From positions 248,001 to 312,000 of the forward strand of contig NZ_CP065139.1 in assembly GCF_015693305.1 (NCBI RefSeq): DNA of 64,000 bases, read 5' to 3'. This document shows positions 1-64,000 of this stretch, piece by piece (the first letter of the stretch is position 1; each line of letters starts with the position of its first letter). The notes under the pieces are model-generated. The model saw only the letters and a list, made by a program, of their open reading frames with translations. It was not told the origin of the DNA and ran no database searches. The stretch is from Sphingobium sp. Cam5-1 (GTDB lineage: Bacteria > Pseudomonadota > Alphaproteobacteria > Sphingomonadales > Sphingomonadaceae). A program made the position numbers and the translations under genes.

Positions 1-1
1 G

Positions 2-961
2 CCCTGGGCGCAATATTGGGGCTGGTTCCTGTCGGGGATCGCAGCGACAGAAGTGACTAGCCTTGGCTGTCACAGCGACCTCTGGACGCCCGATCAGGCT
101 CGCTTTTCACCGCTGGCCGAACGGCTCGGTTGGGCAGCGCGCTTTGCGCCGCTGGTAAAAGCGGCGGACAGCCTGGGCACTATCCGGCCCGAGCTGGCGG
201 AGCGCACCGGCCTTTCTCCCAATATCCGCGTTCTTGCCGGGCTGCACGATTCCAACGCGGCGCTGCTTGCTGCGCGCGGATTTGACGAGATCGCACAGGG
301 CGATTCGACGATCCTGTCGACCGGCACCTGGTTCATCGCGATGCGCCTGCCGAAAGAAGCTTTGGCGACCAGCAGTCTTGCCGAAGGGCGCGATTGCCTG
401 GTGAACGTCGACGCCTATGGATGCGCCGTGCCATCGGCCCGCTTCATGGGTGGCCGTGAAATCGAGACGGTGATCGAATTTGACACGCGCCGCGTCGATA
501 TCAAACCCGATCAACCAGCCTTGCTGGCCGCTGTGTCCGAGGTCGTACAATCGGGTGCGATGCTGCTGCCGACGTTGGCGCAGGGCTTTGGCCCCTACCC
601 CACCGGCAGCGGCAACTGGATCGCGCGGCCGGAAGATTGGTATCAGCGGCGCGCAGCAGTCTGCCTATATGCCGCATTGGTGGCCGACACGATGCTGGAC
701 CTGATCGGCTCACGCGATCGACTGTTGGTCGAGGGACGCTTTGCCGACGCGGAGGTGTTCGTCCGGGCTCTGGCTTCGCTGCGGCCCGAAATGCAGGTCT
801 ATACGGCCAACGCCCATAATGACGTGTCCTTCGGTGCGCTGCGCCTGATCGATCCGAGCCTGAAGCCGCAGGGATCGCTCAGCCTAGTCAAACCGCTGGA
901 TCAGGATATTTCCTCTTACCGTTCCAGTTGGTTGACTGGGATTGGTGAGATGGCTTCTTAA
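2..961 (+). CDS. FGGY-family carbohydrate kinase, 5' truncated by window edge
   Basis: C-terminal part of an ATP-dependent sugar kinase that would phosphorylate an intracellular sugar or sugar alcohol. The reading frame is open from base 2, and the residues before the first possible start (WAQYWGWFLSG) fit an FGGY kinase, so the gene begins upstream and the GTG at 53 is internal. The segment GLHDSNAAL carries the Asp that is the usual catalytic base in this family, followed by the phosphate-binding stretch STGTW. It ends 12 bases before lldD and leads an operon with lldD, an MFS carrier and a DeoR regulator. That context suggests a 6-deoxy-sugar such as L-fucose or L-rhamnose, but the substrate cannot be read from the sequence. 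Confidence 0.88.
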   Translation, partial: PWAQYWGWFLSGIAATEVTSLGCHSDLWTPDQARFSPLAERLGWAARFAPLVKAADSLGTIRPELAERTGLSPNIRVLAGLHDSNAALLAARGFDEIAQGDSTILSTGTWFIAMRLPKEALATSSLAEGRDCLVNVDAYGCAVPSARFMGGREIETVIEFDTRRVDIKPDQPALLAAVSEVVQSGAMLLPTLAQGFGPYPTGSGNWIARPEDWYQRRAAVCLYAALVADTMLDLIGSRDRLLVEGRFADAEVFVRALASLRPEMQVYTANAHNDVSFGALRLIDPSLKPQGSLSLVKPLDQDISSYRSSWLTGIGEMAS

Positions 962-973
962 AGGTTTCCGCGA

Positions 974-2128
974 ATGCCGATAGCCAGCGTTACCGATTTC
1001 CGCGAGGCCGCCCGCCGCCGCCTGCCCCGATTCCTGTTCGAATATATTGATGGCGGTTCCTACGCCGAAGTGACGCTGCGCAAGAATGTGAGCGAGCTGA
1101 GCGATATCGCGCTTCGCCAGCGGGTGTTGTGCGATGTGTCTGAACTCGATCTTTCGACCAACCTGTTTGGGCAAAAGCTGGCGCTGCCGGTGGCGCTCGC
1201 GCCGATCGGGCTGGCGGGGCTGAATGCACGGCGCGGCGAATGCCAGGCGCTGAAGGCGGCCGAAGGCGCTGGCGTCCCGTTCACCCTGTCAACCGTAGGC
1301 GCCTGTTCGCTGGACGAAGTCGCACGCGCAGCATCGCGTCCTTTCTGGTTCCAGCTGTACATGATCCGGGACCGGGCCTTTATGAAGGACCTGCTGGCCC
1401 AGGCAGCGGCGGCCAACTGTTCGGCGCTCGTCTTCACTGTCGATATGCCGGTGCCGGGCAGCCGCTATCGCGATTATCATAGCGGGCTTGCTGGGGCGGA
1501 CGGCCTTAAGGGCGCGATCTGGCGTGCGGCTCAGGCCGCCACGAAGCCCCGCTGGGCATGGGATGTGGGCGTTCGCGGCCGCCCCCATACGCTGGGCAAT
1601 GTCGCTCCCGTGCTCAAGGGCAAGACCGGGATTGAGGATTTCTTCGCCTGGATGCGCAATAATTTCGATCCGTCGATCAATTGGCGCGATCTGGATTTCA
1701 TCCGATCCGAATGGAAGGGGCCGTTGATCATCAAAGGCCTGCTCGATCCCGAGGACGCGCGGGAGGCCGCTGCGCTGGGCGCGGACGGCATCATCGTGTC
1801 CAACCATGGCGGGCGACAACTGGACGGCGTGCTGTCCACGGCCCGCGCCCTGCCCCCGATTGCCAAGGCGGTTGGCGACAAGCTGACCGTGCTGGCCGAT
1901 GGCGGCGTCCGATCGGGTCTGGACGTGGTCCGCATGCTGGCACTGGGTGCCAAGGGCGTGCTGCTCGGGCGAGCCTGGGCCTATGCGCTGGCGGCGCAGG
2001 GAGAAGCGGGCGTTACGAAGATGTTGCAATTAATTGAAGCCGAAATGCGCGTGGCGATGGCGCTCACCGGCTGCTCCAATATCGCCGACATAGACCAGAG
2101 CATTTTGGCCGGGAGGGACGTGAAATGA
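974..2128 (+). CDS. lldD: L-lactate dehydrogenase (FMN, quinone-linked) LldD
   Basis: Oxidises L-lactate to pyruvate at the cytoplasmic membrane, passing electrons to quinone. At 384 residues it is near the 396 of E. coli LldD, and identity by eye is high along its length: the N-terminal FLFEYIDGG flavin segment, [28 protein letters not shown] and the catalytic [10 protein letters not shown] (His near 278, Arg near 281), with the flavin-site Lys near 254 in [11 protein letters not shown]. It lies inside a sugar operon, overlapping the MFS gene by 4 bases (ATGA). This suggests that L-lactate is an end product of the sugar route, as in non-phosphorylative L-fucose/L-rhamnose breakdown. That link is inference. 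Confidence 0.93.
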
Positions 2129-3369
2129 GTGCGGGAGCACAGAAGGACAATTGGCGGGATACGATCCTTGCGGGTCTTGCCAACTATATCGACGCCGGTT
2201 CGATCGTTGCAGGCTCTGCCGCACTCGCGCTTTGGCAGGAACATTATAAGCTGTCGAACGACTTCATCGGCCTGATCGGCGCGTTCGGCCCGAACGCGAT
2301 CGGCGCGGGCGTCGGCGCCTATGTCGGCGGGCGGCTGTGCGACAAGCTGGGCCGGAAGAAAATCTACCAGTGGGATATGCTGGTCTACGCGGTCGGCATG
2401 GCGCTGCTGGTCTTTGCTTTCGCGCCCTGGATGATCGTGGTGGGCTTCCTGATCGTTGGCGTCGCGGTTGGCGCCGACATTCCGGCATCCTGGTCGCTGA
2501 TCGCGGAGCAGGCGCCCGATGACCGGCGCGGCAAGCATTCAGGCGTCGCGCAGGTGCTGTGGTATCTGGGGCCGGTGGTCGTGCTGCTGCTCAGCCTTGC
2601 CCTCACCAGCCTTGGCGAATTGGGCGCGCGCATCGTCTTTGCCCATCTGCTGGTGATCGCCCTTGGCCTTACTTTCCTACGTTCGCGCATGAAGGAATCC
2701 GAACGCTGGGAATCCGCACAGAAGGAAGGCACTCCCAAGCTGCCGGTGTCCACGCTGTTCCAGCCTAAATATCTGGCTTCCATCCTGGGCCTGGTTGGCA
2801 TGTATGGCTTCTGGAACCTGTGGGCGGGGACCAACGGCTTCTTCTTCCCCTATATCCTTCGCACGGTGGGCGCGGCGACCCAGGCGCAATCGGTCGCGAT
2901 CCAGGCGCTGTCCTTTGCGATCGGCATGGTTTCCATCGGTCTGGTCTTCATGCGCTATGCCGACAAGGTGAACCAGCGCACGATGTTCGCAATCTCGGCG
3001 GCCATCCAGATCGTCGGCATGGCGTTGCTCGCCATCTTCCCGCTGACTATCCCGGTGGCGCTGCTCTACGTGTTCCTGCTCCAGTTCGGCGGCGGTTTCG
3101 GTGCGCAGAGCTTCTTCCAGCTGTGGAGTTCGGAGATGTTCCCGACGATGCTCCGGTCCACGGCGCAGGGGCTGTGTTTCGCCATCGTCCGCATCAGCCT
3201 TGGCATATTCAGTTTCTTCGTGCCGATGCTGAGCGCTACCGGCTTCACAACACTGGCGTGGATTTTGACAGGTTTCCTCGTCATAAGCGGCGTGATCGGC
3301 ACCCTTTGGGCGCCACGCAACGAAGGCAAGTCGCTGGAACAGCTTGAAGCTGAACGGGCGGCTGCCTGA
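2125..3369 (+). CDS. MFS transporter, sugar-porter type
   Basis: Twelve-helix inner-membrane secondary carrier of 414 residues. The MFS loop 2-3 signature appears as [12 protein letters not shown] near residue 72, and the mid-protein RRGKHSGV precedes a long hydrophobic half, as in sugar porters. It starts inside the lldD stop codon (ATGA overlap), which implies translational coupling, and is followed 19 bases later by the DeoR-type regulator. The likely cargo is the sugar handled by the FGGY kinase or the lactate/aldehyde downstream of it. Neither is proven by sequence. Confidence 0.85.
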
Positions 3370-3388
3370 TCAAGGGGGTTTGGGGACA

Positions 3389-4177
3389 ATGCACGCGGAG
3401 GAACGCGAAAGGCTGATTATCGAAGCAATGGGCCTTACCGGCTTCGTCAGCTATCGCGCTCTGGAATCGCGGCTTGCGGCGTCCCCCGCCACCATCCGCC
3501 GCGACCTGACCCGCCTTGAGGAAGAGGGGGTAATCCACCGCGTTCGTGGTGGTGCAAGGTTGACGGAAAGCCATGGTGGCAAGCCTGAAGGCGCCGCCCG
3601 GCTTGCGGGTACCCCCTTTGCCCAGTCTATAACGGAACATCTGTCGGAAAAGCGATCGATCGGGCGGGCCGCCGCCCAGCTATGCCAGCATGGCGAAGGC
3701 ATCATGATCGATGGCGGCACGACGACGTTGCAGATGTGCCCGCATATCGGCGGACTGGACCTGTCGGTGTTGACCAATTCGCTCCACATCGCCAATGCGC
3801 TGCTGCCTCAGTCGGGAACGCAGATATTGCTGCCTTCCGGGACATTGTTCAGGGAGCAGAACATCATTCTCGCGCCTGCGGGTGAAGAGTCGATGCCGCG
3901 TTTCCATGCGCCAAAGCTGTTCATGGGCGCGGCGGCGGTGGGGCCACAGGGGGTGATGCAACAGGATGTCATTTTGGTTGCCGCCGAACGCCGCCTGATT
4001 GATCGGGCGGAGCAGGTGATATTGCTGGTCGACAGTAGCAAATTCACCTCTTCATCGGGCGCGATCGTATGCGGCCTGAATGAAGTGGATATCGTCGTGA
4101 CCGACCCGGGCGTCGCCCCGGCAGCGAGGGCGATGCTGGATAAAGCCGGGGTGAAGGTGATCATCGCTGAGGTTTGA
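3389..4177 (+). CDS. DeoR/GlpR-family transcriptional regulator
   Basis: 262-residue sugar-operon repressor. The N-terminal winged HTH (ERERLIIEAM, then SPATIRRDLTRLEEEG and the wing RVRGGA) is followed by a sugar-phosphate isomerase-like sensor domain with DGGTTTLQM and a late VDSSKF motif, the usual DeoR order. The frame is open from 3344, but that start lies within the MFS gene; the ATG at 3389 has a GGGGAC ribosome site just upstream and gives the canonical MHAEER N-terminus. As the last gene of the operon it probably represses it, with a phosphorylated sugar as inducer. Confidence 0.9.
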   Translation: MHAEERERLIIEAMGLTGFVSYRALESRLAASPATIRRDLTRLEEEGVIHRVRGGARLTESHGGKPEGAARLAGTPFAQSITEHLSEKRSIGRAAAQLCQHGEGIMIDGGTTTLQMCPHIGGLDLSVLTNSLHIANALLPQSGTQILLPSGTLFREQNIILAPAGEESMPRFHAPKLFMGAAAVGPQGVMQQDVILVAAERRLIDRAEQVILLVDSSKFTSSSGAIVCGLNEVDIVVTDPGVAPAARAMLDKAGVKVIIAEV

Positions 4178-4208
4178 TCGCCCGTTCTTCCTGTAAGATA
4201 TAATAGAG

Positions 4209-4260
4209 CGGGCGAGATATCGCGACAGCTTTTTCGGCCATCGCGGCATCTCGCCCGTTT
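4209..4260 (+). terminator. Rho-independent terminator of the sugar operon
   Basis: A long hairpin follows the DeoR gene: arms CGGGCGAGAT (4209-4218) and ATCTCGCCCG (4248-4257) pair perfectly, and an inner CGCGA/TCGCG pair (4221-4225 with 4241-4245) extends the stem after a 2x2 internal loop. The plus strand continues with TTTATCTATT, a modest T-run, so the signal most likely serves the upstream plus-strand operon. Confidence 0.75.
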
Positions 4261-4291
4261 ATCTATTCAAAAATGCTTGATTGGGCGAGTG

Positions 4292-4582
4292 TTACTCCTC
4301 GCCATTGTCCTTCACGCCAACGGTCGGGACGTCGATGGTCTCCTTTTTGGAGCCGACCACCACTTCCTTGGAATCAACATCCACCTTGGGAAGCTCTCCG
4401 CCTTTCACGCTGACTTCCGGAACGTCACCGCCAGATACGTCGGCCTTCCAGAAGCCGGTGGCAAACAGGATGCCGACAATTGCCAGAATGACGACCAGCA
4501 CGATCGCAACAGTGCGCCCGCCGCTGCTCTTGTGAACGACCACGCGGTCTCCGGTATAGGGATCTTTATGTACTTCGGCCAT
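4292..4582 (-). CDS. Small single-helix membrane protein, function unknown
   Basis: 96-residue protein: a short charged N-terminus (about 24 residues) with HKDPYTGDRVV, one hydrophobic helix near residues 25-44 (IVLVVILAIVGILF), then a Gly/Val/Asp-rich, very acidic tail of about 50 residues with repeated V-D/E-V units. A strong GGAGG ribosome site precedes the start. The layout suggests one inner-membrane anchor with an exported acidic tail. A degenerate EcfG-like promoter (GGAAC, 16 bases, TGTT) lies upstream at 4609-4633. I do not recognise a named domain and assign no function. Confidence 0.7.
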   Translation of the reverse strand: MAEVHKDPYTGDRVVVHKSSGGRTVAIVLVVILAIVGILFATGFWKADVSGGDVPEVSVKGGELPKVDVDSKEVVVGSKKETIDVPTVGVKDNGEE

Positions 4583-4668
4583 CTTGTACCTCCTCCAGGT
4601 GGATGTTGAACAGCTGGACCTTCAGCTTGTTCCGTCACCAGCCTAGAAGAAGCAGAGCGTCGCTCTCA

Positions 4669-5994
4669 TCAGGTCACGCTGTTCAAATCAACTCCGCGCG
4701 TTTCGGGGGCGGCAATCACGGCGATCAGGGTGAGGAGCAGGCCGCCGATCACATAGGCGGCGACCATGCCCGTTCCGCCGCTCGCCTTATATAGTGACAG
4801 CGCGATGATGGGGGCGAGAGACCCTGCCACGATGGAGGTCGCCTGATAGGCGATGCTGGCGCCCGAATAGCGCAGGCGCGTTGGGAAAAGTTCGGTGATC
4901 ATCGCGCCTTGGGGCGCATACATGGCGCCGTGCGCCACCATCGCGATGGTGATTGCCAGTCCGACGGTCCAGATCGTCCCGCTGTCCAGCAGGGAGAAGA
5001 AGATCGTGAACCAGGCGGTAACGCATATCGCGCCCGCGCCATATACAAGCCTGCGTCCGATCCTGTCTGACAGTGCGGCGAAGAAGGGCATGGTCAGGCA
5101 TTCGAGGGCAGAGCCGATCAGCACCGCGTCCAGGACGAGCGAACGGTCGCCGCCTCTTATTTCCGTCCAGTAGGTTATGGAGAAGGTCGCCGCGACATAG
5201 TAGCAGATATTCTCGCCGAAGCGGAGCCCGGCTCCGGTGAGCAAGGCGCGGCCCTTGCGCCGGATCGCTTCTACCGCCGGGAAGCGCTCGACGCCGCCTT
5301 CCGCCGCTTCGCGTGCGAAAACCATGCTTTCCGAAACGGCGCGGCGGAGCCACCAACCCACCAGTACCAGCACGATGGACAGCAGGAACGGAATGCGCCA
5401 GCCCCAGGTCATGAAGTCCGCTTCCGTCAGCAGCGCGGATGATGCGGCGAATACGGCAGCGGCGAGCAGGTTGCCCGCGGGCGCGCCGACCTGCGGCCAG
5501 CTGGTCCAGAAACCGCGTTGCGAAGCAGGCGCGACCTCCGCCACGATCAGGACCGCCCCGCCCCATTCCCCGCCGACGGCGAAGCCCTGAAGCAGTCGGA
5601 GCAGGACAAGCAGGATCGGCGCCCAGGTTCCAATCTGCTGATAGGTCGGCAGCAAACCGATGGCCGTGGTCGACAGGCCCATGGTGAGCAGGCTGATCAT
5701 CAGCAGCGTCTTGCGACCGATGCGATCGCCGAAATGGCCGAAGACCACGCCGCCGAGCGGCCGGGCGAGGAAGCCGAGGGCATAGGTCGAGAAGGCGAGC
5801 AGCGTGCCCGTCAGCGGATCGAAAGATGGGAAAAACAGGCGGTTGAACACCAGCGCCGAAGCCACGCCATAGATGAAAAAGTCGAACCATTCGATCATCG
5901 TGCCGATCAGGCTGGCGCCCACGACAGTCCGTAGCTCACGCTTGCTGACGCCAGATGTCGCCGCAACGGCCGGTGTGTTCGTCCCGGTCAGCAT
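4669..5994 (-). CDS. MFS transporter, metabolite:H+ symporter (ProP/ShiA-like)
   Basis: 441-residue inner-membrane carrier. IGTMIEWFDFFIYG at the N-terminus, FGHFGDRIGRKT in loop 2-3 and LRLLQGFAVGGEWGG are the hallmark segments of the ProP/KgtP/ShiA branch, which moves organic acids, betaine or aromatic acids with protons. A ribosome site (GGAGGGG) sits 3-9 bases before the ATG. It is transcribed away from the signalling operon that starts at 6236. No neighbouring enzyme defines the substrate. Confidence 0.85.
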   Translation of the reverse strand: MLTGTNTPAVAATSGVSKRELRTVVGASLIGTMIEWFDFFIYGVASALVFNRLFFPSFDPLTGTLLAFSTYALGFLARPLGGVVFGHFGDRIGRKTLLMISLLTMGLSTTAIGLLPTYQQIGTWAPILLVLLRLLQGFAVGGEWGGAVLIVAEVAPASQRGFWTSWPQVGAPAGNLLAAAVFAASSALLTEADFMTWGWRIPFLLSIVLVLVGWWLRRAVSESMVFAREAAEGGVERFPAVEAIRRKGRALLTGAGLRFGENICYYVAATFSITYWTEIRGGDRSLVLDAVLIGSALECLTMPFFAALSDRIGRRLVYGAGAICVTAWFTIFFSLLDSGTIWTVGLAITIAMVAHGAMYAPQGAMITELFPTRLRYSGASIAYQATSIVAGSLAPIIALSLYKASGGTGMVAAYVIGGLLLTLIAVIAAPETRGVDLNSVT

Positions 5995-6086
5995 AGCCCC
6001 TCCTGCCCTTCCTGCTCTAAGACGCCTGCATAGAGGCGAACGGCCCGGGTGAACAAGGGCGTGAATTGGTGAAGCCCGATTATCGT

Positions 6087-6111
6087 GGAACCAATGTGTG
6101 CTCGGGTCGTT
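6087..6111 (+). promoter_or_regulatory. Candidate EcfG (general stress response) promoter
   Basis: GGAAC at 6087-6091, a 16-base spacer, and CGTT at 6108-6111 match the published alphaproteobacterial EcfG consensus GGAAC-N16/17-CGTT. Transcription would begin near 6118, about 120 bases before the hybrid-kinase start codon at 6236. This argues against the earlier in-frame start at 6098. Confidence 0.65.
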
Positions 6112-6235
6112 GGAGATCGCCGGGATGGAACTGATCGCCCTGTATTGCAGGGTCTGGATGTTCGATCAGGGAATGGGTCTAAAGGGGGAGCGAGCTTCCT
6201 GTGCGCTTGGAGCGTTACAGGGGCTCTTTTTTAAA

Positions 6236-9200
6236 ATGCAGCAAATCAAATCGTCGATCACGCAGGCAGGGCTGTATGCGGCCTTGGCCGTCCTGCTAGC
6301 CCTCCCCTTTCTCGCCGATATAATCTTTCCGTTGGGAACCGCGGTATGGGTCGCCTATTTGCTGCCGCTCGTGCTGTCCTATGTCGCGCGGCGTCCGCTA
6401 GTCCCGATCGTCGTTGCAATAGCCGCGACACTATTGATGACCGTCGGCTTCACCCTCGCCCCGGTCGGTGTCGATCCTCAGGTTGCCATCACCAACCGTT
6501 TACTGGCTGGCGTGACCTGCTGGATCCTGGCGATTGTCGGCGTCCTATTCATTCGCAACCGCCTGGCGATATCGCGGGAGGAATGGCTGCAAAATGGGCA
6601 AGTCGGCCTTGCCAAGGCAGTGGGAGGGGAGCTGCCGCTGGATACGCTGGCGTCGAGCGCTCTTACGTTCATGGCCGATTATCTTAAGGCGCAGGCAGGA
6701 GCGCTCTATATCGCAAATGGCGAGGGTTTCCGCCGCTACGCCACCTATGCCGTTCCTGCCGATGCGCCCCTGCCCGAACGCTTTTCGGTGGGAGATGGCT
6801 TGCTCGGACAGGCGGTGAGCGACCGCCGCAGCTTTTTCCTGAAAGACGTGCCCGAGGGCTATTTGTCCTATGGATCGGCGCTGGGCCAGTCGAAACCGGA
6901 CAGCCTGCTGATCAGCACCGCGCAGGCCGACGGCACGATCAATGCCGTCATAGAACTCGGACTTCCTAAGGATGCCGATGGCGATGCACTGGCATTGCTG
7001 GACAGAATCGCGGGGCAACTGGGTGTCGCCATCCGTTCCGGCAAATATCGTGCGCGCCTGCGCGAATTGCTGGAGGAAACGCAGCAACAGGCGGAGGAAT
7101 TGCAGGCGCAGAGCGAGGAACTGCGCGCCAATAATGAGGAGCTGGAGCAGCAAAGCCGCCAGTTGCAGGAATCGGCCGCAAGGCTGGAAGCGCAGCAGGC
7201 GGAACTGGAACAAACCAACGCCCAGCTGGAGGAGCAGGCGCGGCAACTGGAAATCCAGCGCGACGACCTGACCCGGGCACAACATTCGCTGCAAAACCAG
7301 ACGGGCGAACTGGAGCAAGCGAGCCGCTACAAATCCGAATTCCTGGCGAATATGAGCCACGAACTGCGCACCCCGCTGAATTCGCTGCTGATCATGGCGC
7401 GGTTGCTGGCGGAAAATCGCGGCGGCAATCTGTCCCCCGATCAAGTCCGTCACGCCGAGACGATCGAAACGTCAGGCAATGACCTGCTGACGTTGATCAA
7501 CGACATTCTCGATATTTCGAAGATCGAGGCAGGCAAGCTGGAATTGCAGCCCCGCCGCATGAGCATCCGCGCGCTCACCGAGAAGATGGAAGCGATATTC
7601 GCGCCGTCCGCTCAGTCCAAGGGGCTGGCTTTCGATGCAAGCTCCTCCCCCAACGCGCCCGCCGAGATGGAAAGCGATCCTCAGCGGATCGAGCAAGTGC
7701 TGAAGAATTTCCTCTCGAACGCGATCAAGTTTACCGAGCGCGGATCGGTCAAGCTGAGCGTGAACGGCACGCCCGATGGGCGCATTGCGTTTACAGTGCG
7801 CGACACAGGCGTCGGCATCCCGGCCGAGCAGCAGCAGGTGATTTTCGAAGCGTTCCGTCAGGCGGACGGCACGGTCAGCCGGAAATATGGCGGCACCGGT
7901 CTTGGCCTTTCCATTTCGCGTGAACTCGCCCGGTTGCTGGGCGGCGAAGTGCTGGTGGAAAGCAAGGCTGGCGAAGGCAGCGCCTTCACGTTGATCCTGC
8001 CCGAGCGATATGATGGCACGGCGGTGGCATCGGCGGACAGGATACGGCCTGCCGAGCAGTTCCGGCCCGCGCCATCCAATCCCAAGCCGAGCCGCCCGCG
8101 CCGAGGCCCCGCCGCGCAGGACGATCGCGAAAGATTGTCGGGAGACGCCCGCGTCATCCTGATCGTTGAGGATGATCCTGTCTTCGCCAAGATCCTCTGC
8201 GATGTCGCGCACGAACTGAATTTTCAGTGCCTGATCGCCAGCACCGCGGATGAGGGCGCTCTGATGGCGCGGCAATATGTGCCCAATGCCGTCATTCTGG
8301 ACATGAACCTGCCCGATCATACCGGCCTGTCGGTGCTGGACCGGATCAAGCGGGACGTGCGCACCCGCCATATCCCGGTTCATGTGGTATCCGTTGACGA
8401 CGATAGTCAGGCGGCGCTGTCCAGCGGCGCGATCGGTTATCTGTTCAAGCCGGTGAAGCGGGACGCGCTGGTCGAGATGCTGGAAGGGCTGGAAGCGCGC
8501 ATGTCGCAGCGCCTGCGCCGGGTTCTGGTGGTCGAGGACGATGCGCAGCAGGCCGAAAGCGTCAAGCTGCTCCTCGCCTCGCGCGATGTGGAAACCGTAG
8601 AGGCGCATTCGGCCGCGCAATGTTTCGATCTGCTTGGCCGCGAAACATTCGACTGCATGGTGCTGGATCTTAACCTGCCCGACGCGTCGGGCCTGGATCT
8701 GCTCGAGCGTCTGAGCGCTGACGAAGCCGTCGGCTTCCCGCCCGTGATCGTCTACACCGGGCGCGACCTCGCCCCGGAAGAGGAGATGCGGCTACGGCGC
8801 TACAGCAAGTCGATCATCGTCAAGGGCGCGAAGTCGCCCGAACGGCTGCTGGATGAAGTGACGCTGTTCCTGCATCAGGTCGTGTCGGACCTGCCCGAAC
8901 CGCAACAGGCGCTGATCGCCAAGTCGTTGAACCGCGACGCGGCGCTGGACGGGCGCGAAATCCTGGTGGTCGAGGACGATATTCGCAACGTCTATGCCCT
9001 CACCTCCATATTCGAGCCGCACGGGGCGAAGGTGCGGATTGCCCGCAATGGGCGCGAGGCGCTCCAAACGCTGGACGAGGCGGCGCGCGGGCTGTCCGAT
9101 CCGGTCGATCTGGTGCTGATGGACGTGATGATGCCGGAGATGGACGGCCTGACCGCCACGCGGGAAATCCGGTCGCAGCCATGGGGCAGGCAGATGCCGA

Positions 9201-9334
9201 TCATCGCGCTGACCGCCAAGGCGATGGCGCGTGACCAGCAGGATTGCCTGGACGCGGGCGCGAACGACTATCTCGCCAAGCCGCTGGACGTCGACAAGCT
9301 GCTGAGCCTCACGCGTGTGTGGATGCCGCGATGA
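6236..9334 (+). CDS. Membrane hybrid histidine kinase with GAF and three receiver domains
   Basis: 1032-residue sensor kinase. Order: three or four N-terminal membrane helices (about 10-110), GAF-like domain (about 125-275), a long Gln/Glu-rich coiled coil (about 280-370), HisKA with phospho-acceptor MSHELRTPL, HATPase_c with the N box near LKNFLSNAIKFT and G boxes DTGVGIP and GGTGLGLSI, then three receivers beginning ILIVEDDP, VLVVEDDA and ILVVEDDI. The third keeps the usual Asp (VLMDVMMPEMDG); the first two have ILDMNLP and VLDLNLP. The frame is open from 6098, but 6236 (MQQIKSS) starts just before the first helix and fits the EcfG promoter. It overlaps cheR by 4 bases. Confidence 0.9.
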   Translation: MQQIKSSITQAGLYAALAVLLALPFLADIIFPLGTAVWVAYLLPLVLSYVARRPLVPIVVAIAATLLMTVGFTLAPVGVDPQVAITNRLLAGVTCWILAIVGVLFIRNRLAISREEWLQNGQVGLAKAVGGELPLDTLASSALTFMADYLKAQAGALYIANGEGFRRYATYAVPADAPLPERFSVGDGLLGQAVSDRRSFFLKDVPEGYLSYGSALGQSKPDSLLISTAQADGTINAVIELGLPKDADGDALALLDRIAGQLGVAIRSGKYRARLRELLEETQQQAEELQAQSEELRANNEELEQQSRQLQESAARLEAQQAELEQTNAQLEEQARQLEIQRDDLTRAQHSLQNQTGELEQASRYKSEFLANMSHELRTPLNSLLIMARLLAENRGGNLSPDQVRHAETIETSGNDLLTLINDILDISKIEAGKLELQPRRMSIRALTEKMEAIFAPSAQSKGLAFDASSSPNAPAEMESDPQRIEQVLKNFLSNAIKFTERGSVKLSVNGTPDGRIAFTVRDTGVGIPAEQQQVIFEAFRQADGTVSRKYGGTGLGLSISRELARLLGGEVLVESKAGEGSAFTLILPERYDGTAVASADRIRPAEQFRPAPSNPKPSRPRRGPAAQDDRERLSGDARVILIVEDDPVFAKILCDVAHELNFQCLIASTADEGALMARQYVPNAVILDMNLPDHTGLSVLDRIKRDVRTRHIPVHVVSVDDDSQAALSSGAIGYLFKPVKRDALVEMLEGLEARMSQRLRRVLVVEDDAQQAESVKLLLASRDVETVEAHSAAQCFDLLGRETFDCMVLDLNLPDASGLDLLERLSADEAVGFPPVIVYTGRDLAPEEEMRLRRYSKSIIVKGAKSPERLLDEVTLFLHQVVSDLPEPQQALIAKSLNRDAALDGREILVVEDDIRNVYALTSIFEPHGAKVRIARNGREALQTLDEAARGLSDPVDLVLMDVMMPEMDGLTATREIRSQPWGRQMPIIALTAKAMARDQQDCLDAGANDYLAKPLDVDKLLSLTRVWMPR

Positions 9335-10194
9335 GCGAGGAGATATTTGCGCCCCACGAGGAATTAGAACTCGATTTGCTGCTGGAGGCGCTGTGGCGGC
9401 ATTATCATTATGATTTTCGCGGCTATTCGCGTGGTTCGCTGCACAGGCGACTAGCCCGGGCGCAGCAGCGGCATGAATGCGAAAGCCTCTCGCAGCTCCA
9501 GCATCTACTACTGCGCGACCCGGCGGTGTTCGCCGATCTTATGGGTTTCCTCACCATCCAGGTCAGCGAGATGTTCCGCGACCCTGCCTATTTCCGGGCG
9601 TTGCGCGAAATGGTGGTGCCGCATTTGCGCACCTATCCTTCGCTCAAGATCTGGATCGCGGGCTGCGCCAATGGCGAGGAATTTTATTCGCTGGCGATCC
9701 TGTTTCGGGAAGAGGGGCTGGAGGATCGCACGATCTTCTATTGCACGGACATCAGTCCCGCCGCGCTCAAGAAGGCGGAGGCCGGGATATATGATCTCGA
9801 CCGCATCGCGCAGTTTACCGAAAATCACCGGCTGGCGGGCGGCAAGCAATCGCTGTCCGATTATTATACCGCAGCCTATGGCGCGGCGGTGTTCGACAAG
9901 ACGCTGCGCCGCCGCGCGGTGTTCGCCGAGCATAATCTCGCCAGCGATGAGGTGTTTGCCGAAGTGCAGCTGGTATCGAGCCGCAATGTGCTGATCTATT
10001 TCGATCGGGATTTGCAGGATCGTGCGCTGGGCCTGTTCGGCGGATCGCTTGTGCGCGGCGGGTTCCTGGGGCTGGGGTCGAAGGAAACGCTTCGCTTTTC
10101 TCGCTATTCCGACGCTTTCGCCGACTTCCATGAGGCTGAAAAAATCTACCGCCGCAACGTCAAGGATATGGAGGATCTGCGCCATGCCGCCTGA
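9331..10194 (+). CDS. CheR-type protein-glutamate O-methyltransferase
   Basis: 287-residue SAM-dependent methyltransferase of the chemoreceptor type. An all-helical N-terminal domain (RGYSRGSLHRRL) is followed by the Rossmann core with the SAM loop IWIAGCANGEEFYSLA near 110-125, CTDISPAALKKA, and the late SSRNVLIYFD. It starts in the kinase stop codon (ATGA) and its own end overlaps the next gene by 11 bases, so the three genes are translationally coupled. No chemoreceptor or CheB is present here. In such clusters CheR proteins usually act on a signalling partner rather than in taxis; the target is unknown. Confidence 0.9.
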   Translation: MSEEIFAPHEELELDLLLEALWRHYHYDFRGYSRGSLHRRLARAQQRHECESLSQLQHLLLRDPAVFADLMGFLTIQVSEMFRDPAYFRALREMVVPHLRTYPSLKIWIAGCANGEEFYSLAILFREEGLEDRTIFYCTDISPAALKKAEAGIYDLDRIAQFTENHRLAGGKQSLSDYYTAAYGAAVFDKTLRRRAVFAEHNLASDEVFAEVQLVSSRNVLIYFDRDLQDRALGLFGGSLVRGGFLGLGSKETLRFSRYSDAFADFHEAEKIYRRNVKDMEDLRHAA

Positions 10195-12058
10195 AAAGCC
10201 CAAGATCCTGGCTGTCGACGATGTTGAGGAAAATCTGACGGCGTTGGATGCCCTGTTCGCCGGAGAAGGCGTCGAACTGCTCAAGGCGAGATCTGGCGTT
10301 CAGGCACTCGAACTGCTGCTGGTGCATGATGTGGCGCTCGCGCTGCTGGACGTGCAGATGCCGGGCATGGACGGCTTTGAACTGGCCGAACTGATGCGCG
10401 GCACCGAAAGGACACGCAGGGTCCCGATCATCTTCCTGACGGCGGTCGCGACCGATGAACGGCGGCGCTTTCGCGGGTATGAGGCTGGCGCAGTCGATTA
10501 TCTGCTGAAGCCGGTCGATGCGCATATCCTGCGCAACAAGACGGCGGTTTTCGTCGAGCTATTCGGGCAGCGGCAGGAACTAGCCCGGCAGCGCGACGAG
10601 ATTGCCGCCGCCCTTGCCCGGCTGCATGCCCATAGTGACAATTCCCCGCTGGCGATCATCGAATTCGATGCCGGGCGGCACATTGTGGCCTGGTCCAATG
10701 GGGCAGAGCGGCTGTTTGGATGGCGGGCGCCGGAAGTTGCTGGCTTCAAAGCGAACGAGCTGAAATGGATCGACCCGGAAGACGAGGCCACGTTCGACAG
10801 CCTGATGAGTGACCTTATCGCCGGGCGATCCGTTCGCGCGGTCCAGCATTTGCGCATGCGGACGGCAGAGGGGCCGACGCTGGAATGCGAATGCTATTGT
10901 TCTGCGCTGCTGAATGGTCAGGGGCGGCTCGTGTCGGTCAACGTCCAGGTGCTGGATGTGACGGAAAGGAAGCGAGCGGAGGATACGCAGCGCCTGCTGA
11001 TCGGGGAACTCAATCATCGGGTCAAAAACACCCTCGCCTCGGTTCAGGCGATCGCGGTGCAGACATTGCGGCATTCGTCGGGTCCGTCGGACTTTGCGCC
11101 AACCTTCACAGGCCGCATCCACGCCCTCGCCCGCGCACACTCATTGCTGAGCAGCACGACATGGCAGGGCGCCTCGCTGCGGGAGTTGGTCAATGGGCAG
11201 ATCGACATTGGCGCCATCGATCTTGGGCAGCTGACCATCGAGGGGCCGGAACTGGAGCTGGCGCCCGAACTGGCCTTGCACGTCGCACTCATCCTGCATG
11301 AATTGGTGACCAATGCGCATAAATATGGCGCGCTTTGCATTCCGGCGGGCACGGTTTCGCTGTCGTGGAAGATGGAGCGGGACCGGCTGCTAATCCGCTG
11401 GGTGGAAAGCGGCGGGCCGCCCGTCACTCCACCGTCACGCAGAGGTTTTGGCACGGCTCTGATCGAACGCAGCCTGAAGGCGGAAGGCGGTCAGGCCAGC
11501 GTGGAATATCAGGAAAGCGGAGTTTGCTGGACCATGACGCTGCCGTGTGGGCCACGGATCAGCCGGATCAACACCGCCAGTGCCGCCATGAATCTGAGCG
11601 AAGAGGCGTTGGCGGTGCAAGGCGGCGCGATAGCGGGGCGCAGTTTCCTCATCATCGAGGATGAGCCGCTTGTGGCGATGGAGATTGCCAGCATTTTGGA
11701 AGATGGCACGGCCGCCGTGACCATAGCGGGATGTGCGCAAGAGGCTCTGACATTGATGCAGTATGCGGATTTCGACGCCGCGCTGCTGGATGGCAATTTG
11801 CAAGGCATGCCGGTTGATGATGTGGCGGCTGCGCTGTTGGAAAGGAAGATACCTTTTGCCTTCGTCACAGGATATGGGCGCGAAAGCCTGCCTGAACAGT
11901 TTCAGGATCGGTTGCTGATCAGCAAACCTTTTGATCCCAAGGCATTACTGCACTGTAGTGGCAAGCTGTGTGAGGAAAATAGCGGGGCTGTTTCAGGTGG
12001 GCTCGACAGTCAGTTCGGCGATTTCGAACAGGAAACTGCACCACCCGCGCATCCTTGA
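10184..12058 (+). CDS. REC-PAS-HWE histidine kinase-REC hybrid
   Basis: 624-residue cytoplasmic signalling protein. It has an N-terminal receiver (ILAVDDVEEN, Asp in LLDVQMPGMDG), a PAS domain (about 145-265), an HWE kinase core with LNHRVKNTLASVQ as phospho-acceptor and the diagnostic W-x-E (IRWVESGG), and a C-terminal receiver (FLIIEDEPLVAMEI, LLDGNL). The start at 10184 follows from the receiver N-terminus MPPEKPKIL; the frame is open further upstream inside cheR. HWE/HisKA2 kinases commonly feed the PhyR-NepR-EcfG stress pathway in sphingomonads, which agrees with the EcfG promoter before the operon. The pathway link is inference. Confidence 0.88.
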   Translation: MPPEKPKILAVDDVEENLTALDALFAGEGVELLKARSGVQALELLLVHDVALALLDVQMPGMDGFELAELMRGTERTRRVPIIFLTAVATDERRRFRGYEAGAVDYLLKPVDAHILRNKTAVFVELFGQRQELARQRDEIAAALARLHAHSDNSPLAIIEFDAGRHIVAWSNGAERLFGWRAPEVAGFKANELKWIDPEDEATFDSLMSDLIAGRSVRAVQHLRMRTAEGPTLECECYCSALLNGQGRLVSVNVQVLDVTERKRAEDTQRLLIGELNHRVKNTLASVQAIAVQTLRHSSGPSDFAPTFTGRIHALARAHSLLSSTTWQGASLRELVNGQIDIGAIDLGQLTIEGPELELAPELALHVALILHELVTNAHKYGALCIPAGTVSLSWKMERDRLLIRWVESGGPPVTPPSRRGFGTALIERSLKAEGGQASVEYQESGVCWTMTLPCGPRISRINTASAAMNLSEEALAVQGGAIAGRSFLIIEDEPLVAMEIASILEDGTAAVTIAGCAQEALTLMQYADFDAALLDGNLQGMPVDDVAAALLERKIPFAFVTGYGRESLPEQFQDRLLISKPFDPKALLHCSGKLCEENSGAVSGGLDSQFGDFEQETAPPAHP

Positions 12059-12256
12059 TGCCTCCTCTGCTGCCGTGCGTTTCCTCTTCGCTTCGGCGAG
12101 CGATTTGACATGTCCCCAGAATATTTCCGTTTTGCCATTTTCCAGTTCGGCAACGATCCGCCAATAATGGGTGAAGGGGTCGCTCGTCGGCCCGATCCGC
12201 TTCACATATCCATCCGGCATCGTTGCTGTCAGATGTCGTCTTTTCCGCTTCGCCAT
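11993..12256 (-). CDS. Hypothetical 87-residue basic protein
   Basis: Convergent with the HWE kinase, overlapping its last 66 bases. From the ATG at 12256 the protein begins MAKRKRRHLTATMPDGYVKR and continues with an aromatic and charged stretch (FTHYWRIVAELENG, TEIFWGHVKSLAEAKRKR). Composition and repeated Trp/aromatic positions look like a real folded small protein rather than a shadow. An ORF in another frame on the same strand (11919-12368) lacks this character. Function is not recognisable. Confidence 0.55.
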   Translation of the reverse strand: MAKRKRRHLTATMPDGYVKRIGPTSDPFTHYWRIVAELENGKTEIFWGHVKSLAEAKRKRTAAEEASRMRGWCSFLFEIAELTVEPT

Positions 12257-12382
12257 GCCCTTTCCTACCATAGATGGTGCAAATTCGCGCAACAGCCACC
12301 ATGTAGGGGGCATGGAAAAATTCACTGCCGCTTCCCTCCGACTCCATCAGCTTTCGCTTACCGCTCACTGCCCGGTGCGCGC

Positions 12383-13207
12383 ATGAACGAGAGCATCGCT
12401 TATATCGGCCTGCTGGCTGACGAAGAGATCGAGCTGGACAGCGCCGCCTTGATGCTGAGCGCTCTGGACCATGAAGGGATCGACGTCGAACCCTATCTGG
12501 CCCTGCTGCGCGAAATCGGCGACGCGATCGAGGCGGAACGAGCGGACATCAATGATGATCTGCAATCGGGAGAAGCGCAGGGCGCCCTTCTCGCGCATAT
12601 ATTCAGCGGCCAGTTCGGCTTTGAAGGCGATAGCCTGACCTACGACGCCCCCTTGAACGGCGACATGATCCGGGTGCTGGATCGTCGGAGGGGACTGCCG
12701 GTCAGCCTTTCCATCCTCTATGTCGCCGCCGCCCGCCGCGCCGGATGGCAGGCGCATGCGCTGAACACGCCCGGCCATGTCCTGGTCAGCATCGGACCTG
12801 ATGAGGCTCCGGCGATCATCGATCCTTTCCGCAGCGGCGCGCTGGTGCAGGCCGGGCAAGTGGCCGGGCTTCTCACGGTCGCCGCATCGACGGGCAGACA
12901 AGGCGTTTCGACCCTTGAGCCAATGTCGAACCGCATGACCCTTATGCGCCTGCTCCTCAATCAGGCCACTCGGGCGGAACAGGCGAGCGACACATGGCGG
13001 GCCTGCTCGATGTATGAGCGTATGACGGTGGTTGCACCCGAACATGATGCAGGCTGGTGGGCGCTTGCCCGATTGCAGTTGGAACATGGCGAGGTGGAAG
13101 CCGCCCGGGGCAGCCTGTGCGCCATGCTGGAGATCAGCCGCGATCCTGAGCGCCGCCGCTATGTTGCCGCAGCGCTCAGCCGGTTATCCGGCCAATCTCA
13201 GGCGTGA
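12383..13207 (+). CDS. SirB1-family transglutaminase-like/TPR protein
   Basis: 274-residue cytoplasmic protein. A transglutaminase-like N-terminal half carries the family core RRGLPVSLSILYVAAARRAGW followed by NTPGHVLV and IIDPF, and a TPR-like C-terminal part ends in ALARLQLEHGEVEAARG. The start MNESIAY at 12383 was chosen because residues before it in the open frame are low-quality and belong to the divergent upstream region. SirB1-type proteins are widespread and poorly understood; no neighbour defines a role. Confidence 0.8.
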   Translation: MNESIAYIGLLADEEIELDSAALMLSALDHEGIDVEPYLALLREIGDAIEAERADINDDLQSGEAQGALLAHIFSGQFGFEGDSLTYDAPLNGDMIRVLDRRRGLPVSLSILYVAAARRAGWQAHALNTPGHVLVSIGPDEAPAIIDPFRSGALVQAGQVAGLLTVAASTGRQGVSTLEPMSNRMTLMRLLLNQATRAEQASDTWRACSMYERMTVVAPEHDAGWWALARLQLEHGEVEAARGSLCAMLEISRDPERRRYVAAALSRLSGQSQA

Positions 13208-13242
13208 GTGGGCGTTAGAATCTCAGCCTTGAGACTCACGCC
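13201..13242. terminator. Inverted repeat between convergent genes, probable bidirectional terminator
   Basis: GGCGTGAGT (13201-13209) and ACTCACGCC (13234-13242) are perfect 9-bp complements enclosing a smaller TCTCA/TGAGA hairpin. It spans the end of the SirB1-like gene and the gap before the convergent lipoprotein gene. There is no clean T-run, so function is inferred from position and symmetry. Confidence 0.45.
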
Positions 13243-13248
13243 GCTTGT

Positions 13249-13563
13249 TCAATCCCTCTTCAAGTCATTCCCCGCGCGTTCCATAGCGGCGCCTGCATCT
13301 TCCTTCGCTTCCCGGGCTTCGCGCCTTGCATCCTGCGTTGCGTTTCTCGTCGCCGCACCGATCTCGTTCGCGCCTCTGTCGATCGCCCGCTCGGCATGAT
13401 CGAGACCATTGTCGATCTTCGCTCCTGCCTGATCGACCGTCCGGTTGACGTCATTGCCAATCGCCGACCCCGCATTTTCCAGGCTGTCGGTTGCTTTTTC
13501 CGAGCAGGCCGACAGGCCCACCCCTGCGACAATCACCAAAGCGGCCACAATTGATGCTCTCAT
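13249..13563 (-). CDS. Small Ala-rich lipoprotein
   Basis: 104 residues. Signal peptide MRASIVAALVIVAGVGLSAC ends in a lipobox (LSAC), so Cys20 should be acylated. The mature part is Lys/Glu/Ala/Asp-rich and predicted helical, with recurring amphipathic units such as DQAGAKIDNGLDHAER and DARREAREAKEDAG. It resembles the small coiled-coil envelope lipoproteins and stress-type entericidin/YtxH-like proteins common in alphaproteobacteria, but no precise family is claimed. Confidence 0.75.
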   Translation of the reverse strand: MRASIVAALVIVAGVGLSACSEKATDSLENAGSAIGNDVNRTVDQAGAKIDNGLDHAERAIDRGANEIGAATRNATQDARREAREAKEDAGAAMERAGNDLKRD

Positions 13564-13629
13564 GCTTCCCTCATCTTGCTGTCAAACGCATGAGCCCAAC
13601 CGTTAGCCCGCCTTATGGTTGCCTGTGGG

Positions 13630-14184
13630 TCAGCGGCTACGCAGGCCGGAAACCATCGATCGATCCGCGTCGGGGATCAGCCCCTCCAACACGCGCCAGA
13701 AGCCCGTCACCGACCCCTGCCCCGCCTGCGCATAAGCTGCCGCCATCTTTTCACGCAGCGCGCGGAACAGATCGGCCTCCAGAGTCTTGCCCGACGCGCT
13801 GAGCCGCAACAGCTTCTGCCGCCGGTCGCTCGCCCCCTGCCGCGTCTCGATATAACCACGCTCTATCAGGTCATTGAGCACCCGGCCCAGCGACTGCTTG
13901 GTGATGGACAGCAGGCGCAGCAACTCCTTCACCGTCAGGTCCGGTTGACGCGAAATAAAATAGAGCGCGCGGTGATGCGCACGCCCTAGTCCCTGTGCCG
14001 CAAGCCCGTCGTCGATCGATCGGGTAAGCGCGGAATAGCCGAAATACAGCATCTCGATCCCCCGCCGAATCTCATCCTCCCGCAGGAAGAGAGGCGACGC
14101 AGGCGTGATCTGCGAAACCGGTGCATTGGCGGGCGAACTGTTTGCATTCATGCGAGGCGTCCAGGAAGATTTCGAAGCCCGCAT
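13630..14184 (-). CDS. MarR-family transcriptional regulator
   Basis: 184-residue (or 173 if begun at MNANSS, 14151) winged-helix regulator. The central region shows LGRAHHRALYFISRQPDLTV, then LLSITKQSLGRVLNDLIERGYI as the recognition helix and GASDRRQKLLRLSASG as the wing, the standard MarR layout. The first 30 residues are low-complexity, and neither start has a convincing ribosome site, so the start is uncertain. No divergent target gene is adjacent; the tRNA-Gln is upstream. Confidence 0.85.
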   Translation of the reverse strand: MRASKSSWTPRMNANSSPANAPVSQITPASPLFLREDEIRRGIEMLYFGYSALTRSIDDGLAAQGLGRAHHRALYFISRQPDLTVKELLRLLSITKQSLGRVLNDLIERGYIETRQGASDRRQKLLRLSASGKTLEADLFRALREKMAAAYAQAGQGSVTGFWRVLEGLIPDADRSMVSGLRSR

Positions 14185-14273
14185 ATTGGCGAAGCCATAG
14201 TGACATGACTAGGCTTTCCTTTCGCGCAACAGACGCTATATGCCGTCCCGCGCGGCGGTTGCCGCACACATGC

Positions 14274-14348
14274 TGGGGCGTCGCCAAGCGGTAAGGCAGC
14301 GGCTTTTGATGCCGCCATGCGCAGGTTCGAATCCTGCCGCCCCAGCCA
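14274..14348 (+). tRNA. tRNA-Gln (anticodon TTG)
   Basis: Cloverleaf can be drawn by hand: acceptor TGGGGCG pairs with CGCCCCA, discriminator G and encoded CCA follow at 14345-14348. The anticodon stem GCGGC/GCCGC holds the 7-base loop TTTTGAT with TTG at the anticodon, and the T arm reads GCAGGTTCGAATCCTGC. An integrase remnant lies 110 bases downstream. Confidence 0.95.
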
Positions 14349-14457
14349 AACTGTCGTGATTCGCAGCGAAGTTCCGGTAAGTCATTGAGGTTCGGAACGG
14401 AAAGTGCAGCGGCTTTGGGCCGTGCACATGAGCTGTAGCGATAGGATGTGACAGAGC

Positions 14458-14847
14458 ATGGGCGCAGTCACCAACATCTTCCGGCGCGGCGCCATTTATT
14501 ATTTCCGCCGCCAGCTGCGATGGTCCGACGGCGCGATCTGCGCTATATGCTTGAGCCTGCGCACCGCTCGGCTGGCGCACGCCCGCCATGTCGCCACATT
14601 GCTTAGTGCCATGTGCGAGCGCGCTGGCGCAGACAGGAATGGCACCATGGCAGGTATCTCAGTCAGCCATCGCCAGCGCAATCAGCTGTTTCAGCAGCAG
14701 CTTCAGGCCGAGCGCGACATGCTCTGCGAATGGCGTGCGGCCCGGAATCATGGATATCATCCTCGCGGTCTTGATCGAAAACGGCATGATGGACCTGCGC
14801 AAACAACCCAATTCATCACCTATCCCCCTCCCCCGAAGCCGGAATAA
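14458..14847 (+). pseudogene. Remnant of a tyrosine recombinase (N-terminal DUF6538-like part)
   Basis: The first 50 or so residues (IFRRGAIYYFRRQLRW, then LSLRTARLAHARHVA) match the characteristic N-terminus of alphaproteobacterial phage-type integrases: a small beta module followed by LSLRT-x-x-x-x-ARxxA. After about residue 85 the frame degenerates to low-quality sequence and stops. There is no core-binding or catalytic Arg...Tyr domain before the YegD gene at 14931. I read it as the decayed 5' end of an integrase gene that once served an element inserted at tRNA-Gln. Confidence 0.55.
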
Positions 14848-14930
14848 GGGCGCGTTTGCTCAATTGCGCATCCCGTCCATGCCTGCGATAGCGCCCAGCC
14901 CCCTCAATCCGCGCATCACAGGACCCAATC

Positions 14931-16253
14931 ATGACTTCGCTGGCTCGCTCGATCGGCATCGACTTCGGCACCACCAATTCGGTTGTCGCGGTGGGCGGCG
15001 GGAATGGCGACGCGACGATGGTGGATTATCCCGCGCCCGGCAACGCCGGGTCGATCTTTCGCTCCGCTCTTTGCTTCTGGGAGGATCATGGCGTTCCCGG
15101 CGGGGTGGCGCGGGAAGCGGGGCCTTGGGCCATTGCCGAGTTCCTTGAGTTCCCCCAAGGTAGCCGCTTCCTGCAATCTTTCAAATCCGTCGCAGCAAGT
15201 AGGGCATTCGAACATGCGACAATCTTCGACAAGCGGTTTCGCTTCGAGGAGTTGGGCCATGTTTTCCTGGAGCGGTTGCGGGCACATGCTTCCGACGCGC
15301 TAAAGGACCTCCCATCCCGCATCATCGTCGGACGCCCAGTCCGCTATGCGGGGCAGCGCCCGGACAGCGCGCTTGCCCGCCAGCGGTACGAACTCATGTT
15401 TGCGGCCCTCGAACGGGAAATCCATTATGTCTACGAGCCGCTGGGCGCTGCGTTCAGTTTTGCTTCCAGCCTGGCCGAACCTGCCACTCTGCTGGTCGCG
15501 GATTTCGGCGGCGGCACAAGCGACTTTTCTGTCGTGCGCATAGAGGCGCCGGGGACCGCGCGGCGCTGTACACCGCTCGGGTCCGCGGGCATCGGCCTGG
15601 CAGGCGATCGGTTCGACTATCGCATCATGGACAAGCTGGTCCTGCCGATGCTGGGCAAGGGCGGCACCTATACGTCCATGGGCAAGGCGCTGGAAATACC
15701 ACCCGGCCATTTTGCCGATTTCGGCGACTGGGCTCGCCTTGCGCTGATGCATAACCGGCGCACGCTGGCCGAGTTGGAGAAGCTGAAGCGGGCAGCGAGC
15801 GATCCCGCCGCGATCGGCCGTATGATCGCCGTGGTGGAAAATGAGCTTGGCTATCCGCTCTATGACGCGGTTGGGCGGTTGAAGCGGGCGCTCTCCACCG
15901 AGGAGCGCGCGCACTTCCATTTCGACAGTTCGGGCGTGCGCGTGGAGGCAGACGTCAGCCGTGCCGATTTTGAAAGCTGGATTGCACCCGACCTCGCCCG
16001 CATCGGCGCGACGGTGGACGTAGCGCTCGACCGGGCCGGGATCGGCGCGGGCGCGATAGACCATGTCTTCCTGACCGGCGGCTCCTCATTGATCCCCGCC
16101 GTCCGCCGCTTGTTCGAGCAACGCTTCGCCGCCAGCCGCATCGCGAGCGGCAATGAGCTGACCTCCATCGCCCACGGCCTTGCGCTGATTGGTCAGCAGG
16201 CCAGCATCGCGGAATGGACGGCAAGCGGCGAAGATGAAACAGGGCAGGGTTGA
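14931..16253 (+). CDS. Hsp70-family ATPase, YegD-like
   Basis: 440-residue actin-fold ATPase with only the nucleotide-binding half of a DnaK. Phosphate-1 loop GIDFGTTNSVVA at the N-terminus, phosphate-2 loop VADFGGGTSDFS near 185, and the adenosine motif FLTGGSSLIPAVRR near 383. The substrate-binding domain of true DnaK is absent, as in E. coli YegD. Its client and role are unknown. It stands alone, convergent with the SulP gene. Confidence 0.85.
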   Translation: MTSLARSIGIDFGTTNSVVAVGGGNGDATMVDYPAPGNAGSIFRSALCFWEDHGVPGGVAREAGPWAIAEFLEFPQGSRFLQSFKSVAASRAFEHATIFDKRFRFEELGHVFLERLRAHASDALKDLPSRIIVGRPVRYAGQRPDSALARQRYELMFAALEREIHYVYEPLGAAFSFASSLAEPATLLVADFGGGTSDFSVVRIEAPGTARRCTPLGSAGIGLAGDRFDYRIMDKLVLPMLGKGGTYTSMGKALEIPPGHFADFGDWARLALMHNRRTLAELEKLKRAASDPAAIGRMIAVVENELGYPLYDAVGRLKRALSTEERAHFHFDSSGVRVEADVSRADFESWIAPDLARIGATVDVALDRAGIGAGAIDHVFLTGGSSLIPAVRRLFEQRFAASRIASGNELTSIAHGLALIGQQASIAEWTASGEDETGQG

Positions 16254-16312
16254 AATGGCGTTAGGTTGCAAACTTATGGGCAGGTCCGCTGCGTATGAAC
16301 TGATGGCGGCCG

Positions 16313-17794
16313 TCAGGAAGTTGCGTCAACCACCGTTGGCGCCAAACGATCAACAAGGATAGCGCTTGCCTGGTTCAGTCCGGTGACCTCGACTTCGATA
16401 CCATGATGCCGCATTTTGGTAACTACCTCCTCCAATGCACCCACTGCCGTAATGTCCCACAAATGGCTGGAAGTGAGGTCGATGCGGACGTTGGCGGTCG
16501 TATCTCGGAGATCGAAACGGTCGGCGAAAATGTCCGCGCTTGCAAAGAAGATCTGGCCCGCGACGGTGTAGGTGCGGGTGTCGGTCGCGCCATCATAGTC
16601 GGACGTGACCTCCATAATCCGCGTGACCTTGAAGGCGAAGAACACGCCGCTCAACAGGACTCCCACGGCGACACCCGCCGACAGGTCATGGGTAACGACG
16701 GTAACGACGACGGTCGCCATCATCACTGTGCCAGATACCTTGGGATGGCGGGCGAGGTCGCGGATCGAAGCCCAGGAGAAGGTGCTGATTGACACCATGA
16801 TCATGATCGCGACGAGCGCCGCCACAGGCACCTGAGCAATCCAGGGACGAAGCGGCACCATGACAAGGAGGAGGAACACACCCGCTACAAGGGTGGAAAG
16901 TCGCCCCCGCCCGCCATAACGTACGTTACCCACCGTCTGCCCGATCATCCCGCAGCCGGCGATGCCTCCGAACATCCCGGCCGCAACATTAGCAAGGCCT
17001 AGGCCGGTGCACTCGCGCGCCTTGTTGCTGGTGGTTTCAGTCAGGTCGTCGACGACGCTGGCCGTCATCATGGACTCAAGAAGGCCGACGGCTGCCATGG
17101 CGGCTGCGTAAGGCAGGAGGACGCGCAGGGTTTCCCAATCGACCGGAACATCGGGCCATGTCAGGGAGGGCAGCGATGAGGGCAGGCGACCAAGATCGGC
17201 GACCGTGTGGATCGGCATGGGAAAAGCGATGCTGATCGCCGTCAGGACGAGGATGCAGATCAAGGGCGACGGAATGGCCGTTGTGATCCGGGGCACCAGA
17301 TAGATGATCGCGAGGCCGACAGCGATCATCGCATAGGTGTGCCAGCTCACATGCAGCATTTGCGGAACTTGCGCTGAGAAGATGAGGATGGCGAGCGCGT
17401 TGACGAAACCCGTTCGAACCGAACGGGACACGAAGCGCATCAATATAACCAGCTTCATCAGGCCGAAAACAATTTGCAACAGCGCTGCAAGGATCGTCGC
17501 CGCGAGGAGATATTGCAACCCATGGGCATGGACTAGCGCCGCCGCGACAAGCGCGACGGACCCCGCAGCGCCGGAGATCATCGCAGGGCGTCCACCCGTA
17601 AAAGCAATGACTATGCCGATTATGAAGGAAGCAAATAGCCCTACTTCCGGATCGATACCAGCCACGAAGGAGAAGGCGATAACCTCCGGGATCAAAGCGA
17701 AGGTGCCGACCATGCCGGCGAGGACATCACGGCGGGCGTTGGCCGCGCCATCGAACCATTCGGCGCGATAGCGCGCAAAAGCGATGCTGTTCAT
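16313..17794 (-). CDS. SulP/SLC26-family anion transporter with STAS domain
   Basis: 493-residue inner-membrane carrier for inorganic anions (sulfate, bicarbonate or similar). The N-terminal FALIPEVIAFSFVAGIDP and GLFASFIIG are SulP hallmarks, followed by about 12-14 hydrophobic segments and a C-terminal cytoplasmic STAS domain (IRIDLTSSHLWDITAVGAL region, about 430-493). The frame opens at 17920, but the start MNSIAF at 17794 gives the normal short N-terminus. It is not next to carbonic anhydrase or sulfate genes, so the ion is undefined. Confidence 0.88.
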   Translation of the reverse strand: MNSIAFARYRAEWFDGAANARRDVLAGMVGTFALIPEVIAFSFVAGIDPEVGLFASFIIGIVIAFTGGRPAMISGAAGSVALVAAALVHAHGLQYLLAATILAALLQIVFGLMKLVILMRFVSRSVRTGFVNALAILIFSAQVPQMLHVSWHTYAMIAVGLAIIYLVPRITTAIPSPLICILVLTAISIAFPMPIHTVADLGRLPSSLPSLTWPDVPVDWETLRVLLPYAAAMAAVGLLESMMTASVVDDLTETTSNKARECTGLGLANVAAGMFGGIAGCGMIGQTVGNVRYGGRGRLSTLVAGVFLLLVMVPLRPWIAQVPVAALVAIMIMVSISTFSWASIRDLARHPKVSGTVMMATVVVTVVTHDLSAGVAVGVLLSGVFFAFKVTRIMEVTSDYDGATDTRTYTVAGQIFFASADIFADRFDLRDTTANVRIDLTSSHLWDITAVGALEEVVTKMRHHGIEVEVTGLNQASAILVDRLAPTVVDATS

Positions 17795-18156
17795 GTTGGA
17801 AAACCGACGAGGTCGCACGGGACTGCGTGATCGGAGCTGGCGGAAATCGGCTCCTGACAATCTCGAGCAACGAACGTTATCCGGCGGATCGGCGGCCGGA
17901 ATAGCCACCCGGAATTTCACCGGGTCCTTGCGAATGCCGTTCCCTTAGCCCTCTCGACTGGTGAGGGCAATCCGTCGCTGCGTCGGGATGCGGCGATCAC
18001 TACCACCCACGGTCACGGCGGCGGGCTCCGCTAGGGCGTCCGCGATGAAGGGCTTGTCCTCGAATGCGCCCAGCGCCCGTGTGGTAGACCAACGACTTGT
18101 GCTGAGCGGCTGACCAAGGTCGTTTCTCTCTGGAGCAAGGGAAAGGAGGATGGCCA
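17795..18156. other. Intergenic stretch, no convincing gene
   Basis: 362 bases between the SulP start and the YaiI stop. A GTG-started minus-strand ORF of 70 residues (17945-18157) fills part of it but shows no family-like pattern. A 6-bp hairpin (ACCCGG/CCGGGT, 17907-17925) is the only structured element seen, and it could lie in the sulP leader. Confidence 0.5.
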
Positions 18157-18618
18157 CTACATTTTCCGTCGAAGCCGTACTATCGTCTCGTCCAGCATGG
18201 ACAAAAAGCGCGACCGATCCGCCTTTCCGAACGGTGCTGGACCCCCGAGGGCATCACCGGCCATGCCCGCCCGCAGGTCAGCCATGATGGCTCGTGTCGC
18301 GACGGCACTGCCAATGGATGCAGGGGTAAAAGGCTTCCCATTCGGGGCGATCACAGCCCCGCATCCAGCCTTGAGGCACCGGTCGGCCAACAATATGTCG
18401 GCAGTGATAACGATGGAGCCTGCGTCCACATGTTCCACGATCCAATCATCCGCTGCATCAAATCCGTCACTCACCACTATCCGCAAGACGAGTGGATGCG
18501 CCGGCACCCGGATGGGGCTGTTCGAAACAACGATGGCGGGTACGTCATACCGCCACGCGACCTTGTAGATCTCGTCCTTTACGGGGCAAGCATCGGCATC
18601 GATTAGGATTTGAGGCAT
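18157..18618 (-). CDS. yaiI: YaiI/YqxD (DUF188) family protein
   Basis: 153 residues from the ATG at 18618. The hallmark DADACPVKDEIYKVA at the N-terminus, VSDGFDAADDWI in the middle and ITADILLADRCL with GKPFTPASIG toward the C-terminus define the family, a PIN-like fold with conserved Asp residues that suggest metal-dependent nuclease chemistry. No function is established for the family. The longer frame upstream (to 19167) is antisense to yaaA and is not coding. Confidence 0.88.
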   Translation of the reverse strand: MPQILIDADACPVKDEIYKVAWRYDVPAIVVSNSPIRVPAHPLVLRIVVSDGFDAADDWIVEHVDAGSIVITADILLADRCLKAGCGAVIAPNGKPFTPASIGSAVATRAIMADLRAGMAGDALGGPAPFGKADRSRFLSMLDETIVRLRRKM

Positions 18619-18858
18619 CCGCTCGCTGTAACCGGCTTCGTCAGAACCTTGAAGAGCCTTCTGAAAGGCGCATTTCGACAGGATCAGTTTCGCGCGACTA
18701 TCAGCGTGGCTTGGAAATCTGCGCGTCGCGGCTGGTCGGGTGAACGTGGGCAAGCCTGATCCGGGGAAATTTATATCGGCCGTTGAAGTTGGGGTCGCGC
18801 TTAAAGTCTGAAGATCGACGGTTTGACGCCCGGGGCTGCCGCAGCTACCGCCCGAGGC

Positions 18859-19611
18859 ATGATTGTCCTGCTTTCTCCCGCCAAGACGCTCGACTTTGAG
18901 CGCGCCTTGCCGCCACTCGCCGTCACTACCCCGCATTTTGCCGAGAAGGCGCGCGGTCTCGCCAAGTCGGCGTCGAACCTGTCGCAAAAGCGGCTGGCGG
19001 AGCTGATGCATATCTCGCCGCGCCTCGCAAAACTCAATGCGGACCGTTTCCGGGACTTTGCCGATTTGCCCGAGCGGCAAGCGCTGTATGCTTTTGCCGG
19101 GGATGTCTACACCGGTTTCGAGGTCGATACGCTGGACGAGGCCGGAGTCGCCTTTGCACAAGATCATGTGCGGATGCTCTCGGGACTATACGGGCTGCTC
19201 CGGCCTCTCGACGCGATCCGCCCCTATCGTCTGGAAATGGGCACCCGCTGGGCGCCCCGGCACAAGAAGCTGACAGACTGGTGGGGCGATCGCATTGCCA
19301 CGCTGCTGCGGGCGCAGGTTGCGGAGGAGGGATCGGACACCGTGCTCAATCTCGCAAGCCAGGAATATTTCGCGGCTGTCGAAGGCAAGCTGGAAGGCTT
19401 GCGGGTGATCAACATAGATTTTCGAGATCCTGGTCCCAATGGTCCGCGCTTCGTGAGCTTCAACGCGAAGAAGGCGCGAGGCATGATGGCGCGTTGGATG
19501 TGCGAACATCACATCACCGACGTTGAGGCCATGCGCGGCTTTGACAGCGACGGATACCGGTTCGATCCGGAAGAGAGCGAGGTCGATCGCTGGCGCTTCA
19601 CACGATCATGA
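18859..19611 (+). CDS. yaaA: Peroxide stress protein YaaA (DUF328)
   Basis: 250 residues from the ATG at 18859, giving the canonical N-terminus MIVLLSPAKTLDF. Further family segments: YAFAGDVYTGFEV, LSGLYGLLRPLD, MGTRWAPR, NLASQEYF and KKARGMMARW. In E. coli YaaA lowers free iron during H2O2 stress and binds DNA. The 12 residues ahead of this Met in the open frame are not conserved in the family. Confidence 0.92.
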   Translation: MIVLLSPAKTLDFERALPPLAVTTPHFAEKARGLAKSASNLSQKRLAELMHISPRLAKLNADRFRDFADLPERQALYAFAGDVYTGFEVDTLDEAGVAFAQDHVRMLSGLYGLLRPLDAIRPYRLEMGTRWAPRHKKLTDWWGDRIATLLRAQVAEEGSDTVLNLASQEYFAAVEGKLEGLRVINIDFRDPGPNGPRFVSFNAKKARGMMARWMCEHHITDVEAMRGFDSDGYRFDPEESEVDRWRFTRS

Positions 19612-19660
19612 GCGGTGCGGCCGAGCGCCTGCCGTTGTTGTTGGTACGGCCGGTATCCCG

Positions 19661-19738
19661 TTAAGTTGGGAATGAACGGCCTGCATTGATGACAAGAACG
19701 TCACCATCGGGGGTCTCAAATTTGACGTACCCGTTCAT
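19661..19738 (-). CDS. Possible 25-residue coupled micro-ORF
   Basis: Its ATG overlaps the TGA of the upstream 63-residue gene (ATGA at 19735-19738), the usual sign of translational coupling. The peptide reads MNGYVKFETPDGDVLVINAG followed by five more residues, and looks like a beta-hairpin of a real protein. It may be a genuine small ORF or the stump of a longer gene cut by a stop. Confidence 0.35.
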   Translation of the reverse strand: MNGYVKFETPDGDVLVINAGRSFPT

Positions 19739-19926
19739 CGAGTTTTCGCTTCCGGGCCGGACGGAGCAGAATCACTGCTTTTCTTAGCTTTATGCTTTGC
19801 GAGCAGTCCGTCCAGTTCCGCTATACGAATGCGCTCCGGAGTATCCTTCGCAAGGCCCTTCAGCCTGCATTCGGCCCATAGGCTTCGGCGCTCTGATTCC
19901 AATGCTTTCAGATACAAATCGGCCAT
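19735..19926 (-). CDS. Hypothetical 63-residue charged protein
   Basis: Begins MADLYLKALESERRSLWAEC, is predicted to be largely helical (RIRIAELDGLLAKHK) and ends in a Lys/Ser tail. A good ribosome site (GGAGAG) sits just before the ATG, supporting translation. No family is recognised. It is coupled by ATGA to a 25-residue ORF. Confidence 0.55.
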   Translation of the reverse strand: MADLYLKALESERRSLWAECRLKGLAKDTPERIRIAELDGLLAKHKAKKSSDSAPSGPEAKTR

Positions 19927-20051
19927 ATTCTCTCCGAAATTCCGGTGGACGCACAGCGTTAATGGGCTGTGTTGAGCAGCTCATTCGAGGCGGTGTGAGT
20001 CCGGCTCGCCCATATATACAGGGCGCCTGCTGGCACCGGCGCGGGCATCAC

Positions 20052-20423
20052 TTATCTATTTCGAGCTTTGCGCGCAGCGTAGCGCGCATCGCGCGCGGCC
20101 TTCATTTCAGCGGCGCTGGGGGGCGTCAGCCTGGCGGCCTTGAGTGCTGCCGCAGCCTCCGCGGCGGCTTGCTTTTCAGCTTCTGCCGCCAGTTCCGCCG
20201 CTTTGCGTTCCGCCTTTTGAGCCTTGGCTAAAGCAGCAGCCTCAGCCTTGGCAGCCCGCTCGATTGCAATTGCTTGATCCTTGGCTTCGCGCGCTCGGCG
20301 TCGCTCCGCCATAATTGCCTCGTCGACGGGCGGCTTGGCTCTCAACGCATCCAGGGCCTTCTGTTTGGCCGATCCTGCTGCGGCGATACGATCTTGGAAC
20401 GAGGGAGCTTTATAAGAAGGCAA
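20052..20423 (-). CDS. DUF6481-like Ala/Lys-rich protein
   Basis: 123 residues, N-terminus PSYKAPSFQDR then a long Ala/Lys/Glu helix and a basic Arg-rich end (AARKARNR). This matches the small sphingomonad proteins grouped as DUF6481, which often lie near cold-shock genes; the family assignment is from memory. The only fitting start is TTG at 20423, preceded by AAGGAT at proper spacing, so the start codon is unusual. Function is unknown. Confidence 0.65.
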   Translation of the reverse strand: MPSYKAPSFQDRIAAAGSAKQKALDALRAKPPVDEAIMAERRRAREAKDQAIAIERAAKAEAAALAKAQKAERKAAELAAEAEKQAAAEAAAALKAARLTPPSAAEMKAARDARYAARKARNR

Positions 20424-20650
20424 TGCTTATCCTTGAATTCGATATAAATCGCGCACCGGGCGCTAAAAAATGCGGCATGAAGCGTCGCAGCGGGTGCCAT
20501 TAGCAAAAAACCTTCCCGATCTCAATATCGCCAGACTACTGGCGCTTCATGACCACCGCCTTCTATTGCTTCGGGCTCGCGAATGGCGATAAAACGCACG
20601 TTGCCGTTCTTTTTTAGATCGGCTAAGCATGTCTTCGTGAGAGGTGAGGC

Positions 20651-23600
20651 ATGATGCGGGGAAGTTCGTTCACATTGAAGTTGGCGCTGATGATTTGCGC
20701 CGGCCATGTTTCCTCTGCCATTGCACAAAATGCCAGCGGAGCGCCTTCTCTCAACGCGGATATATTCCGAAATCCTCCTGCTTCTGTACGGCCCATTTAT
20801 CGTTGGTGGCTTCCCCTCGCGGCGGTCGAGGAGGACGAACTTCGCCGTGAAATCGACCAGATGGTGCAGGCGGGCGCGGGCGGCGTGGAGATCGCAGCCA
20901 TGCCCGTCCCCGGAGAAACTGGCAGCGACCCGGCATTTCTGAAGGATAATGGCTTTGGCAGCAGCCGATGGTCCCGGACCCTTGAAACAATATTCGATCA
21001 TGCAGGCGGCAAAGGCCTTCGTGTCGATGTGATGGTTGGCCCGCACTGGCCCACCAGCGTTCCCAGCGTGTCCAGCCTGGACGATCCAGCAGCGCAGCAA
21101 CAGCTTGTCGCCGGTTACGCGCGCATCGCGCCGGGACAGCGCTGGACAGCTGCGCTTCCACTACCCGCCAAATCCAGCACCGGTGCAGACACGCGCCGCA
21201 CGCTCGTGGCCGTGCTCGCGGCACGCTGCGCGACGGATGCGTGTCCGGAAACCGGAGGCACGCGGATGATCGATCGGCAGTCGGTACAAGACCTGACGGC
21301 AAAGGTTGCAAAAGACGGAACCTTGTCTTGGAACGCCCCGGCGGGCGCTGACCCATGGTGGGTGATTGCCCTGTATCAGGTTCCCGACGGTCAGAAGCTC
21401 GAAAATCTGAGCGCGAGCACGCCAAACTATGTGATCGATCATATTGGCCCTGCGGGCGCCCGCGCGGTCACTGATTTCTACGATCGCTCTATCCTCACGC
21501 CCCGTCTCCGTTCCCTGATCCGCACTAATAAAAGCTCCTTGTTCGAGGACAGCTTCGAACCGTCCGAAGGCCTCAAATGGACCTCGACCTTCCTCGCCGA
21601 ATTTAAACGGCGCAGGGGCTATTCACTCACGCCCTATCTTCCCCTTCTGGTCGGTGGCGGCGTGGGTGCGCGCAAGGGCTTCTTCGACTATGCCGATACA
21701 GGTGAGCGGGTGCGGGAGGATTATCGCCAGACCTTTTCCGATCTCTATGGCGACAATCATATGAAGCCTTATGCGCGCTGGGCGCATGGTGTGGGCATGA
21801 CCACCCGTCTTCAGGTCGAAGGCGGGCCGATGGAGATCGCCGATCTCGCCGCCCTGCCGGATATTCCGGAAGGCGAGAACCGCAATTTCCTCAACAATCC
21901 CGAACTGTTCAAGGTGATCGGCACCGGCGCGCAGCTCCGCCTTATGGAAGCCCCCTTGTCCACCGAATGCTGCCCGATCCAGGCTGGCACCTGGGCGACC
22001 ACGGCAGGCGGCAAGCCTTTCACCATCGCGCAAGGGACTGGCGCACCGTTCGGGCAGGCCGGCAACGATGCGAACTTGAACTGGGTGTACAAAGCGTATG
22101 CAGGGGGCGTGAACCAGCTGGTCTGGCACGGCTTCCCCTATATCGCGACGCCAGAGGGCAGCGGCGTGCGCTCTCGCTGGCCGGGCAACAGCTTCGACGG
22201 CAACAAGGAATTTTCCGAAGCCTTCGGCCCAAGGATGCCGCAATGGCCAGACTACCGGCTGATCAACGATCACCTCGCGCGGCTGCAACTTGTCATGCGG
22301 CAGGGTCGTCCGCGCTATGACATCGCGGTCTTCTGGCATGACTTCGGGGTGAAGGGGATCGCCCCTAATGTGACGGCTTTCACAGGCTATCCCGGCCTTT
22401 CGAAAATGCCGTCGACCACGTCTCCGCTGGCCGCCGCTGGCTTTACCCATCAATATGTCAGCCCATCCTATCTGACGAGATCGACCGCCCGTGACGTGCG
22501 CAATGCTGTCTGGATGCCCCATCGCATGGGGTTCAAGGCCATTCTTCTCAACGATCAGGCGGTGATGCCGGTCGATAGCCTGCGCCGCATTCGCGATGTC
22601 GCCCGCCTTGGGGTGCCGTTGATCATCGCGGGCCGCGTGCCCGAGCGGACGCCAGGACTTGCCGGAAAGCGTGGCGGCGACGCGGAGCTTGCCCGGCTCG
22701 TGGCGGAGCTTAGGACGCTCGCGCAGCGATCTGATGCGCGGGTCCGCTTCGTTGCCGACGAGGCGGAGGCATCCGTTGCACTAGCTGGGCTAGGCGTTGA
22801 ACCGGCAGCGGCGCGCGCGCCCGGGGATGGTTCATCCGACATTCTTACTGTTCGGCGGCAAACCGCAGACACCGATTACTATCTGCTGTTCAATCAGGGC
22901 ACGCAGACGACGAGCGAGACGCTTAGCTTTGCAGGCACAGGCATTCCGTTTGAACTGAACAGCTGGACGGGTGAAATCCTGCCCCTGGGACTGTACGAGC
23001 AAACCGGCGGCGCAGTCCGCATTCCGATCACTTTGGCGGCGAACGACGTCAAACTGATTGGGATAGGCCGTCCGCTGGACCTGAAGTCCAGCCCTGCTAT
23101 CCACGCAGTCGCCACCACGGGCCACACCATAGGCAGCGACGGCGCGGGGCTGGTCTTGCGCGCCGATCGATCAGGGCACTTCCAGACTAAACTGTCGAAC
23201 GGCAAAGTCGTCCAGACGCGCGTCCAAGCGCTGCTTCCCCCCATGCCGCTTGACCGCTGGACCCTGGGCATCGAAAGCTGGACCGCAGATCATACGGGCC
23301 TGCCCGGCCTTGACCATACACGTCGGCAGCGCTTGCCGGATTTACCCGTGAAGGCTGGAGCCGATCACAGCCTGCCGGGTTGGAGCGCGCTGGGGCATCC
23401 AGACAAGGCAGGCCGCGGCTTCTACACCGCCGACATTCAGCTGCCCGCGTCGTGGAGCAAGGGCGATGGCGCCTGGCTTGATCTCGGACAAGTGGTGGAC
23501 ACCTTCCGCCTGACGGTCAACGGCATGGCGGTGCCACCGTCCAGCTATCAGGACACATCCCGCATCGACATCGGCCCCCTCCTGCGGGCGGGGGCAAACC

Positions 23601-23740
23601 GCATTGAGGTGCGTGTTGCCACGCCTCTTCGCAATGCCGTGGAAGCGGCCACGAAGGAAGGGGCCAAGATGCTGAAGCAGGTGGGGCTGATCGGCCCGGT
23701 GATCTTGCGCCCTTATCGCGACGTGGCGCTGGGGCGCTAG
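20651..23740 (+). CDS. Exported glycoside hydrolase, GH106 (alpha-L-rhamnosidase type)
   Basis: 1029 residues. Signal peptide of about 26 residues (FTLKLALMICAGHVSSAIAQ), then the GH106 opening RPIYRWWLPLA, EIDQMVQAGAGGVEI, the catalytic-domain segments LFEDSFEPSEGLKWT and VGMTTRLQVEGGP, and a C-terminal beta-rich domain (WLDLGQVVDTFRLTVNG) as in GH106 enzymes. It would release L-rhamnose from plant pectin side chains or glycosides in the periplasm or outside. A GAGAGGTGAGG ribosome site precedes the start. It lies 28 bases before the GH43-like gene, so the two form an operon. Confidence 0.85.
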   Translation: MMRGSSFTLKLALMICAGHVSSAIAQNASGAPSLNADIFRNPPASVRPIYRWWLPLAAVEEDELRREIDQMVQAGAGGVEIAAMPVPGETGSDPAFLKDNGFGSSRWSRTLETIFDHAGGKGLRVDVMVGPHWPTSVPSVSSLDDPAAQQQLVAGYARIAPGQRWTAALPLPAKSSTGADTRRTLVAVLAARCATDACPETGGTRMIDRQSVQDLTAKVAKDGTLSWNAPAGADPWWVIALYQVPDGQKLENLSASTPNYVIDHIGPAGARAVTDFYDRSILTPRLRSLIRTNKSSLFEDSFEPSEGLKWTSTFLAEFKRRRGYSLTPYLPLLVGGGVGARKGFFDYADTGERVREDYRQTFSDLYGDNHMKPYARWAHGVGMTTRLQVEGGPMEIADLAALPDIPEGENRNFLNNPELFKVIGTGAQLRLMEAPLSTECCPIQAGTWATTAGGKPFTIAQGTGAPFGQAGNDANLNWVYKAYAGGVNQLVWHGFPYIATPEGSGVRSRWPGNSFDGNKEFSEAFGPRMPQWPDYRLINDHLARLQLVMRQGRPRYDIAVFWHDFGVKGIAPNVTAFTGYPGLSKMPSTTSPLAAAGFTHQYVSPSYLTRSTARDVRNAVWMPHRMGFKAILLNDQAVMPVDSLRRIRDVARLGVPLIIAGRVPERTPGLAGKRGGDAELARLVAELRTLAQRSDARVRFVADEAEASVALAGLGVEPAAARAPGDGSSDILTVRRQTADTDYYLLFNQGTQTTSETLSFAGTGIPFELNSWTGEILPLGLYEQTGGAVRIPITLAANDVKLIGIGRPLDLKSSPAIHAVATTGHTIGSDGAGLVLRADRSGHFQTKLSNGKVVQTRVQALLPPMPLDRWTLGIESWTADHTGLPGLDHTRRQRLPDLPVKAGADHSLPGWSALGHPDKAGRGFYTADIQLPASWSKGDGAWLDLGQVVDTFRLTVNGMAVPPSSYQDTSRIDIGPLLRAGANRIEVRVATPLRNAVEAATKEGAKMLKQVGLIGPVILRPYRDVALGR

Positions 23741-23768
23741 CTGGTATAACTATATCGAGGAAGAGTGC

Positions 23769-24974
23769 ATGAAGTTATCGAGACGGGAGATGGTCGAGGC
23801 GGGCCTGTCGGCTTTTACGCTGACATGCGTCGCGTCAACAAGCGTGGCGGCGAGAAGCCCCGGCAGTGGCGTTCGCCGGACCAGTATTAAGCCGGGCGAA
23901 CTGTGGACCGACACGGCGGGCAAGCCGATCCAGGCGCATGCGGGCGGGGTCATCCATGTCGACGGCGTCTTCTACTGGTATGGCGAAAACAAGGAGTTCA
24001 CGACCGGTAAGGACACTCCGGAAAGCTGGGGTATCCGCATCTATCGTTCGACCGATCTCTATAATTGGGACGATGCCGGGCTCCTTATCCCGCCCGACAG
24101 GTCAGGCGCAAAGACGGCGCTCAGCCCCAGCGTCTTCCCCGAACGCCCGCATATCCTTCACAATCGCAAGACCGGTAAATTTGTCTGTTGGATCAAGGTG
24201 CGGGGCCTTGGTCCTGAACATCGGATCGTGCTGACAGCGAACAAGATCACCGGGCCTTACACCATGGTCAACGAGCATCTTCTGCCAGCGGGCATGAAGG
24301 CGGGCGATTTCGACATGGTAGCCGATCACGAAACCGGTCGCGCCTATATGTATTTCGAGCATGACCATAAGGAACTGGTCTGTATTGAACTTACCGAAGA
24401 CTGGTGCGGGGTAACCGATCAACTATCCCGTCACTTCCCGTCCTCAGCGCCCGACACCAAGGAGGGAATTGCCTGCTTCCAGCGTCGCGGCAAACTGTAC
24501 CTGACCGCGTCGGGCATGACGGGCTATTTTCCCAACCCGTCCAGCGTCGTCGTCGCGAAGGATTATCATGGACCGTTCGAAGAGCTTGGCGACCTTCATC
24601 CTGGCGATCGCAGCCGCACGTCGTTCAACTCTCAGATAAGCTGCATCTTCAAGCACCCCCGAAAGAAAGATCTCTACATCGCCATGGCGGATAGATGGTT
24701 TCCGCAATTGGGTGAGCTTGGCGGGGAGGAGTTCAACAATGGCAACATCTCGGAAAATCTGAGGTCAGCGATCCGCAAGATCTCGTCAAAGCCCTCGCCA
24801 CCTCCGACACCGGCAGAGGTGAAGGCTCTTCAGTTCTTCGTGAAAAGTGGCGGATCGGCTTTGACCGGCGTCAATACGTCGATCTCGCGTTATGTCTGGC
24901 TGCCAATTCGTTTCTCAGAAGATCGCCCGACGATAGAGTGGAGCGATGAATGGCGAGTCAACGACTACTCATGA
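23769..24974 (+). CDS. Exported GH43-like beta-propeller glycosidase
   Basis: 401 residues. N-terminal LSRREMVEAGLSAFTL resembles a Tat-type or lipid-free signal peptide cleaved near 29. The five-bladed propeller begins PIQAHAGGVIHVDGVFYWYGE and continues with IYRSTDLYNW, ERPHILHN, DFDMVADHETG and ASGMTGYFPNP, the pattern of GH43 galactan/arabinan-type enzymes. Catalytic residues cannot be fixed by eye. Its partner upstream is the GH106 rhamnosidase, so rhamnogalacturonan-like or arabinogalactan side chains are a fair guess. Confidence 0.75.
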   Translation: MKLSRREMVEAGLSAFTLTCVASTSVAARSPGSGVRRTSIKPGELWTDTAGKPIQAHAGGVIHVDGVFYWYGENKEFTTGKDTPESWGIRIYRSTDLYNWDDAGLLIPPDRSGAKTALSPSVFPERPHILHNRKTGKFVCWIKVRGLGPEHRIVLTANKITGPYTMVNEHLLPAGMKAGDFDMVADHETGRAYMYFEHDHKELVCIELTEDWCGVTDQLSRHFPSSAPDTKEGIACFQRRGKLYLTASGMTGYFPNPSSVVVAKDYHGPFEELGDLHPGDRSRTSFNSQISCIFKHPRKKDLYIAMADRWFPQLGELGGEEFNNGNISENLRSAIRKISSKPSPPPTPAEVKALQFFVKSGGSALTGVNTSISRYVWLPIRFSEDRPTIEWSDEWRVNDYS

Positions 24975-25323
24975 TTGCGTTTAAATAAGCAGCATAGCGG
25001 GCCGCCCGACGAACGAATTTGTCGGGCCTCGTTAAGCCGCCGGGTTTGTCATCGAGCGACCGAGTTGATTATCGCTTGCCTCGATGGCAGCTGCCTCAAC
25101 GTCTCCACTTCAGCCATCACGCTCGCTCCTTCCAACCCGGCGTGGGCTACCGCTGGTTAGGCCCAAATCCAAGATGATCGCGCGCGGTCGCTCCCATGGG
25201 AGGACCCGGAAGGCAGGAATGAGCGGGCTGATCATCTGAACCCGCCCGCGGCGATCAGCATGTCCTTACGATCCGCGAGTAGGTCACGTGGGGAGAGCGC
25301 CGCTCCAGCCCGTTCGCCGCTCC
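24975..25323. other. Intergenic stretch between convergent genes
   Basis: 349 bases. A perfect 7-bp hairpin (GCCCGAC 25004-25010, GTCGGGC 25021-25027) lies 30 bases after the GH43-like gene and could end its transcript, but it has no T-run. The rest shows no gene or repeat that I can support. Confidence 0.45.
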
Positions 25324-27105
25324 CTAGCCCCGCGAGATCTCAAGGCCTTCGAGATCGCCCTTCTCCCGCCATTTCCTCAGTTCCTCGAAATATACCATGG
25401 TACCGCCCGCGAAGGGAGCGTTGCGCGCCATCTTGGGATCACCGAGCGATCCTTCGTTGTTGTAGAAGCCAGGCGTGCAATCGGTCGAAAATTTCGCGCT
25501 CCCAGTCAGGTGCGAGAACAGCACGCCAAGCCAGCTTTCCTGCGCCTGCTCGGTCGGCTCGAAGGTTCGGGCCTCCAGCTCCACCATGCGCTTGATCGTA
25601 TAGGCCGTCTGGATTGCGACCTGATCGAGAATGGGAACGACGTTGACGCCGGTGCCACCCTGGATCAGGCTGGACATCACCAGATTGGGAAATTTTTTCG
25701 TATACATCCCATGCAAGGTCGCTGCCCCCTCCCCCCAAGCGTCGGTCAGGGCCTGTCCGTCCCGGCCGTAGAGTTCAAAGCCGAGCCTGCGCGTGTAGCC
25801 TGTCGACACCTCAAATCCCGAGGCGTAGATCAGGCAGTCGACCGGATAGTCGATGCCGTTTACCACGACGCTATTCTCGGTGATCCGCTCGACGCCCTTC
25901 CCGTCGGTGTCGACCAGCGTGACGTTCGAACGGTTGAAGCTCTGCAGATACTCGTCATGGAAACACGGGCGTTTGCACATGGTATTGTACCAAGGCTTCA
26001 GCGCTTCTGCCGTGGCGGGATCCTGCACGATTTCATCGATGCGTGCGCGGATCGCCTCCATCCGGGCGAAATCGTTCAGCTCATATTGATCATCGTCCGC
26101 CGCTCCGCCTTCGAAATTGACGCCGCCCGAAATCTGGGTCCAGCCGTCATTGACCAGATCTTCGTCCATGGGCTGACCGCTGACCAACGCCTCGAAATTC
26201 TCGATCCGGCGCTGCTGCCAGCCTGGCTGAAGCGATTTGACCCATTCCGGATCGGTGGGCTGGTTGTTCCTGGCTCCCACGCCAGAGGGCGTACGCTGGA
26301 AGACGTAGAGATGCTCTGCGTGGTGGGCAAGATTGGGTACCGCCTGTACGGCAGTCGCGCCCGTGCCGATGATGCCGACGCGTTTGTCCTTCAGACTATC
26401 CATCGGCTCGGTCGGACTGCCACCGGTATAATGATAGTCCCAGCGGCTGGTGTGGAAGCTGTGTCCCTTGAACGACTCGATCCCTGGGATGCCGGGCAGT
26501 TTGGCCTTGTGCATGATCCCGCCAGCGATGACGAGGAAGCGCGCCGCCAGCACGTCGTCATGATTGGTCCGGACCAGCCAGCGCGCACGCGTCTCATCCC
26601 AGCGAACTTCCGATACCTGCGTCTGGAACAGTGCGCGGTCGTACAGGTCGAAATGGCGGCCAAGCTGCTGGCAATAGGCGAAGATCTCCCCCGCCTTGGC
26701 GTATTTCTCCGTCGGGATGTAGCCGGTTTCCTCAAGGAGCGGCAGGTAGATATAACTCTCGATGTCGCAGGCTGCGCCCGGATAGCGGTTCCAATACCAG
26801 GTGCCGCCGAAATCGCCCGCCCGGTCAATAATGCGGAAATCGTCGATGCCCTGCTGCCGCAGTCGTGCACCGGTCAGAATTCCACCAAATCCGCCGCCAA
26901 CGATGGCGACCTCTGTCTCTTCGACGATCGCGGAGCGCGTAAAGCCTGGCTCCACATAGGGGTCGGCGTCGAAGTCGCGAAATACCGCGTTCGGATCAAG
27001 ATATTGGTTCGGACCATCCGCCCGCAAACGCTTGTCGCGCTCAATACGGTATTTTTCTCTTAGCGCTTCAGGGGATATCCGGATCATATTCTTAACATCG
27101 CTCAT
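25324..27105 (-). CDS. Flavin-containing Baeyer-Villiger monooxygenase
   Basis: 593 residues. FAD site [14 protein letters not shown] near 67, BVMO fingerprint [12 protein letters not shown] near 215, and the NADPH Rossmann motif [12 protein letters not shown] near 240, in the usual order for cyclohexanone/phenylacetone monooxygenase-type enzymes. It inserts one oxygen next to a ketone, making an ester or lactone. The fingerprint ends in Asp rather than Pro, a known variant. It is last in a minus-strand run with two VOC proteins, overlapping the nearest by 4 bases, and acts plausibly on a cyclic or aryl ketone of the local pathway. Confidence 0.9.
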
Positions 27106-27506
27106 GAGCTGGCTCCGACGAACTGCATGACCTCGATGCTATGCCCCTCCGGGTCGGCGACGATTGCATAGCGGAAATTATGTTCTTGCAGCGTTTCGGC
27201 CGCTCTGATGCTGGTGCCGCCAGCGGCCAATGCAGTAGCCACGACGGTATCCACATCATCGACCATGAAGGCAATCGCTGCCTCGCCAGGCGTTGGGGTG
27301 GGCCTGTTGACATAGTGCATCAAAGCGAGTTGCTGGTCGCCTTCCCCTGACCCCATCTTGAGAAAGATTTCGATATGCGGATCTGCGGTTTCGAGGCCAT
27401 CGAAACGTCCGACTTCCTTCATTCCGAAGGCGTCGCCGTAGAAACGTACCAACGTGTCTGGGTCTCTGACCATCAGCTTGAAATAGAATAGCGAAATCTT
27501 GCTCAT
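27102..27506 (-). CDS. VOC-family protein (glyoxalase/dioxygenase fold), copy 1
   Basis: 134 residues with the beta-alpha-beta-beta-beta pattern of the vicinal oxygen chelate fold: [23 protein letters not shown] at the N-terminus and [15 protein letters not shown] at the C-terminus, where His/Glu metal ligands normally lie. Start is coupled by overlap to the BVMO downstream. It is a paralogue of the next gene; reaction not identifiable. Confidence 0.8.
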
Positions 27507-27553
27507 GATTGTTCGTCACCACGTCAAAGTTGCTGAAATACGGTCGATGTTTT

Positions 27554-27943
27554 TCAAAGGCCGAATTGCATGACCTCAATAGCATGACCTTCGGGGTCGG
27601 TGATCGTTGCCCAGCGAAAATTATGTGCATCCAAGGTTTCGGCCGGCAAGATTATGCCGCCGCCTCTGGCCTGTGAAGCAGCCACAACGTCGTCCACATT
27701 CCCCACCGTGAAGGCGACCCTCACTTCGCCAGGTTGGGGCGTAGGCTTGGTGAAATATTGCATCAGGCACAGTTGCTCGGTGTCTCCTGCCGACAGGTAT
27801 ATCTCCAGGTGAGGGCGTACATGTTCGGGTTCGTAGATACGCCGGATTTCCTTCATTCCGAACACCTCACGATAGAAAGGCGCCAAAGCCTCCGCATCGC
27901 CGACCATCAATTTGACATAATATAGTGAAGTATTACTCATCAA
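27554..27943 (-). CDS. VOC-family protein, copy 2
   Basis: 129 residues, same fold and much the same motifs as its neighbour (YYVKLMVGDAEALAPFYREVFGM and ITDPEGHAIEVMQF; also shared PTP-PGE near 70), so the two arose by tandem duplication and have diverged. Lies 47 bases ahead of copy 1 and 51 bases after the SDR gene on the same strand. Possibly acts on the lactone or hydroxy product of the monooxygenase; this is inference. Confidence 0.8.
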   Translation of the reverse strand: MMSNTSLYYVKLMVGDAEALAPFYREVFGMKEIRRIYEPEHVRPHLEIYLSAGDTEQLCLMQYFTKPTPQPGEVRVAFTVGNVDDVVAASQARGGGIILPAETLDAHNFRWATITDPEGHAIEVMQFGL

Positions 27944-27994
27944 TTTCTCTCGCTGCTATCAAATTAATGACGTCTGATATTCAACTTCATGATG

Positions 27995-28783
27995 TCACTC
28001 GGCATCTCGTCGCCCTTGCGCGACTTCGTGCCGATCATCTGGCATAGTATAATTAAGGCCCAGTCGTCCGCCGTCGGCGTAGACAGTTTGTCCGGTGATG
28101 TAGGAAGCCTCGTCGCTGGCGAGGAAGGCGGCGATGCTCGCAATTTCTTCCGGCTCGCCAATGCGGCCGAGCGGCGTGCGGCTGAGGATGCGGCGGCGCT
28201 GCTCCTCGCCTGCCATGACATTTTTCCCCATTTCGGTCATGATGGTCCCGGGTCCGATCGCATTTACACGGATACCCCTTGGCGCGAGCGAAACGGCCGT
28301 CACGTTGGTCAACTGCCGTATTGCCCCTTTCGAAACAGCGTAGGCAATCTGATTTGGGATGGCGAGGATAGCATTAACGGACGATAAGTTGATGATCGAG
28401 CCGCCTTTCTGCATCAGCCTGGCTGCGGCCTGCGTGGCGAAGGTTGCGGCTTTGACGTTGACGGCGATCACACGATCAAAGCCCTCCTCTGTCAGCTCAT
28501 CCAGTTCAGCGGCATGGGTGATCCCCGCGTTGTTCACCAATATGTCGAGCCGCCCCCACGTAGCACGAACATCATCGAACAGGGCATTGCGATCGGCCGT
28601 GGATGCCATGTCGGCGCGCAGGAAGCGCTGGTCGAGCCGCTGCGCAAGGGCCTGACCACTTTCTTCGGCCAGGTCGCAGAGAAGGACGGACGCGCCTTCC
28701 TGCACGAACCGTTCTGCAATGGCTGCGCCTATGCCAGCGCTTGCTCCCGTGATCACCGCAGTTTTGCCGCTCAGGCGTGCCAT
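27995..28783 (-). CDS. Short-chain dehydrogenase/reductase (SDR)
   Basis: 262 residues, classical SDR. Cofactor site TGASAGIG near 14, DLAEE after beta-2 (NAD preference), NNAG near 87, catalytic Ser in INLSSVNA and Tyr/Lys in YAVSK, and the C-terminal ASDEASYITGQTVYADGG. It would oxidise an alcohol to the ketone used by the nearby BVMO, or do the reverse. The tail after the normal SDR end (about 20 residues, polar) is longer than usual. Confidence 0.88.
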   Translation of the reverse strand: MARLSGKTAVITGASAGIGAAIAERFVQEGASVLLCDLAEESGQALAQRLDQRFLRADMASTADRNALFDDVRATWGRLDILVNNAGITHAAELDELTEEGFDRVIAVNVKAATFATQAAARLMQKGGSIINLSSVNAILAIPNQIAYAVSKGAIRQLTNVTAVSLAPRGIRVNAIGPGTIMTEMGKNVMAGEEQRRRILSRTPLGRIGEPEEIASIAAFLASDEASYITGQTVYADGGRLGLNYTMPDDRHEVAQGRRDAE

Positions 28784-28796
28784 TATAGCAACCTTT

Positions 28797-29690
28797 TCAG
28801 AAGTTGTAGAAACGTGCCGGATTGTCCACCAATATGCGGTTGCGCACCGTTTCGTCGGGCACCCACTCGGCGAGCAAGTCTAGCAGCCCGGATACCGTGG
28901 GCATCGGCCGCCATTGCGCGACATGGGGCCAGTCCGATCCCCACACGCAACGATCGGGGGCGGCGGCTACCAACGCCCGTGCGAAGGGGACGGAATCGCG
29001 ATAGTCCGGCTGTTCCGACATGCGGAATGCGTCGGATATCTTCACCCATCCGCCGTCGGCGACGAGTTGGACCAGCATCTGGAAACCCGGATGATCGATG
29101 CCCGCTGTGTAAGGGATGTGCCCCATATGATCGATAATCCAGGGGCAGCGAAGGCGGGCGATGCGCGGGGCGAGTTCCACCAGCTCACGGCCGTCGAGCA
29201 GGAGCTGGAGATGCCAGCCCATCTCACAGGCCAGCGCATCGAACCGCTCCAGATCCTTGAAGCCTATTCCCCCGCCGTAGAGCCCCCCACCATCGCGGAT
29301 GAAGTCGTTGAGGCGAAGGCCGCGCACTCCCGCCTCATGCGCCTCGGCATAGGCTCGGCCGGGTAGATCGGCAGGCATGACGGCAACGCCGCGCAGCCGC
29401 TCACGATGCGCCGACAGGGTCTCACAGAGCAGCCGATTGTCCGTTCCGTGCACGCTGACCTGAATGAGTACGCCCTTGGCAAAACCGACGGCATCCAGCA
29501 TCGCCAGATAGGCTTCCGCACTCGCTGGCGGCGGGGTATAGGACCGTTCCGCCGCAAATGGATATTCGGGCGGTTCACCGATCACATGGCAATGCGTGTC
29601 GATCGCGCCTGCGGGCATCAGAAAGCGGGTTGGCGGACCCTGCTCGGCAGGCGGACCGGGGCACGGGCGGGGCTGGTCGGTCTCTGTCAT
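28797..29690 (-). CDS. Amidohydrolase-2 family hydrolase, LigI-like
   Basis: 297 residues, TIM-barrel metal-dependent hydrolase. It has GAIDTHCHVIG near 28, RGLRLNDFI near 122, IIDHMGHI near 185 and CVWGSDWPHV near 248. This set is typical of 2-pyrone-4,6-dicarboxylate lactonase and related sugar-lactone or cyclic-ester hydrolases. It could open a lactone made by the monooxygenase. It overlaps the FMN oxidase gene by 4 bases (ATGA), so those two are coupled. Confidence 0.82.
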   Translation of the reverse strand: MTETDQPRPCPGPPAEQGPPTRFLMPAGAIDTHCHVIGEPPEYPFAAERSYTPPPASAEAYLAMLDAVGFAKGVLIQVSVHGTDNRLLCETLSAHRERLRGVAVMPADLPGRAYAEAHEAGVRGLRLNDFIRDGGGLYGGGIGFKDLERFDALACEMGWHLQLLLDGRELVELAPRIARLRCPWIIDHMGHIPYTAGIDHPGFQMLVQLVADGGWVKISDAFRMSEQPDYRDSVPFARALVAAAPDRCVWGSDWPHVAQWRPMPTVSGLLDLLAEWVPDETVRNRILVDNPARFYNF

Positions 29691-30856
29691 ATGATTGCTC
29701 CGTCCGTACGGTGGAGATAGTCCGGCCCAAGCTCATCGAGCGAGTTGGTGCCGAGGAGTGCCATGTTCCGGTCGATCTCCGCACGCAGCAGGCCGATGGC
29801 GTGGCGCACCCCCGCTTCACCATGCACCGCCGCCGCATAGAGGAAGGGGCGACCGATCAGCACCATTCGCGCGCCCAGCGCGATCGCCTTCAATATGTCG
29901 CTGCCGCGCCGGAATCCGCTGTCGATCAGGACGGGCATGTCACCTGCGACAGCGACGGCAGCGGGCAAGGCGTCGAGCGTGCCGATGGCGCCATCGAGTT
30001 GCCGCCCGCCATGGTTCGACAGGATGATCCCGTCCGCGCCAACGCTGCGGGCCAGCCTCGCATCTTCGGCGTGAAGCAGGCCCTTGATGACCAGATTGCC
30101 GCGCCAGCGGTCCCGAATATATCTGATACCGTCCCAGGTCAGTCGGTCGCGTTGTCCGAAACTGCGCTCGGCATTGCGGGCGATCACGGGCGCGCCGCGC
30201 GTGGCGCTGGAATTTTCGAACGCTGGCATGCCGTGGCGGAGCAAGGTCGGCGCGAATGTGCCGAGCAACCAGCGCGGGTGCAGCAGGCCGTCGAGCGCCA
30301 GCCGAAGAGAAGGCTTGAGCGGCGTGGAGAAACCTTCGCGGATCAAATTCTCGCGATTGCCCAGCACCGGCACATCGACGGAAATGACGAGCGTTCCGAA
30401 ACCTGACGCCGCAACCCGGTCGACCACACCGTCGATCCAGTCGCGATCAGCAGGAAGATAGGCCTGGAACCAGCAGGAGGGCGAAACGGCGCGCACCTCC
30501 TCCAGCCGAATGAGCGATGTTGCGCTGAGCAGCATCGGCACATTTTCGGCATGGGCGGCCCGTGCGAGCGCGATGTCCCCCCGCATCGCGATCAGCGCCG
30601 ATAACCCCATGGGTGCTATGCCGAACGGGGAAGTCCAGGTTTGGCCGAATAAGGAGACCTGCTGGGTCCGGCCCGCCATATCCCGCAATGCCCGGGGAAC
30701 GAAGGTGACACGGCGCATCGCCTCCCGATTAGCCACAACGGTCAGATTATCTTCGCATGCCCCAGCGACATAGCCGAACAGCGGGCGCGGCAGGTGCGCA
30801 CGCGCAAGCGCTTCATAATCATTGAGGGACAGGATGCGCGCCGCCTTCCGCTTCAT
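29687..30856 (-). CDS. FMN-dependent alpha-hydroxyacid oxidase/dehydrogenase
   Basis: 389 residues from the ATG at 30856. Flavin barrel with LFGYVAGACEDN (the usual GG is AG here), FGIAPMGLSALI, WFQAYLPADRDW, VISVDVPVLGNREN and the catalytic [11 protein letters not shown] pair. It resembles mandelate dehydrogenase and lactate/glycolate oxidases, and converts a 2-hydroxyacid to a 2-oxoacid. It is a different protein from the LldD at 974. The TPP decarboxylase across the LysR gene is the natural next step. Confidence 0.87.
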   Translation of the reverse strand: MKRKAARILSLNDYEALARAHLPRPLFGYVAGACEDNLTVVANREAMRRVTFVPRALRDMAGRTQQVSLFGQTWTSPFGIAPMGLSALIAMRGDIALARAAHAENVPMLLSATSLIRLEEVRAVSPSCWFQAYLPADRDWIDGVVDRVAASGFGTLVISVDVPVLGNRENLIREGFSTPLKPSLRLALDGLLHPRWLLGTFAPTLLRHGMPAFENSSATRGAPVIARNAERSFGQRDRLTWDGIRYIRDRWRGNLVIKGLLHAEDARLARSVGADGIILSNHGGRQLDGAIGTLDALPAAVAVAGDMPVLIDSGFRRGSDILKAIALGARMVLIGRPFLYAAAVHGEAGVRHAIGLLRAEIDRNMALLGTNSLDELGPDYLHRTDGAII

Positions 30857-31021
30857 CCGGGCCGATGGCTCGGCTTCCCGCCTATCCAACGCTGTCCTCC
30901 CCACCATTTTTACAACCCGGCATCGCGGCAGAATAGGCCGTACGCCGTGTTGATAGTCATAGAACAGCTAACGGGACCTATGCCAGATCGCTATGCCCGC
31001 ACCGCGGCGGGGCTTGAAACA

Positions 31022-31969
31022 TCAATATTGGAGCTGCGCTTTCCAGACGCCGCTATCCACCAGATGCTTGATCTCTTCGCGCACCAGCCGAACGATGATA
31101 CGCGTGGATCGGGTCAGTTGCTCCTCGCGCGGCATCCCGAGCACCAGCTGGCGAACAACGGGCGGATGACCGATCGGCGCATAGCGCAGGATGCCTGCAT
31201 CAACCTCTCGGCTCATGGAGGACAGGGGCAATACGGTATAGCCAAGCCCGAACTCCACCAACTCCTTCAGCACCAGGAAGGAGTCCGCTTCAAATCGGAC
31301 GTTGAGCGGCACCCCAGCCTTGCGCGCCGCTGCCTCCACGATCAGCCGAAGGCCGTGCGACTGGCTGGGCAGCACGAGAGGCAGCTTGACAATGTCCTGG
31401 ATCGGAACTTGAACGGCGGGGTCCAGCGCGGACGAAGACGGGCCAACCAGCACCAATTCCTCATACAGCATTTCCACCACGTTCATTTGGAAATCCGAAG
31501 CCGGGCCGTAGAGAAGCGCGACGTCGATCTCCCCCCGCTGCAGCCAGTCGATCAGGTGCCCCGCATAGCCTTCGACAATGCGCAACGAGATGTTCGGTGC
31601 CTGCTCCGCCACACGCCGCGCAAGGCGTCCCGCCAGAATATAGCTGACTGTCGGCGGCACACCCAAGGCGATCTGGCCGCCCCCCTCCGCAGAGCGGTTT
31701 CGTATGTCGTCAAAGGCCTGCCGGACTTGTCGTACCGGCCCCGCGATATGCTGGCGCAACTCCTCACCAGCCGGGGTGAGCTGCATGCCCCGGCGATGGC
31801 GGTAGAATAGCGGCGTGCCAGCCTCTTCCTCCAGGATGCGCATTTGGCGGCTAAGAGCGGGCTGGGCGATCCGCATCCTGTCGGCTGCCCGGCTGAGCGA
31901 GCCGAGTTCGGCGATTTTCAGGAAATGTTCAAGCCGCCGGAAGTCCACCTGCACGCACCTTTCTATCAT
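31022..31969 (-). CDS. LysR-family regulator of the catabolic cluster
   Basis: 315 residues. N-terminal HTH FRRLEHFLKIAELGSLSRAADRM then AQPALSRQMRILEEEAG, followed by a periplasmic-binding-like effector domain (IALGVPPTVSYIL, LGYTVLPLS). It is divergent from the TPP decarboxylase genes with 90 bases between, the classic LysR arrangement, and an inverted repeat sits in that gap. The effector is likely the substrate or an intermediate of the flanking pathway. Confidence 0.9.
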   Translation of the reverse strand: MIERCVQVDFRRLEHFLKIAELGSLSRAADRMRIAQPALSRQMRILEEEAGTPLFYRHRRGMQLTPAGEELRQHIAGPVRQVRQAFDDIRNRSAEGGGQIALGVPPTVSYILAGRLARRVAEQAPNISLRIVEGYAGHLIDWLQRGEIDVALLYGPASDFQMNVVEMLYEELVLVGPSSSALDPAVQVPIQDIVKLPLVLPSQSHGLRLIVEAAARKAGVPLNVRFEADSFLVLKELVEFGLGYTVLPLSSMSREVDAGILRYAPIGHPPVVRQLVLGMPREEQLTRSTRIIVRLVREEIKHLVDSGVWKAQLQY

Positions 31970-32002
31970 GCCTAACCGACATAGCTGGACGCGTAGATTG
32001 TT

Positions 32003-32031
32003 CCTATTGGTTTAGCAAATCCCGCAATAGG
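32003..32031. promoter_or_regulatory. Inverted repeat in LysR/TPP-decarboxylase intergenic region
   Basis: Perfect 7-bp arms CCTATTG (32003-32009) and CAATAGG (32025-32031) separated by 15 bases. Size and place fit a LysR operator controlling both divergent promoters. Confidence 0.55.
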
Positions 32032-32059
32032 CTTTGCGAAATCTAATTCGAGGGACCGC

Positions 32060-32611
32060 ATGTCAGTCATTAGCGAGACGGAAACAGGGGCGCATGCCGA
32101 CTCCCCCTGGGCACCCATAATCTTCGACGCCTTGCAACAGGCGAATATCCGACAGGTCAGCTATGTTCCGGACGCAGGCCATGCGCGCCTGATCCGCATG
32201 TGTAGCGCCGCCGAGACCATGAAGACCATCGTCCTCACCACCGAGGAAGAGGGCATCGCGCTTTGCACCGGGGCCTGGCTGGGCGGGGAGCGCAGCGCTC
32301 TCCTCATGCAGTCGAGCGGCGTTGGCAACTGCATCAACATGCTCTCGCTGCTGGCGAGCTGCCGCGTTCCGTTCCTGTCCATCGTCACGATGCGCGGCGA
32401 GTTTCAGGAGTTCAATCCGTGGCAGGTCTCAATGGGCCGGGCGACACCCGCCGCGCTTGAGATCATGGGCGTCACCACCATCCGCATCGACCGGCTGGAA
32501 GACCTCGCCCCCATGATGGCTTCCGCAACCACCATGGCATTTGAAAGCGATCAGCCGATCGCCATCCTGTTGTCGCAAAGCATGCTGGGAGCCAAGAAAT
32601 GGCTGAAGTGA
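32060..32611 (+). CDS. TPP-dependent 2-oxoacid decarboxylase, alpha (PYR) subunit
   Basis: 183 residues, the pyrimidine-binding half of a split thiamine-diphosphate enzyme of the sulfopyruvate/phosphonopyruvate decarboxylase type. The activating Glu lies in VLTTEEEGIALCTGAW near 60, and MQSSGVGNCINMLSLL follows. Overlaps the beta subunit gene by 13 bases, so the two are made together. It removes CO2 from a 2-oxoacid to give an aldehyde, which fits the aldehyde dehydrogenase next door. The actual oxoacid is unknown. Confidence 0.82.
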   Translation: MSVISETETGAHADSPWAPIIFDALQQANIRQVSYVPDAGHARLIRMCSAAETMKTIVLTTEEEGIALCTGAWLGGERSALLMQSSGVGNCINMLSLLASCRVPFLSIVTMRGEFQEFNPWQVSMGRATPAALEIMGVTTIRIDRLEDLAPMMASATTMAFESDQPIAILLSQSMLGAKKWLK

Positions 32612-33189
32612 ACCGTCTTCACCGTCGCCCGGCCGTGGCGGACCTGCTCGCCGATCGCAAGGACATGCTGATCGTGACCGGGCTCGGCTCTCCGACCTAC
32701 GACGTTTTTGCTGCGGGTGATCATCCCGGCAACTTCTATCTTTGGGGCGCGATGGGCGGCGCGGCGCTGACCGGGCTTGGTCTCGCTCTGGCACAGCCGG
32801 ATCGGCCCGTGGCGGTGGTTACAGGCGATGGCGAGCAGCTGATGGGCATTGGCGGCCTCGCCACCATCGGCGTGCAGCAGCCGAAGAACCTGTCGATCGT
32901 CGTGCTGGACAACGGCCATTATGGCGAGACGGGTGGCCAGATGAGCCATGCGGGCGCAGGCATTAACCTGGCCGAACTGGCGCGCGTTTGCGGCTTCACC
33001 GAATGTTTCGAGGTCAGCGATGAGGCAGGGATCGTCCGGGCACGCGAAGCGATCGGCACCATTGGCGAGGGTCCGCGCCTGATCGTCATCCGCATTATCC
33101 ATGAAGAAACGCCGCGTGCCCTGCCCGCGCGCGACGGTGTATGGCTGAAAGCGCGCATGCGCGAACATCTAGGCTTTGGGCCGAACTGA
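32599..33189 (+). CDS. TPP-dependent 2-oxoacid decarboxylase, beta (PP) subunit
   Basis: 196 residues, the pyrophosphate-binding half. TPP/Mg motif is VTGDGEQLMGIGGLATI near 75 with the Asn about 25 residues on in VLDNGHYGETGG, matching GDGx(24-27)N. The GAMGGAALTGLGLALA stretch precedes it, as in ComE/Ppd proteins. Partner of the gene just upstream. Single-polypeptide decarboxylases would carry both halves in about 550 residues; here the total is 379 because the middle domain is missing, normal for this split class. Confidence 0.84.
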   Translation: MAEVNRLHRRPAVADLLADRKDMLIVTGLGSPTYDVFAAGDHPGNFYLWGAMGGAALTGLGLALAQPDRPVAVVTGDGEQLMGIGGLATIGVQQPKNLSIVVLDNGHYGETGGQMSHAGAGINLAELARVCGFTECFEVSDEAGIVRAREAIGTIGEGPRLIVIRIIHEETPRALPARDGVWLKARMREHLGFGPN

Positions 33190-33224
33190 AGCAGCAACCC
33201 ACGTCAGCTTGGGGAGAATGTTTG

Positions 33225-34715
33225 ATGGCTGAGGATCTGGTCCGGTTTCGCAATCTGCTGGCGGGTCGTTTGCGCGACGCAGATGGCGGCGAATGGTTGG
33301 AGAGCCTTGATCCTGCGACGGGTGAGGCATGGGCGCTAATCCCGCGCTGCACCTCCGCCGATGTCGATGTGGCGGTGGAGGCGGCGCGCACCGCATTCCA
33401 CTCACCCGACTGGCGCGGCCTGACTGCCACCGCGCGCGGCGCCCTGCTCTATCGCTTTGCCGACATCCTCGCTGAAGAGGCGGAACGGCTGGCGCAGATC
33501 GAGACGCATGACAATGGCAAGCTGATCGCGGAAATGCGCGCGCAGCTTGGCAACCTTCCCACCTACTATCGCTATTTTGCTGGCTTGGCTGACAAGATCG
33601 AGGGCCATGTCCTACCCATTGACAAGCCGTCGATGCATGCCTTCACCCGTCGCGAGCCGCTGGGCGTCATAGCCTGTATCACGCCGTGGAACTCGCCGCT
33701 GATGCTGCTCGCGTGGAAGCTGGCGCCACTGCTGGCGGCGGGCAACACGGCGGTCATCAAGCCGTCCGAACATGCGTCCTGCTCCACCTTGGCCTTTGTC
33801 GAGCTGTTCGAGCGCGCGGGATTTCCAGCGGGCGTCGTCAACACCGTTACGGGCCTGCCCCAGGAATGCGGCGAGCCCTTGGTCAAGCATCCCGACGTTG
33901 CCAAGATCGCCTTCACCGGGGGCGAACCCGGTGGCATTGCCGTGTATCGCTCCGCTGCCGAAAACCTGAAGAAGGTTACGCTGGAACTGGGCGGCAAGTC
34001 GCCCAACATCATCTTCGGCGATGCGGATCTGGAACGCGCCGTATATGGGGCGGTGTCCGGCATATTCGCAGCGTCGGGTCAGACCTGTATCGCAGGATCG
34101 CGTTTACTTGTTCAGCGCGACGTTCATGACGAGGTGGTGGAGCGTCTGGTCGCCTTGGCAGGCACGGCGCGTATCGGCGATCCGAAACTTGCCGATACGC
34201 AGGTCGGGCCAGTGACGACCCTGGCGCAGCGGGGCAAGGTGCTCGATCACATCGCGGGGGCGCGCCAGTCAGGTGCGGAATGCGTGCTGGGCGGCGGCCA
34301 ACCCACGATTGCAGGCTTGGAGGACGGCTGGTTCGTGCAGCCCACTATCTTCACCGGCGTCACAAACCAGATGCCGATCGCCCGGCAGGAAGTATTCGGG
34401 CCAGTGCTCGCCATCATCCCGTTTGATGACGAGGAAGAGGCGCTGTCGATCGCGAATGACAGCCCTTATGGCCTCGCCGCTGGGGTATGGACGCAAGATA
34501 TTGGCCGCGCCATCCGCATGTCGGAACGGGTCGAAGCGGGCACAGTCTGGGTCAACACCTATCGCGCCGTCAGCTTCATGGCGCCCTTTGGCGGCATGAA
34601 GCGCAGCGGTATCGGGCGCGAAAACGGGCAGGAGGCGATGGACGAATATCTCCAGACCAAGAGCGTGTGGATCGACCTTGGCTCACCCGTGTCAAACCCC
34701 TTCGTCATCCGGTGA
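33225..34715 (+). CDS. NAD(P)+-dependent aldehyde dehydrogenase
   Basis: 496 residues from the ATG at 33225, which has a GGGGAG ribosome site. ITPWNSPL near 150, cofactor Lys in VIKPSEHAS, general base Glu in LELGGKSPNI, nucleophile Cys in ASGQTCIAGSR near 290, and EVFGPV near 390. It oxidises the aldehyde made by the TPP decarboxylase to the acid. It starts 35 bases after the beta subunit and is followed directly by the MmgE/PrpD gene. Confidence 0.92.
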   Translation: MAEDLVRFRNLLAGRLRDADGGEWLESLDPATGEAWALIPRCTSADVDVAVEAARTAFHSPDWRGLTATARGALLYRFADILAEEAERLAQIETHDNGKLIAEMRAQLGNLPTYYRYFAGLADKIEGHVLPIDKPSMHAFTRREPLGVIACITPWNSPLMLLAWKLAPLLAAGNTAVIKPSEHASCSTLAFVELFERAGFPAGVVNTVTGLPQECGEPLVKHPDVAKIAFTGGEPGGIAVYRSAAENLKKVTLELGGKSPNIIFGDADLERAVYGAVSGIFAASGQTCIAGSRLLVQRDVHDEVVERLVALAGTARIGDPKLADTQVGPVTTLAQRGKVLDHIAGARQSGAECVLGGGQPTIAGLEDGWFVQPTIFTGVTNQMPIARQEVFGPVLAIIPFDDEEEALSIANDSPYGLAAGVWTQDIGRAIRMSERVEAGTVWVNTYRAVSFMAPFGGMKRSGIGRENGQEAMDEYLQTKSVWIDLGSPVSNPFVIR

Positions 34716-34716
34716 G

Positions 34717-36087
34717 ATGATGAAAATCACGGAAGCCTTGGCGGATTTCTGTGCCACCGTCTCGATAGCTTCCCTTCCGGCGGAAGTTGTAGAGCGCACG
34801 CCCCTTCTTTTGCTCGACCTCATCGGCAGCATCGTACGCGCGCGCAGCGAGGCAGCAGTTGCTCCACCCTTGCTCGCCACGGTATCCGCGATGGGCCTCA
34901 CCAACGGCGCCGCCAGAGTGTTTGGCGATCCGGCGAGCTACGCCCCGGCGGGCGCGGCGTTGCTCAATGGCGCGTTTGCTCATGCGCTCGACTTCGACGA
35001 TACGCATGCAGCAGGGACGTTGCACCCAGGCGCGCCCGTCGTTCCGGCCGCTCTTGCCGCTGCGGAGATGACCGGAGCATCCGGCGCAGACATTCTCGCC
35101 GCCATCGTCGCAGGCTATGAGACCTGCTGCCGGATCGCGGTGGCGCTGCCAGCGGGCGATCATTATGCGCGCGGTTTTCATCCCAGCGCGACCTGCGGCG
35201 TATTCGGCGCAGCTGCCGCTGCTGCGCGGGTGTTCGGCCTGGACACAGCCGACATCGGTTCCGCGCTGGGCATCGCGCTCAGCCAGAGCGCAGGCAGCCT
35301 CCAGTTCCTGGCCGACGGCGCGCAGACGAAGCCGTTTCAGGTGGGCTGGGCCGCGATGGCAGGCCTGACCGCTGCAACCCTTGCGCGCAACGGCTACAAG
35401 GGGCCTGCCGAAGCGATCGAGGGGCGCCATGGCTTCCTTCAGGGCTACGCGCCCTCACCACGGCCGGACCGCATCGTGGAGGACCTGGGTTCGGTTTTCG
35501 AGCTGATGCATACGGGTATAAAGCCCTATCCTTCTTGCCGCTACGGCCATGCCGGTATCGACGCGGTTCTAGCGTTGCGCGCGGAGCATGGGTTTCAACC
35601 GGAGGAGGTCGACAGCATCACCTATGGCCTGTCGAACGCGGGCCTGCTGCTGGTCGGAGCACCCATCGAGCATAAGCGCAATCCGCGCAATATCGTGGAT
35701 GCGCAGTTCAGCGCGCCGTTCGTCCTCTCATGCGCTCTGGTGACGGGCGCAATGGAGTGGGACAGCTATCAACGGCTGAACGACCCACTAATCCGTGCGA
35801 TACTGCCCAAAGTTGATTGCATCCACGACCCACAGATCGAGGCGGAGTTTCCTGCCAACATGTCGGGGAAAATCACCATCACGGCACGCGGCCAGACATT
35901 CAGCCGCAAGGTGGTCGTGCCGCTGGGCGAACCGTTCAACTTCCTCAGCAGGGACAAGCTGCTGGCGAAGTTCATGGCGCTTGCCGCTCCGGTGATCGAG
36001 GCTCAAAAGGCGGACGCGCTCGCGACGGTTGCACTTGATCTCGCTTCTCTGCCGGATGTTGGAAAACTCACGACTCTGGCGGCATAA
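34717..36087 (+). CDS. MmgE/PrpD family protein (dehydratase/decarboxylase-like)
   Basis: 456 residues. Helical domain with DLIGSIVRA, LLNGAFAHALDFDDTH near 90 (active-site loop of the family), HPGAPVVPA, ATCGVFGAAAAAARV and IGIALSQSAG-type stretch, then the lid domain with KPYPSCRYGHAGIDA. Known members are 2-methylcitrate dehydratase and cis-aconitate decarboxylase, so a hydro-lyase or decarboxylase step on a polycarboxylic acid is possible. Start ATG at 34717 or 34720, one base after the aldehyde dehydrogenase stop. The true substrate is not identifiable. Confidence 0.82.
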   Translation: MMKITEALADFCATVSIASLPAEVVERTPLLLLDLIGSIVRARSEAAVAPPLLATVSAMGLTNGAARVFGDPASYAPAGAALLNGAFAHALDFDDTHAAGTLHPGAPVVPAALAAAEMTGASGADILAAIVAGYETCCRIAVALPAGDHYARGFHPSATCGVFGAAAAAARVFGLDTADIGSALGIALSQSAGSLQFLADGAQTKPFQVGWAAMAGLTAATLARNGYKGPAEAIEGRHGFLQGYAPSPRPDRIVEDLGSVFELMHTGIKPYPSCRYGHAGIDAVLALRAEHGFQPEEVDSITYGLSNAGLLLVGAPIEHKRNPRNIVDAQFSAPFVLSCALVTGAMEWDSYQRLNDPLIRAILPKVDCIHDPQIEAEFPANMSGKITITARGQTFSRKVVVPLGEPFNFLSRDKLLAKFMALAAPVIEAQKADALATVALDLASLPDVGKLTTLAA

Positions 36088-36094
36088 GATGAGG

Positions 36095-36883
36095 CTAGCG
36101 GGCCTCCACCCGCGCCTGCATGGCCAGCCCGCCCGCATGGTCGATAGCGGTCAAGTCGCACCCCGACAGCCCCAGCGTGAACGGCTCGCCCGCGAAAATC
36201 GGCCGCTGCGCACGGAAGGAGAAGCTCGCCACCTGCACGGCCGGAGTGTGACGCAGGAAATGATCCATCAACAAGGTCGCGACGAAGGGGCCATGGACAA
36301 CTAGCCCCAGATAACCCTCGACATCCTGCGTATAGGGCAGGTCATAATGGATGCGGTGCGCGTTGAAGGTGAGAGCCGAGAAGCGGAAAAGCTGCACCGG
36401 ATCAATCGTTACAACGCGCGCTACGGGCGGCGCAGGCGTCATAGTTTCGGGCGGCGGCGGAGCCCCATTCCGCCCGGCTTCGCGATAAACGATGTCCTGC
36501 TCTTCCTCGACGCAGACTTGGCCGTCCACCTTCAGCACGTGACGTAAGGTTACGAAGCGCATTCGCCCGGAGCGGCCCTGTTTGTCATTGACCGCGATCG
36601 CGCTCGTCTCACGCTCCACTTCGCTGCCGAGCATGATCGGCGCGAGAAAGCGAACGCGGCTGCCCGCCCACATCCGGCGCGGCAGGCCATCATCCTCCCG
36701 CAGCGGATGCCCATCCGGCCCGATACCGGACTGCCGCGCGTCCGGTGGAAACAGGAGCCAGTGCGCGAGTGGCGGCAATTCGCCCGGCCGCCATGGCGGT
36801 GTGTCATGATCCAGCAGCGCGGCGAGCAAATGTGCCTGCCGGGCCGCCGCTATGTCGGTGCGATGTTCGAACGCGTGGCTCAC
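36095..36883 (-). CDS. MaoC/HTD2-type acyl-CoA hydratase, mesaconyl-C4-CoA hydratase-like
   Basis: 262 residues with two hot-dog halves. The first carries LPRRMWAGSRVRFLAPIMLG and the second FRFSALTFNAHRIHYDLPYT and GLVVHGPFVATLL, the hydratase-2 motif with catalytic Asn/His. It is closest by pattern to mesaconyl-C4-CoA (3-methylfumaryl-CoA) and itaconyl-CoA hydratases. It overlaps the CoA-transferase gene by 4 bases. It likely adds water to the enoyl-CoA made by the acyl-CoA dehydrogenase of the same operon. Confidence 0.82.
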   Translation of the reverse strand: MSHAFEHRTDIAAARQAHLLAALLDHDTPPWRPGELPPLAHWLLFPPDARQSGIGPDGHPLREDDGLPRRMWAGSRVRFLAPIMLGSEVERETSAIAVNDKQGRSGRMRFVTLRHVLKVDGQVCVEEEQDIVYREAGRNGAPPPPETMTPAPPVARVVTIDPVQLFRFSALTFNAHRIHYDLPYTQDVEGYLGLVVHGPFVATLLMDHFLRHTPAVQVASFSFRAQRPIFAGEPFTLGLSGCDLTAIDHAGGLAMQARVEAR

Positions 36884-38001
36884 AGAAACTCCGCGCGGAT
36901 CGGTTCATCATCACCACCCAAAGCCGGAACCGGCAGCGCGACCGCTTCCTCCCCCTCCCATCTTATGGGTGAGGCTGGCAAGGCGACTGGCCCCGTCGGC
37001 GTTTCGGCGGTGACGCGGCGAAGCTGGCTATGCCGCGACAGACCATCGACGCCGTTCAGCCGCGCCCACGCGGTGCCAGCCGCCTCCAGCCGAGTGATCA
37101 GCGCTTCCGGCATTTCGGCCGCAAAAACACGACCAACCAGCGCGTCCAGTTCAGCGCGATTGGCGCAACGCAACGTGTTGGATGCGTAGCGCGAGTCAGT
37201 CGCAAGAGCCGCGTCGCCCAGCACCGTGGCGCAGAATTTCGCCCATTCCCGCTCATTCTGGATCGACACCACGATCTGCGATCCATCGGCGGTCGGGAAT
37301 GCACCATAGGGCGCGATCGAAGGATGCTTCAGGCCCGCGCGCGCCGGAGCCTTCCCACCATAATCATAGTGCAGCAGCGGCACCGTCATCCAATCGGCCA
37401 GCCCATCGAACAGAGACAGGGCGATGCCACGCCCCTTGCCAGTCTGCCCCCGCTCGATAAGGGCTTGCAGGATCGCCGCATGCGCGTTCATCCCGCAAGC
37501 GATGTCAGCAACGGAAACACCCACCCGCGCAGGCTCGTCAGGCGTGCCGGTAATACTCGCCAGCCCGGCTTCGCACTGGATCAGGAAGTCATAGGCCTTC
37601 ATCCCCGCCGCTTCGCCGCTTTCGCCATAGCCGGTGATGTCGCAGGTGATGAGGCGCGGATAGCGGGCGCGCAGATCAACCGATCCGAATCCCGATCGCG
37701 CCGCTGCACCGGGCGCAAGATTCTGAACAAACACGTCCGCCTTCGACAGCATCCGTTCCACCAACGCCGCATCGGCCGGATCTTTGAGGTCGATCCGCAG
37801 CGACTGCTTGCCCCGATTGAGCCAGACGAAATAGGCGCTCTCGCCATGGACGACGGAATCATAGCCGCGCGCAAAGTCACCTTCCGCCCGTTCCAGCTTG
37901 ATGACCCGCGCTCCCGCTTCGGCAAGACGGCTGGTGCATAGCGGCGCAGCCACCGCCTGCTCCAGCGAGACGACCAACAAGCCTTCCAGCACTTTGCTCA
38001 T
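36880..38001 (-). CDS. Class III CoA-transferase (CaiB/BaiF family)
   Basis: 373 residues. N-terminal VVSLEQAVAAPLCTSRLAEAGA with ARVIKLERAEGDFAR, then LNRGKQSLRIDLKD, NLAPGAAAR and the family Asp-bearing CDITGYGESG. The active Asp should lie near 160-170 (KAYDFLIQCEAGL). It moves CoA from a donor such as succinyl-CoA onto the pathway acid. Sandwiched between acyl-CoA dehydrogenase (1-base overlap) and hydratase (4-base overlap), it forms a tight three-gene acyl-CoA module. Confidence 0.88.
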   Translation of the reverse strand: MSKVLEGLLVVSLEQAVAAPLCTSRLAEAGARVIKLERAEGDFARGYDSVVHGESAYFVWLNRGKQSLRIDLKDPADAALVERMLSKADVFVQNLAPGAAARSGFGSVDLRARYPRLITCDITGYGESGEAAGMKAYDFLIQCEAGLASITGTPDEPARVGVSVADIACGMNAHAAILQALIERGQTGKGRGIALSLFDGLADWMTVPLLHYDYGGKAPARAGLKHPSIAPYGAFPTADGSQIVVSIQNEREWAKFCATVLGDAALATDSRYASNTLRCANRAELDALVGRVFAAEMPEALITRLEAAGTAWARLNGVDGLSRHSQLRRVTAETPTGPVALPASPIRWEGEEAVALPVPALGGDDEPIRAEFL

Positions 38002-39167
38002 CAGAAGCTCTTCGGCAGGCCCAGCACATGTGTTGCCACATGGCTGAGGATCAGGTTCGTCGAAATCGGCGCGACCTGATACAGGCGGGTTTCGCGGAAC
38101 TTGCGCTCAATGTCATATTCTTCCGCAAAGCCAAAGCCGCCATGGGTCTGGACGCACATGTCGGCGGCATACCAGGATGCTTCGGACGCCAACATCTTGG
38201 CCATGTTCGCCTCGGTGCCCGGCTGCACGCCCGCGTCGAACAGCGCTGCCGCTTTATCCACCATGGCAGCGGCGGCGGTCGTCTGCACATAGGCGCGCGC
38301 GATCGGGAACTGGATACCCTGATTCTGGCCGATCGGACGGCCGAATACCGACCTGTCCTTCGCATAGGCGCTGGCGCGGTCGATAAAGAAACGCGCGTCC
38401 CCGATGCACTCCGACGCGATCAGGATGCGTTCGGCGTTCATGCCCGACAGGATGTAGCGGAAGCCCTTGCCTTCCTCGCCGATCAAATTCTCCGCCGGAA
38501 CGCGCAGATCGTCGAAGAACAACTCCGTCGTCGCGTGATTCAGCATTGTCCGGATCGGCCGGATGGTGAGGCCATTGTCCACCGCCTCGCGCATGTCGAC
38601 CAAGAGCACGCTGATGCCGTCGGTGGGTTTGGCGCATTCCTCGCGCGGCGTCGTGCGCACGAGAAGAACCATCAGATCGGAATGTTCAGCGCGGCTGATC
38701 CAGATCTTCTGGCCGTTGACGACATAGTCATCACCATCCCGCTTGGCGAATGTCCGAATGCGGGTCGTATCAGTGCCGCTCGTCGGCTCGGTGACGCCGA
38801 ACGCCTGAAGGCGCAGCTCACCCGACGCGATCTTGGGCAGGTAGCGCGCCTTCTGCTCCTCCGACCCGTGACGAAGGAGGGTGCCCATCGTGTACATTTG
38901 CGCATGCGCCGCGCCGCCGTTGCAGCCTGAGCGATGCACTTCTTCCAGCACCGCCGTTGCAGCAGCCAGCCCAAGCCCCGAGCCGCCATATTCTTCCGGG
39001 ATCAGCACCGAAAGCCAGCCTTCGCTAGCGAGCGCGGTCACGAACTCCGTGGGATAGCGCCGCTCAGCGTCCAGTTCCTGCCAGTAGGCGCCGGGAAACC
39101 GCGCGCAAAGGCGACGGATGCCTTCCCGAATATCTGAAAACGTCTCTTCCTGTGCGGCAGTGCCCAT
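38001..39167 (-). CDS. Acyl-CoA dehydrogenase
   Basis: 388 residues from the ATG at 39167, which has CGGGA upstream; a GTG at 39200 has no ribosome site. FAD/acyl motif FGVTEPTSGTDTTRIRT near 130, KIWISRAEHSDL, FLxxR-type helix RSVFGRPIGQNQGIQFPIA, and catalytic-end THGGFGFAEEYDIERKFRETRL with Glu near the usual position. It makes the alpha,beta double bond of an acyl-CoA. Leads the operon ACAD - CoA-transferase - hydratase, which is convergent with the TPP/ALDH operon. Confidence 0.9.
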   Translation of the reverse strand: MGTAAQEETFSDIREGIRRLCARFPGAYWQELDAERRYPTEFVTALASEGWLSVLIPEEYGGSGLGLAAATAVLEEVHRSGCNGGAAHAQMYTMGTLLRHGSEEQKARYLPKIASGELRLQAFGVTEPTSGTDTTRIRTFAKRDGDDYVVNGQKIWISRAEHSDLMVLLVRTTPREECAKPTDGISVLLVDMREAVDNGLTIRPIRTMLNHATTELFFDDLRVPAENLIGEEGKGFRYILSGMNAERILIASECIGDARFFIDRASAYAKDRSVFGRPIGQNQGIQFPIARAYVQTTAAAAMVDKAAALFDAGVQPGTEANMAKMLASEASWYAADMCVQTHGGFGFAEEYDIERKFRETRLYQVAPISTNLILSHVATHVLGLPKSF

Positions 39168-39246
39168 TTCAGTCCCGATAAATGCGATTTTGTCAGACAC
39201 TAACTGTCATCGGCCTGTGCCTAAAAGTACAGAAATCGCATTCAGC

Positions 39247-39334
39247 TATGCAAAGCCTGTATGCAAAGCATCCATATACGAGACATTGATATGTATATTT
39301 CATCAATTTCACTCGGATGATACATATGCATCAT
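39247..39334 (+). promoter_or_regulatory. Repeat-rich chrB promoter region
   Basis: The AT-rich gap before chrB holds two direct TATGCAAAGC copies (39247-39256 and 39260-39269), an inverted pair ATATAC/GTATAT (39274-39279 and 39293-39298), and an 18-bp near-palindrome centred on CATATG (39317-39334; 16 of 18 bases symmetrical) that runs into the start codon. These are candidate binding sites for the chromate-responsive ChrB. Confidence 0.5.
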
Positions 39335-40289
39335 GAGTCGAACCGAGACCAGCCTGTGGCTTGCCCTTCTGCATCAGCTTCCCGCGAAGCCGCCCTATCT
39401 CCGGGTGAAAATCTGGCGGCGATTGCAAGCGATTGGCGCTGTTCCTCTCAAAAATGCCGTTCACGTCCTGCCGCGCTCGGCCGTGGGTGAAGCGGCGTTC
39501 CGGGAGCTTCTGACCGAGATCACGGAAAATGGCGGCGAAGCGACCCTCATCGAGGCCCGTCTGTTGGTCGGCCAGACCGACCTGGACGTGCGTACGCTGT
39601 TCGATACCGCGCGAGATGCGGATTATGACGAGATCGCGCAGGCCGCTCGCCGGTTGCTGGAAACGGGGCCGACCAGCGGCGCCGATATTGCCCGCCTGCA
39701 AAAACGGATGGAAGAGGTCAGCCGATTGGATTTCTTCGGCGCTCATGGTCGTCAGGACGCCGAGGCCGCGCTGGCGGAACTGGACCGCCAACGTTACCAG
39801 CATCCCGATGTGAGCCGAGCCGAACCGGCGGACACGCCACAGCCGGTCGACCTTATCGGCCGCACCTGGGTCACGCGCAGTGGCATCCATGTCGATCGCA
39901 TCGCCTGCGCCTGGCTGATCCGGCGCTTCATCGACCCGGACGCCCGGTTCAAATTCGTCGACAGCCGCCATTATCATCCCGTCGAGGGCGAGTTGCGCTT
40001 CGACATGGTCGATGCCGAATTCACGCATGAAGGCGACCGTTGCAGCTTCGAAACGCTGATGTTGCGCGCCAACCTGATGAATGATCACGCGCTCGTGGCA
40101 ATCGGCGAGATCATCCATGAACTGGACATTGGCGATGGTAAGTTCGCCCGGCCGGAAACGGCGGGCGTCGGCGCCATGCTGTCGGGCGTCTGCGCATCGA
40201 CCGACGATGATCTCCAGCGCATCGCCAGCGCCAGCGAGGCGCTCAACCAGTTCCACGCCTATTTCAGCACCAGAAAGTCCGAGCGATGA
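39333..40289 (+). CDS. chrB: Chromate resistance protein ChrB
   Basis: 318 residues. N-terminal regulator-like part (LLHQLPAKPPYLRVKIWRRL, KNAVHVLP) and a C-terminal part with TWVTRSGIHVDRIACAWLIRRFIDP, EFTHEGDRCSFETL and IIHELDIGDGKF, the ChrB pattern. ChrB senses chromate and controls chrA; some forms may also have catalytic activity. It overlaps chrA by 4 bases. Palindromes in the promoter region reach its start codon. Confidence 0.9.
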   Translation: MSRTETSLWLALLHQLPAKPPYLRVKIWRRLQAIGAVPLKNAVHVLPRSAVGEAAFRELLTEITENGGEATLIEARLLVGQTDLDVRTLFDTARDADYDEIAQAARRLLETGPTSGADIARLQKRMEEVSRLDFFGAHGRQDAEAALAELDRQRYQHPDVSRAEPADTPQPVDLIGRTWVTRSGIHVDRIACAWLIRRFIDPDARFKFVDSRHYHPVEGELRFDMVDAEFTHEGDRCSFETLMLRANLMNDHALVAIGEIIHELDIGDGKFARPETAGVGAMLSGVCASTDDDLQRIASASEALNQFHAYFSTRKSER

Positions 40290-41689
40290 GCAGCACCATC
40301 ACCGATCTTCACGAAGGCGCCGCTGTTTCGCACGGAGATCATGGAATCGCCTTTGGAGAGGCCGTGCGCGTCTGGGCGCGGATCGCCGCGCTGAGTTTCG
40401 GCGGACCGGCAGGTCAGATCGCCGTCATGCACCGCATCCTTGTCGATGAGAAACGCTGGATCGGTGAGGAGCGCTTCCTACATGCACTCAACTATTGCAT
40501 GTTACTGCCTGGCCCCGAGGCGCAGCAACTGGCGGCCTATATTGGCTGGCTGTTGTACAAGACCAAGGGCGGGTTGGTCGCGGGAGCCCTGTTTGTCCTC
40601 CCCGGCTTCCTGGCGATCCTGGCGCTGAGCTACATTTACGTACTGCTTGGTCATGCGCCGTTGATCGAAGGCCTTTTCTTCGGCCTCAAAGCCGCAGTTT
40701 TGGCGGTCGTCGTTCAGGCGGTTGTTCGCGTCGGCTCCCGCGCGCTCAAGAACAACGTCATGCGAGGCATAGCGGCCGCAGCTTTCGCAGCCATCTTCTT
40801 CCTGGGCGCGCCCTTCCCCGCCATCATATTGGCGGCCGCACTTGGCGGTTATATCGGCGGCCGGGCGGGCCTTCCCGCGTTCAAGGGCGGCGGCGGCCAC
40901 GGATCGGGCCGCGGCAACATTGTCCATGACCGCGACACCGCACTTGGCGAAGGGCTGCCGTATCACGCCCGGCCGAACCTTTTCTGGTCGCTCAAGATTT
41001 CGGGGACCTTGCTGTTCCTCTGGCTTGCACCCGTTGTCCTGCTGTTCGTTTTCGCGGGACCCAACGATGTCTTCACCAAAATCGCGGCCTTCTTCAGCCA
41101 GATGGCGGTCGTGACCTTCGGCGGAGCCTACGCGGTTCTGGCTTATGTGGCGCAAGAGGCGGTAGGCACCTTCGGCTGGTTGCGCCCCGGTGAGATGCTG
41201 GATGGTCTGGGATTGGCGGAAACGACGCCCGGGCCGCTGATCATGGTCACGCAGTTCGTCGGCTTTCTTGCAGCATTTCGCGAATCGACCGGGTTGAATC
41301 CGCTCGTGGCCGCAACGCTGGGGGCAATCCTCACCACCTGGGTCACGTTCGTGCCCTGCTTTCTTTGGATATTCGCGGGCGCGCCCTTTGTTGAAGGGCT
41401 GAGAGGGAACCGGGCACTTTCGGCGTCGCTTGGTGCGATCACCGCCGCCGTGGTCGGGGTTATCCTGAATCTAGCGCTGTGGTTTGCGATCCATACCCTG
41501 TTCCGTGAAGTACGGCCGATCCATCTCCTGGGCAGCAGTTTCGATATGCCCGTTTTGGCGTCGCTGAACCTTCCGGCGCTTGTTTTGGCAGTGGGCGCAG
41601 CGATCGCCGTCTTCCGCTTCAAAGTCGGCATGATCCCGGTCCTGTTTACGTGCGCTGGCTTGGGGGCGGCCTATATCCTCCTCGTCTGA
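40286..41689 (+). CDS. chrA: Chromate efflux transporter ChrA
   Basis: 467-residue long-chain CHR-family antiporter of the inner membrane. It has two homologous halves: RIAALSFGGPAGQIAVMHRILVDEKRW with LNYCMLLPGPEAQQLA in the first, and FFSQMAVVTFGGAYAVLAYVAQEA with LAETTPGPLIMVTQFVGF in the second. About ten helices in all. Coupled to chrB by ATGA. Pumps chromate out of the cell. Confidence 0.93.
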   Translation: MSSTITDLHEGAAVSHGDHGIAFGEAVRVWARIAALSFGGPAGQIAVMHRILVDEKRWIGEERFLHALNYCMLLPGPEAQQLAAYIGWLLYKTKGGLVAGALFVLPGFLAILALSYIYVLLGHAPLIEGLFFGLKAAVLAVVVQAVVRVGSRALKNNVMRGIAAAAFAAIFFLGAPFPAIILAAALGGYIGGRAGLPAFKGGGGHGSGRGNIVHDRDTALGEGLPYHARPNLFWSLKISGTLLFLWLAPVVLLFVFAGPNDVFTKIAAFFSQMAVVTFGGAYAVLAYVAQEAVGTFGWLRPGEMLDGLGLAETTPGPLIMVTQFVGFLAAFRESTGLNPLVAATLGAILTTWVTFVPCFLWIFAGAPFVEGLRGNRALSASLGAITAAVVGVILNLALWFAIHTLFREVRPIHLLGSSFDMPVLASLNLPALVLAVGAAIAVFRFKVGMIPVLFTCAGLGAAYILLV

Positions 41690-41884
41690 GCGGAAGGCGA
41701 TCAAGCGGCGGCTGATGTCCCGCTGGCGACCAAGCGAGCGGGCTTGCCCTATATCTCAATAGGCCTATTTCGCTTCTCGGACCATTGGCCAAAATAAATT
41801 TGTGCAGCGCAAAAAATTGCTTGCGACTCGAATGAATCGATGACAGCTTGCTTTTGATCGGAGCAGGGGCGCTTCGATCCATAG
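41690..41884. other. Upstream leader/promoter region of the nitrate-transport operon
   Basis: 195 bases after chrA with no gene. An AT-rich patch (41760-41830) is the likeliest promoter area for the leader hairpins that follow at 41885-41993. A direct repeat CTTGC is the only other pattern seen. Confidence 0.4.
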
Positions 41885-41960
41885 GTTGAGCCGGGCCGAT
41901 GACGGCAGGGTTCAACTTCGATCCTGGAATGGATCTGCACGGCAATGACGCCGCCCGGAT
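41885..41960 (+). promoter_or_regulatory. Putative NasT/ANTAR-type two-hairpin antiterminator leader
   Basis: Hairpin 1: GTTGAGCC (41885-41892) pairs with GGTTCAAC (41909-41916) using one wobble; above a small internal loop GCC/GGC closes the hexaloop GATGAC (41898-41903). Hairpin 2: CGGC (41940-41943) pairs with GCCG (41950-41953) around hexaloop AATGAC (41944-41949), with a looser lower stem ATCCTGG/CCCGGAT. Known ANTAR targets are tandem hexaloop hairpins with A1 and G4; loop 2 fits and loop 1 has G at position 1. The 3' side of hairpin 2 is also the 5' arm of the terminator, so the two structures exclude each other. Confidence 0.65.
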
Positions 41961-41993
41961 AGGTCGATTGACCTGTATCCAGGCGGCTTTTTT
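41950..41993 (+). terminator. Leader terminator upstream of nitrate transporter genes
   Basis: Stem GCCGCC-GGATA-GGTC (41950-41965) against GACC-TATCC-GGCGGC (41970-41987), with one mismatch and a 2-base bulge, loop GATT, then six T (41988-41993). It lies 137 bases before the first start codon, so it must be bypassed for expression. Confidence 0.85.
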
Positions 41994-42129
41994 ATTGGTT
42001 TTCCGCTGGCGGCCTAGATGCTGCCGGGCGGCTCTCAACATCATCTTCAAACGCCGGAACGCATTTCCGGCGACGGCTGGCTGCGCCCTTCGTGCATCGG
42101 AAGCGCTCAACAGGGAAGGAATTTAGGGA

Positions 42130-43410
42130 ATGGCAGAGGTGGACAATCCGAATGGCGTCAGTCGGCGCGGGCTGCTCAAGACAACCGGAACTGCGGCCCT
42201 GTTTGCCGCAGTGCAGCAGGCATTTCCGTCTGGCGCCTTTGCAGCTGGGGTCGGGCCGGAAGTCACCGGCGCCAAGCTCGGCTTCATCGCGCTGACGGAT
42301 GCGGCGCCGCTGATCATCGCCAAGGAACTGGGCTTCTTCGCCAAATATGGCATGCCCGACGTGCAGGTGGCGAAGCAGGCGAGCTGGGGCGCGACGCGCG
42401 ACAATCTGGTGCTGGGCAGCGCAGGCGGCGGCATCGATGGCGGGCATATCCTGACCCCCATGCCCTATCTGCTGACGCTGGGCCGGATCGGCAAGGCAAC
42501 GCCGATGAGCATTCTTGCCCGCCTCAACGTCAATGGTCAGGGCATTTCAGTGTCCAAGGAATATCTGGGCGCCAAGGCCGATCTCAACGCCGCCAAGATG
42601 AAGGGCGTGATCGCGCAGCGCAAGGGCGCGGGCAAGAAGATCACCATGGCTATGACCTTCCCCGGCGGCACGCATGATCTGTGGATACGCTACTGGCTGG
42701 CGGCGGGCGGCATCGATCCCGACAAGGATGTGGAACTGATCACCATTCCGCCGCCGCAGATGGTTGCGAATATGAAAGCCGACACGATGGATGCCTTCTG
42801 CGTGGGCGAGCCGTGGAACGACCAGCTGGTCGCGCAGCAATTGGGCTACACCGCCGTTTCGACCGGCCAGATGTGGATGAACCATCCCGAAAAAAGCTTT
42901 GCGATGCGTTCCGACTGGGTCGCCAAATATCCGCGCGCGGCGGTCGCGATCACGGCGGCGGTGCTGGAGGCGCAGCGCTGGGCCGACAATCCGAACAATG
43001 TCACGCGACTTGCCGGGGCGATCGCGGGCCGCGATTATCTGAAATGTCCGATCACCGACATTGCCGACCGTTTGCAGGGAAATTTCACCATGGGTGACGG
43101 GCGGAAATATCCCAACGCGCCGTTCAGGATGAAGTTCTGGAATGGCTATGCCAGCTTCCCTTACAAAAGCCACGACCTGTGGTTCCTGACCGAGGAGCAG
43201 CGCTGGGGCAAGCTGCCCATGGCGCTCGACACCAAGGGTACGATCGCCAAGGTCAACCGATCCGACATCTGGCGCAAGGCGGCCGCGATGCTGGGTGGCA
43301 AGGGTCCGGCCAGTGACAGCCGCGGTGTCGAGAAATTCTTCGACGGCAAGACATTCGATCCCGCCAATCCCAAGGCCTATCTGGCCAGCCTGGCAATCAA
43401 GCGCGTCTGA
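42130..43410 (+). CDS. Nitrate-type ABC transporter substrate-binding protein (NrtA-like)
   Basis: 426 residues, periplasmic. Tat signal peptide SRRGLLKTTGTAALF then the NrtA/CmpA opening LGFIALTDAAPLIIAKELGFFAKYGM, KQASWGATRDNLVLG, DGGHILTPMPYLLTLG and AFCVGEPWNDQL, the regions that shape the oxyanion site in the family. AGGGA ribosome site before the ATG. First gene of a permease/ATPase/porin operon under the leader switch. Nitrate is the best guess, supported by the ANTAR-like leader; nitrite, cyanate or bicarbonate relatives remain possible. Confidence 0.86.
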   Translation: MAEVDNPNGVSRRGLLKTTGTAALFAAVQQAFPSGAFAAGVGPEVTGAKLGFIALTDAAPLIIAKELGFFAKYGMPDVQVAKQASWGATRDNLVLGSAGGGIDGGHILTPMPYLLTLGRIGKATPMSILARLNVNGQGISVSKEYLGAKADLNAAKMKGVIAQRKGAGKKITMAMTFPGGTHDLWIRYWLAAGGIDPDKDVELITIPPPQMVANMKADTMDAFCVGEPWNDQLVAQQLGYTAVSTGQMWMNHPEKSFAMRSDWVAKYPRAAVAITAAVLEAQRWADNPNNVTRLAGAIAGRDYLKCPITDIADRLQGNFTMGDGRKYPNAPFRMKFWNGYASFPYKSHDLWFLTEEQRWGKLPMALDTKGTIAKVNRSDIWRKAAAMLGGKGPASDSRGVEKFFDGKTFDPANPKAYLASLAIKRV

Positions 43411-43425
43411 TTGAGGGAGAACGCC

Positions 43426-44391
43426 ATGGCTTCACCATCATCCAACGGCAAAAGCGTACCGTCGGCTTCGGCCGCCGGTGCCGCTACAGCCGCTACCGAA
43501 TTGGGGGTCATCCTGCCCTATCCCGAAGAAGCGATTGCCCGCCGCAGTTTCGAACCGGTCGCGGCGCCGGAACATCCGCTGGTAAAGGCGGCGCGGGCCG
43601 TGGCCGCCAATGTTCTGCCGACGCTGGTGATGCTGGTCGGGTTGCTCGCCTTCTGGCAGCTGCTGTGCAGCTCGCCCGACGCGACCTTCCCCAGCCCGCT
43701 CAAGGTCTGGCAGGAAAGTCATGAGGTGATCGTCCCTCCCTTCAAGGGCGTGGACATTGGGTTGACCCATTTCAGCATTCAGGACGGCGGCGATGTCGGC
43801 ATTGCCGGGCATGTGCTGACCAGCCTCAGCCGTGTGCTAATCGGTTACAGCCTGGCCTCGGTCGTCGGCGTGGCGTTGGGCATTTTGATCGGGCAGAGCA
43901 TATTCGCCTTCCGGGCGTTGGATCCGCTGTTTCAGGTGCTGCGGACGGTGCCGCCCCTGGCTTGGTTGCCGATCAGCCTCGCCATATTCCAGCAGGCGCA
44001 GCCTTCAGCGATCTTCCTGATCTTTATCACCGCGATCTGGCCGGTCATCCTGAATACCGCCGCGGGCGTACAAACCCTTCCGGCGGCCTATCGCAATGTC
44101 GCAAAGGTGCTGGCGCTCAACCCGATCGAATATTTCACCCGCATCATGTTGCCCGCCACGGTGCCGCATATGTTCACCGGCCTGCGCATCGGCGTGGGCA
44201 TGAGCTGGCTCGCGATTGTGGCGGCTGAGATGGTGCAGGGCGGCACCGGCGTCGGCTTCTTCATCTGGGACAGTTACAACAGCTCGCTGCTGACCGACAC
44301 CATCGTCGCGCTGATCTGGATCGGGCTGGTGGGCTTCGCGCTGGACCGCATCGTCGCCTTTGCGGGCCGCATCATCGGCCGCGCAGGCTGA
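43426..44391 (+). CDS. Nitrate-type ABC transporter permease (NrtB-like)
   Basis: 321 residues from the ATG at 43426 (GGGAG ribosome site; an in-frame TTG at 43411 is less likely). A long polar N-terminus of about 60 residues precedes the first helix (LPTLVMLVGLLAFWQLL), then SVVGVALGILIGQS and the ATPase-coupling EAA-type loop around YRNVAKVLALNPIEYFTRIMLP. Forms the membrane channel with the neighbouring ATPase. Confidence 0.88.
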   Translation: MASPSSNGKSVPSASAAGAATAATELGVILPYPEEAIARRSFEPVAAPEHPLVKAARAVAANVLPTLVMLVGLLAFWQLLCSSPDATFPSPLKVWQESHEVIVPPFKGVDIGLTHFSIQDGGDVGIAGHVLTSLSRVLIGYSLASVVGVALGILIGQSIFAFRALDPLFQVLRTVPPLAWLPISLAIFQQAQPSAIFLIFITAIWPVILNTAAGVQTLPAAYRNVAKVLALNPIEYFTRIMLPATVPHMFTGLRIGVGMSWLAIVAAEMVQGGTGVGFFIWDSYNSSLLTDTIVALIWIGLVGFALDRIVAFAGRIIGRAG

Positions 44392-44406
44392 ACAAGGGAG
44401 GCGTTC

Positions 44407-45210
44407 ATGAAACAACGCAGCTATCTCGCGCTAGAGGGTATCACGGTCGAATTTCCGACCAAGGCGGGACGCTTCTGCGCGCTCGACGGGATCGATCTGG
44501 AAGTCGACAAAGGACAGTTCGTCGCGCTGATCGGCCATTCTGGCTGCGGCAAGTCGACCCTGCTTAATGCCGTGGCGGGCCTGGTCAAGCCGACGCGCGG
44601 CGCCATCTTTCTCGACGGGGAAGTGGTGGACGCGCCGGGGCCGGATCGGGCCGTGGTCTTTCAGGACCATTCGCTGCTGCCCTGGCTGACGGTCGAGGAA
44701 AATGTGCGGCTGGCGGTCGACAAGACGGCGCAGGGCAAGGGCAAGGCCGAACGCAAGGATTGGGTCATGCATAATCTGGAACTGGTCCAGATGGCGCATG
44801 CCGCCGCCAAGCGGCCAGGCGAGCTTTCGGGCGGCATGAAACAGCGCGTCGGCATTGCCCGCGCCATCGCCATGAACCCCCGCGTATTGCTGATGGACGA
44901 ACCGTTCGGCGCGCTCGACGCATTGACGCGGGCGGCGTTGCAGGATGTGGTCATGGATTTGCAAGCCCGGCTCAACAACACCGTGCTGATGATCACCCAT
45001 GATGTTGATGAAGCGGTGCTGCTGGCCGATCGGGTGGTGATGATGACCAACGGCCCGGCGGCGCGCATCGGCGAGGATCGCTCCATCGCCCTCGCCCGGC
45101 CGCGCAACCGGCTCGAAGCCATCGATACGCCCGAATATGCCGAGGCGCGATCGGCCGTCATCCACTTCCTGCACGAGCGCTACCGCAATCCGGCAACGCT
45201 CGCGGCCTGA
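44407..45210 (+). CDS. Nitrate-type ABC transporter ATPase (NrtD/NrtC-like)
   Basis: 267 residues, a single nucleotide-binding domain. Walker A GHSGCGKSTLL near 44, Q-loop VVFQDHSLLPWL, signature ELSGGMKQRVGIARA near 140, Walker B VLLMDEPFGALDA and switch His in MITHDVDEAVLLADR. No C-terminal NrtA-like fusion, so it is of NrtD length. It energises uptake by the two proteins encoded upstream. Confidence 0.92.
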   Translation: MKQRSYLALEGITVEFPTKAGRFCALDGIDLEVDKGQFVALIGHSGCGKSTLLNAVAGLVKPTRGAIFLDGEVVDAPGPDRAVVFQDHSLLPWLTVEENVRLAVDKTAQGKGKAERKDWVMHNLELVQMAHAAAKRPGELSGGMKQRVGIARAIAMNPRVLLMDEPFGALDALTRAALQDVVMDLQARLNNTVLMITHDVDEAVLLADRVVMMTNGPAARIGEDRSIALARPRNRLEAIDTPEYAEARSAVIHFLHERYRNPATLAA

Positions 45211-45293
45211 GATTTCACCAAAATAGTCCAGCTTGGAGAGGATGCCCTGAATAGGCCGAAAAAGGCCATCGGGAGCAATTTTAAGGGGGATTT

Positions 45294-46565
45294 ATGGGTA
45301 GAATTTCATTTCTGTTGTCGGCAACGGCCCTGACTGCCATCGCGGGACCGGCGCTGGCGCAGGACATTGTGTTCAAGCCGATCATTGAGGCGCGTCTGCG
45401 GTACGAGACGGTGGATCAGGAGGGTCCTGCGCCGCTGACCAGCAGCCGCGATGCCGATGCGGTGACCGTGCGTCTGCGCGCGGGCGGCGAGATTTCCAAG
45501 GGGCCCTTCGCCTTTCTGGCTGAAGGGGAAGGCACGCTGGCAATCGACCAGGATTATAATAGCGGCGTCAATGGCAAGGCGCTCTATCCGGTGGTGCCAG
45601 ACCCGGAAAATGTCGAGCTGAACCGCCTCCAGTTCCAGTATCGCACGAAGCCGTTAGTGGTGACCGTCGGCCGTCAGCGGATCAATCTGGACGATCAGCG
45701 TTTCGTCGGATCAGTCGCTTGGCGCCAGAATGAACAGACGTTCGATGCCGTGCGGGTCGAATATATGGGCGTCAAAAATCTGAAGGTCGATGTGACCTAC
45801 GCGATTTCGGCCCGGACCATCTGGGGCATCGACGGCGGCAAGTTCGGCGCGACCAACCGGCCGACCCAAATCGACGGCGACGATATTTTCGCCAATGTTT
45901 CCTACAAGACCAAATATGGCACGCTGACCGGCTTTGCCTATCTGGTCGATGAGGATGAAGCCGTGGCGGCGCTGCGCCGGAACAGCAGCCAGACCTATGG
46001 TGCGCGGTTCGCGGGCGCGATGCCGCTGTCGAAGAAGGTGAAGCTCAGCTACCTCGCCAGCTATGCGCATCAAAGCGACTATAGGGGCAATCCGGTTGAT
46101 TATTCGGCGGATTACGCCGCTGCGGAACTGGGTTTGGATGTCGCTGCATTCAAGCTGACCGGCGGTTATGAATTGCTCGGCTCAGATGCGAGCGCGACGG
46201 GGATCGCGGGCGGCTTCGCTTTCCAGACGCCCTTCGCGACGCTGCACAAGTTCAACGGCTGGGCCGACAAGTTCCTGACGACGCCAGGGACAGGCATTCA
46301 GGACTATTATGCGGGCGTCGGCTATACCGTGCCCAAGATCGGCAAGGCGGGACCGCTCGTCGCGTCCTTCACCTATCATCATTTCAGCAGCGACCGGCTG
46401 TCGATCCATTATGGCAACGAATATAATGCGCAGGTCACGCTGAAGCTCGACAAGCATCTGAGCGCGCTCGTCAAATATGCCGATTATGATCGCAAGGGTG
46501 CCGCCAGCTTCACCGGCGACGCTGACACGAAAAAATTCTGGGCGCAGATCGACTACGCGCTCTGA
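45294..46565 (+). CDS. Outer-membrane porin, alginate-export/OprB-like barrel
   Basis: 423 residues. Signal peptide cleaved after ALAQ (about residue 23), then alternating beta strands with aromatic girdles (NRLQFQYRTKPLVVTVGRQR, YYAGVGYTVPKIG) and a last strand WAQIDYAL ending in hydrophobic Leu. Fits the alginate-export family of sphingomonad porins. Located 83 bases after the nitrate ATPase, it probably supplies the outer-membrane pore for the same anion. Confidence 0.8.
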   Translation: MGRISFLLSATALTAIAGPALAQDIVFKPIIEARLRYETVDQEGPAPLTSSRDADAVTVRLRAGGEISKGPFAFLAEGEGTLAIDQDYNSGVNGKALYPVVPDPENVELNRLQFQYRTKPLVVTVGRQRINLDDQRFVGSVAWRQNEQTFDAVRVEYMGVKNLKVDVTYAISARTIWGIDGGKFGATNRPTQIDGDDIFANVSYKTKYGTLTGFAYLVDEDEAVAALRRNSSQTYGARFAGAMPLSKKVKLSYLASYAHQSDYRGNPVDYSADYAAAELGLDVAAFKLTGGYELLGSDASATGIAGGFAFQTPFATLHKFNGWADKFLTTPGTGIQDYYAGVGYTVPKIGKAGPLVASFTYHHFSSDRLSIHYGNEYNAQVTLKLDKHLSALVKYADYDRKGAASFTGDADTKKFWAQIDYAL

Positions 46566-46674
46566 ACAGATAGCTGACCATTTCAGGCGCGCGACTTCTG
46601 GTTCGACCGACATCCCCGTGAGCGAGTTTCGTGAAAAGCCGGGGCGCAAGGTTGGCACAGAGCGCGCGCCATGC

Positions 46675-49008
46675 TCATAGAGTTTGCCTGTTCAGCCTCA
46701 GAGCATTGGTGACGACGCTGACGGATGACAGCGCCATCGCCGCCGCTGCAATCATGGGTGAAAGGAGGATGCCGAATAGTGGGTAGAGCAGGCCCGCCGC
46801 GATCGGGATGCCGGCAGCATTGTAGATGAAGGCGAAGACCAGGTTTTGTCGAATGTTCGACATCGTGGCCCGACTAAGGAGGCGGGCGCGAACGATGCCG
46901 TTGAGATCGCCCTTTAGCAGTGTCACGCCCGCGCTCTCGATGGCGACATCGGTTCCAGAACCCATAGCAATGCCGACATCGGCGGCAGCGAGGGCTGGCG
47001 CGTCGTTCACGCCATCACCCGCCATGGCGACTACCCGGCCCTCATTTTTGAGTTTGGTGATGACCCCGCTCTTCTGATCTGGCAGCACGTCCGCCTCGAC
47101 CTCGTCGATCCCCAGCCGTGCCGCCACCGCACGGGCCGTGGTCTTGTTGTCGCCTGTCACCATCACGACGCGGATTCCCTCCTTACGCAGCGCGGCGAGC
47201 GCTTCCGGCGTCGTCTGCTTGACGGGATCTGCGATGGCGATAATGCCTGCCGCTTCGCCGTCCATACCAACGAAGATCGCGGTCGCGCCGTCCCTCCGCA
47301 GATCGTCAGCGGCAGCGGCAAGCACACTTATATCGACGCCCTGATCATCAAGAAATGGAGCGTTACCAAGGACAATCCTGCGCCCTTCGACGATGCCGGT
47401 CGCTCCGCGTCCGGTCGGAGAATCGAACGCGCTGACCTCAGGCAAGGCCATCGACCGAGCGCGGGCGGCTTCGACAATGGCATGAGCAAGCGGATGCTCC
47501 GAAGCCCGTTCGACCGAGGCGGCGAAGCGTAGCAACTCGGCCTCCATCTGGCCCGCAGTCGGCACTATCGCAATCACGGCCGGGCGCCCTTCCGTAAGCG
47601 TGCCGGTCTTGTCAACGACCAGTGTGTCGACCTTCTCCATATGCTCCAGCGCCTCGGCGTTCTTGATGAGGACGCCCAAGCCCGCGCCCCGGCCGACGCC
47701 GACCATGATCGACATCGGCGTTGCCAGACCCAGCGCACAGGGGCAGGCGATAATGAGCACTGCCACCGCCGCCACGAGACCGTAGGCGAAGCGTGGCTCC
47801 GGCCCCCAGATACCCCAACCGGCAAAAGCAAGGACGGCGACGGCGATGACGACCGGCACGAACCAGCCCGAAACCTGATCGGCCATGCGCTGAATCGGCG
47901 CGCGCGAGCGCTGTGCCTCGGCGACCATCTGCACGATGCGAGCCAGCATCGTGTCGCGGCCAACCTTGGTCGCCACGACGACAAGCGCGCCGGTCTGGTT
48001 GAGTGTACCGCCAATGACGCAGTCGCCCTTGGCCTTGGTGACCGGCATCGATTCTCCCGTCACCATGGACTCGTCGAGTGATGAACGTCCGTCCTCGACA
48101 GTCCCATCTACGGGCACCTTTTCGCCCGGTCGCACCCTAAGACGGTCACCAACGCCGACGAGATCGAGACTGACCTCCTCGTCCTCGCCATTTGCGAGCA
48201 GACGGCGGGCCGTCTTGGGGGCAAGGCGGAGGAGTGCCTTGATCGCACCTGAGGTTCGCTCGCGCGCGCGCAGCTCAAGAAGCTGGCCGAGCAGGACGAG
48301 GATAGTGATCACCGCCGCTGCTTCGAAATACACAGCCACCGTACCATCGGCATTGCGGAAGGCCGGAGGGAACAGCTCGGGGGCCAGTGCGGCGACCATG
48401 CTGTAGGCCCATGCGACACCCGTGCCCATGGCAATCAGGGTGAACATGTTCAGGTTGCGGGTCTTGAGCGAGGCCCATCCCCGCGTAAAAAACGGCCATC
48501 CGGCCCAAAGCACGACGGGCGTCGCCAGCACTAGCTGGATTCCCGTTGAAACCGCCATGGGCACGAAATGATGAAGAGCGGGAAACAAATGCCCGCCCAT
48601 TTCAAGCACGAACACGGGAAAGGCGAGGATGAGGCCAATCCAGAAGCGACGTGTCATGTCAGCCAGTTCCGGACTAGGGCCGCTCTCCGCACGCGCCATT
48701 TCCGGTTCGAGAGCCATGCCGCAGATCGGACAGGCGCCGGGATGATCCTGTCGCACGTCCGGGTGCATCGGGCAGGTCCAGATCGTGCCCTCGGGGTTTG
48801 CGTTCGGGACGGGCGGCGCTTCGCCAATATAGCGCAGGGGATCGGCCGCGAATTTTGCCTGGCACTTGCTGCTGCAAAAATAGAAAGTCTTGCCGCCATG
48901 CTCGGCGCGACGCGCCGTGCCATGCGGATCGACCATCATACCGCAGACGGGATCGCGCACGTCCTGCTCCACCTTGGAGGCGTGATGATCGTGACGGGCT
49001 TGGTCCAT
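46675..49008 (-). CDS. copA: Cu+-exporting P1B-type ATPase with YHS and HMBD N-domains
   Basis: 777 residues. Instead of the usual HMA domain the N-terminus has a YHS module ([20 protein letters not shown]) and a heavy-metal-binding module ([24 protein letters not shown]). Then the P-type core: TGES in the actuator, metal site CPC in [20 protein letters not shown] phosphorylation, [14 protein letters not shown] and [10 protein letters not shown] hinge. It expels Cu+ (or Ag+) from the cytoplasm. A GAGGAGC ribosome site precedes the ATG. No CueR gene or box was found nearby. Confidence 0.9.
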
Positions 49009-49250
49009 CTCGGCTCCTCGTCTGATCTACGTCCCTGCTTTTCGACACCATGTTGATGTCAATAGGCCAAGGCGGGAGCTTTGAATGCTTGACGTAGGGT
49101 GGTCGTATCGGGGACGCACTACGGCACTATATCATATCGCGCGCATGGCTGACGATCGACGTCGCAGCATCTCTCGACCATGCAGCCGGACTGTGTCGAA
49201 GCGGAGCACTTATTCCACATCGAATATCGGTTGAACTATCTGCCGTTCAT

Positions 49251-50099
49251 TTATGAACAGCTCAATCGTGCCGCGTGCCAATGGAGATGATCCGTCATGA
49301 AGGTGGAAATGAAATAATAGCTGTGATCATAGCCCTCGCGCATGTTGAGGGTGAGATCGATGTTCGCTGCGGCGCAGGCGTCCTTCAACAGATGCGGGCG
49401 CAGTTCCTGATCCAGAAACGTGTCTGCCCCGCCTTGGTCTACCAACAGCGCGCTGACCCTGGCGCCATCCTCGATCAGGGCGACTGCATCATGCTTTCGC
49501 CACGCTTTGCGGTCGTTGCCGAGATATCCTGACAAAGCCTTTTGGCCCCAGGGCACCTGACTTGGGGCAACGATGGGGGCGAAGGCTGAGACTGCCGCAT
49601 ATCGTTCCGGGTGGCGCAGTCCGATGGTCAAGGCACCATGGCCGCCCATGGAGTGGCCCATGATCGACTGCCGGGTCATATCCGCAGGGAAGTTATCCGC
49701 GATCACTCGCGGCAGTTCGTCCGTGATATAGGACCACATCTGATAATGGCGGTTGTATGGAGCCTCGGTCGCATCAACGTAGAAACCCGCGCCAAGGCCA
49801 AAGTCATAGGCGCCCGCCGGATCGTCCGGCACATCATCGCCGCGCGGCGATGTGTCCGGCGCTATGAATATTAGGCCAAGATCAGCGCATGCGCGGCGAA
49901 ACTCGCCCTTTTCCGTCACATTTGCGTGGTTGCAGGTCAGCCCGGACAGATACCACACGATCGGGAGCTTGCTTCCCTCTGCCTGTGGTGGGACGAAGAC
50001 CGAAAAGGTCATCTCTGTTCCGGTCGTGCTCGACGCGTGCTTGTACACGCCTTGCACGCCTTCGAACGAACGGTTCGCGCTGACCTGCTCTATACCCAT
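49251..50099 (-). CDS. fghA: S-formylglutathione hydrolase
   Basis: 282 residues, esterase-D fold. It has FVPPQAEGSKLPIVWYLSGLTCN, catalytic Ser in MGHSMGGHGALT near 148, late Asp in LVDQGGADTFLDQE near 223 and His in GYDHSYYFISTF near 258. It splits S-formylglutathione to formate and glutathione, the second step of formaldehyde removal. It is last in the frmA-VOC-fghA operon, 3 bases after the VOC gene. Confidence 0.93.
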   Translation of the reverse strand: MGIEQVSANRSFEGVQGVYKHASSTTGTEMTFSVFVPPQAEGSKLPIVWYLSGLTCNHANVTEKGEFRRACADLGLIFIAPDTSPRGDDVPDDPAGAYDFGLGAGFYVDATEAPYNRHYQMWSYITDELPRVIADNFPADMTRQSIMGHSMGGHGALTIGLRHPERYAAVSAFAPIVAPSQVPWGQKALSGYLGNDRKAWRKHDAVALIEDGARVSALLVDQGGADTFLDQELRPHLLKDACAAANIDLTLNMREGYDHSYYFISTFMTDHLHWHAARLSCS

Positions 50100-50102
50100 T
50101 GA

Positions 50103-50504
50103 TCAGTTGTCGCCCGTAAAGCTGTATGCGCAAATCTTGTTGCCCGCCGGGTCGCGAAGATAGGCAGCATAGGCGCCGGGCAAGTGCTGGCGAGGGCCAG
50201 CGGCACCTTCGCAAACGCCTCCGGCCGCCAGACCGGCAGCATGGAAGGCGTCAACCTGACCCGGCTCCTGCGCCGCAAAGCCGATCGTCACGCCATTGCC
50301 GGAAGGCGCTTCGCCATTGCCGGGGCGGAGAACCAGAAAGGCGGGCTTATCCTTGCCGTAGAGAACCGCATTTTCTCCGAACGGGCCGAGATTCTTGACG
50401 CCCAGAGGCGCCAGCGCAGCATCGTAGAAAGCCGAGGAGAGCGCGAGGTCATTGGCGCCAACACAGGCGTGCGAAAACACGCCGTCACCGGAGATAACTG
50501 CCAT
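50103..50504 (-). CDS. VOC-family protein in the formaldehyde operon
   Basis: 133 residues. VOC strand pattern with FSHACVGANDLALSSAFYDAAL and a late YAAYLRDPAGNKICAY. Proteins like this recur between frmA and fghA homologues in proteobacteria. It may be a glutathione-adduct or formaldehyde-activating helper, but no activity is established here. It is 33 bases after frmA. Confidence 0.82.
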   Translation of the reverse strand: MAVISGDGVFSHACVGANDLALSSAFYDAALAPLGVKNLGPFGENAVLYGKDKPAFLVLRPGNGEAPSGNGVTIGFAAQEPGQVDAFHAAGLAAGGVCEGAAGPRQHLPGAYAAYLRDPAGNKICAYSFTGDN

Positions 50505-50537
50505 CTGGATATTCCTCTCTCTTTTAAATCGGTGTTT

Positions 50538-51650
50538 TCAGAAAAGAACCACGGAGCGGATGCTTTCACCCGCGTGCATGAGGTCGAAGCCCTTGTTGAT
50601 TTCTTCGAGCGTCAGAAGATGCGTGATCATCGGGTCGATCTGAATATGCCCGTTCATGTACCAGTCGACGATCTTGGGGACATCGGTCCGGCCCTTCGCG
50701 CCACCGAAGGCCGTCCCCTTCCAGACCCGGCCGGTGACGAGCTGGAACGGGCGGGTGCTGATTTCCTTGCCCGCTTCAGCCACGCCGATAATGATGCTTT
50801 CACCCCAGCCGCGATGGCAGCATTCCAACGCGGTGCGCATGACTTCGGTGTTGCCGGTGGCATCGAAGCTATAGTCGGCCCCGCCATCCGTGACCTCCAG
50901 GATCTCCGCCACGGTTTCGGCGCGCGACAGGCCCCTGCTGTTGATGAAATGGGTCATGCCGAACTTGCGGCCCCATTCCTCACGGTCGGCATTGATATCG
51001 ATGCCGATGATCTTGCCCGCGCCCACCATCTTGGCGCCCTGGATCACATTGAGGCCGATGCCGCCAAGGCCGAAGACGACCACATTCTCGCCCGCCTTCA
51101 CCTTTGCGGTGTTGACGACCGCACCGACCCCGGTGGTGACGCCGCAGCCGATATAGCAGCTCGACTGGAACGGCGCGTCTTCCCTGATTTTCGCTACGGC
51201 GATTTCCGGCAGAACCGTGAAGTTGGAGAAGGTCGAGCAGCCCATATAGTGAAAGATCGGCTGTCCCTTGTAGGAAAAGCGGGTTGTGCCGTCGGGCATC
51301 AGCCCCTTGCCCTGGGTCGCACGGATCGCGGTACACAGGTTGGTCTTGCCCGAAAGACAGCTTTTGCACTGGCGGCATTCCGGAGTGTAGAGTGGGATGA
51401 CGTGATCGCCGGGCTTTACGGACGTTACGCCTGACCCGACCTCTCGAACTATCCCGGCCCCCTCATGGCCAAGGATCGAGGGGAAGATGCCTTCGCTGTC
51501 GAACCCATCGAGCGTGTAGGCATCGGTGTGACAGATGCCCGTCGCCATGATTTCCACCAGTACCTCGCCAGCCTTGGGGCCTTCCAGGTCCAGCTCCACG
51601 ATCTCAAGGGGCTTTTTGGCTTCGAAAGCGACGGCGGCGCGGGTTTTCAT
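50538..51650 (-). CDS. frmA: S-(hydroxymethyl)glutathione dehydrogenase / class III alcohol dehydrogenase
   Basis: 370 residues from the ATG at 51650 (GAGGAAA ribosome site). Catalytic zinc ligands in [10 protein letters not shown] and GHEGAGIV; structural zinc Cys set [18 protein letters not shown] Rossmann [16 protein letters not shown] near 195. It oxidises the spontaneous formaldehyde-glutathione adduct to S-formylglutathione. First gene of the detoxification operon, divergent from a LysR regulator. The source of formaldehyde could be O- or N-demethylation by the P450s nearby; that is inference. Confidence 0.95.
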
Positions 51651-51726
51651 TCGATTTCCTCGATCCAAAATGACATAGCGCCTCTTAGCACTAGGCCAAT
51701 AAGGCGATAATAGGGTTTTTTCTCAA

Positions 51727-51740
51727 TACACTATTGTGTA
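51727..51740. promoter_or_regulatory. Palindrome between frmA and its LysR regulator
   Basis: TACAC-TATT-GTGTA (51727-51740) is a perfect 5-bp dyad; the overlapping CAATA-CAC-TATTG (51725-51737 span) is another. It sits 12 bases before the regulator's start codon, and a weaker CGCC..TTA/TAAGGCG repeat lies about 30-60 bases on the frmA side. Candidate autoregulatory operator. Confidence 0.5.
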
Positions 51741-51752
51741 GGAGGGATAGTT

Positions 51753-52691
51753 ATGTCGTCCTGGGACGGGTTCGACGAATTTCTCGCGGTGGCGTCCACC
51801 GGGTCGTTCACACGCGCGGCGCAGTTGATCGGCATGTCATCGACGCATATGAGCAGATCGATCATGGCCCTGGAACGCCGCGTCCAGGCTCAACTGTTCC
51901 ATCGGACGACGCGGCGGGTAAGCCTGACCGACACGGGCCGCATCTTCCTCGAACGATGCGAGCGGATCGCGCAGGAGAGAGATGAAGCGGTCGCGATGAT
52001 CGGTGAAGAGGGCGTGCCTCAAGGAGAGTTGAAGGTCACCTGCTCGACCGCGATGGGGGAACGTTTTGTTGCGCCCATCATCCGCCGCTTTGCGATGCAC
52101 CATCCCAAGCTGAACGTTACCATCGACCTTACCAACCGAGTCGTCGATCCCATTTCAGAAGGATATGACCTCGCAGTTCGTACCGGCAAACCGACAGACA
52201 GCCGGTTGATCGCAATAGAGGTTGCGTCACGGACTCTCTACACCTGCGCAGCGCCCAGTTATCTCGCCAGACACGGGACACCCCACAGCATCGAGGAACT
52301 GGACCGCCATGAACATATCATCGGCACCAACCCGCTATGGCGCTTTGCGGACGCTGGGCAGGAGATACTTCATCGACCGAGGGGCCGTTTTCGGTGCAAC
52401 AGCGGGCAAGCCGTTATCGACGCTTGCATTTCCGGTCTCGGCATCTGTCAGCTGCCGGACTTTTACATCCTTCCCTACCTTCGGCATGGTATGGTCGAGA
52501 TAATTCTGGAAGATTATCGAGCGAAGGACGAACCGATCTGGGCGGTATATCCACAGCGTAGACACCTCTTGCCGAAAGTCCGAACTGTAGTGGAATGCCT
52601 TCAACATGAGCTGGCCACAGCCATGCATCCTCCACGCGGGCGTCAGGTGAATGACGAACGGCCTCGCCAAGGCATGACGGGTCCGGAGTAA
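51753..52691 (+). CDS. LysR-family regulator, probably of formaldehyde detoxification
   Basis: 312 residues. HTH FDEFLAVASTGSFTRAAQLIG with SSTHMSRSIMALERRV, then VSLTDTGRIFLERC and an effector domain (GERFVAPIIRRFAMHHPKLNV, SEGYDLAVRTG). GGAGGG ribosome site. Divergent from frmA with about 100 bases between, so it most likely controls that operon in place of an FrmR repressor. The extra polar tail after about residue 295 is unusual but short. Confidence 0.88.
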   Translation: MSSWDGFDEFLAVASTGSFTRAAQLIGMSSTHMSRSIMALERRVQAQLFHRTTRRVSLTDTGRIFLERCERIAQERDEAVAMIGEEGVPQGELKVTCSTAMGERFVAPIIRRFAMHHPKLNVTIDLTNRVVDPISEGYDLAVRTGKPTDSRLIAIEVASRTLYTCAAPSYLARHGTPHSIEELDRHEHIIGTNPLWRFADAGQEILHRPRGRFRCNSGQAVIDACISGLGICQLPDFYILPYLRHGMVEIILEDYRAKDEPIWAVYPQRRHLLPKVRTVVECLQHELATAMHPPRGRQVNDERPRQGMTGPE

Positions 52692-52738
52692 ATTGCGGCC
52701 TTGGTGATGGAACGTTTAAATCGAAACTTCAGTATATT

Positions 52739-52751
52739 TACAAACGTTCAT
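52739..52751. promoter_or_regulatory. Weak copy of the P450-cluster 13-bp motif
   Basis: TACAAACGTTCAT matches the motif copy upstream of the NTF2-like gene (read on the minus strand) at 10 of 13 positions. It lies 84 bases before the small HTH-like gene, in an AT-rich promoter-like patch. Confidence 0.3.
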
Positions 52752-52834
52752 TTATATGTATATGCTGCGGTCGTTCGCGCTCGTCAGGCGCTTGAGCATC
52801 CCTCTGGGCAAACCACGTTTCAGTGAGAAATTCG

Positions 52835-53071
52835 ATGTTCGGAAAATCTGAGATCAATGGTTGTAAACGTCTGAAGAAAGTCAGCCCGCATACGGTTGAT
52901 CTCATGCAATCAGAAGATTTCGTCCTGACAGACGAGTCTTTGAATCAGGTATTTGGCATAAGTTACAACACCTGGAGGAAGATCATGAGAGGCGAACCTG
53001 TCAGATCCTCCCTCGCCGACAGGCTGGAGAACCGGGTGGCAGCCAAATCAAATGGCTGCGCGGTTCGGTAA
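52835..53071 (+). CDS. Small putative HTH protein, 78 residues
   Basis: Begins MFGKSEINGCKRL; an in-frame GTG at 52823 would add four residues. The middle and end read as a compact helix-turn-helix (LNQVFGISYNTWRKIMRGEPV followed by SSLADRLENRV), similar in style to short DNA-binding proteins in which a helix spaced by a GIS turn precedes a recognition helix. Alone on the plus strand between two catabolic regions. It may regulate the P450 cluster, but no family is assigned. Confidence 0.55.
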   Translation: MFGKSEINGCKRLKKVSPHTVDLMQSEDFVLTDESLNQVFGISYNTWRKIMRGEPVRSSLADRLENRVAAKSNGCAVR

Positions 53072-53091
53072 GCTGACAATCACAAAGAGTT

Positions 53092-53120
53092 GCCCCAGAT
53101 CGTCTGACTGAATCTGGGGC
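53092..53120 (-). terminator. Hairpin ending the P450 gene transcript
   Basis: Perfect 9-bp stem GCCCCAGAT (53092-53100) and ATCTGGGGC (53112-53120), 11-base loop. Read on the minus strand it is followed by AACTCTTTG, a weak T-rich tail, and it lies 33 bases beyond the P450 stop. It may also end the small plus-strand gene. Confidence 0.55.
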
Positions 53121-53152
53121 GAGGTGGCATGCCGGCAGGCGCGCGAAGCCGT

Positions 53153-54361
53153 TTAGTCGAGATACAGCCTGAGCGCCTGACTGATGAAGGCGCGCGACCG
53201 ATCCGTGGCGTCAAACACGGAATCCCCCGCCATCTCGATCCGCTTGACCCGACTTGCGATGACATCGAAGATAATCTCGGCTCCGATCCGGGCGATGGCG
53301 GTCCCGGCGCAGGCGTGCGGCCCAATGCCGAAACTGAGCGGCATGGCCTTGGCCGGGCGATTGAGATCCACCTCATCCGGACTAGGAAAAACGTCAGGGT
53401 CGCGATTGGCCGAATTGAGCAGAAATCGAACCGGCGTGCGTTCCGGGATCAGCGTGCCCAATATCTCGACCGGCTCCGTGGTGTTCCTTATGAATGACAA
53501 TTCCGCAGGGAACAGGCGAATGATCTCATTCAGGATCGCGCGTCGCTTTTCCGGTTGCTCGCGATACATCTGGTAAAGGTCAGGATGTTTCGCGAAATAT
53601 TCGAGGGCCGCACCGATCAGATAAGATGGATTGTGCGCGCCAGACCCCCAGAATAGCGAAAGCGTCTGGATCATCTCCTCGCGTGTGATCTCTCCCTTTT
53701 CTTCCGCTTCGATCAGCGCATCGGCAAGCCCGGTACCGGGATTTTCTTTCTTGTAAGCGATCAGATCCATCACACGAGACCGCAAATAGGCAAAACCCTT
53801 CGCCGCAATCTCGTCGTCCTTCGCGGTGGCGACCGAACTGATCCCTCGCATCACGTCAAGCATCGCGCCCACCGCGGATTCCGGATCATCGGTGGGCAGT
53901 TGGAGCGCGTCACACATCAGCGCGTGGGTCGGGATCATGCCAAGCTTGTGATGCCCGTCGATCACCTCGCCATCTTTATATTCATCCAGCGCCTCGTTGA
54001 CCGCCCTTTCAGCGGCGGCGGCATATTGCCTGATCAGCGGAGGCGTGAACCATTTGGCCGTCCGGCCACGCAGCGCGACATGCGCCGGACCTTCCCTGCT
54101 GAGCATCGTATCCCCAAAGCCCGCCGTGAAGGCATTTTCCGGCGCGTCCTCCGGCTCCAGGATAGTGAGTTCGGGCAAGCGACCATATTTGACGATATCA
54201 TGGTAGCGTGACACGACATAGGTGCCGTTCGGCAGCCGATGCAATGGACGCTCCTTGCGCAGCCGTTCAAACCAGGGATAGGGATTTTTGACAAATTCAG
54301 GGTCGCCAAGTGGCAGGAACTCGTCCTGCGCCTTGGCTAGATCGTCCTGGATGTGAACCAC
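53153..54361 (-). CDS. Cytochrome P450 with an unusual I-helix
   Basis: 402 residues from GTG at 54361, chosen because GGGGAG lies at good spacing upstream; the ATG at 54400 lacks a site and sits in an operator-like repeat. Heme loop LSFGIGPHACAG near 350 and ExxR in NEIIRLFP are normal. The I-helix reads LFWGSGAHNPSYLIG where most bacterial P450s have A/G-G-x-D/E-T-T, so the acid-alcohol pair that delivers protons to bound O2 is missing. Expect an altered proton route, an atypical reaction or peroxide use. Soluble, no membrane anchor. CYP family not assigned. Confidence 0.88.
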   Translation of the reverse strand: MVHIQDDLAKAQDEFLPLGDPEFVKNPYPWFERLRKERPLHRLPNGTYVVSRYHDIVKYGRLPELTILEPEDAPENAFTAGFGDTMLSREGPAHVALRGRTAKWFTPPLIRQYAAAAERAVNEALDEYKDGEVIDGHHKLGMIPTHALMCDALQLPTDDPESAVGAMLDVMRGISSVATAKDDEIAAKGFAYLRSRVMDLIAYKKENPGTGLADALIEAEEKGEITREEMIQTLSLFWGSGAHNPSYLIGAALEYFAKHPDLYQMYREQPEKRRAILNEIIRLFPAELSFIRNTTEPVEILGTLIPERTPVRFLLNSANRDPDVFPSPDEVDLNRPAKAMPLSFGIGPHACAGTAIARIGAEIIFDVIASRVKRIEMAGDSVFDATDRSRAFISQALRLYLD

Positions 54362-54392
54362 TTTCTGCTCCCCAGCTACTCTTCCAAAATAT

Positions 54393-54405
54393 ACGAACAT
54401 CCGTT
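54393..54405. promoter_or_regulatory. P450-cluster 13-bp motif, copy before the first P450
   Basis: On the minus strand AACGGATGTTCGT, two differences from the copy before the CYP101-like gene. It ends 32 bases before the GTG start. Confidence 0.5.
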
Positions 54406-54462
54406 GTCCACATCATGCCAGCGGCCCGCCGCAAGCATGTGAGGAAAGGCGGACATGCCAGT

Positions 54463-56106
54463 TCAGACCGGACCTGACCCGGTTTCCACGGATGGGCTTT
54501 CCGCTCTGGCTTTTGCATGGTCTTCCCGCAACCGCGCCTTGAAGACTTTGCCCGTAGCCTGCCTTGGGATGCTGTCTACGAGGACCGCCTCATCGGGAAT
54601 CCACCATTTTGCGCACTTGCCAGCGAAATAGGCGATAAGGTCGGCCGGGTCCGGTCGACAGTCAGCGCGAGGAACTACGACCAGCAGCGGCCTTTCGTCC
54701 CATCGTGGATGCGGGATACCGATGACAGCCGCTTCCGCAACATCGGGATGAGACGCGGCGATATTTTCCAGCGCGATGGAACTGATCCATTCCCCGCCGG
54801 ACTTGATGACATCCTTCTCGCGATCCACGATTTCGACATAGCCAGCGGGATCGACGACGGCGATGTCGCCGGTCGGTAGCCATCCATCGCGCGCGGCCTG
54901 GATCGGAGGACCATCGCCGTTATAATAGCTGGACGTTACGCTGGGGCCACGGATTTGCAGGCTGCCGAAAGTCTTCCCATCCCAGGGAGCCTCCTCCCCG
55001 TCCGCATCGACGATGCGAATATTGAACGGGTAGGGAGTGCGGCCCTGCTTTCCGAGCATGACGCGCCTGTCTTCATTGTCCAGATGATCCCAATCATGGG
55101 GAGCGTTGAAAAGACCACCAGCACTGGTTTCGGTCATCCCCCAGCCATGGCAGGTCTGGACGCCGTATTTTTCCTCCAACGTCTTGATCATCGATGGCGT
55201 GGGAGCCGTCCCGCCGACGATAACCCGCTCAAGCGAGTCGACGCGTTCGTCCTGCGCTTCCAGAAACTGGATCAGGTCGCTCCAGATCGTGGGCACCCCT
55301 GCGGCCAGCGTCACCTGTTCCGTGCTGATTAGTTCGAACAGGCTGCGTGAATCCAGAGCGCTGCCCGGGAGGACGAGCTTCGACCCGTTCATCGCCGCAG
55401 CAAAAGGCAGCGTCCACGCATTCACATGATACATGGGAACTATGGGAAGCAGGCTGTCCCGGCGCCGGACCGCGAACCAGTCAATGCCCGAAATCACCAG
55501 CGATTGCAGCACGACCGAGCGATGGGAATAAAGGACTCCTTTGGGGGCGCCCGTGGTGCCTGAGGTATAGCAGAGCGCCGACCCGGTTCGTTCGGGGATC
55601 ACCGGAAAGTCGAAGACAGGGGACGCTGCTTCGACCAGTTCGTCATAAGGCAGAAGCCCGGCAGCGTCCCCGTCGTCCGACCCCATGACGACAATGTGAC
55701 GAACATTTTTCAGGCTTCCCCTGATCTGTTCAACTAGCGGAACGAATTGCGGCTCGACCAACAGGACCTTGTCCTGCGCGTGATTGATGATGAATTCGAC
55801 CTGTTCCGGGAACAGCCGGGGATTTACGGTATGGATGATCGCGCCCATGGCGGGGACGGCGAAATACACCTCCAGATGCCTCAAGGAATTGGTGGCCAGA
55901 GTGGCGACCCGGTCTCCGGCAACGACGCCCAGGGCAGTCAGCGCATTGCACAGTTGCCGCGAGCGATTGAGAACCTGCGAATAGGAGCTGCGCACGATGC
56001 TGGCGTCGGGCTGGCGCGACACGATTGCGCGATCCCCGTGAAATCGATCCGCATGCAGCAGGATAGAGCCTATCGTCAGCTCAAAATCCATCATCGTCCC
56101 GATCAT
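54463..56106 (-). CDS. Acyl-CoA synthetase (AMP-forming ligase)
   Basis: 547 residues (slightly fewer if started at one of the Mets at 56094/56091, where GGGAC gives a better ribosome site). P-loop-like YTSGTTGAPKGV near 185, HGWGMTETSAGG near 320, TGDIAVVD near 425, hinge DREKDVIKSGGEWIS and catalytic Lys in RQATGKVFKARL near 525. It activates a carboxylic acid, medium- or long-chain or cyclic, to its CoA ester. It lies 71 bases after the reductase gene on the same strand and 100 ahead of the P450 start. Substrate is presumably an acid made by the oxygenases. Confidence 0.9.
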   Translation of the reverse strand: MIGTMMDFELTIGSILLHADRFHGDRAIVSRQPDASIVRSSYSQVLNRSRQLCNALTALGVVAGDRVATLATNSLRHLEVYFAVPAMGAIIHTVNPRLFPEQVEFIINHAQDKVLLVEPQFVPLVEQIRGSLKNVRHIVVMGSDDGDAAGLLPYDELVEAASPVFDFPVIPERTGSALCYTSGTTGAPKGVLYSHRSVVLQSLVISGIDWFAVRRRDSLLPIVPMYHVNAWTLPFAAAMNGSKLVLPGSALDSRSLFELISTEQVTLAAGVPTIWSDLIQFLEAQDERVDSLERVIVGGTAPTPSMIKTLEEKYGVQTCHGWGMTETSAGGLFNAPHDWDHLDNEDRRVMLGKQGRTPYPFNIRIVDADGEEAPWDGKTFGSLQIRGPSVTSSYYNGDGPPIQAARDGWLPTGDIAVVDPAGYVEIVDREKDVIKSGGEWISSIALENIAASHPDVAEAAVIGIPHPRWDERPLLVVVPRADCRPDPADLIAYFAGKCAKWWIPDEAVLVDSIPRQATGKVFKARLREDHAKARAESPSVETGSGPV

Positions 56107-56177
56107 CTACAGCTCACATTCTTCCACGATTAAGTTCATCGCTATCAGCAGCCTACGAGGCCGACATGCTGCAACTG

Positions 56178-57149
56178 TCACAGATCGAGCACAAGCCGTT
56201 CGCCGGTGCGGCTGCGTGATACGCAGATCATAATCCGGCTGTTCTGCGCCTTCTCATCGTCAGACAGGACAGAATCGCGATGGTCGGCCGCGCCTGAAAT
56301 GAGGGCCGTTTCACAGCTGCCGCACACGCCTTCCCGGCAGGAGCAGAGAACATCGAGGCCCGCATCCTCCAGAACTTCCATGATCGATTCGCCCGGCGTG
56401 ACGGTGTAAACCTGACCGCTGCCCGCCAGTTCGACCTCAAACGGTCCATCGAAGGACGGCTGCTCCAGCGGCTTGGCGGAAAAGCGCTCCAGATGGAGCG
56501 CGCCGCTCGGCCAGCTTTCGCATTTGCCTTCCACCGCCGAAAGCAGCGGTTCAGGGCCGCAGCAATAGACGAGCGCAGTGGAATCTGGATGATCGAGGAG
56601 AGACGCCAGGTCGATATGACCCACCTCGTCAAAAGGCTGCACTGAAACGGCGGAACCGCGACTGGAAAGCTCTTCCATAAAGGCCATCGATCCGCGTGAG
56701 CGGCCGCCATAGGCCAATGTCCAATCCGCTCCCGCAGCATCGACCGCGGCGATCATGGGAATGATCGGCGTGATGCCGATGCCGCCCGCGATGAAGATGT
56801 AACGCCCGCTCGGCTCCAGCTTGAAATGGTTGCGCGGACCAACGACGTGGACCGCCATGCCTTCCTTCAGTACATTATGAATGAAGGCACTGCCGCCCCG
56901 GCTCTCGGGTTCGCGCAGTACGCCGATCTTCCAGCGCTTCCGATCGGACGGCGACCCGCACAGCGAATATTGACGGATCATCCCGTTCGCAAGCTCCAGG
57001 TCGATATGCGCTCCCGGCTCCCAGGTCGGCAGGTCGGCTCCATCCTTCGATCCCAACTCCAGGACGACCACCCCTTCGGCTGCGTCCCGGCGCGACAGGA
57101 CGACGAGGTCAAGCTTGGACTCGCCCAAATGCGGATTTCCAGTGGTCAT
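56178..57149 (-). CDS. PDR/VanB-type oxidoreductase: reductase fused to 2Fe-2S ferredoxin
   Basis: 323 residues. FMN/FAD site RQYSLCGSP near 60, NAD(P) domain with FIAGGIGITPIIPMI near 118 and YCCGPEPLL, then a C-terminal plant-type ferredoxin with CSCREGVCGSCETAL and a last Cys in MICVSRS. It passes electrons from NAD(P)H to an oxygenase in one polypeptide. No Rieske oxygenase is present, so the two P450s or the MOSC protein are the candidate acceptors. A 13-bp motif copy is 171 bases upstream. Confidence 0.9.
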   Translation of the reverse strand: MTTGNPHLGESKLDLVVLSRRDAAEGVVVLELGSKDGADLPTWEPGAHIDLELANGMIRQYSLCGSPSDRKRWKIGVLREPESRGGSAFIHNVLKEGMAVHVVGPRNHFKLEPSGRYIFIAGGIGITPIIPMIAAVDAAGADWTLAYGGRSRGSMAFMEELSSRGSAVSVQPFDEVGHIDLASLLDHPDSTALVYCCGPEPLLSAVEGKCESWPSGALHLERFSAKPLEQPSFDGPFEVELAGSGQVYTVTPGESIMEVLEDAGLDVLCSCREGVCGSCETALISGAADHRDSVLSDDEKAQNSRIMICVSRSRTGERLVLDL

Positions 57150-57319
57150 TCCAACATCCTCATACCCTCATGGCCAATCTGTGCGAAGATCCGACCCGGC
57201 ATCCCGGTATCGTCATGACGACCAGACGAGTCGCCCTCCCCTTTTCGACGCCGCTAAACCCGTCAGCCGGATATGCGGCCACTCGATAAAGGTCCCCTTC
57301 GCACACAACCATATTAATT

Positions 57320-57332
57320 AACGGTTGTTCTT
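57320..57332. promoter_or_regulatory. P450-cluster 13-bp motif, copy before the reductase gene
   Basis: AACGGTTGTTCTT, two differences from the CYP101-associated copy. The shared block is longer here: the preceding ATATTAATT (from 57311) is the same in both. Confidence 0.55.
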
Positions 57333-57354
57333 ATAACGCTGGCGATGAGCATCG

Positions 57355-58155
57355 TCAATGCGGTGCGGCGGTAAGTTGCACATGGTCTCCACGCTTCACG
57401 ACGCCGGGCTCAAGCACCTCGGCATAGGATGCAAAGGCAGGCGTGGAATAGCTCGGCATTAAGCCGTCAGGCAAATGGACGCGGCTTCGGAACTTGCCCA
57501 ACGTCGGAACGACCGCCATGTCGTTAGCGCCTGTTTCCGGATGGCATTGGGTGACTACGCAACGCGGCACGCCGCTACGCACACGCAGCAACACCTCGCC
57601 GATCCTCAAAGTGCAGCCTTCCCAACCGTCCTCGGCAAAGGGCTGATCATGATCGATCACCAAATTCGCCCGGAATCGCCTTGCATCTACGGCTTGTCCC
57701 ATTTTTGCAGACAAGTTGCGCAGTGATGCCGTGGTGAAGAAGGTGATCGGCAGAACATCTATACCGCCACCGGCCCGGATGCTGCGGACCATGCGCACGG
57801 GTCGGCCAGCATATTCGGTCAGAAGCTGGTTCCAATTCCCATCGACGTCGCGCACGTCGACCATCCGCATGCCCATATAATCCAGCGCCATGGTTGCGCC
57901 GCTCCCTGCTCCGCTGCCCTCGACGGTGCGGCCGTCGGGGAAGGTCAGCGTCAGCCGTTCGGTCGCCGGGTCGAAATGGAAGGCGAGCGGCGCGAACAAG
58001 CCGTGATGATGAGACGGCATTGGCGCACCATGCTGATCAAGCAGGATAAACTCCCTGTCGCCATCGACGCCGTGCGTTTCAATACGCGCGGTGTCCACGC
58101 TCAGGAACCGGGTGCATTTGACGAAGGTCATGCCGATGTCCTTGACCTTCATCAT
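57355..58155 (-). CDS. MOSC-domain protein, mARC/YcbX-like without ferredoxin
   Basis: 266 residues from ATG at 58155 (AGGGAC ribosome site; a second ATG follows at once). N-terminal beta-barrel (MOSC_N) with VDGDREFILLDQHGAPM, then the MOSC domain whose PRCVVTQCHPETGA holds the Cys expected to ligate molybdenum in mARC-like enzymes. E. coli YcbX carries its own C-terminal ferredoxin; this protein does not, while a ferredoxin-reductase fusion is encoded just downstream. It could reduce N-oxygenated compounds or handle sulfur; activity unknown. Confidence 0.8.
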   Translation of the reverse strand: MMKVKDIGMTFVKCTRFLSVDTARIETHGVDGDREFILLDQHGAPMPSHHHGLFAPLAFHFDPATERLTLTFPDGRTVEGSGAGSGATMALDYMGMRMVDVRDVDGNWNQLLTEYAGRPVRMVRSIRAGGGIDVLPITFFTTASLRNLSAKMGQAVDARRFRANLVIDHDQPFAEDGWEGCTLRIGEVLLRVRSGVPRCVVTQCHPETGANDMAVVPTLGKFRSRVHLPDGLMPSYSTPAFASYAEVLEPGVVKRGDHVQLTAAPH

Positions 58156-58187
58156 GTCCCTACTTTCATTCCCGCATGCCCGTCGCG

Positions 58188-58922
58188 TCAATATGCGGTA
58201 AAACCACCATCGATGACATGCTCCGCGCCAGTGATGTAAAGGGATTCATCGGATGCCAGAAATAGCGCAAGATGGGCGATCTCCTCCGCGCTGGCGTTGC
58301 GCTTGAGCGGCACTTCCTCCACCGAATAATCATTGCCCTGTATCATGGGCGTATTCGTATTGCCGGGATGGATGCTGTTCACGCGGATTTTTCCGTCCGC
58401 AAGGTCCAGCGCCGCAGCCTTGGTCATGCCGCGCACAGCCCATTTCGCTGCCGTGTAAGCGAAGGTCTGAGGATAGCCAACCATGCCCGCGGTCGAGGAA
58501 ATGTTGATGATCGATCCGCCGCCCCCCCTGCGCATGGATGGCGCGACGGCGCGCATGCCCAGATAGACGCCGAATTGCATGACATCGGTCAGGAGGCGAT
58601 ATTCCTCCGGCGTCGTGTCCTCCAGCGACGATTCCTTCAGGATACCGGCACAGTTCACGAGGATGCTGAGGTGGCCAAATTGCCGCTCGGCCTCATTGAC
58701 GGCGCTGGTCCAGTCCTCCTCTAACCGTACGTCCAGCGGCATGAAGCGCGCCTGACTGCCCAGCCTTTCCTCCAATGCCCTACCGCGACCGGCGTCCATA
58801 TCGGCAATGATGACCGACGCGCCCTCCCGCACGAACCGGGTGGCGATCGCCGCTCCCATGCCGCTTGCGCCGCCGGTGATCAGCGCGACCTTCCCATAGA
58901 CGCGGCCGCTTTGGATGCTCAT
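58188..58922 (-). CDS. Short-chain dehydrogenase/reductase, cluster copy 1
   Basis: 244 residues, classical SDR: ITGGASGMGAAI near 15, IIADMDAGRG for NAD binding, NCAGIL, Ser in INISSTAGMVG, Tyr/Lys in YTAAKWAV and a C-terminal ASDESLYITGAEHVIDGG. Close in style to hydroxysteroid and alicyclic alcohol dehydrogenases. It would convert the hydroxyl introduced by a P450 to a ketone. It ends 32 bases upstream of the MOSC start. Confidence 0.9.
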   Translation of the reverse strand: MSIQSGRVYGKVALITGGASGMGAAIATRFVREGASVIIADMDAGRGRALEERLGSQARFMPLDVRLEEDWTSAVNEAERQFGHLSILVNCAGILKESSLEDTTPEEYRLLTDVMQFGVYLGMRAVAPSMRRGGGGSIINISSTAGMVGYPQTFAYTAAKWAVRGMTKAAALDLADGKIRVNSIHPGNTNTPMIQGNDYSVEEVPLKRNASAEEIAHLALFLASDESLYITGAEHVIDGGFTAY

Positions 58923-58956
58923 CTTTCGCCCTTCGGATCTTACATCGACCTACCGG

Positions 58957-59715
58957 CTATAGTGCCGTGTAGCCTCCGTCCGCCAAGATGGACGCGCCGA
59001 AGAGATTGGAAGAATCGTCGCTGGCCAGGAACAGAACGACCTTCGCCACTTCCAGCGGATCGGCAACCAGCCCACGGGGCAGGTTCCATTGCTGAGAAAA
59101 TTCCGGGATCGTCTGACCGGCCTTTTCGGCGGCGGCGCGCACCATCGGCGTCAGCATCGGGCCGGGACAGACGCAGTTGATGCGAATGTTGTTCTTCGCA
59201 TATTCAACGGCGCCCTGCTTCGTCAGCATCAGCACCGCGCCCTTCGTGGTCGCATAGTCGCTCGAACCCGCCTCTGCGACGAAGCAATTAATCGAACCGC
59301 AATTGACGATCGTGCCGCCGCCCTGCTTCAGCATTTGTTGGATGCCATATTTCATACCCAGGAAAACGCCCTTGACGTTCACCTGGTACACACGGTCGAA
59401 ATCCTCTTCCGAAATATCCGCGAGCGGCGGCTGCTCAAACCAGATGGCAGCGTTGTTATAGAGGATGTCCAGGCGACCGAACTTGTCCACGGCCGCCTGC
59501 ACCATATTCTGAACGTCAGCCGATTTGCTGACGTCCGCCTTCACGAAAAGCGCTTGTCCACCGATTGCTTCAATATCGGCAACCGCTTCCGCGCCGTCGG
59601 AAAGGTCACTGATCACGACTTTGGCGCCTTCCTGCGCGAAAAGGAGCGAGGTCACCCGGCCCAGACCAGCGCTTCCGCCGGTGATCAACGCAACTTTTCC
59701 GTCCAGTCTGCCCAT
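58957..59715 (-). CDS. Short-chain dehydrogenase/reductase, cluster copy 2
   Basis: 252 residues, classical SDR: ITGGSAGLGRVT near 12, ISDLSDGAEA, NNAAIW, Ser in VNCGSINCFVAEAG, Tyr in YATTKGAV and ASDDSSNLFGASILADGG at the end. Distinct from copy 1, so the pathway likely has two alcohol oxidation steps or opposite stereopreferences. It ends 34 bases upstream of copy 1 and begins 42 bases after the CYP101-like gene, consistent with one operon P450-SDR-SDR-MOSC. Confidence 0.9.
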   Translation of the reverse strand: MGRLDGKVALITGGSAGLGRVTSLLFAQEGAKVVISDLSDGAEAVADIEAIGGQALFVKADVSKSADVQNMVQAAVDKFGRLDILYNNAAIWFEQPPLADISEEDFDRVYQVNVKGVFLGMKYGIQQMLKQGGGTIVNCGSINCFVAEAGSSDYATTKGAVLMLTKQGAVEYAKNNIRINCVCPGPMLTPMVRAAAEKAGQTIPEFSQQWNLPRGLVADPLEVAKVVLFLASDDSSNLFGASILADGGYTAL

Positions 59716-59757
59716 TTTATTACCTTACTGTCTTTATCATGTTGCCGAGAGGCGGGC

Positions 59758-61005
59758 TCAGTTTACGTCCCACTCGAGCTCAAGCGCATCAGCCGATCCG
59801 ATGATGCCGCTACGCGTGATGAACTTGAATCCCGGCTTCATGCGGAAGCGAGGGATCCGCTTCAGCCATTCCTCCAGCAGGATCATCACTTCGATCCGCG
59901 CAAGATGCATTCCCGCGCAGACATGCGCACCCGCCCCGAAAGTGCTGTGCGACTTCTTCTTACGGGTAAAGTCCACCTTCATCGGGCACTCGTTTTCGCG
60001 ATCGTCGATGCCGTGCATCGTCGTGGGCGCGAGCACCATGTCACCGGCTTTCAGCAGGACGCCGTCATATTCGATGTCCTTTGCCACCATGCGACCTTCG
60101 TTTACGAGTGGAAAGCGCCGGAACAGTTCTTCGCTGACCATCGCCAGACGATCGGCATTCTTGTGGATCTCTTCCACCACGTCGGGATGCTGAGCGAGAT
60201 GAGCGAAGCATACCGGAATGAAGTTCAGCACCGTGTCGAGCCCGCCCAGCAGCACGATCGTGATCAGGCGGTTCTTCTCATCCGTGGTCAGCGGCCGCCC
60301 GTCGACAGTGGCATGGGCAATTCCACTGATAATGTCGCTGCCGGGATTTGCGGTACGCTCCGCCAGAACAGGCGCGATATAATCGTAGAGTGCCTTCTTC
60401 CCCCGGACCAAGCTATCGGCCATTTCTTCAGCCGTGCCTTCCGGCTTCATCATCATTGCCACGTAGCGGAGCAGCTTGTCTGCATCTTCGTAAGGCAGTT
60501 TGGTGAGTGCGAGGAACATCTTGATGGGGAAGATATCCGCCAGCTGCGATTTCAATTCGCAATGTCCATCTGCGGCGAACGCCTCAATCAGTTCGATCGA
60601 CAGCGCCCGGATTTCCGGCTCCATGGCCATGATCTTGTCACGACCCATGTAACGGTTCAGAATCTGGCGATAGGGCGTATGTTCAGGAGGATTGAGCATG
60701 GACGGCAGACCGTCCCATTCCGCGCCCATCGTCTTGGGAATGAAGAATATCTCGCTGGTGAAGCGTGTATAATCCTTCAACACCTCTGAGACTGTGCTGC
60801 CACGCGTAGCAATCCAGTGGCCTTCATTATGCGGCGTCCAGATGATGTCCGGCACGCCGGGTTCCTGCAGCGTCCGCCAGATATCATAATAGTCTTTTTC
60901 ACCATTGCCCGCAGGGTTGTACATGTCGAAGTCGTAGATCCTGTCCCTCGGAATATGATCCGGGACATCGAACTGCTTCAGACTCGCCTCATCCATCACG
61001 TCCAT
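59758..61005 (-). CDS. Cytochrome P450, CYP101 (P450cam)-like
   Basis: 415 residues from ATG at 61005 (GGTGGAG upstream), the same length as P450cam. By memory alignment it tracks P450cam throughout: DFDMYNP, GHWIATRG, LPYEDADKL, I-helix LLGGLDTVLNF with the normal Asp-Thr pair, RRFPLVNEGR, ENECPMKVDF and heme loop FGAGAHVCAG. The camphor-binding Tyr96 of P450cam aligns with Trp (MGAEWDGLP), so camphor itself is an unlikely substrate; a terpenoid or other cyclic ketone or ether is plausible. The frame runs back to 61065, but that part overlaps a repeated motif. First gene of a P450-SDR-SDR-MOSC run. Confidence 0.92.
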   Translation of the reverse strand: MDVMDEASLKQFDVPDHIPRDRIYDFDMYNPAGNGEKDYYDIWRTLQEPGVPDIIWTPHNEGHWIATRGSTVSEVLKDYTRFTSEIFFIPKTMGAEWDGLPSMLNPPEHTPYRQILNRYMGRDKIMAMEPEIRALSIELIEAFAADGHCELKSQLADIFPIKMFLALTKLPYEDADKLLRYVAMMMKPEGTAEEMADSLVRGKKALYDYIAPVLAERTANPGSDIISGIAHATVDGRPLTTDEKNRLITIVLLGGLDTVLNFIPVCFAHLAQHPDVVEEIHKNADRLAMVSEELFRRFPLVNEGRMVAKDIEYDGVLLKAGDMVLAPTTMHGIDDRENECPMKVDFTRKKKSHSTFGAGAHVCAGMHLARIEVMILLEEWLKRIPRFRMKPGFKFITRSGIIGSADALELEWDVN

Positions 61006-61045
61006 GATTGCTGCTCCACCTCGCCCTGTTGTGATTATATTAATT

Positions 61046-61058
61046 AACGATTGTTCGT
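61046..61058. promoter_or_regulatory. P450-cluster 13-bp motif, copy before the CYP101-like gene
   Basis: AACGATTGTTCGT with internal dyad ACGA-TTGT-TCGT, 41 bases before the start codon. Used as the reference copy for the others. Confidence 0.6.
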
Positions 61059-61139
61059 ATGTCAATAAGCGGTCGTTGCATGGCCTTGGTCAGATTTCCT
61101 CTCGCCCGGCTGCCGAACCCAGCGCCGCCCCGTCGCCGT

Positions 61140-61547
61140 TTACGACCAGAAGTCGTCAATAGCTCCCTGGTCGCCGTCATACATGCGGCAGCTGGTAATC
61201 TTGTCGCCGCGAATAGTGTAGACGACCAGCTTGTTCGTATCGATCTCGCCCTTTCCGTCGCGCACCATCTTTTCGTAGATGTTGACGACGCAGCCATCAT
61301 CGCCCGACAAGATGACTTCCGGGTTGGACGTGACCGTCCAGCGATTGTTGGTCATTTCGAGCAACGGCCCCACCCAGCGCTTATTGAAATCCGCCGGACT
61401 ATCGAACTTTCCGGCCAGCCTGCTGTGACCGGCCTGGAAGAAAAACATATCGTCGGACCAATAGCTCTGCGCAGTCTCGATATCGCCGCGTTCCCAGCAA
61501 TCCAGATAGTCATTGATCAATTTGCGGTTGAATTCAGCCTTGCTCAT
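61140..61547 (-). CDS. SnoaL/NTF2-like small protein
   Basis: 135 residues. Helix-rich N-terminus NRKLINDYLDCWERGDIETAQSYWSDDM and curved beta sheet after it (MYDGDQGAIDDFW at the end), the NTF2-like fold used by SnoaL cyclases, limonene epoxide hydrolase and ketosteroid isomerase. Catalytic residues of those enzymes cannot be assigned. It has its own motif copy 40 bases upstream and may act on a P450 product. Confidence 0.78.
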   Translation of the reverse strand: MSKAEFNRKLINDYLDCWERGDIETAQSYWSDDMFFFQAGHSRLAGKFDSPADFNKRWVGPLLEMTNNRWTVTSNPEVILSGDDGCVVNIYEKMVRDGKGEIDTNKLVVYTIRGDKITSCRMYDGDQGAIDDFWS

Positions 61548-61586
61548 AGGGACCTCACAAAGGTGAAATGAAACATTGGTTTAAGA

Positions 61587-61599
61587 ACGAACGATTGTT
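61587..61599. promoter_or_regulatory. P450-cluster 13-bp motif, copy before the NTF2-like gene
   Basis: On the minus strand AACAATCGTTCGT, two differences from the CYP101-associated copy. 40 bases before the start codon. Confidence 0.5.
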
Positions 61600-61691
61600 T
61601 CTTCAAGGAGGCTATGCATGGCCATGCCGTCCGTCAAATGCTTCTATTGGGCAATCGCGGGGCAGAAACCGCCTCCGCGCCGGGCTCACTT

Positions 61692-63338
61692 TCAAGCATC
61701 ATACATCAAGGCGATAACTTCAGCCGGAAGCGGGTCCTGGGCCACCGAAGAATGAACATCGAACCGCATGAAGGAACGGCTTGCCAGCGAATAAGCGGGC
61801 CAATCCGGCACCGTCTTGTTGCCGGGATTGCCGGTTTTGGCAAAGGCGATCCAACTATCCATCATCGCATCTCGCACGGCGTACCATTCTTTGTTGCGGT
61901 AGCGCTTGCTGCGCTCCGCGATGACATCCGATTTCGCGTCGACGATCGTCGGCAGATCCTGGGTGCCGAATACAAAGCCGACATCCCCACCATGCAACGC
62001 CCAGAATCCGTTCATGAATGGTTCTTCCCAGTCGAAGCGGTAATAATAGACCGGCGCAGCATCGAGCGCGGCTTTCATGTCCGCCTGACGCACCGCATCG
62101 GCGCCCATCCAAATGGTGGTCCCGACCGCGACCATCAGATGCTGCCGATCAGCGTTCGGCATTTGATGACGGAAGGCGCGGACCAAGGCGTCCAGTCGCG
62201 GCCGTCCAAGATGACGCATCGGTGCAAGCGCTGCCAAAAGCTCCTCGTCGTTTGACGGGTTGGGAAGCGACCCATTTTGCGACATCAGCCACACCGCTTC
62301 GTCCCGCGTAGTGCCGACCAGAAGCGGCACATCTGCCCAAAGGGCCATCGCGCGTGGATCGCGTGGCTGATAGGGCAGCAGATTGCCGTCCTGGACGGGC
62401 GCCAGGGGCAGCAGGCCGATATCCCCTATCAGCGCGTCACCCTTGAAAAATTCCGCGTAGGCCGGCTTTAATTCGGTCGCAGGCACATCGACCAGAGCAC
62501 GCGGGTTGTTCGGATCGACCCCCACCAACGCGCAGAGGTCGCGCACTTCCTTCTGCGCCATGTCATTCGTTCGGAATCGCGGCGCTGACAAACTCTGCAC
62601 AATCGCGCGCTGGAACAGCCCCTTGGCGCTGGGCGTCGAAAGCAAGGTCGTGACTTTGCCCCCGCCCCCTGATTCCCCAAAGATCGTTACCTGCTGAGCA
62701 TCGCCACCAAAGGCCGCGATGTTCCGTTGAATCCAGCGGAGCGCTTCCACCAGATCGCGATGACCGGGATTGCCGATATTTTCAAATTCAGGAACCAGTG
62801 AACCCAGGTTCAGATAACCGAAGACATTGAGCCGATGGTTCACCGTGACTACGATGACCCCGCCTCTTTCGGCCAGGGCAGAACCGTCATAGGCGGGCAT
62901 ACCGCCTGAACCCCACCAATAGCCGCCACCGTGAATCCAGACCATGACGGGCACGTTCCGGGCATCCTTGGGCGCCCAGATATTGAGCTTCAGGCAATCT
63001 TCGCTTTCCGGCTGCGCATCCTGCCATGCCGGGGGGTCAGGATTATTCTGATAGCAGGGCGACCCGTAGGTAAGCGCGTCCCGCACGCCATTCCACGGTT
63101 TGACAGGAACAGGCGCCTGGAAGCGCCGGTGCGCTGTGTCCTCTCCGTAAGCGACCCCCTTGAAGATGGCGAGCTTTGCAGTTTCATAGCCGCGCAGCGT
63201 GCCCTCGGCCGTTTTGACCATGCGGCGGGCCGCGGGGATAGCTGCGTCCGATGCCGAACTTGCAAGCAAGCCCCGACCCGCGAGCAAGGCGGCCGTGCTT
63301 GCAGTCACAAAATTACGGCGATCAAGTTTCACTGCCAT
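61692..63338 (-). CDS. Exported type-B carboxylesterase
   Basis: 548 residues from ATG at 63338, which places the Tat motif DRRNFVTAST at the start of a signal peptide. Oxyanion segment WIHGGGYWWGSGG near 130, nucleophile Ser in FGESGGGGKV near 220 (most relatives have GESAGG), and a His-bearing ALHGGDVGFVFG late in the protein. Hydrolyses esters or lactones outside the cytoplasm, perhaps freeing the substrate taken up by the TonB receptor encoded next to it on the same strand. Confidence 0.88.
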   Translation of the reverse strand: MAVKLDRRNFVTASTAALLAGRGLLASSASDAAIPAARRMVKTAEGTLRGYETAKLAIFKGVAYGEDTAHRRFQAPVPVKPWNGVRDALTYGSPCYQNNPDPPAWQDAQPESEDCLKLNIWAPKDARNVPVMVWIHGGGYWWGSGGMPAYDGSALAERGGVIVVTVNHRLNVFGYLNLGSLVPEFENIGNPGHRDLVEALRWIQRNIAAFGGDAQQVTIFGESGGGGKVTTLLSTPSAKGLFQRAIVQSLSAPRFRTNDMAQKEVRDLCALVGVDPNNPRALVDVPATELKPAYAEFFKGDALIGDIGLLPLAPVQDGNLLPYQPRDPRAMALWADVPLLVGTTRDEAVWLMSQNGSLPNPSNDEELLAALAPMRHLGRPRLDALVRAFRHQMPNADRQHLMVAVGTTIWMGADAVRQADMKAALDAAPVYYYRFDWEEPFMNGFWALHGGDVGFVFGTQDLPTIVDAKSDVIAERSKRYRNKEWYAVRDAMMDSWIAFAKTGNPGNKTVPDWPAYSLASRSFMRFDVHSSVAQDPLPAEVIALMYDA

Positions 63339-63481
63339 CTCCTGCAGCGCGCCGAAACGGCTGACATCGTTTCCCCGCCCTGCACAATCCACGGTTTCTC
63401 GTTTCAGCTATCTGCATCGGCAGCCTACGATCCTCACAGCCAGTCGCACCTGTCTGCGGCGAGATAATTACAGGATAAAAG

Positions 63482-63510
63482 GAGGCCGACGACTAGCAGC
63501 CGTCGGCCTC
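63482..63510 (-). terminator. Rho-independent terminator of the TonB receptor gene
   Basis: Perfect 10-bp stem GAGGCCGACG (63482-63491) / CGTCGGCCTC (63501-63510), 9-base loop; the minus strand continues CCTTTTATCC. It is 8 bases beyond the receptor stop. Confidence 0.85.
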
Positions 63511-63517
63511 AACCCGC

Positions 63518-64000
63518 TCAGAAATCCTTTCGGAACCCGACGCCATAGGTGCGCGGCGGAGCAAAAGAACCGAGAGCAAGCCCCGTCCAACTATTGTCGT
63601 AGGCAAAGGCTTTGCGGTTCACGTCCGTAAAGTTGCGAACGAAGCCGTACAGTTCCCATCCCTGATCTTTGCGCCCGATGCTGATGCGCGCGTTGTGCAT
63701 CCAGCTGGACGGCAAGGTGGTCACAGGCGACACGATCAGGTTGGCCTTGCTTTCCGACTGATAGTCGAAATCATATTGCAGGCCGAGCTGATAGATACCG
63801 ATATCGAATCTCTTGGTAACAACGCCGTTCAGGGACCATTTCGGTGCCTTAACAGGTCTTACGTCAACAATTCCTCCGGGTGTCGCGATACCCTTAACTT
63901 TCGCATCCAGATAGGCCGCGCCCAGCGAAATATTCAGACCTTCCATTGGATTGGCGAAGATTTCGAGTTCACCACCCGTATAATAGGCATCGTTGTTCGA
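63518..64000 (-). CDS. TonB-dependent receptor, C-terminal part (cut by window end)
   Basis: Frame is open to the last base; 160 residues are visible. Barrel strands with the typical patterns NNDAYYTGGELEIFANP, LNISLGAAYLDAKV, WMHNARISIGRKD, YGFVRNFTDVNRKAFAYD and the terminal strand GVGFRKDF ending in Phe, the outer-membrane assembly signal. The plug and start are outside the window. Probably takes up the cluster's substrate across the outer membrane. Confidence 0.9.
   Translation of the reverse strand, partial: SNNDAYYTGGELEIFANPMEGLNISLGAAYLDAKVKGIATPGGIVDVRPVKAPKWSLNGVVTKRFDIGIYQLGLQYDFDYQSESKANLIVSPVTTLPSSWMHNARISIGRKDQGWELYGFVRNFTDVNRKAFAYDNSWTGLALGSFAPPRTYGVGFRKDF

Follow-up and report, generated by a model that had tools for sequence, protein, structure and literature searches.

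The window, a 64,000-nucleotide stretch of contig C2 of a 4.37-Mb genome, carries a nitrate-type ABC transporter operon directly 3′ of the chrB-chrA chromate genes, with a structured leader positioned between chrA and the nrtA-like gene. The features of this region are as follows:

39333-41689: chrB-chrA chromate genes, directly 5′ of the nitrate-type operon (chrA on the same strand as the leader)
41821-41849, + strand: predicted promoter, TTGCGA (41821-41826), 17-nt spacer, CAGCTT (41844-41849)
41856-41879, + strand: P0, the third of the hexaloop hairpins (AGGGGC, 41865-41870, with A1 and G4), -12.7 kcal/mol
41885-41916, + strand: P1 (hairpin 1), hexaloop GATGAC at 41898-41903 (G1 and G4), z = -4.89
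41920-41935, + strand: spacer hairpin GATCC[TGGAAT]GGATC, 5 bp, no A1/G4 hexaloop
41940-41953, + strand: P2 (core of hairpin 2) CGGC[AATGAC]GCCG, loop at 41944-41949 (A1 and G4), predicted antiterminator
41950-41993, + strand: intrinsic terminator with U-tract, z = -5.72
42130-43410, + strand: nrtA-like periplasmic binding protein gene (NMT1_2; Pfam PF13379, 335.5 bits)
43411-44391, + strand: nrtB-like permease gene, start codon uncertain (TIGR01183 ntrB, above cut-off)
44407-45210, + strand: nrtC-like ATP-binding protein gene (TIGR01184 ntrCD, above cut-off)
45294-46565, + strand: outer-membrane porin gene of the Alginate_exp family (PF13372, 37.2 bits)

The closest named matches of nrtA were found in Sphingobium records. 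A nitrate-type substrate is predicted for the nrtABC transporter from the NtrB/NtrC-type models and the gene context, and the porin gene is likely the last gene of the unit. The predicted promoter matched the sigma-70 consensus weakly (6 of 12 positions), and the start site is likewise a prediction; a TTGC-N17-hexamer layout with P0 lying 5 to 12 nt past the -10 was detected in 37 of the 43 leaders scanned. Just 5′ of the predicted -35, an inverted repeat, TTGTGCAGCGCAA, was noted at 41800-41812, and many of the 43 scanned leaders have a comparable repeat in the corresponding position; this repeat is possibly the operator of a nitrogen regulator. When Rfam 15 was searched, no family matched 41780-42130 up to E = 1 and none was identified in the leader at the gathering threshold. 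Elsewhere in the window, the sul1 RNA (RF03058) was detected at 17875-17930 on the minus strand, with 77.7 bits compared with a gathering score of 36.2.

The initial annotation had described the leader as two adjacent hairpins, beginning at 41885 and followed by a strong terminator that shares the 3′ half of hairpin 2. Both hexaloops, GATGAC and AATGAC, were found where it had placed them; however, the hairpins are not adjacent, as the 5-bp spacer hairpin lies between them, and the element reaches about 30 nt beyond 41885 on the 5′ side, where the 9-bp AGGGGC hairpin had been missed. This hairpin, P0, reads GATCGGAGC[AGGGGC]GCTTCGATC, while P1 is built of 8 bp, a 2x2 internal loop and 3 bp that lead into its loop. 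The lower stem of hairpin 2, originally drawn as asymmetric, can also be folded symmetrically, as AUCUG/CGGAU around a 2x2 loop, though this fold lies outside the conserved part. The terminator consists of GCCGCC...GGCGGC (41950-41987) followed by TTTTTT (41988-41993), and its overlap with hairpin 2 was borne out, with GCCG at 41950-41953 common to the 3′ arm of P2 and the 5′ arm of the terminator. Among 200 dinucleotide shuffles, none folded as well as the whole of 41885-41993 (z = -4.80), the P1 stretch (41885-41921, to which the z above refers) or the terminator. Hairpin 2 alone was unexceptional (two stretches gave z = -2.25 and -0.98 and were equaled by 4 and 35 of 200 shuffles, respectively); the support for this hairpin is comparative, based on its invariant inner pairs. 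When the growing RNA was folded stepwise, P0, P1, the spacer hairpin and P2 appeared in that order, and the switch from P2 to the terminator occurred only once the 3′ terminator arm was complete. From the shared GCCG, this stepwise folding and the conservation of both structures, P2 and the terminator are mutually exclusive. P0 starts 6 nt past the predicted -10 and would therefore be the first part transcribed. Measured from loop to loop, P0 and P1 are 33 nt apart and P1 and P2 46 nt. The leader has at least two hexaloop stems, and all three of its loops have G at position 4 (G4); A at position 1 (A1) accompanies G4 in P0 and P2, and P1 combines G1 with G4.

Conservation of these stems was examined in an alignment of 22 sphingomonad leaders of the nrtA type, that of the window included, which were hand-picked from the 33 leaders located and mostly bear P0. 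The proposed structure paired 88.2% of cells, compared with 20-44% when the partners were slid, and 18 of the 27 pairs had changes on both sides; the shuffle control for covariation ignores the kinship of the leaders. Stem by stem, the alignment revealed: (i) for P0, 93.8% of cells paired and 6 of 8 pairs changed on both sides; (ii) for the P1 lower stem, 86.4% and 6 of 7 pairs; (iii) for the spacer hairpin, changes on both sides in all five pairs with only 74.5% of cells paired; and (iv) for P2, three inner pairs of the four invariant in all 22 leaders. Covariation in the terminator alignment was weaker than in the leader stems (pairing in 90.8% of cells; changes on both sides in 7 of 15 pairs; further pair types matched by 50 of 500 shuffles). 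P0 and the covarying spacer hairpin are thus additions to the two-hairpin leader first reported. A second leader of the same genome, located before nirB, was spotted by eye and then confirmed by a stem search; its hexaloops are AAGGTT, ACGGTT and AAAGCC with spacings of 35 and 31 nt, its stems are unrelated to those of the nrtA leader, and it matched R1, a leader model trained on nrtA-type leaders, weakly (18.3 bits, E 0.06). A search around nasTS for further leaders with a fixed NATGAC motif found none. When 28 nirB leaders were aligned, including that of this genome, 90.5%, 87.9% and 100% of cells were paired in P0, P1 and P2, respectively, and 9 of 20 pairs were changed on both sides, every one of them in P0 or P1.

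The two loop positions behaved differently across these alignments. G4 was present in P1 of all 50 aligned leaders (22 nrtA-type and 28 nirB) and in P0 of 28/28 nirB and 20/22 nrtA-type leaders, the latter becoming 21 after one register shift was mended. In the nrtA-type leaders, A1 was found in P0 of 21, in P1 of 6 (the rest having G) and in P2 of all 22; in the nirB leaders, it was found in 25/28 for P0 and 24/28 for P1. Given that G4 is kept nearly everywhere and A1 is relaxed in both P0 and P1, the loops are predicted to differ in their roles. The initial annotation had judged loop 2 (AATGAC) a full fit, which holds with both A1 and G4 present, and had suspected a divergent form from the G1 of loop 1 and the asymmetric lower stem of hairpin 2. 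This suspicion proved sound, with G1 in 16 of the 22 aligned leaders and a third hexaloop present. The odd GATGAC loop is explained by position 1 of P1 often being G; G1 is the commoner state in Sphingobium-type nrtA leaders and, since homologous leaders with A1 in P1 exist (6/22), represents a change within the family rather than a separate origin. One relative (G022) has a P1 loop of GATGAC before nrtA and AATGAT before its porin gene. For P2, the search patterns demanded G4, the pattern of the blind set described below A1 and G4, and that of the nirB set exactly AA(A/G)GCC; A1 and G4 in P2 are therefore present by construction in the nirB alignment and the blind set. Scans that allowed A or G at position 1 of P2 returned A in all 27 nirB leaders from relatives, as well as in those nrtA and porin leaders of sphingomonads in which P2 was found. 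Two Rhizobiales loci (L095 and L108) have GACGCC, with G1, at the P2 place, so the strictness of A1 in P2 is a sphingomonad observation at most. For EutV, A1 is described as making no specific contact and may serve the fold of the loop (PMC8934654). Two further ideas about P1 were set aside: (i) a tetraloop closed by a G1-C6 pair, as viewed by RNAfold, was rejected because this pair is not conserved, position 6 being C in 12 and A, G or T in 4 of the 16 rows with G1; and (ii) co-evolution of NasT with the G1 loop is not needed, as one NasT would face both ACGGTT (nirB) and GATGAC (nrtA) in P1 of this genome, and G022 likewise combines a G1 and an A1 loop in its P1 hairpins.

In related genomes, the third hexaloop, P0, was found again 5′ of nrtA, narK, porin and nirB genes. 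It was further examined by a blind test, less selected than the hand-picked alignment, in which the most stable hairpin of the P0 region was taken irrespective of its loop in 94 distinct leaders (identical leaders merged; seven leaders in which the search rule found no P2/terminator, L054_nrtA, L157_NirB, L182_NirB, L188_Porin, L191_NirB, L191_Porin and L192_NirB, left out). A hairpin of -4 kcal/mol or better was detected in 75 of the 94 leaders and none at this threshold in the other 19; 68 of the 75 were a hexaloop or a tetraloop closed by one extra pair. G4 was present in 66 of these 68 hexaloop-equivalents, and a purine at position 1 together with G4 in 65; the corresponding numbers for the control of 2820 shuffles, which gave 979 hairpins and 349 hexaloop-equivalents, were 97 and 53. 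The leaders are related and these counts are non-independent; the loops still differ at positions 2, 3, 5 and 6. P0 loops without G4 were AGCAGA (L033), GAAATC (L203) and AAATCT (L032), and at five Novosphingobium loci (L055, L058, L059, L061 and L062) P1 and P2 were found with P0 missing. When 18 betaproteobacterial nrtA loci were scanned, 7 gave no P2, and the 11 leaders with P2 had one (8 leaders), two (2 leaders) or no (1 leader) upstream hexaloop. As most of these leaders have a single upstream hexaloop, the third loop looks lineage-specific.

An ANTAR domain search of the genome returned one gene only, on contig C1 (74 bits), which encodes NasT, a protein of 193 aa that combines a receiver and an ANTAR domain. 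The end of nasT overlaps the gene of a 400-aa NMT1_2 protein that is NasS-like, and the pair is followed by narK-, nirB-, nirD- and nasC-like genes, with nirB and nirD above and narK and nasC below the curated cut-offs; the names nasT and nasS rest on domain make-up, gene order and similarity. The genome-wide search for nasS-nasT was thus positive, and the statement of the initial annotation that neither gene is in the window is correct, as both are on contig C1. Covarying stems and an ANTAR protein, the two features whose absence would have spoken against the NasR/NasT-type layout that it had proposed, were both present, and this layout is supported. NasT resembles EutV as an ANTAR protein with the same G4-contact residues: R142, K149, E160 and Y164, reported to hold the flipped G4 (PMC8934654), were identical in an alignment of the two proteins, as were K143, R168, M172 and N173, and the contact residues K147, R175 and R177 of EutV were changed to R144, G172 and K174, respectively. 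Release of NasT by NasS on nitrate is described for other bacteria (quoted in PMC6759348), and a NasT is named in a Sphingobium strain by PMC9281055, in whose accessible text leaders are unmentioned.

Leader and regulator were found to occur together in related genomes. Among 150 relatives, R1 matched in 70 genomes at E ≤ 0.1 and reached 45 bits in 32, all 32 being among the 89 ANTAR-positive genomes; ANTAR is common in the genus. Since R1 was trained on nrtA-type leaders, a genome that it does not match may still carry such a leader. Many of the matches below 45 bits are a 46-nt stretch that scores about 21 bits and recurs in many relatives (e.g., G000:C1:2491213-2491258); genomes lacking ANTAR have it too, and it probably represents a conserved hairpin unrelated to the leader. 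In a sample of 298 genomes of the family, 58 had an R1 match (E ≤ 1e-4) and 96 an ANTAR match (E ≤ 0.001), with both present in 56 of the 58 (Fisher p ~1e-31, relatedness ignored). Two R1-positive genomes had no ANTAR match: G415, which is 78% complete, and G416, which is 99% complete but split into about 190 contigs. Conversely, 40 of the 96 ANTAR-positive genomes had no R1 match. A class-wide search returned 4 of 385 genomes, all of the same family, as expected for a model trained on this family. In 47 of 53 genomes, the distance between the R1 match and nasT was within 2 kb, and the leader often stands directly behind nasT-nasS; this count covers 53 of the 58 R1-positive genomes (G000, G027, G045, G415 and G416 left out), with the match nearer nasT entered for genomes that have two. 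At 27 loci of the family, the downstream gene was narK-like in 12, nrtA-like in 5, a porin in 1 and nasC-like in 1, while at 8 none of nine queries matched within the downstream stretch examined. Leaders were also located directly before a porin gene, with no nrtABC between, in four other genomes (G022:C6:299689, G045:C9:104120, G058:C1:1360368 and G064:C12:50864), which ties the porin to leader control; these porins are 74-88% identical to that of the window. Six loci (L164, L165, L166, L176, L177 and L189) hold a porin about 50% identical to the window's between narK and nirB, and a porin thus recurs with nitrate assimilation genes. The nrtA homologue at G065:C1:390691-391967, where the leader scored 136.4 bits, was in two overlapping pieces (residues 1-210 and 207-426) and is probably split by a frameshift or sequencing error.

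The leader shares A1/G4 hexaloops, the last of them overlapping a terminator, with eutP/EutV of Enterococcus faecalis, nasF/NasR and amiE/AmiR (PMC3369931, PMC8934654). ANTAR targets are described as tightly spaced dual hexaloops, with the sole extra hexaloop in EutX, in the accessible text of PMC3369931, PMC8934654, PMC5424462, PMC6759348 and PMC8164766; the leader of the window differs from these antiterminators in having three hexaloops and G1 in P1 (and, in some leaders, in P0). Its P1-P2 distance of 46 nt from loop to loop also stands in contrast to the 5-12 nt linkers of E. faecalis eut, for which linkers of 3 or 14 nt are reported to cause a drastic drop in eutP induction (PMC3369931); 20 extra linker nucleotides abolished EutV antitermination in vitro (PMC8934654). 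In nirB leaders, the loops of P1 and P2 are 31-32 nt apart, and the requirement for a short linker was shown for EutV. Closer in lineage, Paracoccus denitrificans nasA and Bradyrhizobium diazoefficiens nos/nas share an alphaproteobacterial NasS-NasT, a terminator-bearing leader and targets in nitrate assimilation or denitrification (PMC5424462, PMC6759348). For nasA of Paracoccus, the leader is reported to have two hairpins, named HI and HII (PMC5424462), and, unlike the NasT targets described for these two organisms, the unit here is nrtABC with a porin. The EutX/Rli55 RNA likewise combines a dual hexaloop with a single extra G4 hexaloop (PMC8934654); however, EutX is described as a small RNA that sequesters EutV, whereas the three hexaloops here lie in cis before a terminator. 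Among the titles and abstract openings covered, none referred to a three-hexaloop leader or a sphingomonad NasT leader; as subscription papers were outside this scope, absence is unproven.

Overall, the leader is probably a transcription antitermination switch that depends on NasT and offers it three hexaloops as docking sites. The computed basis consists of the elements themselves, their conservation and covariation, the exclusive folds of P2 and the terminator, a single NasT gene with the G4-contact residues of EutV, and the co-occurrence of leaders with ANTAR genes. Binding of NasT to each of the three loops and its relay between them are inferred, and the NasS/nitrate signal is proposed by analogy with NasS-NasT of other bacteria. 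Without nitrate, NasS would hold NasT; RNA polymerase would transcribe first P0, then P1, the spacer hairpin and P2, after which the emerging 3′ arm would allow the far more stable terminator to replace P2, leaving the nrtABC-porin unit off. With nitrate or nitrite present, NasT would be freed and bind the hexaloops by means of a flipped-out G4. It would be loaded onto the nascent RNA at P1 and at P0, which comes first in the transcript, and would then be passed to P2 and hold this hairpin until polymerase clears the U-tract. EutV is reported to bind one hexaloop per dimer, with a proposed hand-over from a recruitment hairpin to the antitermination hairpin (PMC8934654). The 46-nt P1-P2 spacing exceeds the tolerance of EutV and fits only if the spacer absorbs length or NasT differs; we infer that the spacer hairpin may shorten the effective P1-P2 distance and that P0 may be a second loading site.

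Other explanations of the same elements were considered. Stabilizing hairpins are common at transcript 5′ ends, and P0 is at the predicted 5′ end of this transcript; the leader might accordingly be an ordinary dual-hexaloop NasT leader that uses P1 and P2, with an unbound P0 protecting the mRNA or setting the start. The five Novosphingobium loci that manage with two hexaloops and the 8 of 11 betaproteobacterial leaders with one upstream hexaloop would agree with this arrangement. A protective hairpin, however, needs no six-base loop with G4, and the blind test detected G4 in nearly all P0 hexaloops as opposed to about a quarter of those in shuffles; in addition, G4 of P0 is kept while the stems and the other loop positions change, and P0 recurs before nirB. 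An unbound P0 is therefore considered unlikely. It is more improbable still that P0 is a DNA palindrome, i.e., an operator, instead of an RNA element. P0 is an inverted repeat adjoining the predicted promoter; yet its stems are unrelated between lineages (GTCGAAGC, CGAGGC, TCCGAGC and ACGAAC) and carry compensating changes with the loop G4 kept, and in 42 of 43 scanned leaders P0 came after the predicted -10. As chrA is read in the same direction and stops at 41689, the terminator could be a plain one of chrBA, with coincidental hexaloops, an explanation to which we give almost no credence: chrA is separated from the hairpins by a conserved arrangement that resembles a promoter, the leader is retained 5′ of nrtA, narK or porin genes despite different upstream genes (often nasTS), and the conservation of the stems and of the P2/terminator overlap speaks against coincidence.

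For the NasT-dependent switch with three docking sites, the crystal work on EutV provides a point of departure, as it did not settle why a dimer that binds one loop at a time should require two hexaloops (PMC8934654). Two three-loop leaders in one genome (33 and 46 nt; 35 and 31 nt), together with the two-loop Novosphingobium leaders, offer a ready comparison for hand-over, cooperativity and spacing. Tentatively, and with slightly more doubt than confidence, we suggest that much of the Sphingomonadaceae may use a three-step NasT relay, in which the loading sites accept A or G at position 1 and the terminator-blocking site requires A. If so, the response to nitrate would be sharper or more sensitive than that of a two-site switch, and the spacing rule derived from EutV would be broken. 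The arrangement would also place an outer-membrane porin and an inner-membrane transporter together under predicted nitrate control.
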